From contig JAGAKF010000091.1 in the NCBI GenBank assembly GCA_017625835.1, positions 1-32,740 on the forward strand: 32,740 bases of DNA. Reading direction: 5' to 3'. How positions within the stretch are numbered: position 1 is the stretch's first letter; each line of letters begins with the position of its first letter. The position numbers and the translations under genes are program-made. Source of the DNA: Clostridia bacterium. GTDB lineage: Bacteria; Bacillota; Clostridia; Oscillospirales; Acutalibacteraceae. The notes under the pieces are model-generated. The model did not search any database. It saw only the letters and a program-made list of their open reading frames with translations, and was not told the DNA's origin. This document shows, piece by piece, positions 1 to 32,740 of this stretch.

Positions 1-6
1 CCATTT

Positions 7-83
7 GCGGATGTAGCTCATCTGGTAGAGCGCCACCTTGCCAAGGTGGAGGTAGCGAGTTCGAGCCTCGTCATCCGCTCCAT
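7..83 (+). tRNA. tRNA-Gly (GCC)
   Basis: A complete cloverleaf is visible. The acceptor arm GCGGATG pairs with CATCCGC. The anticodon stem CCACC/GGTGG encloses loop TTGCCAA, giving anticodon GCC. The T arm contains TTCGAGC and CCA is encoded. A rho-independent terminator follows directly. The promoter lies outside the window. Confidence 0.97.
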
Positions 84-84
84 A

Positions 85-107
85 CCACCCGATAGGGTGG
101 TTTTTTG
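85..107 (+). terminator. Terminator of tRNA-Gly
   Basis: Stem ACCACCC/GGGTGGT with a GATA loop is followed by a run of T, two bases after the CCA end of the tRNA. Confidence 0.88.
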
Positions 108-170
108 TTTAAAATACAAATACAGCGTTACGGTGAAACAAAATCAAATCAGTTCTTTTAGTTGAGCCTA

Positions 171-199
171 TTTACAAACAAATTATACTGTGTTATAAT
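171..199 (+). promoter_or_regulatory. Promoter of tRNA-Val
   Basis: A -35 box TTTACA and a perfect -10 box TATAAT are separated by 17 bp. The -10 box ends 12 bp before the tRNA. Confidence 0.8.
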
Positions 200-211
200 A
201 TCAACGCATTT

Positions 212-288
212 GAGGGTGTAGCTCAGTTGGTCAGAGTACTTGCTTGACATGCAAGGGGTCGGTGGTTCGAGCCCACTCATCCTCACCA
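212..288 (+). tRNA. tRNA-Val (GAC)
   Basis: The acceptor arm GAGGGTG pairs with CATCCTC (one G-T pair). The anticodon stem CTTGC/GCAAG encloses loop TTGACAT, giving anticodon GAC. GGTTCGAGCC forms the T arm and CCA is encoded. It has its own promoter and terminator. A decayed integrative element lies immediately downstream, so the gene or its flank may have been an insertion hotspot (inference). Confidence 0.97.
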
Positions 289-289
289 A

Positions 290-323
290 AAAATCCGTTC
301 TCGTAAGAGAGCGGATTTTCTTT
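290..323 (+). terminator. Terminator of tRNA-Val
   Basis: The arms AAAATCCG and CGGATTTT, extended by TCTC/GAGA, form a hairpin around GTAA. It starts next to the tRNA CCA end and is followed by a T-rich stretch. Confidence 0.85.
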
Positions 324-343
324 GTATTATTCATTATTAAATA

Positions 344-445
344 TTCATCAGTTTCTTTTAAAAGATATTGAAGAACAATATACGGTTTCATGCGTTGTTT
401 TGGCTTTTTGCCGTGATTCTTGTCAGGATGCTTTTTCTCTGCCAT
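344..445 (-). pseudogene. N-terminal stub of a WYL-type regulator
   Basis: Reading leftward from an ATG at 445 with a GAGGGTGA ribosome binding site, about 34 codons contain KPKQRMKPYIVLQYLLKETDE-like residues (key run MKPYIVLQYLLKETDE). This resembles the start of Clostridia WYL-domain transcriptional regulators. After that point the reading frame runs into AT-rich sequence, the tRNA-Val terminator and the antisense of tRNA-Val, so the wing, WYL and C-terminal domains are missing. A promoter-like TATAAT sits about 30 bp upstream on the minus strand. I read it as a truncated remnant of a mobile-element regulator. The family call rests on memory of the N-terminal pattern and needs a search. 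Confidence 0.5.
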
Positions 446-449
446 AATA

Positions 450-611
450 TCACCCTCTTGTGTCTGTTGGTGGTATTATAGCACGGAAATCCAAAAGAGT
501 GAATATGTTTGTAAAACAATCTTTACAATGGACTTCTTTCAGTTCTTTAACCTGACGAAAAATGTCTTGTTTGCTCTCATTAGTCGAGCAACGTGCGTAT
601 CCGTAGTTCAT
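450..611 (-). pseudogene. N-terminal fragment of a serine recombinase
   Basis: From an ATG at 611 the minus strand encodes MNYGYARCSTNESKQDIFRQ followed by VKELKE, then degenerates and stops at 450-452. This matches the resolvase/invertase N-terminal pattern YGYARVST...RQ..L, including the Arg and the catalytic Ser (here RCST). The remaining catalytic domain and the DNA-binding domain are absent. The C-terminal half of a related recombinase survives at 1731-1979, but the two pieces lie in the wrong order to be one interrupted gene. They therefore derive from two copies or from a rearrangement. Confidence 0.7.
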
Positions 612-625
612 GTTCTGTCTTCCTT

Positions 626-772
626 TCAATCAGCAACAAATGTATCGTATGTAAATTTTGTACCGAGTCTGAACCTCGTGATGAACCCGTCCGCACTGCT
701 TACGCAAAGGAATTCATTATATTGATTGATGTACTGTTCCAAAAGTTCCTTGTCTGAATCAGTCAGTTTTGC
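626..772 (-). pseudogene. C-terminal stub resembling DUF6809 small proteins
   Basis: On the minus strand an open stretch encodes AKLTDSDKELLEQYINQYNE, then a segment ending FRLGTKF..DTFVAD and a stop at 626-628. An in-frame stop (773-775) sits just upstream. The pattern 'K(L)T....ELL..Y...YNE......F..GFRLG' recalls the C-terminus of DUF6809 proteins, which I recall as neighbours of serine recombinases on small Clostridia elements. The N-terminal half is missing. The family name is tentative; what can be seen is a short remnant directly upstream of the recombinase fragment and in the same orientation. Confidence 0.4.
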
Positions 773-808
773 CTATTGCAAAACTTGTGTTTGTATGTTA
801 ATATTATG

Positions 809-836
809 TTGTCAACATTATAACAGTGCTTATGAT
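809..836 (+). promoter_or_regulatory. Possible promoter of the secreted protein gene
   Basis: TTGTCA and TATGAT are separated by 16 bp. The -10 box lies about 47 bp upstream of the ATG at 884. The match is moderate. Confidence 0.4.
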
Positions 837-883
837 GGATTCAAATTTAAAATTACGCTATCTGAGTTAAAGGAGGAAGCAAC

Positions 884-1675
884 ATGATAAAAAAAGTCAT
901 TACATTCCTAATGATAGGAATGATCATTTTTTTAAATCTTATACCCACTTATGGTGTTTCAAAGGAACTGACAGCGTATCCCGGTCAATCTGAGGCAGCC
1001 GATATTATTGTTGAAGCAATAAAGTCTGATGATGTTGATAAAATCGCATCTATGTTTAACGCCCAATCACGTGACGGAATTGAAGATTTAAATCAGAAAA
1101 TCGAAAGATTAATATCCGAAATAGATGGTGACATATTAATATATGAGTCAAGCGGTTCTTATCAGAAAGATAAGGTTGATAGTGGATATAGATATAGTGA
1201 AGTCGGTTTCTTAATTGATATCACTACAACAGAAAATAAATATTATTGCATAAGTGTCGGTTGGATAAAGAAATGTTCCTCGAATTCTGAAAAAGTCGGA
1301 ATAAACCATATCGGATTGAAACAGCAAAACGAGGACGGAAGAGTAATAGATCTTTGGGAAGATATATCTTTACCTTCTAAACAAAGTGTAAGATACAAAA
1401 ATGAACTTGACCTTCTTCGTGATCCGGGAGCGATAGCGTACTATAATTGGATGGGTTACGATTCAGTAACCTTTACATCTTCGGACGAGTCCATAGCAAC
1501 TGTCGATTCAGAGGGGTTTGTTGCGACAAAAAGTCCGGGAACAACTACTATTACTGAAACTTTAGTAAATACCCAAACAGGAAAGACTGTCATAAATGTA
1601 TATGAGGTTAATGTTTACCTGGACTTTGTGCAAAAAATAATTTGGTATGCATTTTTCGGATTCCTTTGGTATTAA
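884..1675 (+). CDS. Secreted DUF5104-like protein with bacterial Ig-like domain
   Basis: The 263-residue product starts with a typical signal peptide or N-terminal anchor (MIKK, hydrophobic run to about residue 22, then YGVSK). Residues ~35-150 contain ADIIVEAIKSDDVDKIASMF, then a segment with IDGDI and YRYSEVGF. This resembles DUF5104, a domain of exported Clostridia proteins of unknown function. Residues ~165-240 resemble a Big_2 Ig-like domain (VTFTSSDESIATVDSEGFV followed by PGTTTI). There is no lipobox Cys. The ribosome binding site AAAGGAGG is 6-7 bases before the ATG. The gene is intact yet lies between broken recombinase pieces, so it may be surviving cargo of an integrative element. 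The last residues are aromatic and hydrophobic. Function is unknown; a surface or envelope-associated role is likely from the domains. Confidence 0.75.
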   Translation: MIKKVITFLMIGMIIFLNLIPTYGVSKELTAYPGQSEAADIIVEAIKSDDVDKIASMFNAQSRDGIEDLNQKIERLISEIDGDILIYESSGSYQKDKVDSGYRYSEVGFLIDITTTENKYYCISVGWIKKCSSNSEKVGINHIGLKQQNEDGRVIDLWEDISLPSKQSVRYKNELDLLRDPGAIAYYNWMGYDSVTFTSSDESIATVDSEGFVATKSPGTTTITETLVNTQTGKTVINVYEVNVYLDFVQKIIWYAFFGFLWY

Positions 1676-1686
1676 TAGTTGAATGA

Positions 1687-1718
1687 AAGGGAGCGGAGAT
1701 GAATTTCTCTGCTCCCTT
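1687..1718. terminator. Hairpin between secreted protein gene and recombinase fragment
   Basis: An inverted repeat with arms AAGGGAGC and GCTCCCTT, extended by a partly matched inner stem, lies between two convergent genes. The T-run is weak, so it is a probable rather than strong bidirectional terminator. Confidence 0.5.
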
Positions 1719-1730
1719 AAACTATCTATA

Positions 1731-1979
1731 TCAACTTTCCAAAAGAGAAATGTATTTATAAACCGTATTTCTGCTCAGACCGCAGACCCTTGCGAACTCT
1801 GAAAGATTCAGACTGCCTGATTTGAACGCAGGATAATGTCTATAAAATATCGGTGGTATTTGTTCTGATGTTGTTTGCGGTCGCCCGATTTTCCGTCCTT
1901 TGGCTTTGGCATTTGCCATTCCTGAACGGACTCTTTCTCTGATGATACGCAGTTCGAGTTCCGCAAAAACTCCCGACAT
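1731..1979 (-). pseudogene. C-terminal part of a serine recombinase
   Basis: The 82 codons encode the end of the resolvase catalytic domain (FAELELRIIRERVRSGMANA), the linker AKGRKIGRP, and a C-terminal helix-turn-helix ending FARVCGLSRNTVYKYISLLE. These are hallmarks of Hin/Tn3-type small serine recombinases. The first ~110 residues, including the catalytic serine, are missing and a TAA stop lies just before the first ATG, so the protein cannot recombine DNA. A DNA-binding peptide could still be made. Together with the N-terminal fragment at 450-611 it marks a decayed element. Confidence 0.8.
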
Positions 1980-2033
1980 TTAGATGAACGTATTTTTGTA
2001 ACAGATTTAAATTTAACAACGAATAATGAATAA

Positions 2034-2062
2034 TTGATTTTAATTTCTTTATTTGCTATAAT
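2034..2062 (+). promoter_or_regulatory. Promoter of the ceramidase-like gene
   Basis: TTGATT, a 17-bp spacer and a perfect TATAAT lie 24 bp upstream of the ATG at 2087. Confidence 0.8.
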
Positions 2063-2086
2063 AACTTAAAAAGGGGGAGATCGTCT

Positions 2087-3556
2087 ATGAATACAGATAA
2101 GATTGTAAGAAACTCTTTGCTTGCTCTTTCTAAAGCAATAATCTTTTCAATGCCTCAGAAGAACTTCACAACAAGTGAAATTGCAAATAAATATATGCTC
2201 AGGGGTGACGATAAATTTACTGACCGTGGCGGAAAATGCTTTTCCTGCGGTTTCGGTAAAACTATACTGACGCCTGATAACGTTACAAAAGAAAAATATT
2301 TCATCGCAGGTTATGATTCGAACAATCCTGCACAGGGCGTTCTTGACGATATGTTTGCCCGTGCGGTTTATATTGACGACAATACGGGCAGAGGCGGAGT
2401 TGTTATATGCTCTGTTGATGCGGTCGGTATCAGCAGAAGGGACATAAACCGTATCCGAAAACTCGTTATCGAAAGCGGTAAGATTCCGTCACTTAAGTCG
2501 ATTAATATCTGCGCAACCCATTCGCACTCCGCTGTTGACACTCAGGGTCTCTGGGGAGAGAAGATCTTTAAATGCGGCAGAAATGAAGCTTTTATGACTC
2601 GTCTTTGCAAGCTTACTGCTGATGCAATTATCAAGGCTTACGAAAACAGAACCGACGGTAAGATGTTTTATTCAGTGAAGCAGTCTGAAGACCTTCAGTT
2701 TGACTGCCGTACCCCTGATACATATGATCCCAATATTACAAAAATCCGTTTCGAGTCTTTTGACGGCAGTAAGAATATTCAGGTAATCAACTTTGCTTCC
2801 CATGCCGAGCTTCTCGGAAGCAGTACAAAGAATATCAGCGCAGATTTCCCTGCATATATGATCAAAGAGATCGAGTCGAACAACGAGAACTGCGAAGTTG
2901 TATTCATCAACGGTGCGATCGGCGGAATGATTTCTGCAAAGGAAATCAAAAAGGTTTACAGAGAGCAGATCGACTGCGAAGCTTATACCAAGGAATTCGG
3001 AAAGAATCTTGGTGCGATAGTAAATTCTCTTACAGACGAAACAGAACTTGCACCGATAATCAACGTTAAATCTACCGGCGTGGATATTGCGGCGGCTAAC
3101 TATGTCTTGATCCTTGCAAGACTTCTCGGTGTATTGAATAACGACATTTCAAGAGTACGCAGCAAGGGCGTTGCTTCAATTTATTCCGAGGTCGGTTACC
3201 TTGAACTCGGTGAAAAAGAAATAGGAATGTTCCTTATCCCGGGCGAGCTGTTCCCCGAACTCTTCAACGGTGATTTCCTTAGCGAAAAAGAGTCTGCGAA
3301 TGGCACGAAGGCGAATTACAACATTCTTAAGGATCTTGGAGATACAAAGCATAAATTCGTTGTAGGGCTTTGTAACGACGAATTAGGCTATATAATCCCG
3401 GATAACGATTTCTTCCTTAATTCAAGAATGCCGTACATAAATAAAGGTAAGGACAGATTTGACCGCGACCATTATGAAGAAACAAACTCAACAGGCCCCG
3501 AAACCGCAAGGACGTTGCTCGAAGCAACAGAAAAGCTGATCAGATCATCCAGATAA
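2087..3556 (+). CDS. Neutral/alkaline ceramidase-like hydrolase
   Basis: The 489-residue product follows the neutral/alkaline non-lysosomal ceramidase pattern. It has GFGKTILTPDN near residue 55, the zinc-site motif ATHSHS at 143-148 (His145, His147), and NFASHAELLG with His239 followed by ISADFPAYM. A glycine-rich NGAIGGMIS loop, where the family carries its active-site serine, comes later. The family hydrolyses the N-acyl bond of ceramides, but many bacterial members act on unknown amides. There is no signal peptide, so it should act in the cytosol, unlike secreted Pseudomonas ceramidase. It is shorter than secreted family members and lacks an obvious C-terminal Ig-like domain. It has its own promoter and the ribosome binding site AAGGGGGAGA, and ends at a shared terminator. 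Family assignment is good; substrate is unknown. Confidence 0.85.
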   Translation: MNTDKIVRNSLLALSKAIIFSMPQKNFTTSEIANKYMLRGDDKFTDRGGKCFSCGFGKTILTPDNVTKEKYFIAGYDSNNPAQGVLDDMFARAVYIDDNTGRGGVVICSVDAVGISRRDINRIRKLVIESGKIPSLKSINICATHSHSAVDTQGLWGEKIFKCGRNEAFMTRLCKLTADAIIKAYENRTDGKMFYSVKQSEDLQFDCRTPDTYDPNITKIRFESFDGSKNIQVINFASHAELLGSSTKNISADFPAYMIKEIESNNENCEVVFINGAIGGMISAKEIKKVYREQIDCEAYTKEFGKNLGAIVNSLTDETELAPIINVKSTGVDIAAANYVLILARLLGVLNNDISRVRSKGVASIYSEVGYLELGEKEIGMFLIPGELFPELFNGDFLSEKESANGTKANYNILKDLGDTKHKFVVGLCNDELGYIIPDNDFFLNSRMPYINKGKDRFDRDHYEETNSTGPETARTLLEATEKLIRSSR

Positions 3557-3560
3557 AAAG

Positions 3561-3589
3561 AAAACCACCGCAACTGCGGTGGTTTTTTT
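3561..3589. terminator. Bidirectional terminator
   Basis: Stem AAAACCACCGCA/TGCGGTGGTTTT with a short loop is flanked by A and T runs. It serves the ceramidase-like gene on + and putP on -. Confidence 0.92.
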
Positions 3590-3599
3590 ATATGTCTGA

Positions 3600-5075
3600 T
3601 TATTCGCCGATTTCTTTCTTTGCAACCTTGTCAAACACATCAGTGACATCCTTTGAAGGAGCCTTTGTGATGAGTGTAACAACGATTGAAATGATAAGGC
3701 TTGCAAAGAAGCCGGGGATGATTTCGTAGATTCCGAGATCCTTGAGGAAGATGAGCCAGAGAATGTCAACAGCGGCACCTGATATGATACCTGCAACAGC
3801 ACCTGCGAAATTAAATCTTCTCCAGAAGAGAGAGAGCATAATAGCAGGACCAAATGCTGCACCGAACACGCCCCATGCATTTTCAACAAGATCCATGATT
3901 GTTCCTGAGTTCGGGTTAGCTGCGATAAGAACAGCGATTATGGAAATAGCAAGAACAACGAAACGACCGGCCCAAAGCATTTCTTTGTCCGAAGCTTTGT
4001 TCTTACGGATAATTGGCTTGTAAACGTCAACTGAGAATGCTGACGACGAAGCAAGAAGCTGTGAGTCTGCAGTACTCATTGCAGCAGCAAGAATTGCTGA
4101 AAGGATAAGACCACTGATAAGTGCAAACGGGAACAACTTACGAACCATCTGGATAAATACAGTTGAGCTGTCAGCAATTTCACCAAGAAGTAAGTGACCT
4201 ACGATACCTGCAAGAACTGAGAATGTAAGGATAAGTACTGTCCAGGTGATACCGATTTTGGCGCTCTTCTTAAGGTCTTTGTCAGAACGAAGAGACATAA
4301 AGCGGATAATGATATGAGGCATACCGAAGTAACCGAGACCCCAACCGAGACCTGAAACAACATCCTTCCAGTTTGCGAAGAGGCTCCAGTAATTGTCGGG
4401 AAGCTGACCCATAGTCATTGCGCCTTCACCTGAGTTGATGATGCCGAGAGCAAAAATAGGAGCAATGAGAAGTGCGCCGAGCATAAGAAGGCCCTGGAAG
4501 AAGTCAGTCCAGCAAACAGCTGAGAAACCGCCGAGGAATGTGTAGAGAATAATAATAACTGCTGCCAGATACATAGCAAGAGTTGCATCAATACCCATAA
4601 CTGTATTGAAAAGTGTACCGCAGGCTTTGATGCTCGAAGCAGCATAAACTGTGTAAGCAATAAGGAAAATGACAGCACAGATAACCTGAAGAGCACGGTT
4701 GCTTGAACGGAATCTGTTTGTAAGATACTGCGGAATGGTAATTGAGTCGTTAGCAGCGATAGAGTAGCGGCGAAGACGCGGAGCTTCGATAAGCCAGCTC
4801 AAGGTGTAACCGATACCGAGACCGATAGCAATCCATGATTGACCGACACCTGCTGCATAGATAGAAGCCGGAAGACCCATAAGAACCCAGGCACTCATAT
4901 CTGATGCGCCTGCAGACAATGCGGATACCCAGGGACCCATCTGGCGACCGCCGAGGAAGTAACCCTTATCGCCGCCGGACTTAGAGCGCAGGAAGAAGTA
5001 AACGCCGATTGCGATCATAAAAATGAGGTATACGCAGAAAACAATCATTTCTCCGTATTCTTTTAAAAAGTTCAT
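3600..5075 (-). CDS. putP: Sodium/proline symporter PutP
   Basis: This 491-residue membrane protein of the solute:sodium symporter family imports L-proline with Na+. It shows the family signatures: YFLGGR at 39-44, SAGASDMSAWVLMGLP at 54-69, the PRLRRYS segment and ITIPQYL. The later motif AAAMSTADSQLLASSSAF contains the Ser/Thr pair that contributes to the Na+ site. About 13 hydrophobic helices are visible and length matches E. coli PutP (~500). The start ATG follows the weak site AGGAG. It is a single-gene unit: the promoter is at 5157-5185 and the terminator is shared with the convergent upstream neighbour. Two 11-bp direct repeats sit at and behind the -35 box, suggesting dedicated regulation. 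Confidence 0.95.
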   Translation of the reverse strand: MNFLKEYGEMIVFCVYLIFMIAIGVYFFLRSKSGGDKGYFLGGRQMGPWVSALSAGASDMSAWVLMGLPASIYAAGVGQSWIAIGLGIGYTLSWLIEAPRLRRYSIAANDSITIPQYLTNRFRSSNRALQVICAVIFLIAYTVYAASSIKACGTLFNTVMGIDATLAMYLAAVIIILYTFLGGFSAVCWTDFFQGLLMLGALLIAPIFALGIINSGEGAMTMGQLPDNYWSLFANWKDVVSGLGWGLGYFGMPHIIIRFMSLRSDKDLKKSAKIGITWTVLILTFSVLAGIVGHLLLGEIADSSTVFIQMVRKLFPFALISGLILSAILAAAMSTADSQLLASSSAFSVDVYKPIIRKNKASDKEMLWAGRFVVLAISIIAVLIAANPNSGTIMDLVENAWGVFGAAFGPAIMLSLFWRRFNFAGAVAGIISGAAVDILWLIFLKDLGIYEIIPGFFASLIISIVVTLITKAPSKDVTDVFDKVAKKEIGE

Positions 5076-5156
5076 AACAAAACTCCTGTTTCCGGTGAAA
5101 ACACCTGATTTTCATACATAGAAAAGAACAAAGGTACATTCTACATATAATGAGTT

Positions 5157-5185
5157 ATTATACAACATTAAGTTACAAACTGCAA
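5157..5185 (-). promoter_or_regulatory. Promoter of putP
   Basis: On the minus strand TTGCAG, a 17-bp spacer and TATAAT are present. The leader to the putP ATG is about 75 nt. The -35 box overlaps one copy of a direct repeat. Confidence 0.7.
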
Positions 5186-5207
5186 GACATTTTTTGACAA
5201 ACTGCAA
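5175..5207 (-). repeat. Two 11-bp direct repeats upstream of putP
   Basis: ACAAACTGCAA occurs at 5175-5185 and again at 5197-5207 (plus-strand sequence). The start-to-start distance is 22 bp, two helical turns. The proximal copy covers the -35 box, so the pair looks like a site for a dimeric or cooperative regulator. Confidence 0.55.
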
Positions 5208-5225
5208 AGTTAATATTGTCAAAAA

Positions 5226-5270
5226 ACAAAAATCACCGCTCTTTTTATTTTCAGAGCGGTGATTTTTGTT
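5226..5270. terminator. Terminator of the rubredoxin gene
   Basis: A long hairpin, arms AAAATCACCGCTCT and AGAGCGGTGATTTTT, is flanked by A/T runs just after the rubredoxin stop on the minus strand. Confidence 0.9.
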
Positions 5271-5426
5271 TTATTCTTCGGAAAACATATCCTTTCCGAC
5301 TCCGCATAGCGGACAGACGAAGTCGTCAGGCAGTTCATCAAATTTTTGTCCCGGTTCGATGCCGTGTTCAGGGTCGCCGAGACTTTCGTCGTATTCCCAA
5401 CCGCATACGTCACAAATGTATTTCAT
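5271..5426 (-). CDS. Rubredoxin
   Basis: The 51-residue protein has the two rubredoxin knuckles CDVCG (Cys5, Cys8) and CPLCG (Cys38, Cys41), with the conserved [18 protein letters not shown] context. It binds one Fe(SCys)4 centre and carries single electrons in the cytosol. The start was chosen at the ATG 5424-5426 because AAAGGAGG lies 7 bases before it; an upstream in-frame ATG (5477) has no such site and would add a non-homologous tail. The next gene upstream on the same strand is fprA, whose product is the classical rubredoxin oxidase, so the two likely act together in O2 or NO removal. A MITE-like repeat and the fprA terminator separate them, so separate transcription is likely. Confidence 0.96.
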
Positions 5427-5496
5427 CGCAAAACCTCCTTTAATGAAAGTTTTGTCAGATGATTTTAATTTATTCATAATTTATGGGTGGTTGTAA

Positions 5497-5815
5497 CAAA
5501 TTCAGGTTTGTCGAGCAAAGGCGATGCCTTTGCAATGATGCATCCGCTGTGCAGATATGATGAATGATGTTCGCTACGCGAATGATGCGTTTGCGTAGCA
5601 AACATTAAGGGTCTGCGACGCTGAAATATAACACCCGACTTTGATAGTGCATGTAGGGGGAGGCGTTTCGCCTCCCGCAAAATTGCACCGTATCTGACGG
5701 GACGGGAAACCCGTCCCCTACGTGCCAAGCTGAATAAACAGCGTAGGGCGGTGGCTTGCTGCCGCCGACAGAATTTATAGACTTTCATTAAATCATCCCG
5801 ACAAACCCGAATTTG
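5497..5815 (-). mobile_element. MITE-like palindromic element, copy 1 (complete)
   Basis: This 319-bp non-coding element is bounded by imperfect 17-bp terminal inverted repeats (CAAATTCAGGTTTGTCG at 5497-5513; CGACAAACCCGAATTTG at 5799-5815, one mismatch). Between them is a chain of hairpin modules, e.g. GGGACGGG/CCCGTCCC, GGGAGGCG/CGCCTCCC, GCAAAGGC/GCCTTTGC, TTCGC/GCGAA. A second copy in opposite orientation begins at 32438. No transposase is encoded and I see no clear target-site duplication. The long open frame across it is an artefact of the palindromes. Confidence 0.85.
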
Positions 5816-5867
5816 GCGATAGGAATTCAATAAATACCCACAGTCTTTATATAGGTAAAGGACAAGA

Positions 5868-5901
5868 AAACAGCAACGTTGATTTCGCAACGTTGCTGTT
5901 T
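5868..5901 (-). terminator. Terminator of fprA
   Basis: Arms AAACAGCAACGTTG and CAACGTTGCTGTTT pair perfectly around a 6-nt loop. A T-rich stretch follows on the minus strand. Confidence 0.85.
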
Positions 5902-5924
5902 ATGATAAAACTTAACAGATTGAA

Positions 5925-7079
5925 TTAACCGCAAAGCTCTTCGCAAAGTGCATCAATAGCGGCAATGCTTGTTTCATTGAGTGCGGATTTGATCTGAACC
6001 GTGTTTTCGGCAAAAGTTATGTTCTTTGAACCTTCGAGCATCTTGCGCATCATCTTTGCGGCAACGGGACCCCATGAACCGTTTTCGATGAAAGCAACAG
6101 TTCTGTTCTGGTAAAATCTTTCTGTAAGGTGATTGATGAATTCTTTCATAAACGGGAAAATATCACCGTTATAAGTAGTAGTAGCAAGAACGATCTTTCC
6201 GTAACGGAACGCGTCTTCAACAGCTTCGTGCATATCACAACGTGCAAGGTCGTTAACAACAACCTTCGGGCAACCCTTAGCCTTAAGCTTTTCTGCGAGC
6301 AACTCTGCTGCCGCCTTTGTGTTTCCGTAAACCGATGTGTAGGCGATTACGATGCCTTCGCTTTCAACGCCGTATGATGACCATACATCGTAGAGGTTGA
6401 TGTAGTAACCGAGATTTTCTGTAAGAATCGGACCGTGCAACGGGCAGATGATTTCAACGTCAAGTGTCGCAAGTTTTTTAAGGAGTGCCTGAACCTGAAC
6501 GCCGTATTTGCCGACGATTCCGAAATAGTATCTTCTTGCTTCGCAAGCCCAGTCCTGCTCAACGTCAAGTGCGCCGAACTTTCCGAATCCGTCAGCGGAG
6601 AAAACAACCTTATCCTTTGAATCGTAGCTTACCATGACCTCAGGCCAATGAACCATCGGAGCAGTATAGAATGTAAGAGTATGTGCACCAAGCTTGAGAG
6701 TATCACCTTCGCTGACAACGAGACGTCTGTCCGAGTAATCGTTGCCGAAAAAGTTAGCCATCATATTGAAAGCCTTCATTGTTGCAACAACGCAGGATGA
6801 GGGATATTTCTTAAGAAAAGCGTCGATGTTCGCTGAATGGTCGGGTTCCATATGATGAACGATGAGGTAATCGGGCTCTTTACCGTCAAGAATTTCTTCA
6901 AGGTTTTTGAACCATTCATCGCCGAAGTTTTTGTCGGCTGTGTCCGTGACAGCAATTTTTTCGTCCATAATAACATATGAATTATAAGCAATGCCGTCCG
7001 GGATATCGAACTGACCTTCAAAAAGATCTGTGCTGTGGTCGTTGACACCGATGTATTTAATATCGTCTGTAATAAACAT
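5925..7079 (-). CDS. fprA: FprA-type flavodiiron protein
   Basis: The 384-residue protein is an A-type flavoprotein, which reduces O2 to water and/or NO to N2O with electrons usually delivered by rubredoxin. The N-terminal metallo-beta-lactamase-like domain carries the diiron ligands: H76-x-E78-x-D80-H81 in HHMEPDH, H144 in MVHWPE, D163 in FSADGFGKFGA and H215 in CPLHGP. A C-terminal flavodoxin domain begins near residue 243 with the FMN phosphate loop YTSVYGNTKAAAE. The start at MFITDD fits family N-termini and follows AAGGAG. The longer upstream in-frame extension crosses the promoter and was rejected. It has its own promoter at 7108-7136 and a rubredoxin gene downstream. Assignment is secure; O2 versus NO preference cannot be read from sequence. 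Confidence 0.96.
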   Translation of the reverse strand: MFITDDIKYIGVNDHSTDLFEGQFDIPDGIAYNSYVIMDEKIAVTDTADKNFGDEWFKNLEEILDGKEPDYLIVHHMEPDHSANIDAFLKKYPSSCVVATMKAFNMMANFFGNDYSDRRLVVSEGDTLKLGAHTLTFYTAPMVHWPEVMVSYDSKDKVVFSADGFGKFGALDVEQDWACEARRYYFGIVGKYGVQVQALLKKLATLDVEIICPLHGPILTENLGYYINLYDVWSSYGVESEGIVIAYTSVYGNTKAAAELLAEKLKAKGCPKVVVNDLARCDMHEAVEDAFRYGKIVLATTTYNGDIFPFMKEFINHLTERFYQNRTVAFIENGSWGPVAAKMMRKMLEGSKNITFAENTVQIKSALNETSIAAIDALCEELCG

Positions 7080-7107
7080 ATCAAAACTCCTTATTTGTAG
7101 TGCCAAT

Positions 7108-7136
7108 ATTATATAACAAAATGTCGAAACAGACAA
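7108..7136 (-). promoter_or_regulatory. Promoter of fprA
   Basis: TTGTCT, a 17-bp spacer and TATAAT on the minus strand, ending 28 bp before the ATG. Confidence 0.8.
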
Positions 7137-7167
7137 GAGGATTTTTGATTTTATTCGCCCGAGAAGG

Positions 7168-7196
7168 TTGACAAATTCAGCCTGTGAAGTTATACT
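7168..7196 (+). promoter_or_regulatory. Promoter of mntP
   Basis: TTGACA, a 17-bp spacer and TATACT, a near-consensus sigma-A promoter, end 28 bp before the mntP ATG. Confidence 0.85.
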
Positions 7197-7224
7197 CATC
7201 AATAGCTCATTTTGGAGGATATTT

Positions 7225-7830
7225 ATGGAGTTCGATTTAAGGTTCTTTTTTAACAGTGCACTTTTGGGCGTAGGACTTGCGATGGACGCATTTTCTGTTT
7301 CCCTCGCCAACGGACTTAACGAGACAAAAATGAAAACGAATAAAATGTCAGGTATAGCAGGGCTTTTTGCTTTTTTTCAGGCTCTTATGCCGTTGATCGG
7401 ATGGGTTTGTGTTCATACCGTTGTGCAGTATTTTCAGTCTTTTGAAAAGCTGATACCGTGGATTGCTTTGGCATTGCTCGGCTTCATCGGCGGTAAAATG
7501 ATAATAGAAGGTATAAAAGAGAAAAACTGTGACGAAAACGGTGAAAACTGCGAATGTTCCAAGCTCGGAATAGGAGCTTTGCTTGTGCAGGGTGTCGCAA
7601 CGTCGATTGATGCTCTTTCTGTCGGTTTTACAATCGCTGAATATGATTTGAAAATGGCGCTTGTAAGCGCAGCGATAATTGCCGCGGTGACATTTGTTAT
7701 ATGTTTTGCAGGTATTGCGATCGGTAAAGAATTCGGCACAAAGCTTGCGGGAAAAGCAGGTATCTTCGGCGGATCAATTCTTGTGTTTATAGGTCTTGAA
7801 ATTTTTATTTCAAATGTATTTTTCAACTGA
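7225..7830 (+). CDS. mntP: Manganese efflux pump MntP
   Basis: The 201-residue integral membrane protein has six hydrophobic helices and the internal two-fold repeat typical of the MntP family: AMDAFSVSLANG near residue 19 and ATSIDALSVGFT in the second half. Each has the conserved Asp. The family exports Mn2+. Start was set at the ATG 7225 because GGAGG lies 7 bases upstream; the in-frame upstream extension overlaps the promoter. The leader is too short for the yybP-ykoY manganese riboswitch that often precedes mntP. The cytoplasmic loop has a cluster NCDENGENCECSK with three Cys, a possible metal-contacting segment (inference). It diverges from fprA. Confidence 0.93.
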   Translation: MEFDLRFFFNSALLGVGLAMDAFSVSLANGLNETKMKTNKMSGIAGLFAFFQALMPLIGWVCVHTVVQYFQSFEKLIPWIALALLGFIGGKMIIEGIKEKNCDENGENCECSKLGIGALLVQGVATSIDALSVGFTIAEYDLKMALVSAAIIAAVTFVICFAGIAIGKEFGTKLAGKAGIFGGSILVFIGLEIFISNVFFN

Positions 7831-7831
7831 A

Positions 7832-7872
7832 AAAATTATCGCTCCGTTCGTCTGAACGAAGCGATTTTTCTT
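7832..7872. terminator. Bidirectional terminator between mntP and the isomerase gene
   Basis: Imperfect stem ATCGCT-CGTTC / GAACG-AGCGAT is flanked by A and T runs between convergent stops. Confidence 0.8.
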
Positions 7873-8936
7873 TATATAACCATTTCGTATTCGCCCATGT
7901 TACCGTCTTTAAAGTAACTGTGAAGGTCGTACGGAGTGTAAATTCCCGTGTCAGTAACGACACCGCTTACGAGCTCGGGCGGTGTGATATCAAAAGCAGG
8001 GTAGTAGCCTTTAAGTCCGTCGGCCGCTGTTTTAACACCCATAGCCTGAAGCACAAAATCAGGGTCGCGCATTTCGATTTTAACGGTGTCAATCGTAGGA
8101 TGACCGTGGTCAGGTGCACCGGTTACAAAATAGGGGATGCCTGTATACTTTGCGGCAATCGCAATCTGATAAGTTCCGACTTTGTTAACAACGTGACCGT
8201 CGAGGCAGATTGCATCAGCGGCAGAAGTGAAAACATCAACGTTTTCTTTTTTCATAACATAAGCAGGCATATTGTCCGTAATAACCGTTGTGTCAAAACC
8301 CATTTCGTTGCATACCGTAGCAGTAAGTCTTGCACCCTGGAAATAGGGGCGTGTTTCAGGACAGAAAATACGGATGTTCTTTTCTCTCTCTTTTGCAACT
8401 TTGAGCATCATTCCGACAATGGTCTCACCGAAGCACTGTGTCATTACAGTACCGTTCTGCGGGAACATATCAACAAGGTGCTCCGCCATAAGGTTAACTT
8501 TGCCGTAACGGAGATTGTTTGCTCTTACGGTGTATTCAACAATCGCTTCGCTGACATCAGTTCCGTTTTTAAGCGCAATTTTCGCAGCTTCAAGGCAGCC
8601 TCCCGTAATAAGTGACATCCTCGCAACCGTGGTCGGTCTTGCGTGTGAAATATTATCTGAAGCGGCAAGAAGATATTTAAGCTGCTTTTCTTCGGTCATA
8701 TCTTTGCATTCGTAAGCCGCAAGAGCCATACCCATAGCTGCCGCAGTATACGGCCCTGCACTCTGAGTTACCATATCGCGTATCGCCTGAGTCACTTCCT
8801 GATGAGTGCTACAGACAACAAATTCAACCTTGCGGGGATAAACTCTGCGGTCAAGGATCCTTACCTTACCGTCCTCGTACCACGAAATATTTTCGTATCG
8901 GAGCATAAATGCAAGTCCGTTATCAGCTCTTTCCAT
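7872..8936 (-). CDS. mtnA: Divergent MtnA / eIF2B-family aldose-phosphate isomerase
   Basis: The 354-residue product belongs to the MtnA/eIF2B-alpha fold group. The family enzyme converts 5-methylthioribose-1-phosphate (or related ribose-1-phosphates) to the ribulose form. The two catalytic residues are in place: Cys168 in MTQCFGE and Asp241 in AADAICLDGHVVNKVGTY. RPT (101-103) and a TGIYTPYDLHSYF-like C-terminus also match. However, the N-terminal phosphate-loop motif, normally RGAPAIG, is QSAGPYT here. Substrate may therefore differ (5-deoxyribose-1-P, ribose-1,5-bisP). The start at MERADNG has GAGGTG upstream; a longer in-frame start lies inside the upstream gene. It follows the MTA/SAH deaminase gene by 10 bp, an operon that strongly suggests a nucleoside salvage role. 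Confidence 0.82.
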   Translation of the reverse strand: MERADNGLAFMLRYENISWYEDGKVRILDRRVYPRKVEFVVCSTHQEVTQAIRDMVTQSAGPYTAAAMGMALAAYECKDMTEEKQLKYLLAASDNISHARPTTVARMSLITGGCLEAAKIALKNGTDVSEAIVEYTVRANNLRYGKVNLMAEHLVDMFPQNGTVMTQCFGETIVGMMLKVAKEREKNIRIFCPETRPYFQGARLTATVCNEMGFDTTVITDNMPAYVMKKENVDVFTSAADAICLDGHVVNKVGTYQIAIAAKYTGIPYFVTGAPDHGHPTIDTVKIEMRDPDFVLQAMGVKTAADGLKGYYPAFDITPPELVSGVVTDTGIYTPYDLHSYFKDGNMGEYEMVI

Positions 8937-8946
8937 TTCATTCACC

Positions 8947-10242
8947 TCAGTATAATTTCTCCATTGCTTTTTCAATGTCAAAGTAGATTTTTTCTTTATC
9001 AAGTGTGGTGTATTCACCGTTTTCGTAAAGTATCTTTCCGTCAACCATTGTCATACAGATGTCACTGCTCTGTGCGGAATAAGTAACAAGAGCTTTTTCG
9101 TCAATGATCGGACGAAGGTGAGGCTTGTCGAGTGAAATTGCAATAATATCAGCCTTATTGCCGACTTTGAGCTCACCGCAATCGTCTCTTCCCTGAAGTC
9201 TCGCACCGTTAAGGGTAGCCATTTTAATAACGGTATCCGCATTCATTACGGTCGCATCCTGAGCATAACCGTTGTGTATGATTGAAGCAAGGTGCAGTTC
9301 TTCCATCATATCAAGGTTATTGTTGCTTGCGGCACCGTCTGTACCGAGTGCAACATTTATACCCATATCAATCATCTTCTGCACTCTTGCAAATCCGCTT
9401 CCGAGCTTCATATTGCTTGACGGATTGTGAACGACATTTACTCCCTTTGAAAGAAGGAGTTCCATATCGCTGTCTTCAAGCGTAACGCAGTGTGCGGCAA
9501 ATGCTCTTGAATCAAATGCACCAAGGTCGTTGAACCATTGCGCAGGAGTTTTGCCATACTTTTCCTTACATTCGTTGTGTTCTTTTACAGTCTCAGAAAG
9601 GTGAATATGCATAAGACCGCCGCGCTTGTTACATTCTTCGGAGTATGCGCGTGCAATTCTTTCGGTGCAGGTGTATTCTGCATGGATTGAAAAGTCGATA
9701 AGAATTCTGCCGTCAGCCGCGTTGTTCCACTTGTCATAAAGTTCGATCGACTGTGCGATACGGAAAGAATCTTTTGCTTCTTCGTTCGGATCAAAGCTCT
9801 GAACGGGACGTGTGAGGTTTGCTTTCATTCCTGCTTCTGTAACAGCCTTAGCAGTAACCTGAGGCTCAAAATACATATCGGAAAAACTTACCGTTCCGCT
9901 TGCCAGCATTTCGAGCAAAGCAAGGTTTGTACCGGCATAAATCTCATCTGCAGTCAGTTTGTCCTCAATAGGGAAAACCTTATTGAAAAGCCACTCATTA
10001 AGCGGGAGATCACTTCCCACCCCGCGCAAAAGCACCATCGGACAATGGTTGTGACAGTTATAAAAACCGGACATAAGAAGCTTGCCTGCCATATCTTTGA
10101 CGGTATCGCACTGAACTTCAGGCTTGTCATTGCCTATATATGAAATTCTGTCGCCGTCAACAACAAGGTAAGCGTCTTTCAGTATGTTGTAAATACCATT
10201 TTCGAAAACCAGCATCGTAGCATTTTTAAATAAAGTTTTCAT
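8947..10242 (-). CDS. mtaD: 5-methylthioadenosine/S-adenosylhomocysteine deaminase
   Basis: The 431-residue amidohydrolase-superfamily enzyme deaminates MTA, SAH or 5'-deoxyadenosine to the inosine analogue. Metal ligands are visible as H64-x-H66 in CHNHCPM, H214 in MHIHLSETV and D302 in LGTDGAASNN, with H251 in AAHCVTL. Motifs LLRGVGSDLPLNEWL and GTVSFSDMY are typical of MTA/SAH deaminases. Length matches the family (~430). A good promoter lies 28 bp upstream and the isomerase gene follows 10 bp downstream. A 6-oxopurine nucleoside phosphorylase, which could split the resulting inosine analogue, is encoded 3 kb away at 13099-13920. A TrzA/guanine-deaminase-like activity cannot be excluded, but the neighbouring isomerase favours the MTA role. 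Confidence 0.9.
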   Translation of the reverse strand: MKTLFKNATMLVFENGIYNILKDAYLVVDGDRISYIGNDKPEVQCDTVKDMAGKLLMSGFYNCHNHCPMVLLRGVGSDLPLNEWLFNKVFPIEDKLTADEIYAGTNLALLEMLASGTVSFSDMYFEPQVTAKAVTEAGMKANLTRPVQSFDPNEEAKDSFRIAQSIELYDKWNNAADGRILIDFSIHAEYTCTERIARAYSEECNKRGGLMHIHLSETVKEHNECKEKYGKTPAQWFNDLGAFDSRAFAAHCVTLEDSDMELLLSKGVNVVHNPSSNMKLGSGFARVQKMIDMGINVALGTDGAASNNNLDMMEELHLASIIHNGYAQDATVMNADTVIKMATLNGARLQGRDDCGELKVGNKADIIAISLDKPHLRPIIDEKALVTYSAQSSDICMTMVDGKILYENGEYTTLDKEKIYFDIEKAMEKLY

Positions 10243-10269
10243 AATACACCTCGCATCGTTAATACACTC

Positions 10270-10298
10270 ATTCTATCACGATATTCAAAGTAAATCAA
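10270..10298 (-). promoter_or_regulatory. Promoter of the mtaD-mtnA operon
   Basis: TTGATT, a 17-bp spacer and TAGAAT on the minus strand. The leader is only about 20 nt, which leaves no room for a SAM-type riboswitch. Confidence 0.78.
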
Positions 10299-10305
10299 CA
10301 AAAAG

Positions 10306-10336
10306 AAACGGTGCAGTTTCCTGCACCGTTTTGTTT
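10306..10336 (-). terminator. Terminator of the lipase-dockerin operon
   Basis: Stem AAACGGTGCAG/CTGCACCGTTT with a 4-nt loop directly follows the dockerin gene stop, with flanking A/T runs. Confidence 0.9.
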
Positions 10337-11318
10337 ACCACTTGACATCTGAAATTTCAACTGCTGTGTGAGCCTTGCCGTCAGCCTTTTTAACACTGAC
10401 AATTGTATACTTTATGTTTTCCATTTCAACTGTCCAGTCATAAGCAGCCACAAGAGAGATAAGCTTATCTTCTGCATCAACAACTGCAACGATTTTTACA
10501 TTTGAGTTTGTTGCTTTGATTGATTTAACCGAAACATCATCAACGCCGCTGATGCTTGCATAAACGCAACCGCTGCTGAGGTAGTCATAATCGGGGCTTG
10601 CAACGTCGCCTGTAAGAAGACCGCTTCTTGCTACGGGTGAGCTGTCTTTCTTTTTGGCTGCTGTAGCTGAACTGTTGCCGTTGTTAAGGTTAAGTGTGAC
10701 TGTGTAGTTGTCTCCGATCTTTTCACAGGAAGCTGATTTGATATCAGAAGCTTCCAAAGATGCATTCATAAGGTATAGGGACTGTCCTTTTGTATTGACA
10801 TATTCTTTAGTGCCGACACCGAGGAATTCGTTAACCATATCAACAACAAGCTGAATCTTCATCAAAGCGCCACCGTTCATTTCGCTTACTGTGGTGGTTC
10901 TTTCTTTTTTATAACCTGCTTTTTCGTCAACTACCTTGTTAACTGCATTGTTGTAAAGTGTAACAATTTCTTCTGTGCTTGTCGGTGCATCGGGAACTGC
11001 AGGTGTATCAGGTGTGTCGGGTGTATCGGGAACATCGGGTTCTTCAGGTAACTCTTCTTTTTCATCGAGACCTACGCTGATACGAAGAATTGCAAGAGCA
11101 TCAGATGAGTTGATAACACCGTTTGCATCCATATCAGCAACTTTTTCGTCGATTTCTGTTATAAGTTCTACAGAATACTTGAGTACTGCGAGAGCATCGG
11201 ATGAGTTGATAGTTCCATTGCTGTCAACATCACCTTTGAAAGCTGCAAATGCAGTTGTCATGAGGCTTAAAGCTAAAATTGCCGCAAGAGCCAAAGCCAC
11301 AATTTTGTTTGTTTTCAT
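10335..11318 (-). CDS. Secreted protein with N-terminal dockerin type I domain
   Basis: The 327-residue product has a clear signal peptide (cleavage likely after AFA, residue 25). A dockerin type I module follows at ~28-84: two Ca2+-loop/helix repeats, GDVDSNGTINSSDALAVLKY and DMDANGVINSSDALAILRIS. An acidic, Pro/Thr-rich linker (VPDTPDTPDTPAVPD) covers ~88-112. The remaining ~210 residues match no family I recognise; they start with TSTEEIVTLYNNAVNKV. Dockerins bind cohesins on scaffold proteins or the cell surface; N-terminal placement is less usual than C-terminal. AAGGAGG precedes the ATG. The gene begins 12 bp after the HTH-lipase stop, so the two are cotranscribed and probably work at the envelope together. 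No cohesin is encoded in the window. Confidence 0.85.
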   Translation of the reverse strand: MKTNKIVALALAAILALSLMTTAFAAFKGDVDSNGTINSSDALAVLKYSVELITEIDEKVADMDANGVINSSDALAILRISVGLDEKEELPEEPDVPDTPDTPDTPAVPDAPTSTEEIVTLYNNAVNKVVDEKAGYKKERTTTVSEMNGGALMKIQLVVDMVNEFLGVGTKEYVNTKGQSLYLMNASLEASDIKSASCEKIGDNYTVTLNLNNGNSSATAAKKKDSSPVARSGLLTGDVASPDYDYLSSGCVYASISGVDDVSVKSIKATNSNVKIVAVVDAEDKLISLVAAYDWTVEMENIKYTIVSVKKADGKAHTAVEISDVKW

Positions 11319-11330
11319 TAGATATCCTCC

Positions 11331-12965
11331 TTAAAATAAACCTTTGAAATAATATTTTTTATCTCGCGGTCTCTCGTCAATCATCGTTATGAGCTCGAGA
11401 TAAAATTCCTGTGTTTTTTCGGCAGTCGTGTTCATACCGACTACCGTGCCGTGATGTCCTCTTCTGACAGGCATAACGTTCCATTTCCCTTTGACGATGT
11501 TTTCGCTGTCAAAGTCCTGCCATTCGTCGGTAAACGGATATTCAGCGGAAATAACATTTACCATACCGTCATTCTCAAGCCACTTTTCATCAATCGGATA
11601 ATCTGAAACTTTGTTTTCGGAATAAGAACCGATGAGAGTTGCAGGGAGATAAAGAATATCTTTAAAAGTAAGAACTTCTCTGTCGGGTACGTGTTTTCCA
11701 AAACTTTCTTTTGTTGCTGAGTATGCGTATGAAAAGTAATAAACATTATCGACTGTTTTGATAGTTTTGTTTATTTCTGCTGCGCCGTCGGGGGAGAGGT
11801 CATAGGCCGCATTGTCTGTGCCGTGACCGAAATCTGTGTTGATAATTTCATCCAGATCCTGAGTTTCGGGATCGATTCCGAAATGCTCGAGGTGGAAATC
11901 GTAGTACTGTCCTGCCTCTATACTCTGCATAAACTGGCTTCCGTAAAAGACTACGTCAAGAGCGGTGCCTATAAGGCTTTCGTACTGACCGACGCAGTAA
12001 TAAAGCGTTGAACCGTTATGAGGGGAGCAGAGAGTTGTTACGCTGTTGATGTAATTCTCTTTTCCACCTTTGAAGAGTTCTGAAACATCGTCGGGGCTTG
12101 CATTCATCTCTTCTTCGTTTCCGTAAGCAAGAAGTGATGTAAGCATTCTTACAGTTGCACCGCCGAAGCTGTGTCCGACTAGGTTGAGCTTGATAATCTG
12201 ACCGCCCTTGGTTTTTGCTCCCCAGTCGCCTGCAAGTTTGGTCTCATATGTTCTGCCGTACCGCTCGTGATTATGTGCCTTACTGTGTGCTTCACCGTAG
12301 TCAACGGTTGTGCCCATCAGCTGAGCGTAAAGCTCACAAGCTCTGTCCCACGTGCTTGAAAAAGGACCGACGGAAGCTTCGTAAACTTCATAGCCTTTTT
12401 CATCTCTGAGATATGTTGCAACGTTGCCTGTTGCTCCACCCCAATACGGATTGGCTTCATTGATTTTTGATTCCGCACCGTAACCTCCGAGTCCGTGAAC
12501 AAGGACGTACGGATATTCAACATACTCTTCGCAGAACCATTTTTCATAAAGTCCCGTCGGAATCGGTATTATCAAAGCGATTACAAGAACTATCGCAACA
12601 ACCGCAGTTATGATTTTCTTTACGGGAGTTTTTTTCTTCTCTTTTTTGATAACGGGTTCGGGCGTAACAAGAGTTTCCTCAGGCTTCGAAGCTTCATATT
12701 CCATAGGTGAATTATCTTCAAAGTCGTCCTGATAGGATACCTCAGGTATAACAGCAGTCACATAATCTTCTGTGTCTCGAAGAAGAAAATCCGTTGATAC
12801 ATTAAACAGCTCTGAAAGTGCAAGGATTTTATCGGCAGCGGGAACAGCTTTGCCGGATTCCCAACTTGATACAGTCTGTCTTGAAACGTTGAGCTTTTCT
12901 GCAAGATCCTCCTGGGATAAATCAGCGTCGCGTCTCAATAAGCTTATTTTTTCATTTATTGTCAT
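11331..12965 (-). CDS. XRE HTH - transmembrane - family I.5 lipase fusion
   Basis: The 544-residue protein has three parts. Residues 5-62 are a Cro/C1-type helix-turn-helix (LSQEDLAEKLNVSRQTVSSW then ESGKAVP). Residues ~118-136 are one transmembrane helix after a Lys-rich stretch. Residues 150-544 form an extracellular alpha/beta hydrolase closely resembling Geobacillus/Staphylococcus lipases (YPYVLVHGLGGYG, YWGGATGN, SSTWDRACELYAQL). The catalytic triad is predicted as Ser266 (GHSFGG), Asp466 (WLENDGMVN) and His505. Zinc-site residues of family I.5 also appear to be present: Asp207, His227, His233, Asp384. The reading frame is continuous across all parts, so this is a real fusion, topologically N-in/C-out. 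Its promoter carries an inverted repeat in the spacer, suggesting autoregulation (inference). It is the first gene of a two-gene operon with the dockerin protein. Confidence 0.9.
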   Translation of the reverse strand: MTINEKISLLRRDADLSQEDLAEKLNVSRQTVSSWESGKAVPAADKILALSELFNVSTDFLLRDTEDYVTAVIPEVSYQDDFEDNSPMEYEASKPEETLVTPEPVIKKEKKKTPVKKIITAVVAIVLVIALIIPIPTGLYEKWFCEEYVEYPYVLVHGLGGYGAESKINEANPYWGGATGNVATYLRDEKGYEVYEASVGPFSSTWDRACELYAQLMGTTVDYGEAHSKAHNHERYGRTYETKLAGDWGAKTKGGQIIKLNLVGHSFGGATVRMLTSLLAYGNEEEMNASPDDVSELFKGGKENYINSVTTLCSPHNGSTLYYCVGQYESLIGTALDVVFYGSQFMQSIEAGQYYDFHLEHFGIDPETQDLDEIINTDFGHGTDNAAYDLSPDGAAEINKTIKTVDNVYYFSYAYSATKESFGKHVPDREVLTFKDILYLPATLIGSYSENKVSDYPIDEKWLENDGMVNVISAEYPFTDEWQDFDSENIVKGKWNVMPVRRGHHGTVVGMNTTAEKTQEFYLELITMIDERPRDKKYYFKGLF

Positions 12966-13031
12966 AATAACAGCACCTTTCTTTATAAATCGATATAACT
13001 GTGCCTTTATTTTAAAATAAAAATCAGCTTT

Positions 13032-13062
13032 ACTCTACCAACCAAAGTTGATATTTTGTAAA
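13032..13062 (-). promoter_or_regulatory. Promoter of the HTH-lipase operon
   Basis: TTTACA (or TTACAA one base on), an 18-19-bp spacer and TAGAGT on the minus strand. The spacer is largely filled by an inverted repeat. Confidence 0.5.
13037..13052 (-). promoter_or_regulatory. Candidate operator in the HTH-lipase promoter
   Basis: ATCAAC-TTTG-GTTGGT on the minus strand is an inverted repeat with one mismatch, placed between the -35 and -10 boxes. XRE regulators often bind such sites; the downstream gene encodes one. Confidence 0.45.
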
Positions 13063-13098
13063 AAGATGTAAAATTTTTAATGTAAAGAAAGGTTTACA

Positions 13099-13920
13099 TC
13101 AGATATTTGCTATGATTTTCTTCACGTATGAAGCGAATCTGTCTGCAATTTTTGCGGCTGCAATTCCGACTTCTTCGTCCGAAAGCTTGCAATCAAGTAC
13201 ACCTGCAGCCATATTCGTCATAACTGAAAGAGCGAGCAACGGCATCGAGCAATGAGCTGCTGTCAATGCTTCCGTAACGGTTGACATTCCTACGGCATCT
13301 GCGCCAAGAATCCTGGCAGCGCGGATTTCGGCAGGGGTTTCAAACTGCGGACCTGTAAAGAACATATAAACGCCTTCGTGTGTTGCAAGTCCGCTGCCTT
13401 CTGCACACTTAAGTGCAACTTCACGCAGAGACTTTGTATACATATCCGTTACGTCAAAAAATCTTGGACCGAATTCTTCAATGTTCTTTCCGCAAAGGGG
13501 ACTTGCACCGTTCAATTTGATGTGATCTTTGACGATCATAATGTCGCCTACGTTATAGTCAGTATTAACTGCACCTGCAGCGTTTGTGAGAATGGTTTTC
13601 TTAACACCTATGAGTTTAAAAAGACGGATCGGGATAACAAGCTGTTCAAAATCGTATCCCTCGTAAAAATGGAATCTGCCCGCCATACAAACAATTTTTT
13701 TGCCCTCAAGCTCACCGAAGATAAGCTTTCCTGCGTGAGACTGGACTGTGGAAACAAGGAAGTTTGGAATATCCTTGTAGTCAATGATTATGGGGTTCTC
13801 GATTTCTGTGGCAAAATTGCCGAGTCCTGAGCCAAGAATTATGCCGATTTCGGGCTCGTAGGGGACAATTGATTTTACGTAATCTGCACTTATTTTGAAA
13901 TATTCATAGCTGTAATCCAT
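13099..13920 (-). CDS. Purine nucleoside phosphorylase (6-oxopurine type)
   Basis: The 273-residue product is a trimeric-type (PNP-I) phosphorylase: GIILGSGLGNF near the start, the phosphate/ribose segments SHAGKLIFGELEGK and AGRFHFYEGY, LTNAAGAVN, and VGMSTVTEALTAAHC. It cleaves inosine/guanosine-type nucleosides to base and ribose-1-phosphate. The Asn in SVMTNMAAG agrees with 6-oxopurine preference. Start was placed at the ATG 13918-13920 with GGAGTG upstream; an in-frame ATG 24 bp further up lies almost on the -10 box. It has its own promoter. With the MTA deaminase and MtnA-like isomerase nearby it could supply the phosphorolysis step of an inosine-type MTA salvage route, but ordinary purine salvage is the safe call. 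Confidence 0.92.
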   Translation of the reverse strand: MDYSYEYFKISADYVKSIVPYEPEIGIILGSGLGNFATEIENPIIIDYKDIPNFLVSTVQSHAGKLIFGELEGKKIVCMAGRFHFYEGYDFEQLVIPIRLFKLIGVKKTILTNAAGAVNTDYNVGDIMIVKDHIKLNGASPLCGKNIEEFGPRFFDVTDMYTKSLREVALKCAEGSGLATHEGVYMFFTGPQFETPAEIRAARILGADAVGMSTVTEALTAAHCSMPLLALSVMTNMAAGVLDCKLSDEEVGIAAAKIADRFASYVKKIIANI

Positions 13921-13942
13921 AATTTCACTCCATTCACAGTAC

Positions 13943-13971
13943 ATTTTACCATAGTTGTATAATTAAATCAA
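13943..13971 (-). promoter_or_regulatory. Promoter of the purine nucleoside phosphorylase gene
   Basis: TTGATT, a 17-bp spacer and TAAAAT on the minus strand, 22 bp before the ATG. Confidence 0.78.
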
Positions 13972-13986
13972 TGCTTTTGGATATAT

Positions 13987-14014
13987 AAAAAAATCGCCCG
14001 CAGGCGATTTTTTT
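13987..14014 (-). terminator. Terminator of the pseudokinase gene
   Basis: A perfect stem AAAAAAATCGCC/GGCGATTTTTTT with a 4-nt loop lies just past the stop of the minus-strand gene at 14023. Confidence 0.93.
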
Positions 14015-14022
14015 AATGAGCT

Positions 14023-15795
14023 TTAAAACAAGTCAGAAAGCTGTCCGTCTAAAATATCTGAAAGTGGACCGTCAAAAAGATCTGGTGTCGAGACTTCCTG
14101 AGACGGTGCTTCCGTCGGCAGGGTTGTTGTTTCTTCAACTTCCCACACGAAAAGTGTGACATTATGTCCCTGATCATACTTTGCTCCTTCTTCGCAATTA
14201 TGACCTGCCACTGTTTCAGCTATCTGATTGCCGATGTTCTGCTTGTATATTTTTGTAACGTTGAAGCCGAGACTTCTGAGATATTTTTCAGCGTCCTCGT
14301 ATCTCTGACCGATGATCCCTGCATTGGGGAACAGGATACTTTTTTTGCCGGCGCTTACAGTAAGGATGATTGTCGATCCTTTCGGAACCTGTGAGCCGAC
14401 GGTGGCATTCTGAGCGATGACTGTGCCGTCTTTTTTGTCGCTGTAAGAATCTCTTTTCTCAAATTTGAAGTATTTAAGATTATACTCATTGTTGATAACG
14501 TCGGAATAATCCTGACCGAGAAAATCGGGAACTTCAACGAGCTCCTGTTGGGCAGCGGCTGTTGTAGTCTCACCGGAGAAAAGGTCAATTTTTCCTGTAA
14601 GCTCAAGTCCGAGGACAACCGCTACTACGAGAATGATAACAGCTGCAGCAGAAACGATTACCGTTGTAAGGTTATGTCTTCTTTGTGCTGCTTCGCGTTT
14701 TTCGGATGTAACGTCGTTTTCTTCTTTTTCAAAATCAAGACGCTGAGCTACTGCTGAATATTTATGTGTTCCTGTATGAGAGTCTGCATTGTTTGCAACG
14801 GGTGGGACAATGTCACGCGATGCAACGACAGCGCTCGGTGAAGCGGAAAGTTCCGCACGAAGCTCCTCCACGCTGCGTGTTCTGTCCTCGGGGAGAATCT
14901 GCAAAGCGTTTACAAGTCCGTTTATAACATAAGCAGGAAGCTGTTCTGCGAATTTTCCGGGAACCATAAGACGGTCGTTTGTAACTCTCTCTTTTGCGTC
15001 AATAGGATCGGTTCCGATAAGGGTTCTGTACAGAACGGCACCGAAACCATAGATATCTGTCCAGGAACCTTGTCTTCCGTCAAATCCGTACTGTTCGAAA
15101 GCGGCATAGCCGTTGAAAAGCTGATGCTCAAGCTCGCTTTTAGCGGAGCGTACCTGGCTTATGCTGAAGCCTGTAATTCTGATTTTTCCGTCGGGCGCAA
15201 CAATAAGCGTAGATGGAGAAATACCTCTGTGAATAATACCTGAAGAGTGAAGTGTTCCGAGAGTGGAGAGTACCGGCATAAGCAGGGGACGTGCCTTCTC
15301 CCAGGAGATATATCCGACGTTGTTGCGAAGAAGGTATTCACGCAATGTAATGCCGCTTACGTTTTCCGTAATAGCATAGCAAGTGCCGTTACCTTCGAGA
15401 ACGTCCTGAACCTTTATAAGGGCGGAAAGACCGCTCAGACGCATGAGCTTTCTCCACATTTCGACGAAACTGTGAAGACACTCATTGTATAAATTTGTAT
15501 GCTGTTCATTGGGAATAACCGAAAAAGTTTTAGCCCTGCGGTCCGCAATGCCGATCGGGAAAAACTCGCGGATATTGATAGCTGTTCTTGTAGAAAGGTC
15601 AAAACCCATATATGTTGCACCGTCGCCGTTGTAGCTCAGGAGCTTTCCGACGAGATACCTGTTGCCGAGGACAGTTCGTATCGGCAGGTACGGTTCAATC
15701 TGCTGGGTGTCGCTGTGAAAGCCGCAATGAGGACAGTTTTTAAGACTTCCGATTTCCTCCATACAGCTCATACACAAATTGTCTGAATTGATCAT
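14023..15795 (-). CDS. Zinc-ribbon / pseudokinase / PASTA membrane protein
   Basis: The 590-residue protein has an N-terminal zinc ribbon (Cys8, Cys11, Cys21, Cys24), a Hanks-type kinase fold (~45-315), one transmembrane helix (~377-398) and two extracellular PASTA-like domains (~420-482 and ~486-552). Relatives with active kinases read VAIKEYFP, HRDISPDNI and DFGAAR. Here these are INIREFFP (Lys to Arg76), HRGISPSTL (Asp to Gly191) and ITGFSIS (Asp to Gly209), and the glycine loop reads LSYNGDGATYMG. All three catalytic residues are lost, so it is very probably a pseudokinase, sensing through PASTA domains (which bind muropeptides or lipid II in active homologues) and signalling by protein contact. 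The C-tail repeats LSDILDGQLSDLF-like residues. It has its own promoter and diverges from dinB. Confidence 0.9.
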   Translation of the reverse strand: MINSDNLCMSCMEEIGSLKNCPHCGFHSDTQQIEPYLPIRTVLGNRYLVGKLLSYNGDGATYMGFDLSTRTAINIREFFPIGIADRRAKTFSVIPNEQHTNLYNECLHSFVEMWRKLMRLSGLSALIKVQDVLEGNGTCYAITENVSGITLREYLLRNNVGYISWEKARPLLMPVLSTLGTLHSSGIIHRGISPSTLIVAPDGKIRITGFSISQVRSAKSELEHQLFNGYAAFEQYGFDGRQGSWTDIYGFGAVLYRTLIGTDPIDAKERVTNDRLMVPGKFAEQLPAYVINGLVNALQILPEDRTRSVEELRAELSASPSAVVASRDIVPPVANNADSHTGTHKYSAVAQRLDFEKEENDVTSEKREAAQRRHNLTTVIVSAAAVIILVVAVVLGLELTGKIDLFSGETTTAAAQQELVEVPDFLGQDYSDVINNEYNLKYFKFEKRDSYSDKKDGTVIAQNATVGSQVPKGSTIILTVSAGKKSILFPNAGIIGQRYEDAEKYLRSLGFNVTKIYKQNIGNQIAETVAGHNCEEGAKYDQGHNVTLFVWEVEETTTLPTEAPSQEVSTPDLFDGPLSDILDGQLSDLF

Positions 15796-15840
15796 TAAGC
15801 TTAACCTTCTTCCGATAATTCAAGTAATAAGTGACAATTA

Positions 15841-15870
15841 ATGATACCATATGTTGGAGTTTATTGTCAA
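15841..15870 (-). promoter_or_regulatory. Promoter of the pseudokinase gene
   Basis: TTGACA, an 18-bp spacer and TATCAT on the minus strand; the leader is about 40 nt. Confidence 0.7.
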
Positions 15871-15879
15871 GTTAAGGCA

Positions 15880-15910
15880 GGTTACAATAGGGTTACAATA
15901 GGTTACGAAG
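15880..15910. repeat. Tandem GGTTACAATA repeats between divergent promoters
   Basis: GGTTACAATA (15880-15889), GGTTACAATA (15891-15900) and a diverged GGTTACGAAG (15901-15910) stand in tandem, upstream of both the dinB and pseudokinase -35 boxes. Period is 10-11 bp, one helical turn. Confidence 0.6.
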
Positions 15911-15923
15911 GTGAATTTTGTTA

Positions 15924-15952
15924 TTGACAAACCGAACAAATGTTCGTATAAT
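15924..15952 (+). promoter_or_regulatory. Consensus promoter of dinB
   Basis: Perfect TTGACA, 17-bp spacer and perfect TATAAT, 29 bp before the ATG. Such a strong promoter is consistent with tight repression through the SOS box in its spacer. Confidence 0.93.
15933..15946. promoter_or_regulatory. LexA (SOS) box
   Basis: CGAACAAATGTTCG is an exact match to the Gram-positive LexA/DinR consensus CGAACNNNNGTTCG. It occupies the promoter spacer and abuts the -10 box, so bound LexA would block polymerase. Confidence 0.93.
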
Positions 15953-15981
15953 AAGTACGTAATTTCAGCGAGGTGAATGTC

Positions 15982-17220
15982 ATGGATAGGGTGATTTTGC
16001 ATTCGGATCTTAACGCGTGCTATGCTTCGATCGAATGTATGCTGAATCCGTCATTGCGTGGAAAACCCGTTGCCGTTGCAGGAAGTGTTGAAGAAAGGCA
16101 CGGGATAATTCTTGCAAAATCGCAGGAAGCAAAGGTGTGCGGAGTTAAAACAGGCGAAGCAATCTGGCAGTCAAAACTCAAATGTCCCGATATTATTCTT
16201 ATTGAACCGCATTTCAACGAGTATATAAAATATTCCTCAATGGTAAGGGATATCTACCGAAGGTATACTGACCTGATTGAACCGTTCGGATTGGACGAAG
16301 CGTGGCTGGATGTAAGCGGAAGTCAGCGTCTTTTCGGTAACGGAAAACAGATTGCGGAAAGTATACGGGAAACGGTCAAGTCTGAAATGGGTCTGACAGT
16401 GTCGGTAGGAGTTTCGTTCAATAAGGTTTTTGCAAAACTCGGAAGCGATCTGAAAAAACCGGATGCCGTCACGGTGATTACAAGGGAGAATTTTAAGGAG
16501 AAGCTATGGAATCTTCCTGCGGTGGAAATGATAGGCGTAGGAAGAAAAACCTTTTTGAAGCTGAATGATTTCGGTATTTACACAATAGGCGATCTTGCGA
16601 ACTGCGACAGGGACTGGCTTACAAAACAGTTTGGAAAATGTGGTGCAGAACTTTGGGTTTTTGCTAACGGACTTGATTCGTCCAGAGTTAAGCCTGACGG
16701 ATACAGAGAACCTGTCAAAAGCGTCGGCCACGGTATAACCTGCACCGCAGATCTTGTCAATGCCGAAGAAGTATGGCGTGTTTTCCTTGCTCTTAGCCAG
16801 GATGTCCAGAAACGTCTTACGGGTTACGGTCTAAAGGCTTGCGGAGTGCAGATCAGCGTCAAGGACTGCCGGCTTTTCACGAGTCAGTTCCAGAAAAAGC
16901 TCGCAATTCCGACAAGGAGCGCCTCCGAGCTTGCCAGAGAGGCAATGGAGCTTTTTGTAAAAAGGTACGAGTGGAAAAACAATGTCAGGGCGGTTACGGT
17001 AAGGGCAATTGATCTCGTTGAGTTCAATGCGCCTGCACAGCTTGATTTATTTTCGGATATTGCGAAGCACGAAAAAATACAGAAAATTGACGATACGGTT
17101 CTTGCTCTGCGACGACGCTTCGGAAAAAATGCAATTTTCAATGCCTGCCTGATGCAGGAAGAAAAAATGCCCGGGGGACACCCCGAAGAATCCGTAATGC
17201 CGATGAGAATGTACAGATAA
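15982..17220 (+). CDS. dinB: DNA polymerase IV (Y-family)
   Basis: The 412-residue translesion polymerase has the palm catalytic motifs HSDLNACYASIE (Asp9) and GLDEAWLDVSG (Asp105, Glu106), helix-hairpin-helix residues (MIGVGRKTFLKLNDFGIYTI, ~177-196) and a C-terminal little-finger region. QLDLF at ~353-357 is a canonical beta-clamp-binding motif, followed by ~55 residues. The ATG at 15982 was preferred over a GTG three codons upstream because AGGTG lies correctly before the ATG. An exact SOS box in its promoter shows DNA-damage control by LexA. It is monocistronic and ends at a terminator shared with convergent glgP. Confidence 0.95.
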   Translation: MDRVILHSDLNACYASIECMLNPSLRGKPVAVAGSVEERHGIILAKSQEAKVCGVKTGEAIWQSKLKCPDIILIEPHFNEYIKYSSMVRDIYRRYTDLIEPFGLDEAWLDVSGSQRLFGNGKQIAESIRETVKSEMGLTVSVGVSFNKVFAKLGSDLKKPDAVTVITRENFKEKLWNLPAVEMIGVGRKTFLKLNDFGIYTIGDLANCDRDWLTKQFGKCGAELWVFANGLDSSRVKPDGYREPVKSVGHGITCTADLVNAEEVWRVFLALSQDVQKRLTGYGLKACGVQISVKDCRLFTSQFQKKLAIPTRSASELAREAMELFVKRYEWKNNVRAVTVRAIDLVEFNAPAQLDLFSDIAKHEKIQKIDDTVLALRRRFGKNAIFNACLMQEEKMPGGHPEESVMPMRMYR

Positions 17221-17225
17221 AAACA

Positions 17226-17268
17226 CAGCAGAAACTTCGGATAGAAGCTTCTGCTATAATTTTTTTAT
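17226..17268. terminator. Bidirectional terminator between dinB and glgP
   Basis: Arms AGCAGAA-CTTC and GAAG-TTCTGCT form a hairpin with one mismatch, followed by ATAATTTTTTT on the plus strand. Confidence 0.82.
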
Positions 17269-19685
17269 TTCTTTTTAATCGGGTTAAGCGGAGCTGTGTG
17301 CCAGATGTCACGTGCATAGTCGTTGATTGCTCTGTCGCAAGCGAATCTGCCAGCGCCTGCAATGTTCATAAGTGACATTCTGTTCCAGGTGTCTCTGTCC
17401 TTATAAAGAGCCTCTGCTTTTGCCTGAGCTGACTTGTAATCTGCAAAATCAGCAAGAACCATATACGGGTCGTGGTGAATGATTGTGCTTCCGATTTCGG
17501 GGAAGGTCTTGCCGTTGATGCCTTTGTTAATGAAGTCGATAACACGTCTTAAATCAGCGTTATTCTGATAGAAGTTCATTGGTGTATAGCCGATTCTCTT
17601 AAGGTCATTTACCTCAGGTGTGCTCATACCGAAGATGAGAATGTTATCCTCTCCGACAGCCTCGTGGATTTCAACGTTTGCACCGTCCATTGTGCCGAGA
17701 GTGATCGCACCGTTGATCATAAGCTTCATATTACCTGTACCGCTTGCTTCAGTACCTGAAAGTGAAATCTGTTCGCTGATATCAGCTGCAGGCATAAGAG
17801 CCTCTGCCAACGAAACGTTGTAGTCCTCGAGGTAAACTACCTTGAGTCTGCCTCTTACGTCGGGATCGTTGTTGATAAGATCGCCGAGGGCGCAGATGAA
17901 GCTGATGATTTTCTTTGCCATATAGTAGCCTGACGCTGCTTTTGCCGCAAAGATATATGTGTGCGGTGTGAAATCTCCGTCAGGATTTTCCTTGATTGCA
18001 AGGTATTTTGAAAGAATGTGGAAAGCATTGAGATGCTGACGCTTGTACTCGTGAAGACGTTTTACGTGTACGTCAAAAATTGAGTTGGGGTCAATATCAA
18101 TTCCGTTTCTTTCCTTGACGATCTTTGCGATCTTCTGCTTGTTGCGGAATTTGATCTCCTCGAGCTTTTTAAGCACTTCCTTATCGTCTGCAAAAGCCTT
18201 GAGCTTTTCAAGCTCTGCACCGTCATAGATGAACTTGTCACCGATGAGGTCTGAGATAAGCTTTGTAAGCTCGGGGTTAGACTGGCAGAGCCAACGTCTG
18301 TGAGCGATACCGTTTGTAACGTTCTTGAACTTGTCGGGTGTTACGGAGTAAAAATCCTTGAAAACGCTTTCCTTAAGGATTTCAGAGTGAAGAGCTGAAA
18401 CACCGTTTACGCTGTGTGATCCTGCAACGGACATATTAGCCATACGGATAACACCGTTTGAAACGATAGCCATACGCTCAACCTTGTCTGCATCGCCTGT
18501 TGAAGCCCATACAAAGCTGCGGAAACGGTTGTCGATTTCCTTTGTGATGCCGTAGATTCGGGGGAGAAGACGCTTGAATAAATCTTCTGGCCAACACTCG
18601 AGAGCTTCAGCCATAACAGTGTGGTTTGTATAAGCAATTGTGTCTGTAACGATCTTCCATGCCTCGTCCCAACCGTAGCCGCATTCATCAAGAAGAATAC
18701 GCATAAGCTCGGGGATAGCGAGAGTCGGATGAGTGTCATTGATATGAATTGCAACCTTTTCTGCAAGGTTGTCGATTCTGCCGTAAATACGGAGATGATT
18801 GTTTACGATATCCTGAATTGATGAAGAAACAAGGAAGTACTGCTGTCTTAAACGAAGGCTTTTTCCTTCAGGGTGGTTGTCAGCAGGGTAGAGAACCTTG
18901 CTGATAACTTCAGCCATAGCATTCTGCTCCATCGCACGCATATAATCGCCCTGGTTGAACATATCCATGTCAAGACCGGGTGCATTTGCGGACCAGAGAC
19001 GGAGAACGCTGATTCCCTTACCATCCTTACCTGCAACGTACATATCGTGAGGGATAGCCTTGACAATCTTGCTGTCGCGCTGTTCAACGTGGTGATAGCT
19101 GTGATCCCAGATTTCGTCAATCCAACCTTCGAACTTGATATCAACAGCTTCTTCCTCTCTGGGGACGAGCCATACGTCACCGCCGGGAAGCCAGAAGTCA
19201 GGCATTTCTGTCTGCCAACCGTCAACGAGCTTCTGCTTGAAAATACCGTACTCGTAAAGGATTGTGTAACCCTTAGCGAAATAACCCTGTGTTGCAAGAC
19301 CGTCAAGGTAGCAGGCAGCAAGTCTTCCGAGACCGCCGTTGCCGAGACCAGCGTCGGGTTCGCAGTCGTAGAGCTTTTCAAGCTTTATGCCGAAATCCTT
19401 GAGCGCGGATTCCATTGTTTTAGTAAGGTTGAGATTGTAGAGGTTATTTTTAAGAGAGCGACCCATAAGAAATTCCATACAAAGGTAGTAAACCTTCTTT
19501 GAATCAGCTGTTTTTGATTCGTTGTGGAATTCTTTTCTGCCCTGCATCATCATATCGCGCAGGATAAGAGCGATTGCTTTGTAATAATGCTCATAAGTTG
19601 CTTCTTCGGGAGTTACACCGAAAAAGTGGGAGAGCTTATTGGAAATCTGCTCTTTCGCTTCTTTTTTAGTCATTTTGTAGTTCAT
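17265..19685 (-). CDS. glgP: Glycogen phosphorylase
   Basis: The 806-residue GT35 enzyme releases glucose-1-phosphate from glycogen or maltodextrin. Diagnostic segments are NGGLGRLAACYLDGLAT, the PLP-lysine motif EASGTGNMKLMINGA followed by GTMDGANVEI, HINDTHPTLAIPELMR, and VKRLHEYKRQ. Length matches bacterial and animal phosphorylases; the start MNYKMTKKEA follows AAGGAGG with 7-base spacing, and an upstream in-frame ATG overlapping the promoter was rejected. It stands alone: no other glycogen genes are in the window. A perfect inverted repeat overlaps its -35 box and a hairpin sits in its leader, so transcription is probably controlled. Confidence 0.96.
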   Translation of the reverse strand: MNYKMTKKEAKEQISNKLSHFFGVTPEEATYEHYYKAIALILRDMMMQGRKEFHNESKTADSKKVYYLCMEFLMGRSLKNNLYNLNLTKTMESALKDFGIKLEKLYDCEPDAGLGNGGLGRLAACYLDGLATQGYFAKGYTILYEYGIFKQKLVDGWQTEMPDFWLPGGDVWLVPREEEAVDIKFEGWIDEIWDHSYHHVEQRDSKIVKAIPHDMYVAGKDGKGISVLRLWSANAPGLDMDMFNQGDYMRAMEQNAMAEVISKVLYPADNHPEGKSLRLRQQYFLVSSSIQDIVNNHLRIYGRIDNLAEKVAIHINDTHPTLAIPELMRILLDECGYGWDEAWKIVTDTIAYTNHTVMAEALECWPEDLFKRLLPRIYGITKEIDNRFRSFVWASTGDADKVERMAIVSNGVIRMANMSVAGSHSVNGVSALHSEILKESVFKDFYSVTPDKFKNVTNGIAHRRWLCQSNPELTKLISDLIGDKFIYDGAELEKLKAFADDKEVLKKLEEIKFRNKQKIAKIVKERNGIDIDPNSIFDVHVKRLHEYKRQHLNAFHILSKYLAIKENPDGDFTPHTYIFAAKAASGYYMAKKIISFICALGDLINNDPDVRGRLKVVYLEDYNVSLAEALMPAADISEQISLSGTEASGTGNMKLMINGAITLGTMDGANVEIHEAVGEDNILIFGMSTPEVNDLKRIGYTPMNFYQNNADLRRVIDFINKGINGKTFPEIGSTIIHHDPYMVLADFADYKSAQAKAEALYKDRDTWNRMSLMNIAGAGRFACDRAINDYARDIWHTAPLNPIKKK

Positions 19686-19706
19686 AAATATACCTCCTTG
19701 GGATAA

Positions 19707-19722
19707 CCGACAAAACTGTCGG
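19707..19722 (-). other. Small hairpin in the glgP leader
   Basis: CCGACA-GTTT-TGTCGG on the minus strand lies between promoter and ribosome binding site. It could stabilise the mRNA or tune initiation. Confidence 0.5.
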
Positions 19723-19738
19723 ACTGCTTCTTGTATTA

Positions 19739-19767
19739 ATTTTATACCAAATTGTATAAAAATACAA
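19739..19767 (-). promoter_or_regulatory. Promoter of glgP
   Basis: TTGTAT, a 17-bp spacer and TAAAAT on the minus strand. Confidence 0.6.
19752..19767. promoter_or_regulatory. Candidate operator at glgP
   Basis: TTGTAT-AAAA-ATACAA is a perfect 6-4-6 inverted repeat that includes the -35 hexamer of glgP. Confidence 0.45.
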
Positions 19768-19881
19768 CAGTGAAACATAAATTGTTATAAGAAAATTCGA
19801 CCGTTATTTTGTGATTTATGACGAAAAAGTGTGTTTAATTATTGATTTCAGAAATAAAGTTTATCTTATTTGCACAAAATA

Positions 19882-19900
19882 ACCTGTATTGAGTACAGGT
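19882..19900. repeat. Inverted repeat in the glgP-zapA intergenic region
   Basis: ACCTGTA-TTGAG-TACAGGT is a perfect 7-5-7 inverted repeat. It is followed by only a weak T-run on either strand, so a protein site is as likely as a terminator. Apart from this, the promoters and the leader hairpin, the ~380-bp region between glgP and zapA holds no gene I can see. Confidence 0.45.
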
Positions 19901-19950
19901 AACAGCAAAATAAATATACTTCGAAAATGCAAAAAAATATCTAAAAAGGC

Positions 19951-19979
19951 TTTTATCTGTCGCTTTTTTATAGTATAAT
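19951..19979 (+). promoter_or_regulatory. Possible promoter of the zapA operon
   Basis: A perfect -10 TATAAT has a poor -35 (TTTTAT) 17 bp upstream. Transcripts starting here would carry the ~85-nt structured leader. Confidence 0.5.
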
Positions 19980-19989
19980 ATTCTAAACA

Positions 19990-20036
19990 TCGCCATCAAA
20001 GGGGATTTGTGTTCCTCTGATTTTGATTATTGGCGA
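19990..20036 (+). other. Hairpin leader upstream of zapA
   Basis: TCGCCA pairs with TGGCGA and the adjacent ATCAAA with TTTGAT; an inner GGGGA/TTCCT helix extends the stem, with small internal loops. It lies between the probable start point and the zapA ribosome binding site, with no T-run, so it is not a terminator. Confidence 0.5.
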
Positions 20037-20069
20037 ACTTTTACGCAATTATACTGCGGAGGGATTATT

Positions 20070-20429
20070 ATGGAAAAAAACAGGGTAAGACTCACTATCG
20101 GCGGTCTTGACTATCACCTTACAACCGACGGAGATGTAAACGAAATCAAAAACATCGGTGAAGAGGTTGACGAAGTCATTACGGACCTGCTTCAGAGGCA
20201 TCCCCGTCTTTCTCAGGTGCAGTCTGCGGTTCTTTGTGCGCTTGAGTATGCGGACAGATATCATCAGGCGGAAAGAAACGCTGATTACCTTAAAGCACAG
20301 ATTCAGGTGTATATGGAAGATGCTGCAAGGGCAAAGACAGAGGCTGAAATGGCTCGCAGAGAAGCAGAAAGAATGACAAGGGATCTTCGCAGTATCAGAA
20401 GAAGCCTTGAAGAAAAGGATCAATTATAA
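20070..20429 (+). CDS. zapA: Cell division protein ZapA
   Basis: The 119-residue cytosolic protein has the ZapA N-terminal domain (KNRVRLTIGGLDYHLTTDGD, then IGEEVDEVITDLLQRHP). A charged coiled coil follows from about residue 65 to the end (ARAKTEAEMARREAERMTRD). ZapA cross-links FtsZ filaments at the septum. The start at 20070 follows GGAGG by 7 bases; earlier in-frame starts fall in the leader hairpin. Its stop overlaps the start of the U32 gene by one base (TAATG), so the two are translationally coupled. Confidence 0.9.
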   Translation: MEKNRVRLTIGGLDYHLTTDGDVNEIKNIGEEVDEVITDLLQRHPRLSQVQSAVLCALEYADRYHQAERNADYLKAQIQVYMEDAARAKTEAEMARREAERMTRDLRSIRRSLEEKDQL

Positions 20430-22459
20430 TGAATATTGAAATTCTTGCACCTGCAGGCTCAATGGAGTCTGTTGTTGCTGCAGTCAGAAGCGGTGCGGAT
20501 GCTGTTTACCTCGGAGCGAAGGATTTTAACGCGCGCCGCAATGCATCCAACTTCGACTTCAGCGAATTGAAAAATGCTGTTGATTACTGTCACAAGCACG
20601 GTGTTAAGGTTCATCTTACATTAAACACGCTTATTTCGGACGGCGAGCTCGACGATGCTCAGGATGCCGTCCGTCTTGCTTGTGAAGCGGGAATTGACGC
20701 AATAATTGTTCAGGATCTGGGCCTTGCAGATATTATTCGCAGATGTGCGCCGGATATGCCTATGCACGCATCAACGCAGATGTCTGTCCAGACTCCTGCA
20801 GGATTGAAAAAACTTAAAAAACTCGGATTTACGCGTGCGGTTCTGCCGCGTGAACTTTCAATGGAAGAAATCCGCAACCTTTGTGAAAATTCACCGATCG
20901 AGCTTGAATGTTTCGTTCACGGTGCGCTTTGTATGTGCGTTTCGGGCCAGTGCTATTTTTCAGCCGTTCTCGGCTCGCGAAGCGGAAACAGGGGAGCTTG
21001 CGCTCAGCCCTGCCGTCTGCCGTTCGGAGCACCGTTCGGTACGGGGCACGACCTGAGCCTTAAGGATCTTTCACTTGTCGATTATATCCGTGAAATGGCT
21101 GAAATGGGTGTTTGTTCTTTCAAGATTGAAGGAAGAATGAAACGTCCCGAGTATGTTGCTGCGGCTGTCAAAGCGTGCAGAAACAGCGTTGACGGTATCG
21201 TTGACAATGAGCTGAAAAGTGACCTCAGAAGTGTGTTCTCACGTTCAGGCTTTACTGACGGTTATTATAAAAAAAAGCTCGGGATCGATATGTTCGGCAC
21301 AAGGCAGAAGGATGATGTAACGGCTGCCGCGCCTGTTCTTAAGAAGCTTGAAAAGCTTTATGAAAAGGAAGTTGCGGACACAAAAATCGATTTCGCTTTT
21401 ACGGGTGTTCTTGGTGAGCCGATTTCTCTTGCAGCTCAGGCAGGCGGAAAAAATGTGTTCGTTGAAAGTGAAACTCAGCCTCAGCCTGCATTGAATAAGG
21501 CTACGACTGAAGAGTCAGTTCGTACTCAGCTTGAAAAATGCGGTGGAACAAGATTCTTCGCAGGTGAAATTGATATCGAGCTTGACGAGGGCGTTTTTAT
21601 CCCTGTTTCGGAAATCAATAAGCTTCGCCGCGAAGCAATCGAAAAGCTTGAAAATACGGATGCTTCAACGGTTAAGACATTTAAAAATGATTTCGTTTCG
21701 GTCAAGCCTCATCTTAACGGAAAAAAACGTCTTGTTTGCCGTTTCTCTGATGTTGAAACAATCCCTGAAAACTGGGATTATATAGAGCAGATCATCGTTC
21801 CGCTCGGTATGGAAAGAAAGGTTAAAAAATCCGTACGCGTCAGCGTAGAAGTGCCGCGAGGAATTTTCGGCTCATATGAAAAAATACTTCATGATCTGGT
21901 TGAAGCCAAAGAATACGGTATAACGGAAGCGTGGGCAGGCACTCTCGACGGAATTGCCCTTATACAGAAAGCAGGACTTAAGGCAAATGCTTTCTTCGGC
22001 TCGAACGTATTCAATTCGCGTTCGCTTAAGGTTCTTGAAGATATGGGCGTGAATAAAATTCTTCTTTCGGCAGAGCTTACAATGTCTCAGGCTCAGTCGA
22101 TCGGCGGTGAAGTGCCGCGAGGAATTTTTGCCTACGGCAGGCTTCCTCTTATGCTTACACGTAACTGTCCGCAGAAAAACGGCAAAAGCTGTTCGGACTG
22201 CAAACAGAACGGAAAGCTTGTTGACCGCAGGGGAGTCGAGTTCCCGATCGAATGCCGTATGGGTGTTAATGATATACTCAATTCTGTTCCCGTTTATATG
22301 GCGGACAGGCTCAGCGAAATCCGCAATATGGACTTTATGCTTCTTTATTTTACAAAAGAAAACAAAGAAACCTGCGCGGAAGTTATATCTTCATATATAC
22401 GTTCGGGTAAAGCGAAGGGTGACTTTACAAGAGGCCTGCTTTACCGCGGAGTTGAATAA
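20429..22459 (+). CDS. U32 family peptidase
   Basis: The 676-residue protein has an N-terminal TIM-barrel-like half beginning EILAPAGSMESVVAAVRSGA. The U32 signature lies at ~158-196 (ELECFVHGALCMCVSGQCYF then NRGACAQPCR), with Cys168, Cys170, Cys175, Cys191 and Cys195 as candidate Fe-S ligands. The second half matches the longer U32 subgroup with a DUF3656-type region and has another Cys cluster (RNCPQKNGKSCSDCKQ). Members were first called collagenases; several (RlhA, TrhP) are now known to act in RNA hydroxylation, so RNA modification is a plausible role. It is the second gene of the zapA operon and overlaps zapA by one base. A 20-bp exact direct repeat encodes EVPRGIF twice. Confidence 0.9.
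   Translation: MNIEILAPAGSMESVVAAVRSGADAVYLGAKDFNARRNASNFDFSELKNAVDYCHKHGVKVHLTLNTLISDGELDDAQDAVRLACEAGIDAIIVQDLGLADIIRRCAPDMPMHASTQMSVQTPAGLKKLKKLGFTRAVLPRELSMEEIRNLCENSPIELECFVHGALCMCVSGQCYFSAVLGSRSGNRGACAQPCRLPFGAPFGTGHDLSLKDLSLVDYIREMAEMGVCSFKIEGRMKRPEYVAAAVKACRNSVDGIVDNELKSDLRSVFSRSGFTDGYYKKKLGIDMFGTRQKDDVTAAAPVLKKLEKLYEKEVADTKIDFAFTGVLGEPISLAAQAGGKNVFVESETQPQPALNKATTEESVRTQLEKCGGTRFFAGEIDIELDEGVFIPVSEINKLRREAIEKLENTDASTVKTFKNDFVSVKPHLNGKKRLVCRFSDVETIPENWDYIEQIIVPLGMERKVKKSVRVSVEVPRGIFGSYEKILHDLVEAKEYGITEAWAGTLDGIALIQKAGLKANAFFGSNVFNSRSLKVLEDMGVNKILLSAELTMSQAQSIGGEVPRGIFAYGRLPLMLTRNCPQKNGKSCSDCKQNGKLVDRRGVEFPIECRMGVNDILNSVPVYMADRLSEIRNMDFMLLYFTKENKETCAEVISSYIRSGKAKGDFTRGLLYRGVE
21848..22128 (+). 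repeat. Exact 20-bp direct repeat within the U32 gene
   Basis: GAAGTGCCGCGAGGAATTTT occurs at 21848-21867 and 22109-22128, both in frame as EVPRGIF (residues 474-480 and 561-567), 261 bp apart. Confidence 0.9.
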
Positions 22460-22474
22460 AAGGGGAGTGACAGT

Positions 22475-23032
22475 ATGCCTCATATAAGACCTGCTGAAGA
22501 CAAGGATTTAAAAGATATTGAATACGTCTGCAGGATGACTGCGGGACCTCAGTCAAGATTGAGAGAGGAAGTCGGCAGAAAAATTGCTCTGACGTATTCT
22601 ACATACTATGCCAGAGCTGAACAGGAAACTTCGTTTGTGCTTGAGGATAATGGCAAAGCAGTCGGTTATATTCTCTGCGCACCCGATTATTCAAAATATG
22701 TAAAAGGGTACCGTAAAAATGAAGTGAAAAAGCTCTGGAAAATTGCAAAATGGCAGAGTGTAACGGCGTTTTTTCTTCCGTTCGGTTATCTTCCTTTTAA
22801 GAACAGATATCCTGCTCATCTGCATATAGACTTGCTTGATGATTACCAGAGTAAAGGCTACGGTTCGCAGATGGTTGATGCTCTGCTTGAAAAGCTTAAA
22901 AGTATGAATGTTCCCGGTGTAATGCTTATTGTCGATAAGGATAATACAGGTGCACAGCGCTTTTATCAGCGAAAGGGCTTCAGAAAAATAACATCACTTC
23001 TCGGCGGAGTCGTTATGGCGCAGGAGCTGTGA
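22475..23032 (+). CDS. GNAT-family N-acetyltransferase
   Basis: The 185-residue product begins IRPAEDKDLKDIEYVC, typical of GNAT enzymes, and carries the acetyl-CoA pyrophosphate loop YQSKGYGSQMVDALL (~123-137). Motif B residues DKDNTGAQRFYQRKGFRKI follow. The middle region (YVKGYRKNEVKKLWKIAKWQ) is unusually basic and aromatic. The family acetylates amines on small molecules, peptides or ribosomal proteins; the substrate is not readable. It starts 15 bp after the U32 gene with AGGGGAGTG as ribosome binding site and is followed by a strong terminator, so it closes the zapA operon. Confidence 0.88.
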   Translation: MPHIRPAEDKDLKDIEYVCRMTAGPQSRLREEVGRKIALTYSTYYARAEQETSFVLEDNGKAVGYILCAPDYSKYVKGYRKNEVKKLWKIAKWQSVTAFFLPFGYLPFKNRYPAHLHIDLLDDYQSKGYGSQMVDALLEKLKSMNVPGVMLIVDKDNTGAQRFYQRKGFRKITSLLGGVVMAQEL

Positions 23033-23049
23033 CGTTACATAACCAAATA

Positions 23050-23090
23050 AAAAGGATGACAGCGTGAATACTGTCATCCTTTATTTTTAT
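23050..23090. terminator. Bidirectional terminator
   Basis: Arms AAAGGATGACAG and CTGTCATCCTTT with an 8-nt loop and a T-run follow the acetyltransferase gene. The minus-strand PTS-like gene ends within it. Confidence 0.9.
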
Positions 23091-24160
23091 AGCCCTAATT
23101 TCAAATCATTTTCCTTGATCCAGCCGATTTTGCGGAGGCTTTCACAGAAAACAAACGAAAGAATAGCAGGAAGAATAAAGCAAATTAAAACAAGTCCTAT
23201 CCAGTCGAAAGCAGTGATCGCCTCTTTAGCTCCCGATGCAACATCATTGACCCAACCGGTGTAAACGCCGATCTGACCGACGAGACCGCAGGTACCCATA
23301 CCTGAGGAAACCGCTGCACCGTTCATCTCAAGCTTGAAAACGCAGGTTGCAATCGGTCCGGTTATGATTGAAGCAAGGGTAGGGGGGATCCAGATGCGCG
23401 GATTCTTGACGATGTTGCCCATCTGCAGCATGCTTGTACCAAGACCCTGAGAAACGAGTCCGCCCCACTTGTTTTCCTTGAAGCTCATTACTGCAAAGCC
23501 TACCATCTGTGCGCAACAGCCTGCGACGGCCGCACCGCCTGCGAGACCCGTCAGTCCGAGAGCTGCGCAGATAGCCGCACTGCTGATCGGAAGCGTAAGA
23601 GCGATTCCGATAACGGCGGAAACGATCATACCCATAAGGAAGGGATGAAGCTCCGTTGCCCACATAACTGCGTTACCAAAGGAACTTGCAAACATACCTA
23701 TATACTTAGCACAAAGCATTGAAAGTCCGCAACCCGAAACGATTGTTATGATCGGAGTTACAAGAATATCGAGCTTGGTTTCCTTGCTGACAGCCTTACC
23801 GAGCTCTGCGGCAACAATCGCCATAAAAAGAACTGCGAGAGGTCCGCCTGCTCCACCTTCAATGTCAGCAGAGTATCCGACTGCGGCAAGTGAAAACAGT
23901 ACCAACGGAGGCGCTTTTAACGCGTAACCGATGGCGATTGCCATTGCACTGCCTTTTACAGCGGAAGCGAATCCGCCGATTTCAACAAGAAAGTCAATAG
24001 AGAACTGCTGACCGATTGTTGAAAGGATCGTGCCGACGAGAAGCGATGCGAAAAGTCCCTGTGCCATTGCGCTGAGTGCATCGATTCCGTAACGTTTTAA
24101 TGAAAATTCGATGTCCTTACGTTTTAAAAATTCCTTGATTTTATTCAATTTGCTCACCAC
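23087..24160 (-). CDS. PTS EIIC-type / PfoR-like membrane protein
   Basis: The 357-residue integral membrane protein has ~9-10 hydrophobic helices and motifs such as AMAQGLFASLLVGTILSTIG and QGLGTSMLQMGN of the PTS_EIIC_2/PfoR group. PfoR was named as a regulator of perfringolysin in Clostridium perfringens; the fold suggests a transporter lacking IIA/IIB domains, and none are nearby. The GTG at 24160 gives the full frame but has no clear ribosome binding site. A TTG at 24148, 6 bases after GGTGGTG, is an equally plausible start. It begins 6 bp after the stop of the metallophosphoesterase gene, so the two form an operon. Confidence 0.85.
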   Translation of the reverse strand: MVSKLNKIKEFLKRKDIEFSLKRYGIDALSAMAQGLFASLLVGTILSTIGQQFSIDFLVEIGGFASAVKGSAMAIAIGYALKAPPLVLFSLAAVGYSADIEGGAGGPLAVLFMAIVAAELGKAVSKETKLDILVTPIITIVSGCGLSMLCAKYIGMFASSFGNAVMWATELHPFLMGMIVSAVIGIALTLPISSAAICAALGLTGLAGGAAVAGCCAQMVGFAVMSFKENKWGGLVSQGLGTSMLQMGNIVKNPRIWIPPTLASIITGPIATCVFKLEMNGAAVSSGMGTCGLVGQIGVYTGWVNDVASGAKEAITAFDWIGLVLICFILPAILSFVFCESLRKIGWIKENDLKLGL

Positions 24161-24166
24161 CGAAGA

Positions 24167-25390
24167 TTATTTTGTATGCACCTTAGCGCAGAGGTTTTTC
24201 TTTGAAGATGTCATAAAGAAACCGTTTGCACGTACCTCAACAGTGTAATCGCTGTCGGGTGTGAGGTCTTTTACATCAACACCGAGAGATTCGGGCATAT
24301 CATAAAAATAATACTCGGACCATATACTGTACTGTCTGATAATTTCGCCATCAGCATTTTTTACGATGATATCGTAGCTGTTAACGTACTGCTCACCGTC
24401 AGCGGGGATTCCCTGCTTGAAGTCTGCTCTGAATGATGTATCAGTGATGTCAGAAATTGTAATTTCGTTGTCCTCAGCAAAGCTCGGAGCGGCAGTTGTC
24501 TTATATCTCTCACCGGTGTATTTGAATGTTGCCGGGTTCGAAGGCTCATCAATCTCCCATGTGTAGGGGAAGAAGTTACCTGTAAGAACGTCATACGGGT
24601 AGACACGTACACGGTTATCTTCATCAACTTCAACTATAAGCATCTGTGCAGCCTTTTCCTTGTTTGTGGGGATGGTGCTGTAAATCTTATCAAACTCGTC
24701 GAGCTCAAAGTAGCTGAGTGTACCCGTGCCGAGAGATGTGAAATGTTGCTGATGAATTGAACGGGGGTCGTTGATCGGTGCGTGTGAGTGACCTGAGAAG
24801 TGGATAATCTGCGGATAGTGCATATAAACAGGAATAAGGTCGTCCTCGCCCCAGAGAATACTTCCGTAAACCGTGCCTGAGTTATGCGGATGCTGGAAAA
24901 CGAAGATCGGCTTCTTTCTGTCGTCTTCGGCAGCTTTTTTAAGCTCTTCAGCCATCCATACTTTCTTGTCGTCGTGGTAGTTACAACCTCTTGACGGTGT
25001 AATTGAAACGAAGTGGAAACCATTTACCACCGCGTGAGTGTCGGGTTCACCGCCGAAAATTTCGCGGAAGTTTTTGTATCCGGCTTCAACACCGTCGTGC
25101 ATAAACTCGTGGCTTGCAATTGACGCAACAACCTTTGTCTCATTAAAATCAACGTTAGCATCAACAATGTCTCTTGCAGCCTTGAACTGTGTGGGTGTAC
25201 CGCCGTCTGCAAAGTCACCGACCATACCGATCAGGTCAAGCTTCTGGTAATATTTATTGCTTTTTGCGATTTTGTATGCGTCGCGGATAGCTTTTTCAAA
25301 ACGCTCACGCTCAACACTATGCTCGTCTTTGATGTGAATATCGCTGACAACCATGAATCTTAAGCAAGGCTTGAATTCTGTATTGTTCAT
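24167..25390 (-). CDS. Metallophosphoesterase with C-terminal FN3-like domain
   Basis: The 407-residue product has calcineurin-like metallophosphoesterase motifs: VVSDIHI (Asp17, His19), MVGDFADGG (Asp59), ASHEFM (His94), FVFQHPHN (His167) and FSGHSHAP (His201, His203). In the third motif the usual GNH/E Asn is Ser93, a change at a metal/phosphate-contacting position. Residues ~300-407 look like a fibronectin-III-type domain ending DLTPDSDYTVEVRANGF. There is no signal peptide, although FN3-bearing relatives are often exported. The start MNNTEF was chosen because the GGAGG site lies inside an upstream in-frame ATG codon. First gene of an operon with the PfoR-like membrane protein. Substrate unknown. 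Confidence 0.88.
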   Translation of the reverse strand: MNNTEFKPCLRFMVVSDIHIKDEHSVERERFEKAIRDAYKIAKSNKYYQKLDLIGMVGDFADGGTPTQFKAARDIVDANVDFNETKVVASIASHEFMHDGVEAGYKNFREIFGGEPDTHAVVNGFHFVSITPSRGCNYHDDKKVWMAEELKKAAEDDRKKPIFVFQHPHNSGTVYGSILWGEDDLIPVYMHYPQIIHFSGHSHAPINDPRSIHQQHFTSLGTGTLSYFELDEFDKIYSTIPTNKEKAAQMLIVEVDEDNRVRVYPYDVLTGNFFPYTWEIDEPSNPATFKYTGERYKTTAAPSFAEDNEITISDITDTSFRADFKQGIPADGEQYVNSYDIIVKNADGEIIRQYSIWSEYYFYDMPESLGVDVKDLTPDSDYTVEVRANGFFMTSSKKNLCAKVHTK

Positions 25391-25419
25391 AGATAAAACC
25401 TCCAAATTTTGATGAAAAC

Positions 25420-25448
25420 ATTTTAACTCAATTGTGTGCTAAAGTCAA
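25420..25448 (-). promoter_or_regulatory. Promoter of the phosphoesterase operon
   Basis: TTGACT, 17-bp spacer and TAAAAT on the minus strand. Its -35 box is only 6 bp from that of the divergent amidase promoter. Confidence 0.8.
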
Positions 25449-25454
25449 TCTTGT

Positions 25455-25483
25455 TTGCGTAATTAATACTGTTATGTTATAAT
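25455..25483 (+). promoter_or_regulatory. Promoter of the amidase gene
   Basis: TTGCGT, 17-bp spacer and perfect TATAAT, 33 bp before the TTG start. Confidence 0.7.
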
Positions 25484-25516
25484 CAAAGTCCAAGAAGAAA
25501 GAAAAGGGGCAAGACC

Positions 25517-26200
25517 TTGAATTTTAATCTTAATTTAAACGAAAAAAAGCATAATTATGCTGTGATAATAGCGGTCATTCTTGTTTTCGTAAGCTTTTTA
25601 ATTGCGGTCAAGCTGTTGGCGGATACCGCTGAAAAACATTATGAACGTCAGATGATTGTCTGCCTTGATGCGGGCCACGGCGGTGACGACGTAGGCGCTG
25701 TATCCGCTGACAGCAAACGATACGAGAAAAACGATAACCTTGAGCTCACACTTAAGGTACAGGAAGAGCTTGAAAAACTAGGTATGGATACCGTACTTAC
25801 AAGAGATAAAGATGAAAAAGTTTCACTTCGCGACAGGTGCAGGATTGCCAATAAAAAGCGTTGTGCTCTTTTTGTGTCCATACACAGAAACAGCGCGGAT
25901 TCGGGAACGGGATTTGAGGCGTGGATCTCGAAACGTGAAAAAGAGGATGAACACAAGCTGGCTGAGGATCTGTTAAGTGTATTAAGTGAATCGACAGGTC
26001 TTCCGAACAGGGGAGTAAAAAACGGTTACAGAGACATAACGGCAAACAATTATTATATTAATGCAAACACAAATATGCCGTCGTTGCTTCTTGAGGTCGG
26101 ATTCATAACATCAGATGATGATAACAAGGCGTTTGACGAAAATCTTGATAAAATGGCAACCGAAATTGCAAAAGTTATCTATGACTCGTTGCAAAATTGA
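25517..26200 (+). CDS. N-acetylmuramoyl-L-alanine amidase (Amidase_3)
   Basis: The 227-residue protein has an N-terminal membrane anchor (~14-35) and an extracellular Amidase_3 domain. Zinc and catalytic residues are visible: His54 in LDAGHGG, Glu70 in YEKNDN, His123 in SIHRNS and Glu193 in LLEVGF. It cleaves the amide between MurNAc and L-Ala in peptidoglycan. Architecture and size recall CwlD, the spore-cortex amidase, but no spore genes are adjacent, so a general autolysin is equally possible. Start is a TTG, because no ATG occurs before the catalytic domain and AAGGGG lies correctly upstream; a TTG implies low expression. It diverges from the phosphoesterase operon. Confidence 0.9.
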   Translation: MNFNLNLNEKKHNYAVIIAVILVFVSFLIAVKLLADTAEKHYERQMIVCLDAGHGGDDVGAVSADSKRYEKNDNLELTLKVQEELEKLGMDTVLTRDKDEKVSLRDRCRIANKKRCALFVSIHRNSADSGTGFEAWISKREKEDEHKLAEDLLSVLSESTGLPNRGVKNGYRDITANNYYINANTNMPSLLLEVGFITSDDDNKAFDENLDKMATEIAKVIYDSLQN

Positions 26201-26209
26201 AAAAAACAC

Positions 26210-26238
26210 TTGATTTTTACATAACATTGGTTTATAAT
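26210..26238 (+). promoter_or_regulatory. Promoter of tRNA-Leu
   Basis: TTGATT, 17-bp spacer and perfect TATAAT, 14 bp before the tRNA. Confidence 0.83.
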
Positions 26239-26252
26239 AAGTCCCGTTATGT

Positions 26253-26339
26253 GCCGGTGTGATGGAATTGGCAGACGTGCTGGACTCAAAATCCAGTGGT
26301 AGCGATACCGTACCGGTTCGACCCCGGTCACCGGCACCA
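26253..26339 (+). tRNA. tRNA-Leu (CAA)
   Basis: Acceptor arm GCCGGTG pairs with CACCGGC. Anticodon stem CTGGA/TCCAG encloses CTCAAAA, giving anticodon CAA. A long variable arm (class II) fits Leu, and CCA is encoded. Confidence 0.97.
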
Positions 26340-26342
26340 AGT

Positions 26343-26384
26343 AAAATCCCTTATTTGTCTATCGGACGAATAAGGGATTTTTCA
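26343..26384 (+). terminator. Terminator of tRNA-Leu
   Basis: Arms AAAATCCCTTATT and AATAAGGGATTTT with a 13-nt loop and a short T-run, 3 bp after the tRNA. Confidence 0.88.
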
Positions 26385-26440
26385 ATGATGCTTAATTTTA
26401 AAATATCAACAAGTAAAAGAATTTTAAAAGGAGAATAAAT

Positions 26441-27334
26441 ATGACCTCAGCACTGTTGATTTTATTAATAGTTGTTCTATACAGCTTTCAGACATTATTC
26501 TGTACGATGTATACAAACAAATATCCCGGTAAGCCCGAAAACGCTTCGCCCGTGTTCTGCGTGCTTGAAAGCATTGCAATCGCACTTTTCACCTGGGCGT
26601 GGATCGGCTTTAAGTTTGAACTGTCGCTGATGACGCTTCTTTTCGGTGTACTGAATGCCGTAGCGCTTTATGGCTATAACACATCACTTATAAAAGCAGG
26701 AGCTAAAGGCTCGTATGCTTTTCTGAACGTTGCACAGCTTTTCGGCGGAATTCTTGTTCCTCTGCTTTATACAACGGTTTTCCTCGGGGATGATCTTCGA
26801 TGGTATCAGCTCGCGGCGATAGCTATGATGCTTGTTTCATTTGTATTGATGAATCTGAAAGAGCTCAAAAAGACAAAAGGCGAAGAGCGCAAAAAGACTC
26901 CGTGGACTTACTACCTTTTCTGCGCTATTCTCTTTATCTGCAACGGTATGTACGGAACATTGCTTAAAATGCAGTCTGATTATAACGAATCGGAGAAAAA
27001 CGAAATGGTTATCATTACATACGGTATTATGGGTGTAATCGCATTGATTCAGCTTGCATTCAAAGAGAAAAAAGATACTCTGAAGGCTTTTAAGATTGAT
27101 AAAAAGGCGGCTTTACCGCTTGTGTTGTGTCTTGCGAGTGCGGCTCTGGCGATTAACGTTCTTGTAACTGTTATCCCGATGGTAAACACTGCGGTACTGT
27201 ATACGGTAGAAAACGGCGGCGTGCTTATATTGGCAGCAATGTATTCATTCATTTTCTTCAAGGAAAAACCGCAGTTGTCAACTATTTTAGGTATAATAGC
27301 AGCGACTGTAAGCATAACTGTACTGAGCATATAA
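26441..27334 (+). CDS. DMT-superfamily (EamA-like) transporter
   Basis: The 297-residue protein has ten hydrophobic helices in two five-helix halves, the organisation of drug/metabolite transporters. Typical segments are ALYGYNTSLIKAGAKGSYAF, GGILVPLLYTTVFLGDDL, and in the second half ENGGVLILAAMYSFIFFKEK. The family mostly exports metabolites; the substrate cannot be predicted. The start ATG follows AAAGGAGAA. No convincing promoter is seen between the tRNA-Leu terminator and the gene. It ends at a terminator shared with the convergent SCP2 operon. Confidence 0.88.
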   Translation: MTSALLILLIVVLYSFQTLFCTMYTNKYPGKPENASPVFCVLESIAIALFTWAWIGFKFELSLMTLLFGVLNAVALYGYNTSLIKAGAKGSYAFLNVAQLFGGILVPLLYTTVFLGDDLRWYQLAAIAMMLVSFVLMNLKELKKTKGEERKKTPWTYYLFCAILFICNGMYGTLLKMQSDYNESEKNEMVIITYGIMGVIALIQLAFKEKKDTLKAFKIDKKAALPLVLCLASAALAINVLVTVIPMVNTAVLYTVENGGVLILAAMYSFIFFKEKPQLSTILGIIAATVSITVLSI

Positions 27335-27348
27335 TTTTAATAAAATTT

Positions 27349-27385
27349 AAAGCGGTATCGGAATTTCCGATACCGCTTAGTTTTA
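27349..27385. terminator. Bidirectional terminator
   Basis: Arms AAGCGGTATCGG and CCGATACCGCTT pair perfectly around a 5-nt loop. It ends the DMT gene (+) and the SCP2/transketolase operon (-). Confidence 0.9.
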
Positions 27386-27391
27386 TGTCTC

Positions 27392-28195
27392 TTATTTAGC
27401 GTAGTCGCCGACCTGCATCATGAAGTCACCGATCTGTGCGCCGAATTCGGGAGCACCGTCCATGATGAGCTTGCCCTGCTTTGTGGATTCAAGCATATCG
27501 TCTGTTGAAAGAAGAATGCCCAATGCACTCGGGAGAGAGTCAAATCTCATTGTGAAGAACGGCATAGCTCTCTTGTATGTGCCACGACCTGAACGTGTCT
27601 TACCTGCCTTAACGCGAAGGAAAGCAGAAACTTCAGGATAACCGTCAACTGCCCATGCATAAACACGGTCTGGGCTCTTTGAAGCCCAGTCATGAACACC
27701 TTCGTGTCCGTGCTTGTTGAGCTGGCTGATACCTGATGAAAGAAGGTAGAAGAAGCACTTAACAGCGAGCTTCTGAGTTTCCTCATCTGCGGGAGCCTCC
27801 GTGATTGTAAGAAGTGAAGACATTTTAAGGAGAACCATCATAAATGCTGCGAACTCCAGGGGTTTTTTTACAACACCCTTCATCTTCGGAAGAGTAGAGG
27901 GGCCGATCTTACCCTTAAAAAATGCGTTCATTGTTTCCATGTTCTTGAACTCGAGCTCGATGTGAGCGTTTGTTGCAACCTTGTCAGCGCATACTTTCCA
28001 CTCGCCGTTGTTAACGGTGAAGTGAGTAGCATATTTGCCGTCGGGAGCAGAGGGATCAAGAGCACTTACCTGATAAATACAGTGAACCTTTTCAAACTTC
28101 TTAGCAAGGCTCGGAACATCGTTTGCAATAACCTTCAGGAGAGGTAAAGCAGCATTGAGGAAGATTTTATTGGTTAATAAAACTTCGTTTGCCAT
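27392..28195 (-). CDS. SCP2-like lipid-binding protein, copy B
   Basis: The 267-residue soluble protein has no signal peptide. Two stretches fit the sterol-carrier-protein-2 pattern, in which a beta-strand/Gly-rich segment is followed by 'f..G.....pkmkG': ~55-110 (VNNGEWKV, FKNMETMNAFFKGKIGPSTL) and ~185-265 (MRFDSLPSALGILLSTDDML then KQGKLIMDG). It appears homologous to the first gene of the operon (31430-32188): FYLLSSGISQLNKH here against FYTISVAISQIGNH there. SCP2 domains bind fatty acyl chains, sterols or other lipids. It is the last gene of the operon, 19 bp after the transketolase C-subunit gene. The SCP2 call is by pattern and needs a profile search; a lipid-substrate shuttle is inference. 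Confidence 0.7.
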   Translation of the reverse strand: MANEVLLTNKIFLNAALPLLKVIANDVPSLAKKFEKVHCIYQVSALDPSAPDGKYATHFTVNNGEWKVCADKVATNAHIELEFKNMETMNAFFKGKIGPSTLPKMKGVVKKPLEFAAFMMVLLKMSSLLTITEAPADEETQKLAVKCFFYLLSSGISQLNKHGHEGVHDWASKSPDRVYAWAVDGYPEVSAFLRVKAGKTRSGRGTYKRAMPFFTMRFDSLPSALGILLSTDDMLESTKQGKLIMDGAPEFGAQIGDFMMQVGDYAK

Positions 28196-28214
28196 GTGTA
28201 ACCCTTCCTTTCAA

Positions 28215-29234
28215 TTATACTTCGTCGTCCCAATCGTCGTCTTCTTCGAAGTCCTTGTTCATAGCTTCACGAACAGCATTGATAATACCGTTACAGTCGA
28301 TGCCGAGCATTGACATAATGTCTTCGTGAAGACCGATAGGAGCAAACTGGTCCTTAAGACCAAGACGTGTGAATGCGCAACCCTTACCTGCTTCAGCCAT
28401 AACTTCTGCAACAGCAGAGCCGAGACCGCCGAGAATTGTGTGGTCTTCAACTGTGATGATACGGCGTGTATCCTGGATAGCCTTAAGAACAGCTTCCTTA
28501 TCAAGAGGCTTGATTGTATGCATATCAAGAACGCGAACCTTAAGTCCGTCAGCGTTCTCAAGGAACTTAGCAGCCTGGTAAGCCTGGTATACGCAAGAAC
28601 CGCAAGCGATAACAGTGATATCTGTACCGGGGTTAACTTCGATAGCTTTGCCTACTTCGAACTTGTACTCTTTGCCGTAATCCTTACCGTAAAGAACGCG
28701 GTCGAAACCACGGTTGATACGGATGTAGTACGGGCCAAAGTTTTCATAAGCAGCCTGAACAGCTTCAGCTGTCTCAACACCGTCTGCAGGGCAGATGAGT
28801 GTGATGTTAGGCATTGAACGGATAACAGCCATATCGCAGATTGCGTGGTGAGTTGAACCTGCCTGGCCGAAAGATGTACCTGAATGTGTAGCAATAATCT
28901 TAGCGTTTACGTTCTGGTAGCAGATATCTGTGTGAATCTGGTCAGCAGAACGAAGAGCTGCGAAAATTGAGAATGTTGAAACGAAAGGAACGAGGCCTGC
29001 CTTTGCCATACCTGCTGCGATACCGAACATGTTCTGCTCAGCAATACCTACGTTGAAGAAACGGTCGGGGAATTCCTTGCCGAATACACCGATTTTTGTT
29101 GAACCGCCGAGGTCAGCTGTAAGACCAACGATTTCCTTATGCTCACGACCGAGCTCTACGAGAGTCTGGCCGTAAATTTCAGCAGTAGAAAGCTCAGTAG
29201 ATTCAAGAGCTGTATATGTAAGTCCACCTGCCAT
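28215..29234 (-). CDS. Transketolase, C-terminal subunit
   Basis: The 339-residue product holds the pyrimidine-binding and C-terminal domains of a split transketolase. Glu66 in FNVGIAEQNMFGIAAGMA is the conserved residue that activates thiamine diphosphate. FVSTFSIFAALRSADQI, HSGTSFGQAGSTH and RVLDMHTIKPLD are family segments. It must pair with the N-subunit encoded immediately upstream; the two genes are 2 bp apart and the C-subunit ribosome binding site lies inside the N-subunit gene, which favours equal synthesis. The extreme C-terminus is very acidic (DFEEDDDWDDEV), unusual for the family. Operon context (aminotransferase, SCP2-like proteins) argues against a simple pentose-phosphate role. 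Confidence 0.93.
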   Translation of the reverse strand: MAGGLTYTALESTELSTAEIYGQTLVELGREHKEIVGLTADLGGSTKIGVFGKEFPDRFFNVGIAEQNMFGIAAGMAKAGLVPFVSTFSIFAALRSADQIHTDICYQNVNAKIIATHSGTSFGQAGSTHHAICDMAVIRSMPNITLICPADGVETAEAVQAAYENFGPYYIRINRGFDRVLYGKDYGKEYKFEVGKAIEVNPGTDITVIACGSCVYQAYQAAKFLENADGLKVRVLDMHTIKPLDKEAVLKAIQDTRRIITVEDHTILGGLGSAVAEVMAEAGKGCAFTRLGLKDQFAPIGLHEDIMSMLGIDCNGIINAVREAMNKDFEEDDDWDDEV

Positions 29235-29236
29235 AA

Positions 29237-30106
29237 TTAGATGCCCTCCTTTTCTGCACGAGCTTTACGCTTCTCATAGTAATTGTCAAGGCTCTTCTTA
29301 GCGAGCTCATATTTCTCAGTGTCGATAGCGCCGTAATGCCAATGATAGTCATCAGCCATGAAGTCGATACCCTCACCCTTGATTGTATTAGCAACGATCA
29401 TAACAGGAGCGTCGGGCTCGCCGAGAGCGTAATCAATAGCTTCTGAAAGCTCGTTGAGGTTGTGACCGTCAACCTCGATTACGTGGAAGCCGAATGCACG
29501 CCACTTGTCGCAGAAGGGCTCAAGAGGCATAACGTCTTCTGTACGGCCGTCGATCATACACTTGTTACGGTCAACGAATGAGATAACGTTTGTAGCCTTG
29601 AAAGCTGTGATGGCCATAGCTGCTTCCCAGTTTGAACCTTCGTCGCATTCACCGTCGCCGAGGATACAGTATGTCTTGTAATCCTTGCCGAGAACACGAG
29701 CAGCAAGAGCTGTACCGAGAGCGATTGAAAGGCCGTGGCCGAGAGAACCTGTTGATGCGTCAACACCGATAACCTTGTTTGAGTCAAGGTGGATACCCAT
29801 CTTTGAGTTTGTAAGGTTGAATGTCTTGAGCTGCTCAGGATCGTTGAATCCCTTGTCAACAAGAACAGGTGCATAAGCAATACCTGAGTGGCCCTTTGAA
29901 AGGATGAAACGGTCTCTGTCTTCCCAGTTGGGATCGTCAACCTTGATGTTAAGATACTTGTGATAGAGAATGGTCATCATGTCCATAACGCTCATACCGC
30001 CGCCGATATGACCGCTGCCTGCCCAGAAAGTAGTATCAAGGCAAAGTCTGCGGAGCTCGTGAGCTTTCTTTTCAAGAGCTAACCATTCTGTTTTGGTTAA
30101 TGCCAT
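29237..30106 (-). CDS. Transketolase, N-terminal subunit
   Basis: The 289-residue product holds the thiamine-diphosphate-binding half of a split transketolase. The cofactor motif starts at GDG (150-152) in LGDGECDEGSNWEAA and ends at Asn181 in FVDRN. His33 in SGHIGGGMS replaces the usual GHPG context; STGSLGHGLS is also present. Transketolases move a two-carbon ketol unit from a ketose phosphate to an aldehyde. The gene follows the aminotransferase by 43 bp with TAGGAGG as ribosome binding site and is nearly fused to the C-subunit gene. Acceptor specificity cannot be read; an unusual acceptor is suggested by context. Confidence 0.93.
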   Translation of the reverse strand: MALTKTEWLALEKKAHELRRLCLDTTFWAGSGHIGGGMSVMDMMTILYHKYLNIKVDDPNWEDRDRFILSKGHSGIAYAPVLVDKGFNDPEQLKTFNLTNSKMGIHLDSNKVIGVDASTGSLGHGLSIALGTALAARVLGKDYKTYCILGDGECDEGSNWEAAMAITAFKATNVISFVDRNKCMIDGRTEDVMPLEPFCDKWRAFGFHVIEVDGHNLNELSEAIDYALGEPDAPVMIVANTIKGEGIDFMADDYHWHYGAIDTEKYELAKKSLDNYYEKRKARAEKEGI

Positions 30107-30149
30107 AGGTGCTTCCTCCTAAAATTTATTTATATAATGATTTTAAAAA

Positions 30150-31415
30150 TCAAAATGCCTCAGGATGTTCTTTCTTAACGACTTTGAATGCTTCGTCAGC
30201 AACTTCGATTGTGTGCTTGATGTCAGCATCGGATATTGCATAGTTCATGAAGTGGTTGTGGTGGCTGGAGAAGAAGATACCTCTCTTAACGCACTCTGCA
30301 ATCCATGCCTGATGAAGCATCATTGAATCGTCGTTAGCTATTCGCATATAGAAGAGAGCGGGTTCACCTGAGCAAACAAGGTCAAATCCGTTGTTTGCGC
30401 CGGCAGCCTTAAGGCCGTCAAGAAGCTTAACGCTCTTCTCTTTAAGAACCTTCGGAAGGTCAAGAGCCTTCATCTTGTTGATGTTTGCAATAGCTGCTGC
30501 AAACGGAACTGCACTCATCCAGTATGAACCTGTGTAGGACATGCCTGAAACAGCGTCTCTGAGGAATTCCTTACCGCAAAGGCAGGAGATGTTCCAACCG
30601 TTAGCAATAGCCTTACAGAAGCAGATAAGGTCAGCTTCAAAGCCGTAATATGCGTCAGAACCTGCAAGGTCAAGACGGAAGCCGCAACGAACGTCGTCCA
30701 CGATAAGAACGATGCCCTTTTCTGTACAGAGCTTACGTACTTTCTGCCAGTAGCCGTCAGCAGGTGTTACGTTGTCAAAGTAGTTACCGTGAAGGTAAGG
30801 TGTTGAAATGAAAGCAGCGATTTCGCCTTCGTTTTCAGCAACGATCTTCTCAAGAGCTTCGAAATCGTTCCAGTCAACATAGAGGTTGTTTGCAACGTCT
30901 TCAGGAAGAACGCCGGGATAGTCGATCTTCTGAACAACAGCTGAAACACCGTGGTAGAAGCCGTTAACGAAGATGATTTTCTTTCTGTGTGTAGCGTTAC
31001 GTGCAGCCATGATTGCGAGCTGTGTTGTATCGTTACCGTTCTTTGCAAAGAATGCCCAGTCAGCAGTCTTAACGGTGTCAACCATCAATTCTGCAAGCTC
31101 AACCATCTTGTAAGAAGGGGAGGTTGTACAGTTAGCAATCTTAGCCTGCTCCATAGCAGCCTTATCAACGTCGGGGTCGTTGTAACCGAGGATGTTCGGA
31201 CCGTATGCGCACATATAGTCGATAAATTTGTTTCCGTCAACGTCCCAGAAATATGCACCCTTAGCCTTTTCTGAGAAGAAAGGCCATGCACTTACTGGAA
31301 TGAAGTTACCTTCAGCAGGGCCAAGGTGACCGTAAACACCTGAAGGGATTACTTTAGTAGCACGCTGGAAAAGCTCACGGCTTTTGTCGTACTGATTGAT
31401 TTTAATGTTAGCCAT
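30150..31415 (-). CDS. Class III PLP aminotransferase (GSA-aminomutase-like)
   Basis: The 421-residue fold-type I PLP enzyme resembles glutamate-1-semialdehyde aminomutase/omega-aminotransferases. It has SGVYGHLGPAEGNFIPVSAW, the substrate/cofactor region FFAKNGNDTTQLAIMAAR, the pyridine-N Asp240 in VLIVDDVRCGFR and the Schiff-base lysine Lys268 in ICFCKAIANGW. It is not hemL: no tetrapyrrole genes are near, and family signatures deviate (usual DEV is DDV; usual GKxIGGG is CKAIANG). It would aminate a ketone or aldehyde. It lies 14 bp after the first SCP2-like gene and directly before split transketolase, so a product of transketolase is the natural candidate substrate (inference). Confidence 0.9.
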   Translation of the reverse strand: MANIKINQYDKSRELFQRATKVIPSGVYGHLGPAEGNFIPVSAWPFFSEKAKGAYFWDVDGNKFIDYMCAYGPNILGYNDPDVDKAAMEQAKIANCTTSPSYKMVELAELMVDTVKTADWAFFAKNGNDTTQLAIMAARNATHRKKIIFVNGFYHGVSAVVQKIDYPGVLPEDVANNLYVDWNDFEALEKIVAENEGEIAAFISTPYLHGNYFDNVTPADGYWQKVRKLCTEKGIVLIVDDVRCGFRLDLAGSDAYYGFEADLICFCKAIANGWNISCLCGKEFLRDAVSGMSYTGSYWMSAVPFAAAIANINKMKALDLPKVLKEKSVKLLDGLKAAGANNGFDLVCSGEPALFYMRIANDDSMMLHQAWIAECVKRGIFFSSHHNHFMNYAISDADIKHTIEVADEAFKVVKKEHPEAF

Positions 31416-31429
31416 AATGTATATCCCCC

Positions 31430-32188
31430 TTATGCAAGATAAATTGCGACTCTGTCAAGAATACGGTTGAGGTTGTCGATCATATTGATCATACCGTGCA
31501 TAGCAATTGTGCCTTCACCGATCTGAGCAACAGCGTTAACTTTGCCGTCAAAGAGATCGTGAGCAAGCTTCATGCTGCCGAATTCCATGATAGCGCGCGG
31601 CTCTTCGGGAGCCTGCTTGATTGTGATAAGGTGACCTTTCTTAGCGCGGACAGTAGCTGCAGGACCACCCTTGATGGACATCTTGATGTCACCGTCGATG
31701 ATGTGATCTGCTGAGAACTGACCGATCTTATCGTGGTTACCGATCTGTGAAATAGCAACAGAAATTGTATAGAAGAGAAGAGTGGTGCTGAGGTTAAAGA
31801 ATTCCTCATCCTTAAGATCCTCTTCGCTGGGACGAAGATAAGCTGTAAGAATGTCTGTCAGCTTGGTGAATGTATCCAGAAGGAACTTTATGTGAATAAA
31901 GCCCTTTGAGGGGATAGGTGTAACTGTACCGTCGATCATACCGTTGAACTTTTCGCATGATGAGAAAGGAAGCTTGATATCGCATTCGCTGATACCCTGT
32001 TCCATGCGGCACTTACCGTTTTTGAAAGTAAGAGTAGCAGAAGGGCCGTCCTTAACTTCGAAGCCGATAGAAATAGGCTTGCGTTCAGCCAGGAGAGCAC
32101 TTGCCTTGGGGTCAAGCTCGCACAGATTTTCAAGTGTGCCGAGTATAGCATACATATTTATATATGCTAAGGTTTTTGCATCTGTCAA
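31430..32188 (-). CDS. SCP2-like lipid-binding protein, copy A
   Basis: The 252-residue soluble protein is the first gene of the operon. It contains two SCP2-like stretches: ~50-115 (LTFKNGKCRMEQGISECDIK, then FNGMIDGTVTPIPSKGF) and ~165-245 (PRAIMEFGSMKLAHDLFDGK, then VNAVAQIGEGTIAMHG). The second ends in the hydrophobic helix INMIDNLNRILDRV. It is a diverged relative of the last gene of the operon. The start is TTG: AAGGAGG lies exactly 7 bases upstream, while the first internal ATG (codon 12) has no such site. SCP2 folds enclose a lipid tunnel; here a carrier role for a hydrophobic substrate of the transketolase/aminotransferase is inferred. The operon promoter is at 32251-32279. Confidence 0.7.
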   Translation of the reverse strand: MTDAKTLAYINMYAILGTLENLCELDPKASALLAERKPISIGFEVKDGPSATLTFKNGKCRMEQGISECDIKLPFSSCEKFNGMIDGTVTPIPSKGFIHIKFLLDTFTKLTDILTAYLRPSEEDLKDEEFFNLSTTLLFYTISVAISQIGNHDKIGQFSADHIIDGDIKMSIKGGPAATVRAKKGHLITIKQAPEEPRAIMEFGSMKLAHDLFDGKVNAVAQIGEGTIAMHGMINMIDNLNRILDRVAIYLA

Positions 32189-32211
32189 AGTAATTCCTCC
32201 TTGCGCTTTGA

Positions 32212-32230
32212 AGTGTAAAATAAACTTACA
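32212..32230 (-). other. Small hairpin in the SCP2 operon leader
   Basis: GTGTAA and TTACAC pair around 7 nt, between the promoter and the ribosome binding site of the first gene. It could be a leader hairpin or an operator. Confidence 0.4.
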
Positions 32231-32250
32231 CGAAGCATATTTGCCATTTT

Positions 32251-32279
32251 ATTGTAACAAAACTAATTATAAAAGTCAA
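32251..32279 (-). promoter_or_regulatory. Promoter of the SCP2-aminotransferase-transketolase operon
   Basis: TTGACT, 17-bp spacer and TACAAT on the minus strand. No further comparable promoter is seen inside the operon, although a 15-bp inverted repeat (TGATTTT-A-AAAATCA) lies before the transketolase N gene. Confidence 0.78.
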
Positions 32280-32355
32280 ACATATTCATAGATTTTTTGT
32301 GCCAAAAAACTAAAAAAATTGACAGTTGACCAATAATTTGGTTTTATTTTGTACA

Positions 32356-32376
32356 AAATTCACAATTTGTGAATTT
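32356..32376. repeat. Perfect 21-bp inverted repeat upstream of the SCP2 operon
   Basis: AAATTCACAA and TTGTGAATTT flank a single central T. It lies ~80 bp upstream of the -35 box. The 249 bp from 32189 to the start of the repeat element at 32438 contain only this, the promoter, the leader hairpin and a hairpin with arms GGCTGAA/TTCAGCC at 32381-32404; no gene is seen. Confidence 0.55.
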
Positions 32377-32437
32377 AAACGGCTGAAGTCACATATTTTC
32401 AGCCCCTGACAAATGTTTTTGTGAAGCATATTATCAA

Positions 32438-32740
32438 CAAATTCGGGTTTGTCGGGATGATTTAATGAAAGTCTATAAATTCTGTCGGTGGCAGCAAGCC
32501 ACCGCCCTACGCTGTTTATTCAACTCATCACGTAGGGGACGGGTTTCCCGTCCCGCCAGATACGGTGCAATTTTGCGGGAGGCGAAACGCCTCCCCTACG
32601 GGCACTATCAAAGTCGAGGTGTTATATTTTAGCGTCGCAGACCCTTAATGTTTGCACTGCAAACACATCATTCGCGTAGCGAACATCATTCATCATATCC
32701 GCACAGCGGATGCATCATTGCAAAGGCATCGCCTTTGCTC
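32438..32740 (+). mobile_element. MITE-like palindromic element, copy 2 (cut by window end)
   Basis: It starts with the terminal repeat CAAATTCGGGTTTGTCG (32438-32454) and runs to the window edge; about 16 bp, the other terminal repeat, are missing. It is the reverse complement of copy 1 with scattered differences. Hairpin modules are seen at 32487-32503, 32536-32554, 32577-32595, 32650-32664, 32671-32683, 32697-32711 and 32720-32738. It encodes no protein. Confidence 0.85.

Follow-up and report, generated by a model that had tools for sequence, protein, structure and literature searches.

A five-gene operon of Bacillota that pairs a split transketolase and a FumI-type aminotransferase with SCP2-like proteins and may act on sphingoid-type amino-diols

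Background

Sphingolipid synthesis is commonly considered to begin with serine palmitoyltransferase, and such lipids are regarded as rare among Bacillota. The serine palmitoyltransferase route to sphingoid bases condenses an amino acid with an acyl-CoA. Class III aminotransferases and split transketolases are known from amino-sugar and aminocyclitol clusters, and one split transketolase, that of Carboxydothermus hydrogenoformans, has been solved as a two-chain enzyme (6yaj, 6yak). In the laboratory, a transketolase and a transaminase together form a route to 2-aminopentane-1,3-diol (according to a title cited in PMC5073344). With pyruvate as partner, FumI of Sphingopyxis takes the amino group off C2 of hydrolysed fumonisin, whose backbone is sphinganine-like and, going by the compound name, lacks the 1-hydroxyl (PMC2933618).

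Here we describe an operon in a stretch of 32,740 nucleotides from a Clostridia bacterium of the Acutalibacteraceae (hereafter the window) that brings such enzymes together with two putative lipid carriers. All of its parts belong to known families; what appears to be new is their combination and the route predicted from it, and no earlier description of the five-gene set was found in a search of open-licence papers.

Organization of the operon

The operon and its flanking signals are as follows.

S1: 32188-31430, minus strand, TTG start, 252 aa; tandem SCP2-like protein, first gene
AT: 31415-30150, minus strand, 421 aa; PLP-dependent class III aminotransferase, FumI (aminopentol aminotransferase) type
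TKN: 30106-29237, minus strand, 289 aa; split transketolase, N-terminal half, which binds ThDP
TKC: 29234-28215, minus strand, 339 aa; C-terminal half of the split transketolase
S2: 28195-27392, minus strand, 267 aa; S1 homologue, last gene
Promoter-like site: 32279-32251, minus strand; TTGACT-17-TACAAT with extended -10, a consensus match only
Terminator-like hairpin: 27350-27378, minus strand; 13 pairs, in the interval that separates S2 from the convergent gene at 26441-27334

Gene coordinates and a scan of the window agree with the earlier note, which had described five genes on one strand with gaps of 2-43 bp, a promoter and a terminator. Specifically, the successive gaps are 14, 43, 2 and 19 bases, and a purine-rich, ribosome-binding-like stretch lies upstream of all five starts. 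Promoter-like and terminator-like matches are frequent by chance (12 promoters found in the window against 7.5 expected, and 11 terminators against 5.1), yet both of those assigned to the operon are at the expected positions. The window proteins match Aminotran_3 (4.9e-39), Transketolase_N (4.2e-45), Transket_pyr (1.5e-42) and Transketolase_C (5.8e-28) in Pfam. Codon bias is strongest, among the 22 genes of the window, in four of the five operon genes.

Aminotransferase

The closest solved relative of AT is 6hbs, named "aminopentol aminotransferase" (E-value: 3.2e-84); the best glutamate-1-semialdehyde aminomutase (GSAM) match has an E-value of 8.6e-48. We take 6hbs and 6hbv, which bears the same name, to be FumI or its close kin. 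AT has the PLP lysine and the 6hbs motifs YGH, KNGxD, VDDVR, GSxW and HN. The tested positions of the first four match in 108/108 AT sequences (repeat fetches included) and HN is found in 107, with a gap in the remaining one. These motif positions are also matched in 6hbs and in all four proteobacterial relatives, but not in GSAM or two copies of AT492, a neighbouring aminotransferase. The tree likewise places AT with the FumI type. Judged by its motifs and its position in the tree, AT is a FumI-type aminotransferase. Assignment as a glutamate-1-semialdehyde aminomutase (hemL) was rejected, as AT scores 229.1 against a cut-off of 398 for NF000818 and 199.7 against 527.3 for TIGR00713, and 6hbs is closer.

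AT shares subfamily and motifs with an enzyme whose target is the amino group at C2 of a long-chain backbone hydroxylated at C3. FumI, for its part, serves toxin breakdown, and the four plasmid-borne relatives examined have no annotated SCP2 or split transketolase gene nearby, in a gene table that is incomplete. The deaminating direction in which FumI runs (PMC2933618) is one argument for a catabolic operon that would break down sphingoid bases from food, the host or other bacteria. AT would then deaminate sphinganine-type bases (with pyruvate converted to alanine), the transketolase would move C1-C2 to an aldose phosphate or other acceptor, and the fatty aldehyde would be oxidised or reduced.

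Split transketolase

The Carboxydothermus enzyme is the nearest solved relative of TKN and TKC (6yak being the closest to TKN). TKN contains the equivalents of human transketolase H37, H77, H110 and H258, and the catalytic Glu is kept in all 74 distinct TKC sequences. By its domains, catalytic Glu and active-site His, the pair resembles a pentose-phosphate transketolase; the acceptor Asp and the R318-type Arg of such enzymes are missing. At the position of the acceptor-contact Asp (D424 in the human, D469 in the E. coli enzyme) the window TKC has Ala125, and among the 74 distinct operon-type sequences this position is Ala in 73, Ser in one and Asp in none. The equivalent of human R318, presumably a phosphate contact, is Arg in one sequence and Ala in 66. 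Both residues are present in the Carboxydothermus enzyme. Nine other transketolase-like C-terminal halves have Asp (seven) or Leu (two) at the acceptor-contact position, and the TKC tree separates the operon type, as a clade of its own, from four split transketolases of the canonical kind.

In E. coli and yeast transketolases the acceptor-contact position controls activity with aliphatic aldehydes, and laboratory changes at this Asp improve their use (PMC5073344, PMC5573996). In the yeast enzyme D477E was the best variant and D477T had little effect (PMC5573996); Asp-to-Ala is not among the variants noted from these two papers. The earlier note had proposed ketol transfer to a long-chain aldehyde followed by amination; the FumI-type AT and the loss of the Asp in 74/74 sequences lend indirect support to this chemistry with a hydrophobic aldehyde.

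The equivalents of S345, H416 and R474, which we take to be phosphate-contact residues, are kept in 74/74 sequences, which leaves room for a sugar phosphate as one of the partners. Their retention is also consistent with an amino-sugar, aminocyclitol or other polar-metabolite branch, in which the SCP2-like proteins would be protein-interaction or regulatory partners that bind no lipid; the uniform loss of the acceptor-contact Asp argues against it.

A further alternative concerns the donor. If the ThDP enzyme took pyruvate and transferred an acetyl unit, the product would be R-CH(OH)-CH(NH2)-CH3, a 1-deoxysphingoid base resembling FumI's own substrate, the hydrolysed fumonisin without a 1-hydroxyl (PMC2933618). 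TKC does score 217 bits against 1-deoxyxylulose-5-phosphate synthase (DXS), below the cut-off of 466, but the transketolase scores are higher (259 bits for TKC; 240 for TKN, against 48 for DXS). The His equivalent to human H110, presumably a contact to the donor C1-hydroxyl, is moreover kept in 84/84 TKN sequences. We consider the 1-deoxy product very improbable.

SCP2-like end proteins

The earlier note had called the first and last genes related and SCP2-like, and had suggested a search with the SCP2 profile (PF02036). Their relatedness is borne out: hhalign finds homology between S1 and S2 (96.6%, E-value: 5e-10) and between the N- and C-terminal halves of S1 (95.8%, E-value: 7e-9), which makes S1 a tandem repeat. 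The matches to SCP2 are weaker for S2 than for S1. In the window, S1 scores 16.5 bits against SCP2 (E-value: 0.011), below the curated cut-off of 21.3, and S2 has no Pfam match. Relatives match SCP2 at E ≤ 1 in 30/42 cases for S1 (best 2.6e-7) and, weakly, in 4/24 for S2 (best 2e-5). Against solved structures, the S1 profile gave a best E-value of only 0.64 and the S2 profile gave no match. The weakness of the SCP2 matches is a point in favour of the polar-metabolite branch.

Conservation and module exchange

The earlier note had made its proposal depend on the gene order being conserved among relatives. Of the 97 loci examined, 65 carry all five genes in the order S1–AT–TKN–TKC–S2. This order is also present in other families of the phylum, and because of this recurrence we regard it as more than chance. 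Other loci carry two separate modules, S1 with AT and the transketolase with S2. In loci L161 and L162, AT is 82 and 81% identical to that of L151, but TKC clusters with that of genome G022; from these trees and identities, some S1–AT and TK–S2 modules have been exchanged and then rejoined in identical order. Four genomes (G198, G610, G619 and G1241) have S1–AT, and an operon-type transketolase was not found in them, which suggests that AT can act without that transketolase. L078 and L087 have genes inserted between AT and TKN, which are not the same in the two loci.

The 75 carriers (source genome included) are spread over 32 of 135 genera, with at most four in any one. Because most non-carriers are unlisted and at least three genera (g15, g48 and g94) contain both carriers and non-carriers, the idea that carriage is a trait of whole genera was set aside.

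Neighbouring genes

The commonest neighbour is a pair encoding the AT492 aminotransferase and a class II aldolase, both found in 22 loci; this pair is a lead. FGGY sugar kinase genes lie near nine loci, all of one lineage, and MFS transporter genes (family 7) near 11; L147 has a polysaccharide-biosynthesis gene at a distance of about 2 kb. The MFS genes were rejected as a linked partner because their sequences are diverse (one is MFS_2) and their position varies between loci. Such neighbours fit a polar-metabolite branch, but the sugar-type ones (aldolase, FGGY, MFS) occur in part of the loci alone and outside the five-gene unit, with Pfam covering a minority of flank genes. With the lost acceptor-contact Asp, this leaves that branch improbable in our judgement.

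Several neighbours bear on breakdown. In genome G725, TKN-TKC-S2 is followed by an aldehyde dehydrogenase gene (best match the aldehyde dehydrogenase 6k0z, 3.9e-135; second the human fatty aldehyde dehydrogenase 4qgk, 5e-122), and an alanine dehydrogenase gene lies near S1-AT. L164 has a Ceramidase_alk gene (8.4e-10, above the cut-off) some 4 kb away from S1, and the window has a weaker match 24 kb away (4.8e-7, below the cut-off). Many database records also name herbivore gut or faeces as the sample. The G725-type dehydrogenase was rejected as general proof of breakdown, as it is not enriched in carriers: it occurs in 13/78 carriers (its query source G725 included) and 12/75 non-carriers (one from each genus, taken from the top of the handle list), in 12 of the 75 family carriers, and, among good genomes, in 11/70 carriers and 6/53 non-carriers. 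Codon usage, which appears strong and constitutive, also counts against breakdown, and we regard a catabolic operon as rather unlikely. Transhydrogenase genes are divergent from a module in three loci. Among the recurring neighbours we recognised neither an aldehyde-forming reductase nor an N-acyltransferase.

Proposed pathway

Our tentative reading, to which we give somewhat less than an even chance, is that the five genes specify a two-step route linking a hydrophobic (probably long-chain) aldehyde with a sphingoid-type 2-amino-1,3-diol, with SCP2-like carriers. The split transketolase would add a C2 ketol unit to R-CHO to give R-CH(OH)-CO-CH2OH, and the FumI-like AT would convert its ketone to an amine, or the reverse. 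S2 with the transketolase and S1 with AT would hold the poorly soluble intermediates. We infer the substrate, its chain length, the donor and the roles of S1 and S2 from the computed homology, gene order, pairing, motifs and acceptor site. Synthesis is somewhat more likely than breakdown: codon usage and the neighbouring transhydrogenase favour synthesis, whereas the role of FumI, the one fatty-aldehyde dehydrogenase neighbour and the one ceramidase-like neighbour favour breakdown.

The wider proposal, that Bacillota make long-chain 2-amino-1,3-diols without serine palmitoyltransferase, by means of an aliphatic-aldehyde transketolase and a FumI-like AT each with its own SCP2-like carrier, is in our view doubtful. 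If synthesis is correct, the end product would be of the same kind as that of serine palmitoyltransferase, but the C-C bond would be formed by ketol transfer to an aldehyde. Engineered transketolase/omega-transaminase cascades share with the operon the enzyme classes, the expected product type and a changed acceptor position. As man-made systems they act on short-chain substrates, and the operon would be their natural equivalent, equipped with lipid carriers.

Conclusions

If the proposed route is true, it would change where sphingoid-type amino-diol lipids are sought in rumen and gut communities, and the operon would offer a natural enzyme pair for chiral amino-diol production. It is a scattered operon, predicted from codon usage to be strongly expressed, that would make or consume sphingoid-type amino-diols.

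Operon structure and codon usage

As the earlier note had proposed, the five genes form a single-strand operon, with a promoter-like site at one end and a terminator hairpin at the other. They are separated by 14, 43, 2 and 19 bases, and each has a ribosome-binding-like stretch 5' of its start.

Genes of the operon
32188-31430, minus strand: S1, SCP2-like protein, first gene
31415-30150, minus strand: AT, class III aminotransferase, second gene
30106-29237, minus strand: TKN, transketolase N-half, third gene
29234-28215, minus strand: TKC, transketolase C-half, fourth gene
28195-27392, minus strand: S2, SCP2-like protein, last gene

When 22 window genes were compared for how often codons of Phe, Tyr, Asn, Asp and His end in C, AT, TKN, TKC and S2 had the highest shares (0.70-0.80; S1 0.63, the other 17 genes 0.26-0.68), and AAC accounts for 62 of the 71 Asn codons across the operon. 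This bias suggests strong expression.

The host genome (2.1 Mb, 103 contigs) is 77% complete, and the nearest named records to the window are from uncultured Clostridia and Ruminococcaceae, many of herbivore gut or faecal origin according to their titles. Elsewhere in the window, one protein (11331-12965, minus strand) combines an HTH_3 DNA-binding domain with a lipase-like one (PF24708, 3.9e-60); by eye, the two are separated by a hydrophobic stretch. An inverted repeat pairs 32470-32740 with about 5300-6000; 128 14-mers from the window end recur in the reverse complement of 5301-6000.

The aminotransferase

Among solved structures, AT is best matched by 6hbs, named aminopentol aminotransferase (E-value: 3.2e-84, 286.6 bits), which we take to be FumI itself. 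The best match to a glutamate-semialdehyde aminomutase (GSAM) ranks behind it (8.6e-48, 166.6 bits); the NCBIfam GSAM models score far under their cut-offs, and GSAM identity was rejected. Tested positions of the YGH, KNGxD, VDDVR and GSxW motifs agree in all 108 AT sequences (repeat fetches included), as well as in 6hbs and four proteobacterial plasmid relatives, but not in GSAM or two copies of AT492, a separate neighbouring aminotransferase. The HN motif is present in 107 of the 108, the remaining sequence having a gap. In a midpoint-rooted tree, operon ATs cluster with FumI-like enzymes, apart from GSAM and AT492. According to PMC2933618, FumI uses pyruvate as acceptor for the 2-amino group that it takes from hydrolysed fumonisin B1 (2-amino-12,16-dimethylicosane-3,5,10,14,15-pentol). 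Variovorax, Novosphingobium and Pseudosulfitobacter have plasmid-borne FumI-like aminotransferases (L109-L112), whose annotated neighbours are variously ABC transporters, TetR regulators, class II aldolases or a FabG-like reductase.

The transketolase

In human transketolase, D424 (D469 in E. coli, D477 in yeast) contacts the acceptor's 2-hydroxyl and R318 the phosphate. Among 74 distinct operon-type TKC sequences, numbered as in the human enzyme, the equivalents of E366, S345, H416 and R474 are always kept. D424 is replaced by Ala in 73 and Ser in one, and the R318 position holds Ala in 66, Gly, Thr and Lys in two each, and Ser and Arg in one each. Nine other transketolase-like C-halves have Asp (seven) or Leu (two) at the acceptor position. 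A count with repeat fetches gave 68 Ala and three Ser in 71 operon-type sequences, and nine Asp and two Leu in 11 others. His equivalents of human H37, H77, H110 and H258 occur in 84/84 TKN sequences, at an identity threshold that admits canonical chains.

TKN and TKC each come closest to the Carboxydothermus split transketolase (passages of PMC7661550). In engineering studies, D469T is part of a series that turned the E. coli enzyme away from phosphorylated aldehydes towards aliphatic and aromatic ones (passages of PMC5073344), and in yeast D477E raises kcat/KM 50- to 100-fold on two aliphatic aldehydes, while D477T has little effect (passages of PMC5573996). The change to Ala or Ser parallels engineered aliphatic-aldehyde acceptance suggestively, not as proof, because Ala is not among the D469/D477 variants of those passages. 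The reference list of PMC5073344 also includes a synthesis of 2-aminopentane-1,3-diol by transketolase and transaminase; this diol is a sphinganine homologue with a short chain.

The SCP2-like proteins

S1 and S2 are homologous to each other. Some S1 relatives match SCP2 well; matches on the S2 side are weak. S1 is an internal tandem repeat (E-value: 7e-9), which the same test did not find in S2, and sequence search found no solved structure for either. Both are predicted to bind lipid.

Conservation and exchange of modules

Of 300 genomes sampled from the host's family, 75 (own included) carry S1; they represent 32 of 135 genera. Gene order was called with three query sets in 97 loci: 72 found through S1, which therefore all contain it by construction, and 25 stretches of genomes chosen after earlier hits, two sources that may overlap. 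The complete order S1-AT-TKN-TKC-S2, whose conservation the earlier note had proposed as a check, was found in 65, with median gaps of 28, 62, 8 and 58 bases (maximum 1266). A contig end cuts the order in 19, another three (L045, L054 and L084) end within about 330 bases, S1-AT stands alone in seven, TKN-TKC-S2 alone in two, and one (L106) reads TKN-TKC-S2-S1-AT. Two further families in the phylum have the full order as well, f116 (L147, L148) and f117 (L151, L161 to L165; the L150 locus is cut by its contig end). Beyond the host's own family the operon is rare: AT was found in 3/391 genomes of the class (E ≤ 1e-60) and 7/398 of the phylum (E ≤ 1e-75), own included in both, and in 8/43 of f117, and S2 in 14/394 of the order.

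In every split case seen, S1 is paired with AT and S2 with transketolase. The two modules lie at separate places in genomes G022, G725 and G1184. G198, G610 and G619 have S1-AT, a profile search found no S2 in them, and the acceptor position of their transketolase C-halves holds Asp or Leu; in G1241, which has S1-AT, the L151 TKC gave no hit at E ≤ 1e-40. Within f117, L161 and L162 are 72-82% identical to L151 in S1 and AT, but 48% in TKN, 63% in TKC and 33% in S2, and in the tree their TKC falls with the G022 sequence (support 100/99). S1-AT and TKN-TKC-S2 have been exchanged and then reassembled in the same order, and this supports a function common to both modules.

Neighbouring genes and direction of the predicted route

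Genes near the operon or its modules, and one elsewhere in the window
L098, 8436-12547: NAD(P) transhydrogenase genes
L152, 4914-7841: NAD(P) transhydrogenase genes (Pfam)
L153, 3824-7479: NAD(P) transhydrogenase genes (Pfam)
L164, 13582-14931: Ceramidase_alk-like gene (8.4e-10, above cut-off)
Window, 2087-3556, plus strand: Ceramidase_alk-like gene (4.8e-7, below cut-off)
L074, 153-2959, with 20 further loci and L101: divergent pair of AT492 and class II aldolase

Ketol transfer to an aldehyde followed by amination would give a sphinganine-like 2-amino-1,3-diol. In three lineages, NAD(P) transhydrogenase genes diverge from S1 or TKN, the first gene of its module; as NADPH suppliers these were counted for synthesis, as was the codon usage. 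Breakdown of a sphingoid-type compound is the role of FumI itself, and would suit the ceramidase-like genes and, in G725, an alanine dehydrogenase near S1-AT and an aldehyde dehydrogenase after S2 that is close to fatty aldehyde dehydrogenase. However, this last type is as frequent without the operon (12/75 non-carriers versus 13/78 carriers, the query's genome included). We rank synthesis ahead of breakdown, without confidence.

The commonest neighbour is the AT492 pair (22 loci). AT492 itself is a class III aminotransferase of GSA type, about 492 aa long; the class II aldolase beside it has about 406 aa and includes a second aldolase-like half. AT492 is conserved more strongly than the operon, at 86-97% identity to the L074 copy in most loci (L043 79%, L101 74%). 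The pair could represent a second sphingoid route or a sugar route. In one lineage three more genes lie downstream: an FGGY sugar kinase (family 10) in nine loci, an M24 peptidase (family 8) in 10 and a gene of family 9 in nine. Eleven loci have MFS transporters nearby, of diverse sequence, and TetR-like genes follow S2 in L147 and L148 (by eye). These neighbours, a minority of flank genes being annotated, could suit a sugar-type role for the operon, but they stand outside the five-gene unit.

Among the open-licence papers listed in literature searches, none was on this gene set, in agreement with the earlier note. The constituent families are already known; their combination, the changed transketolase and the predicted route appear to be undescribed.
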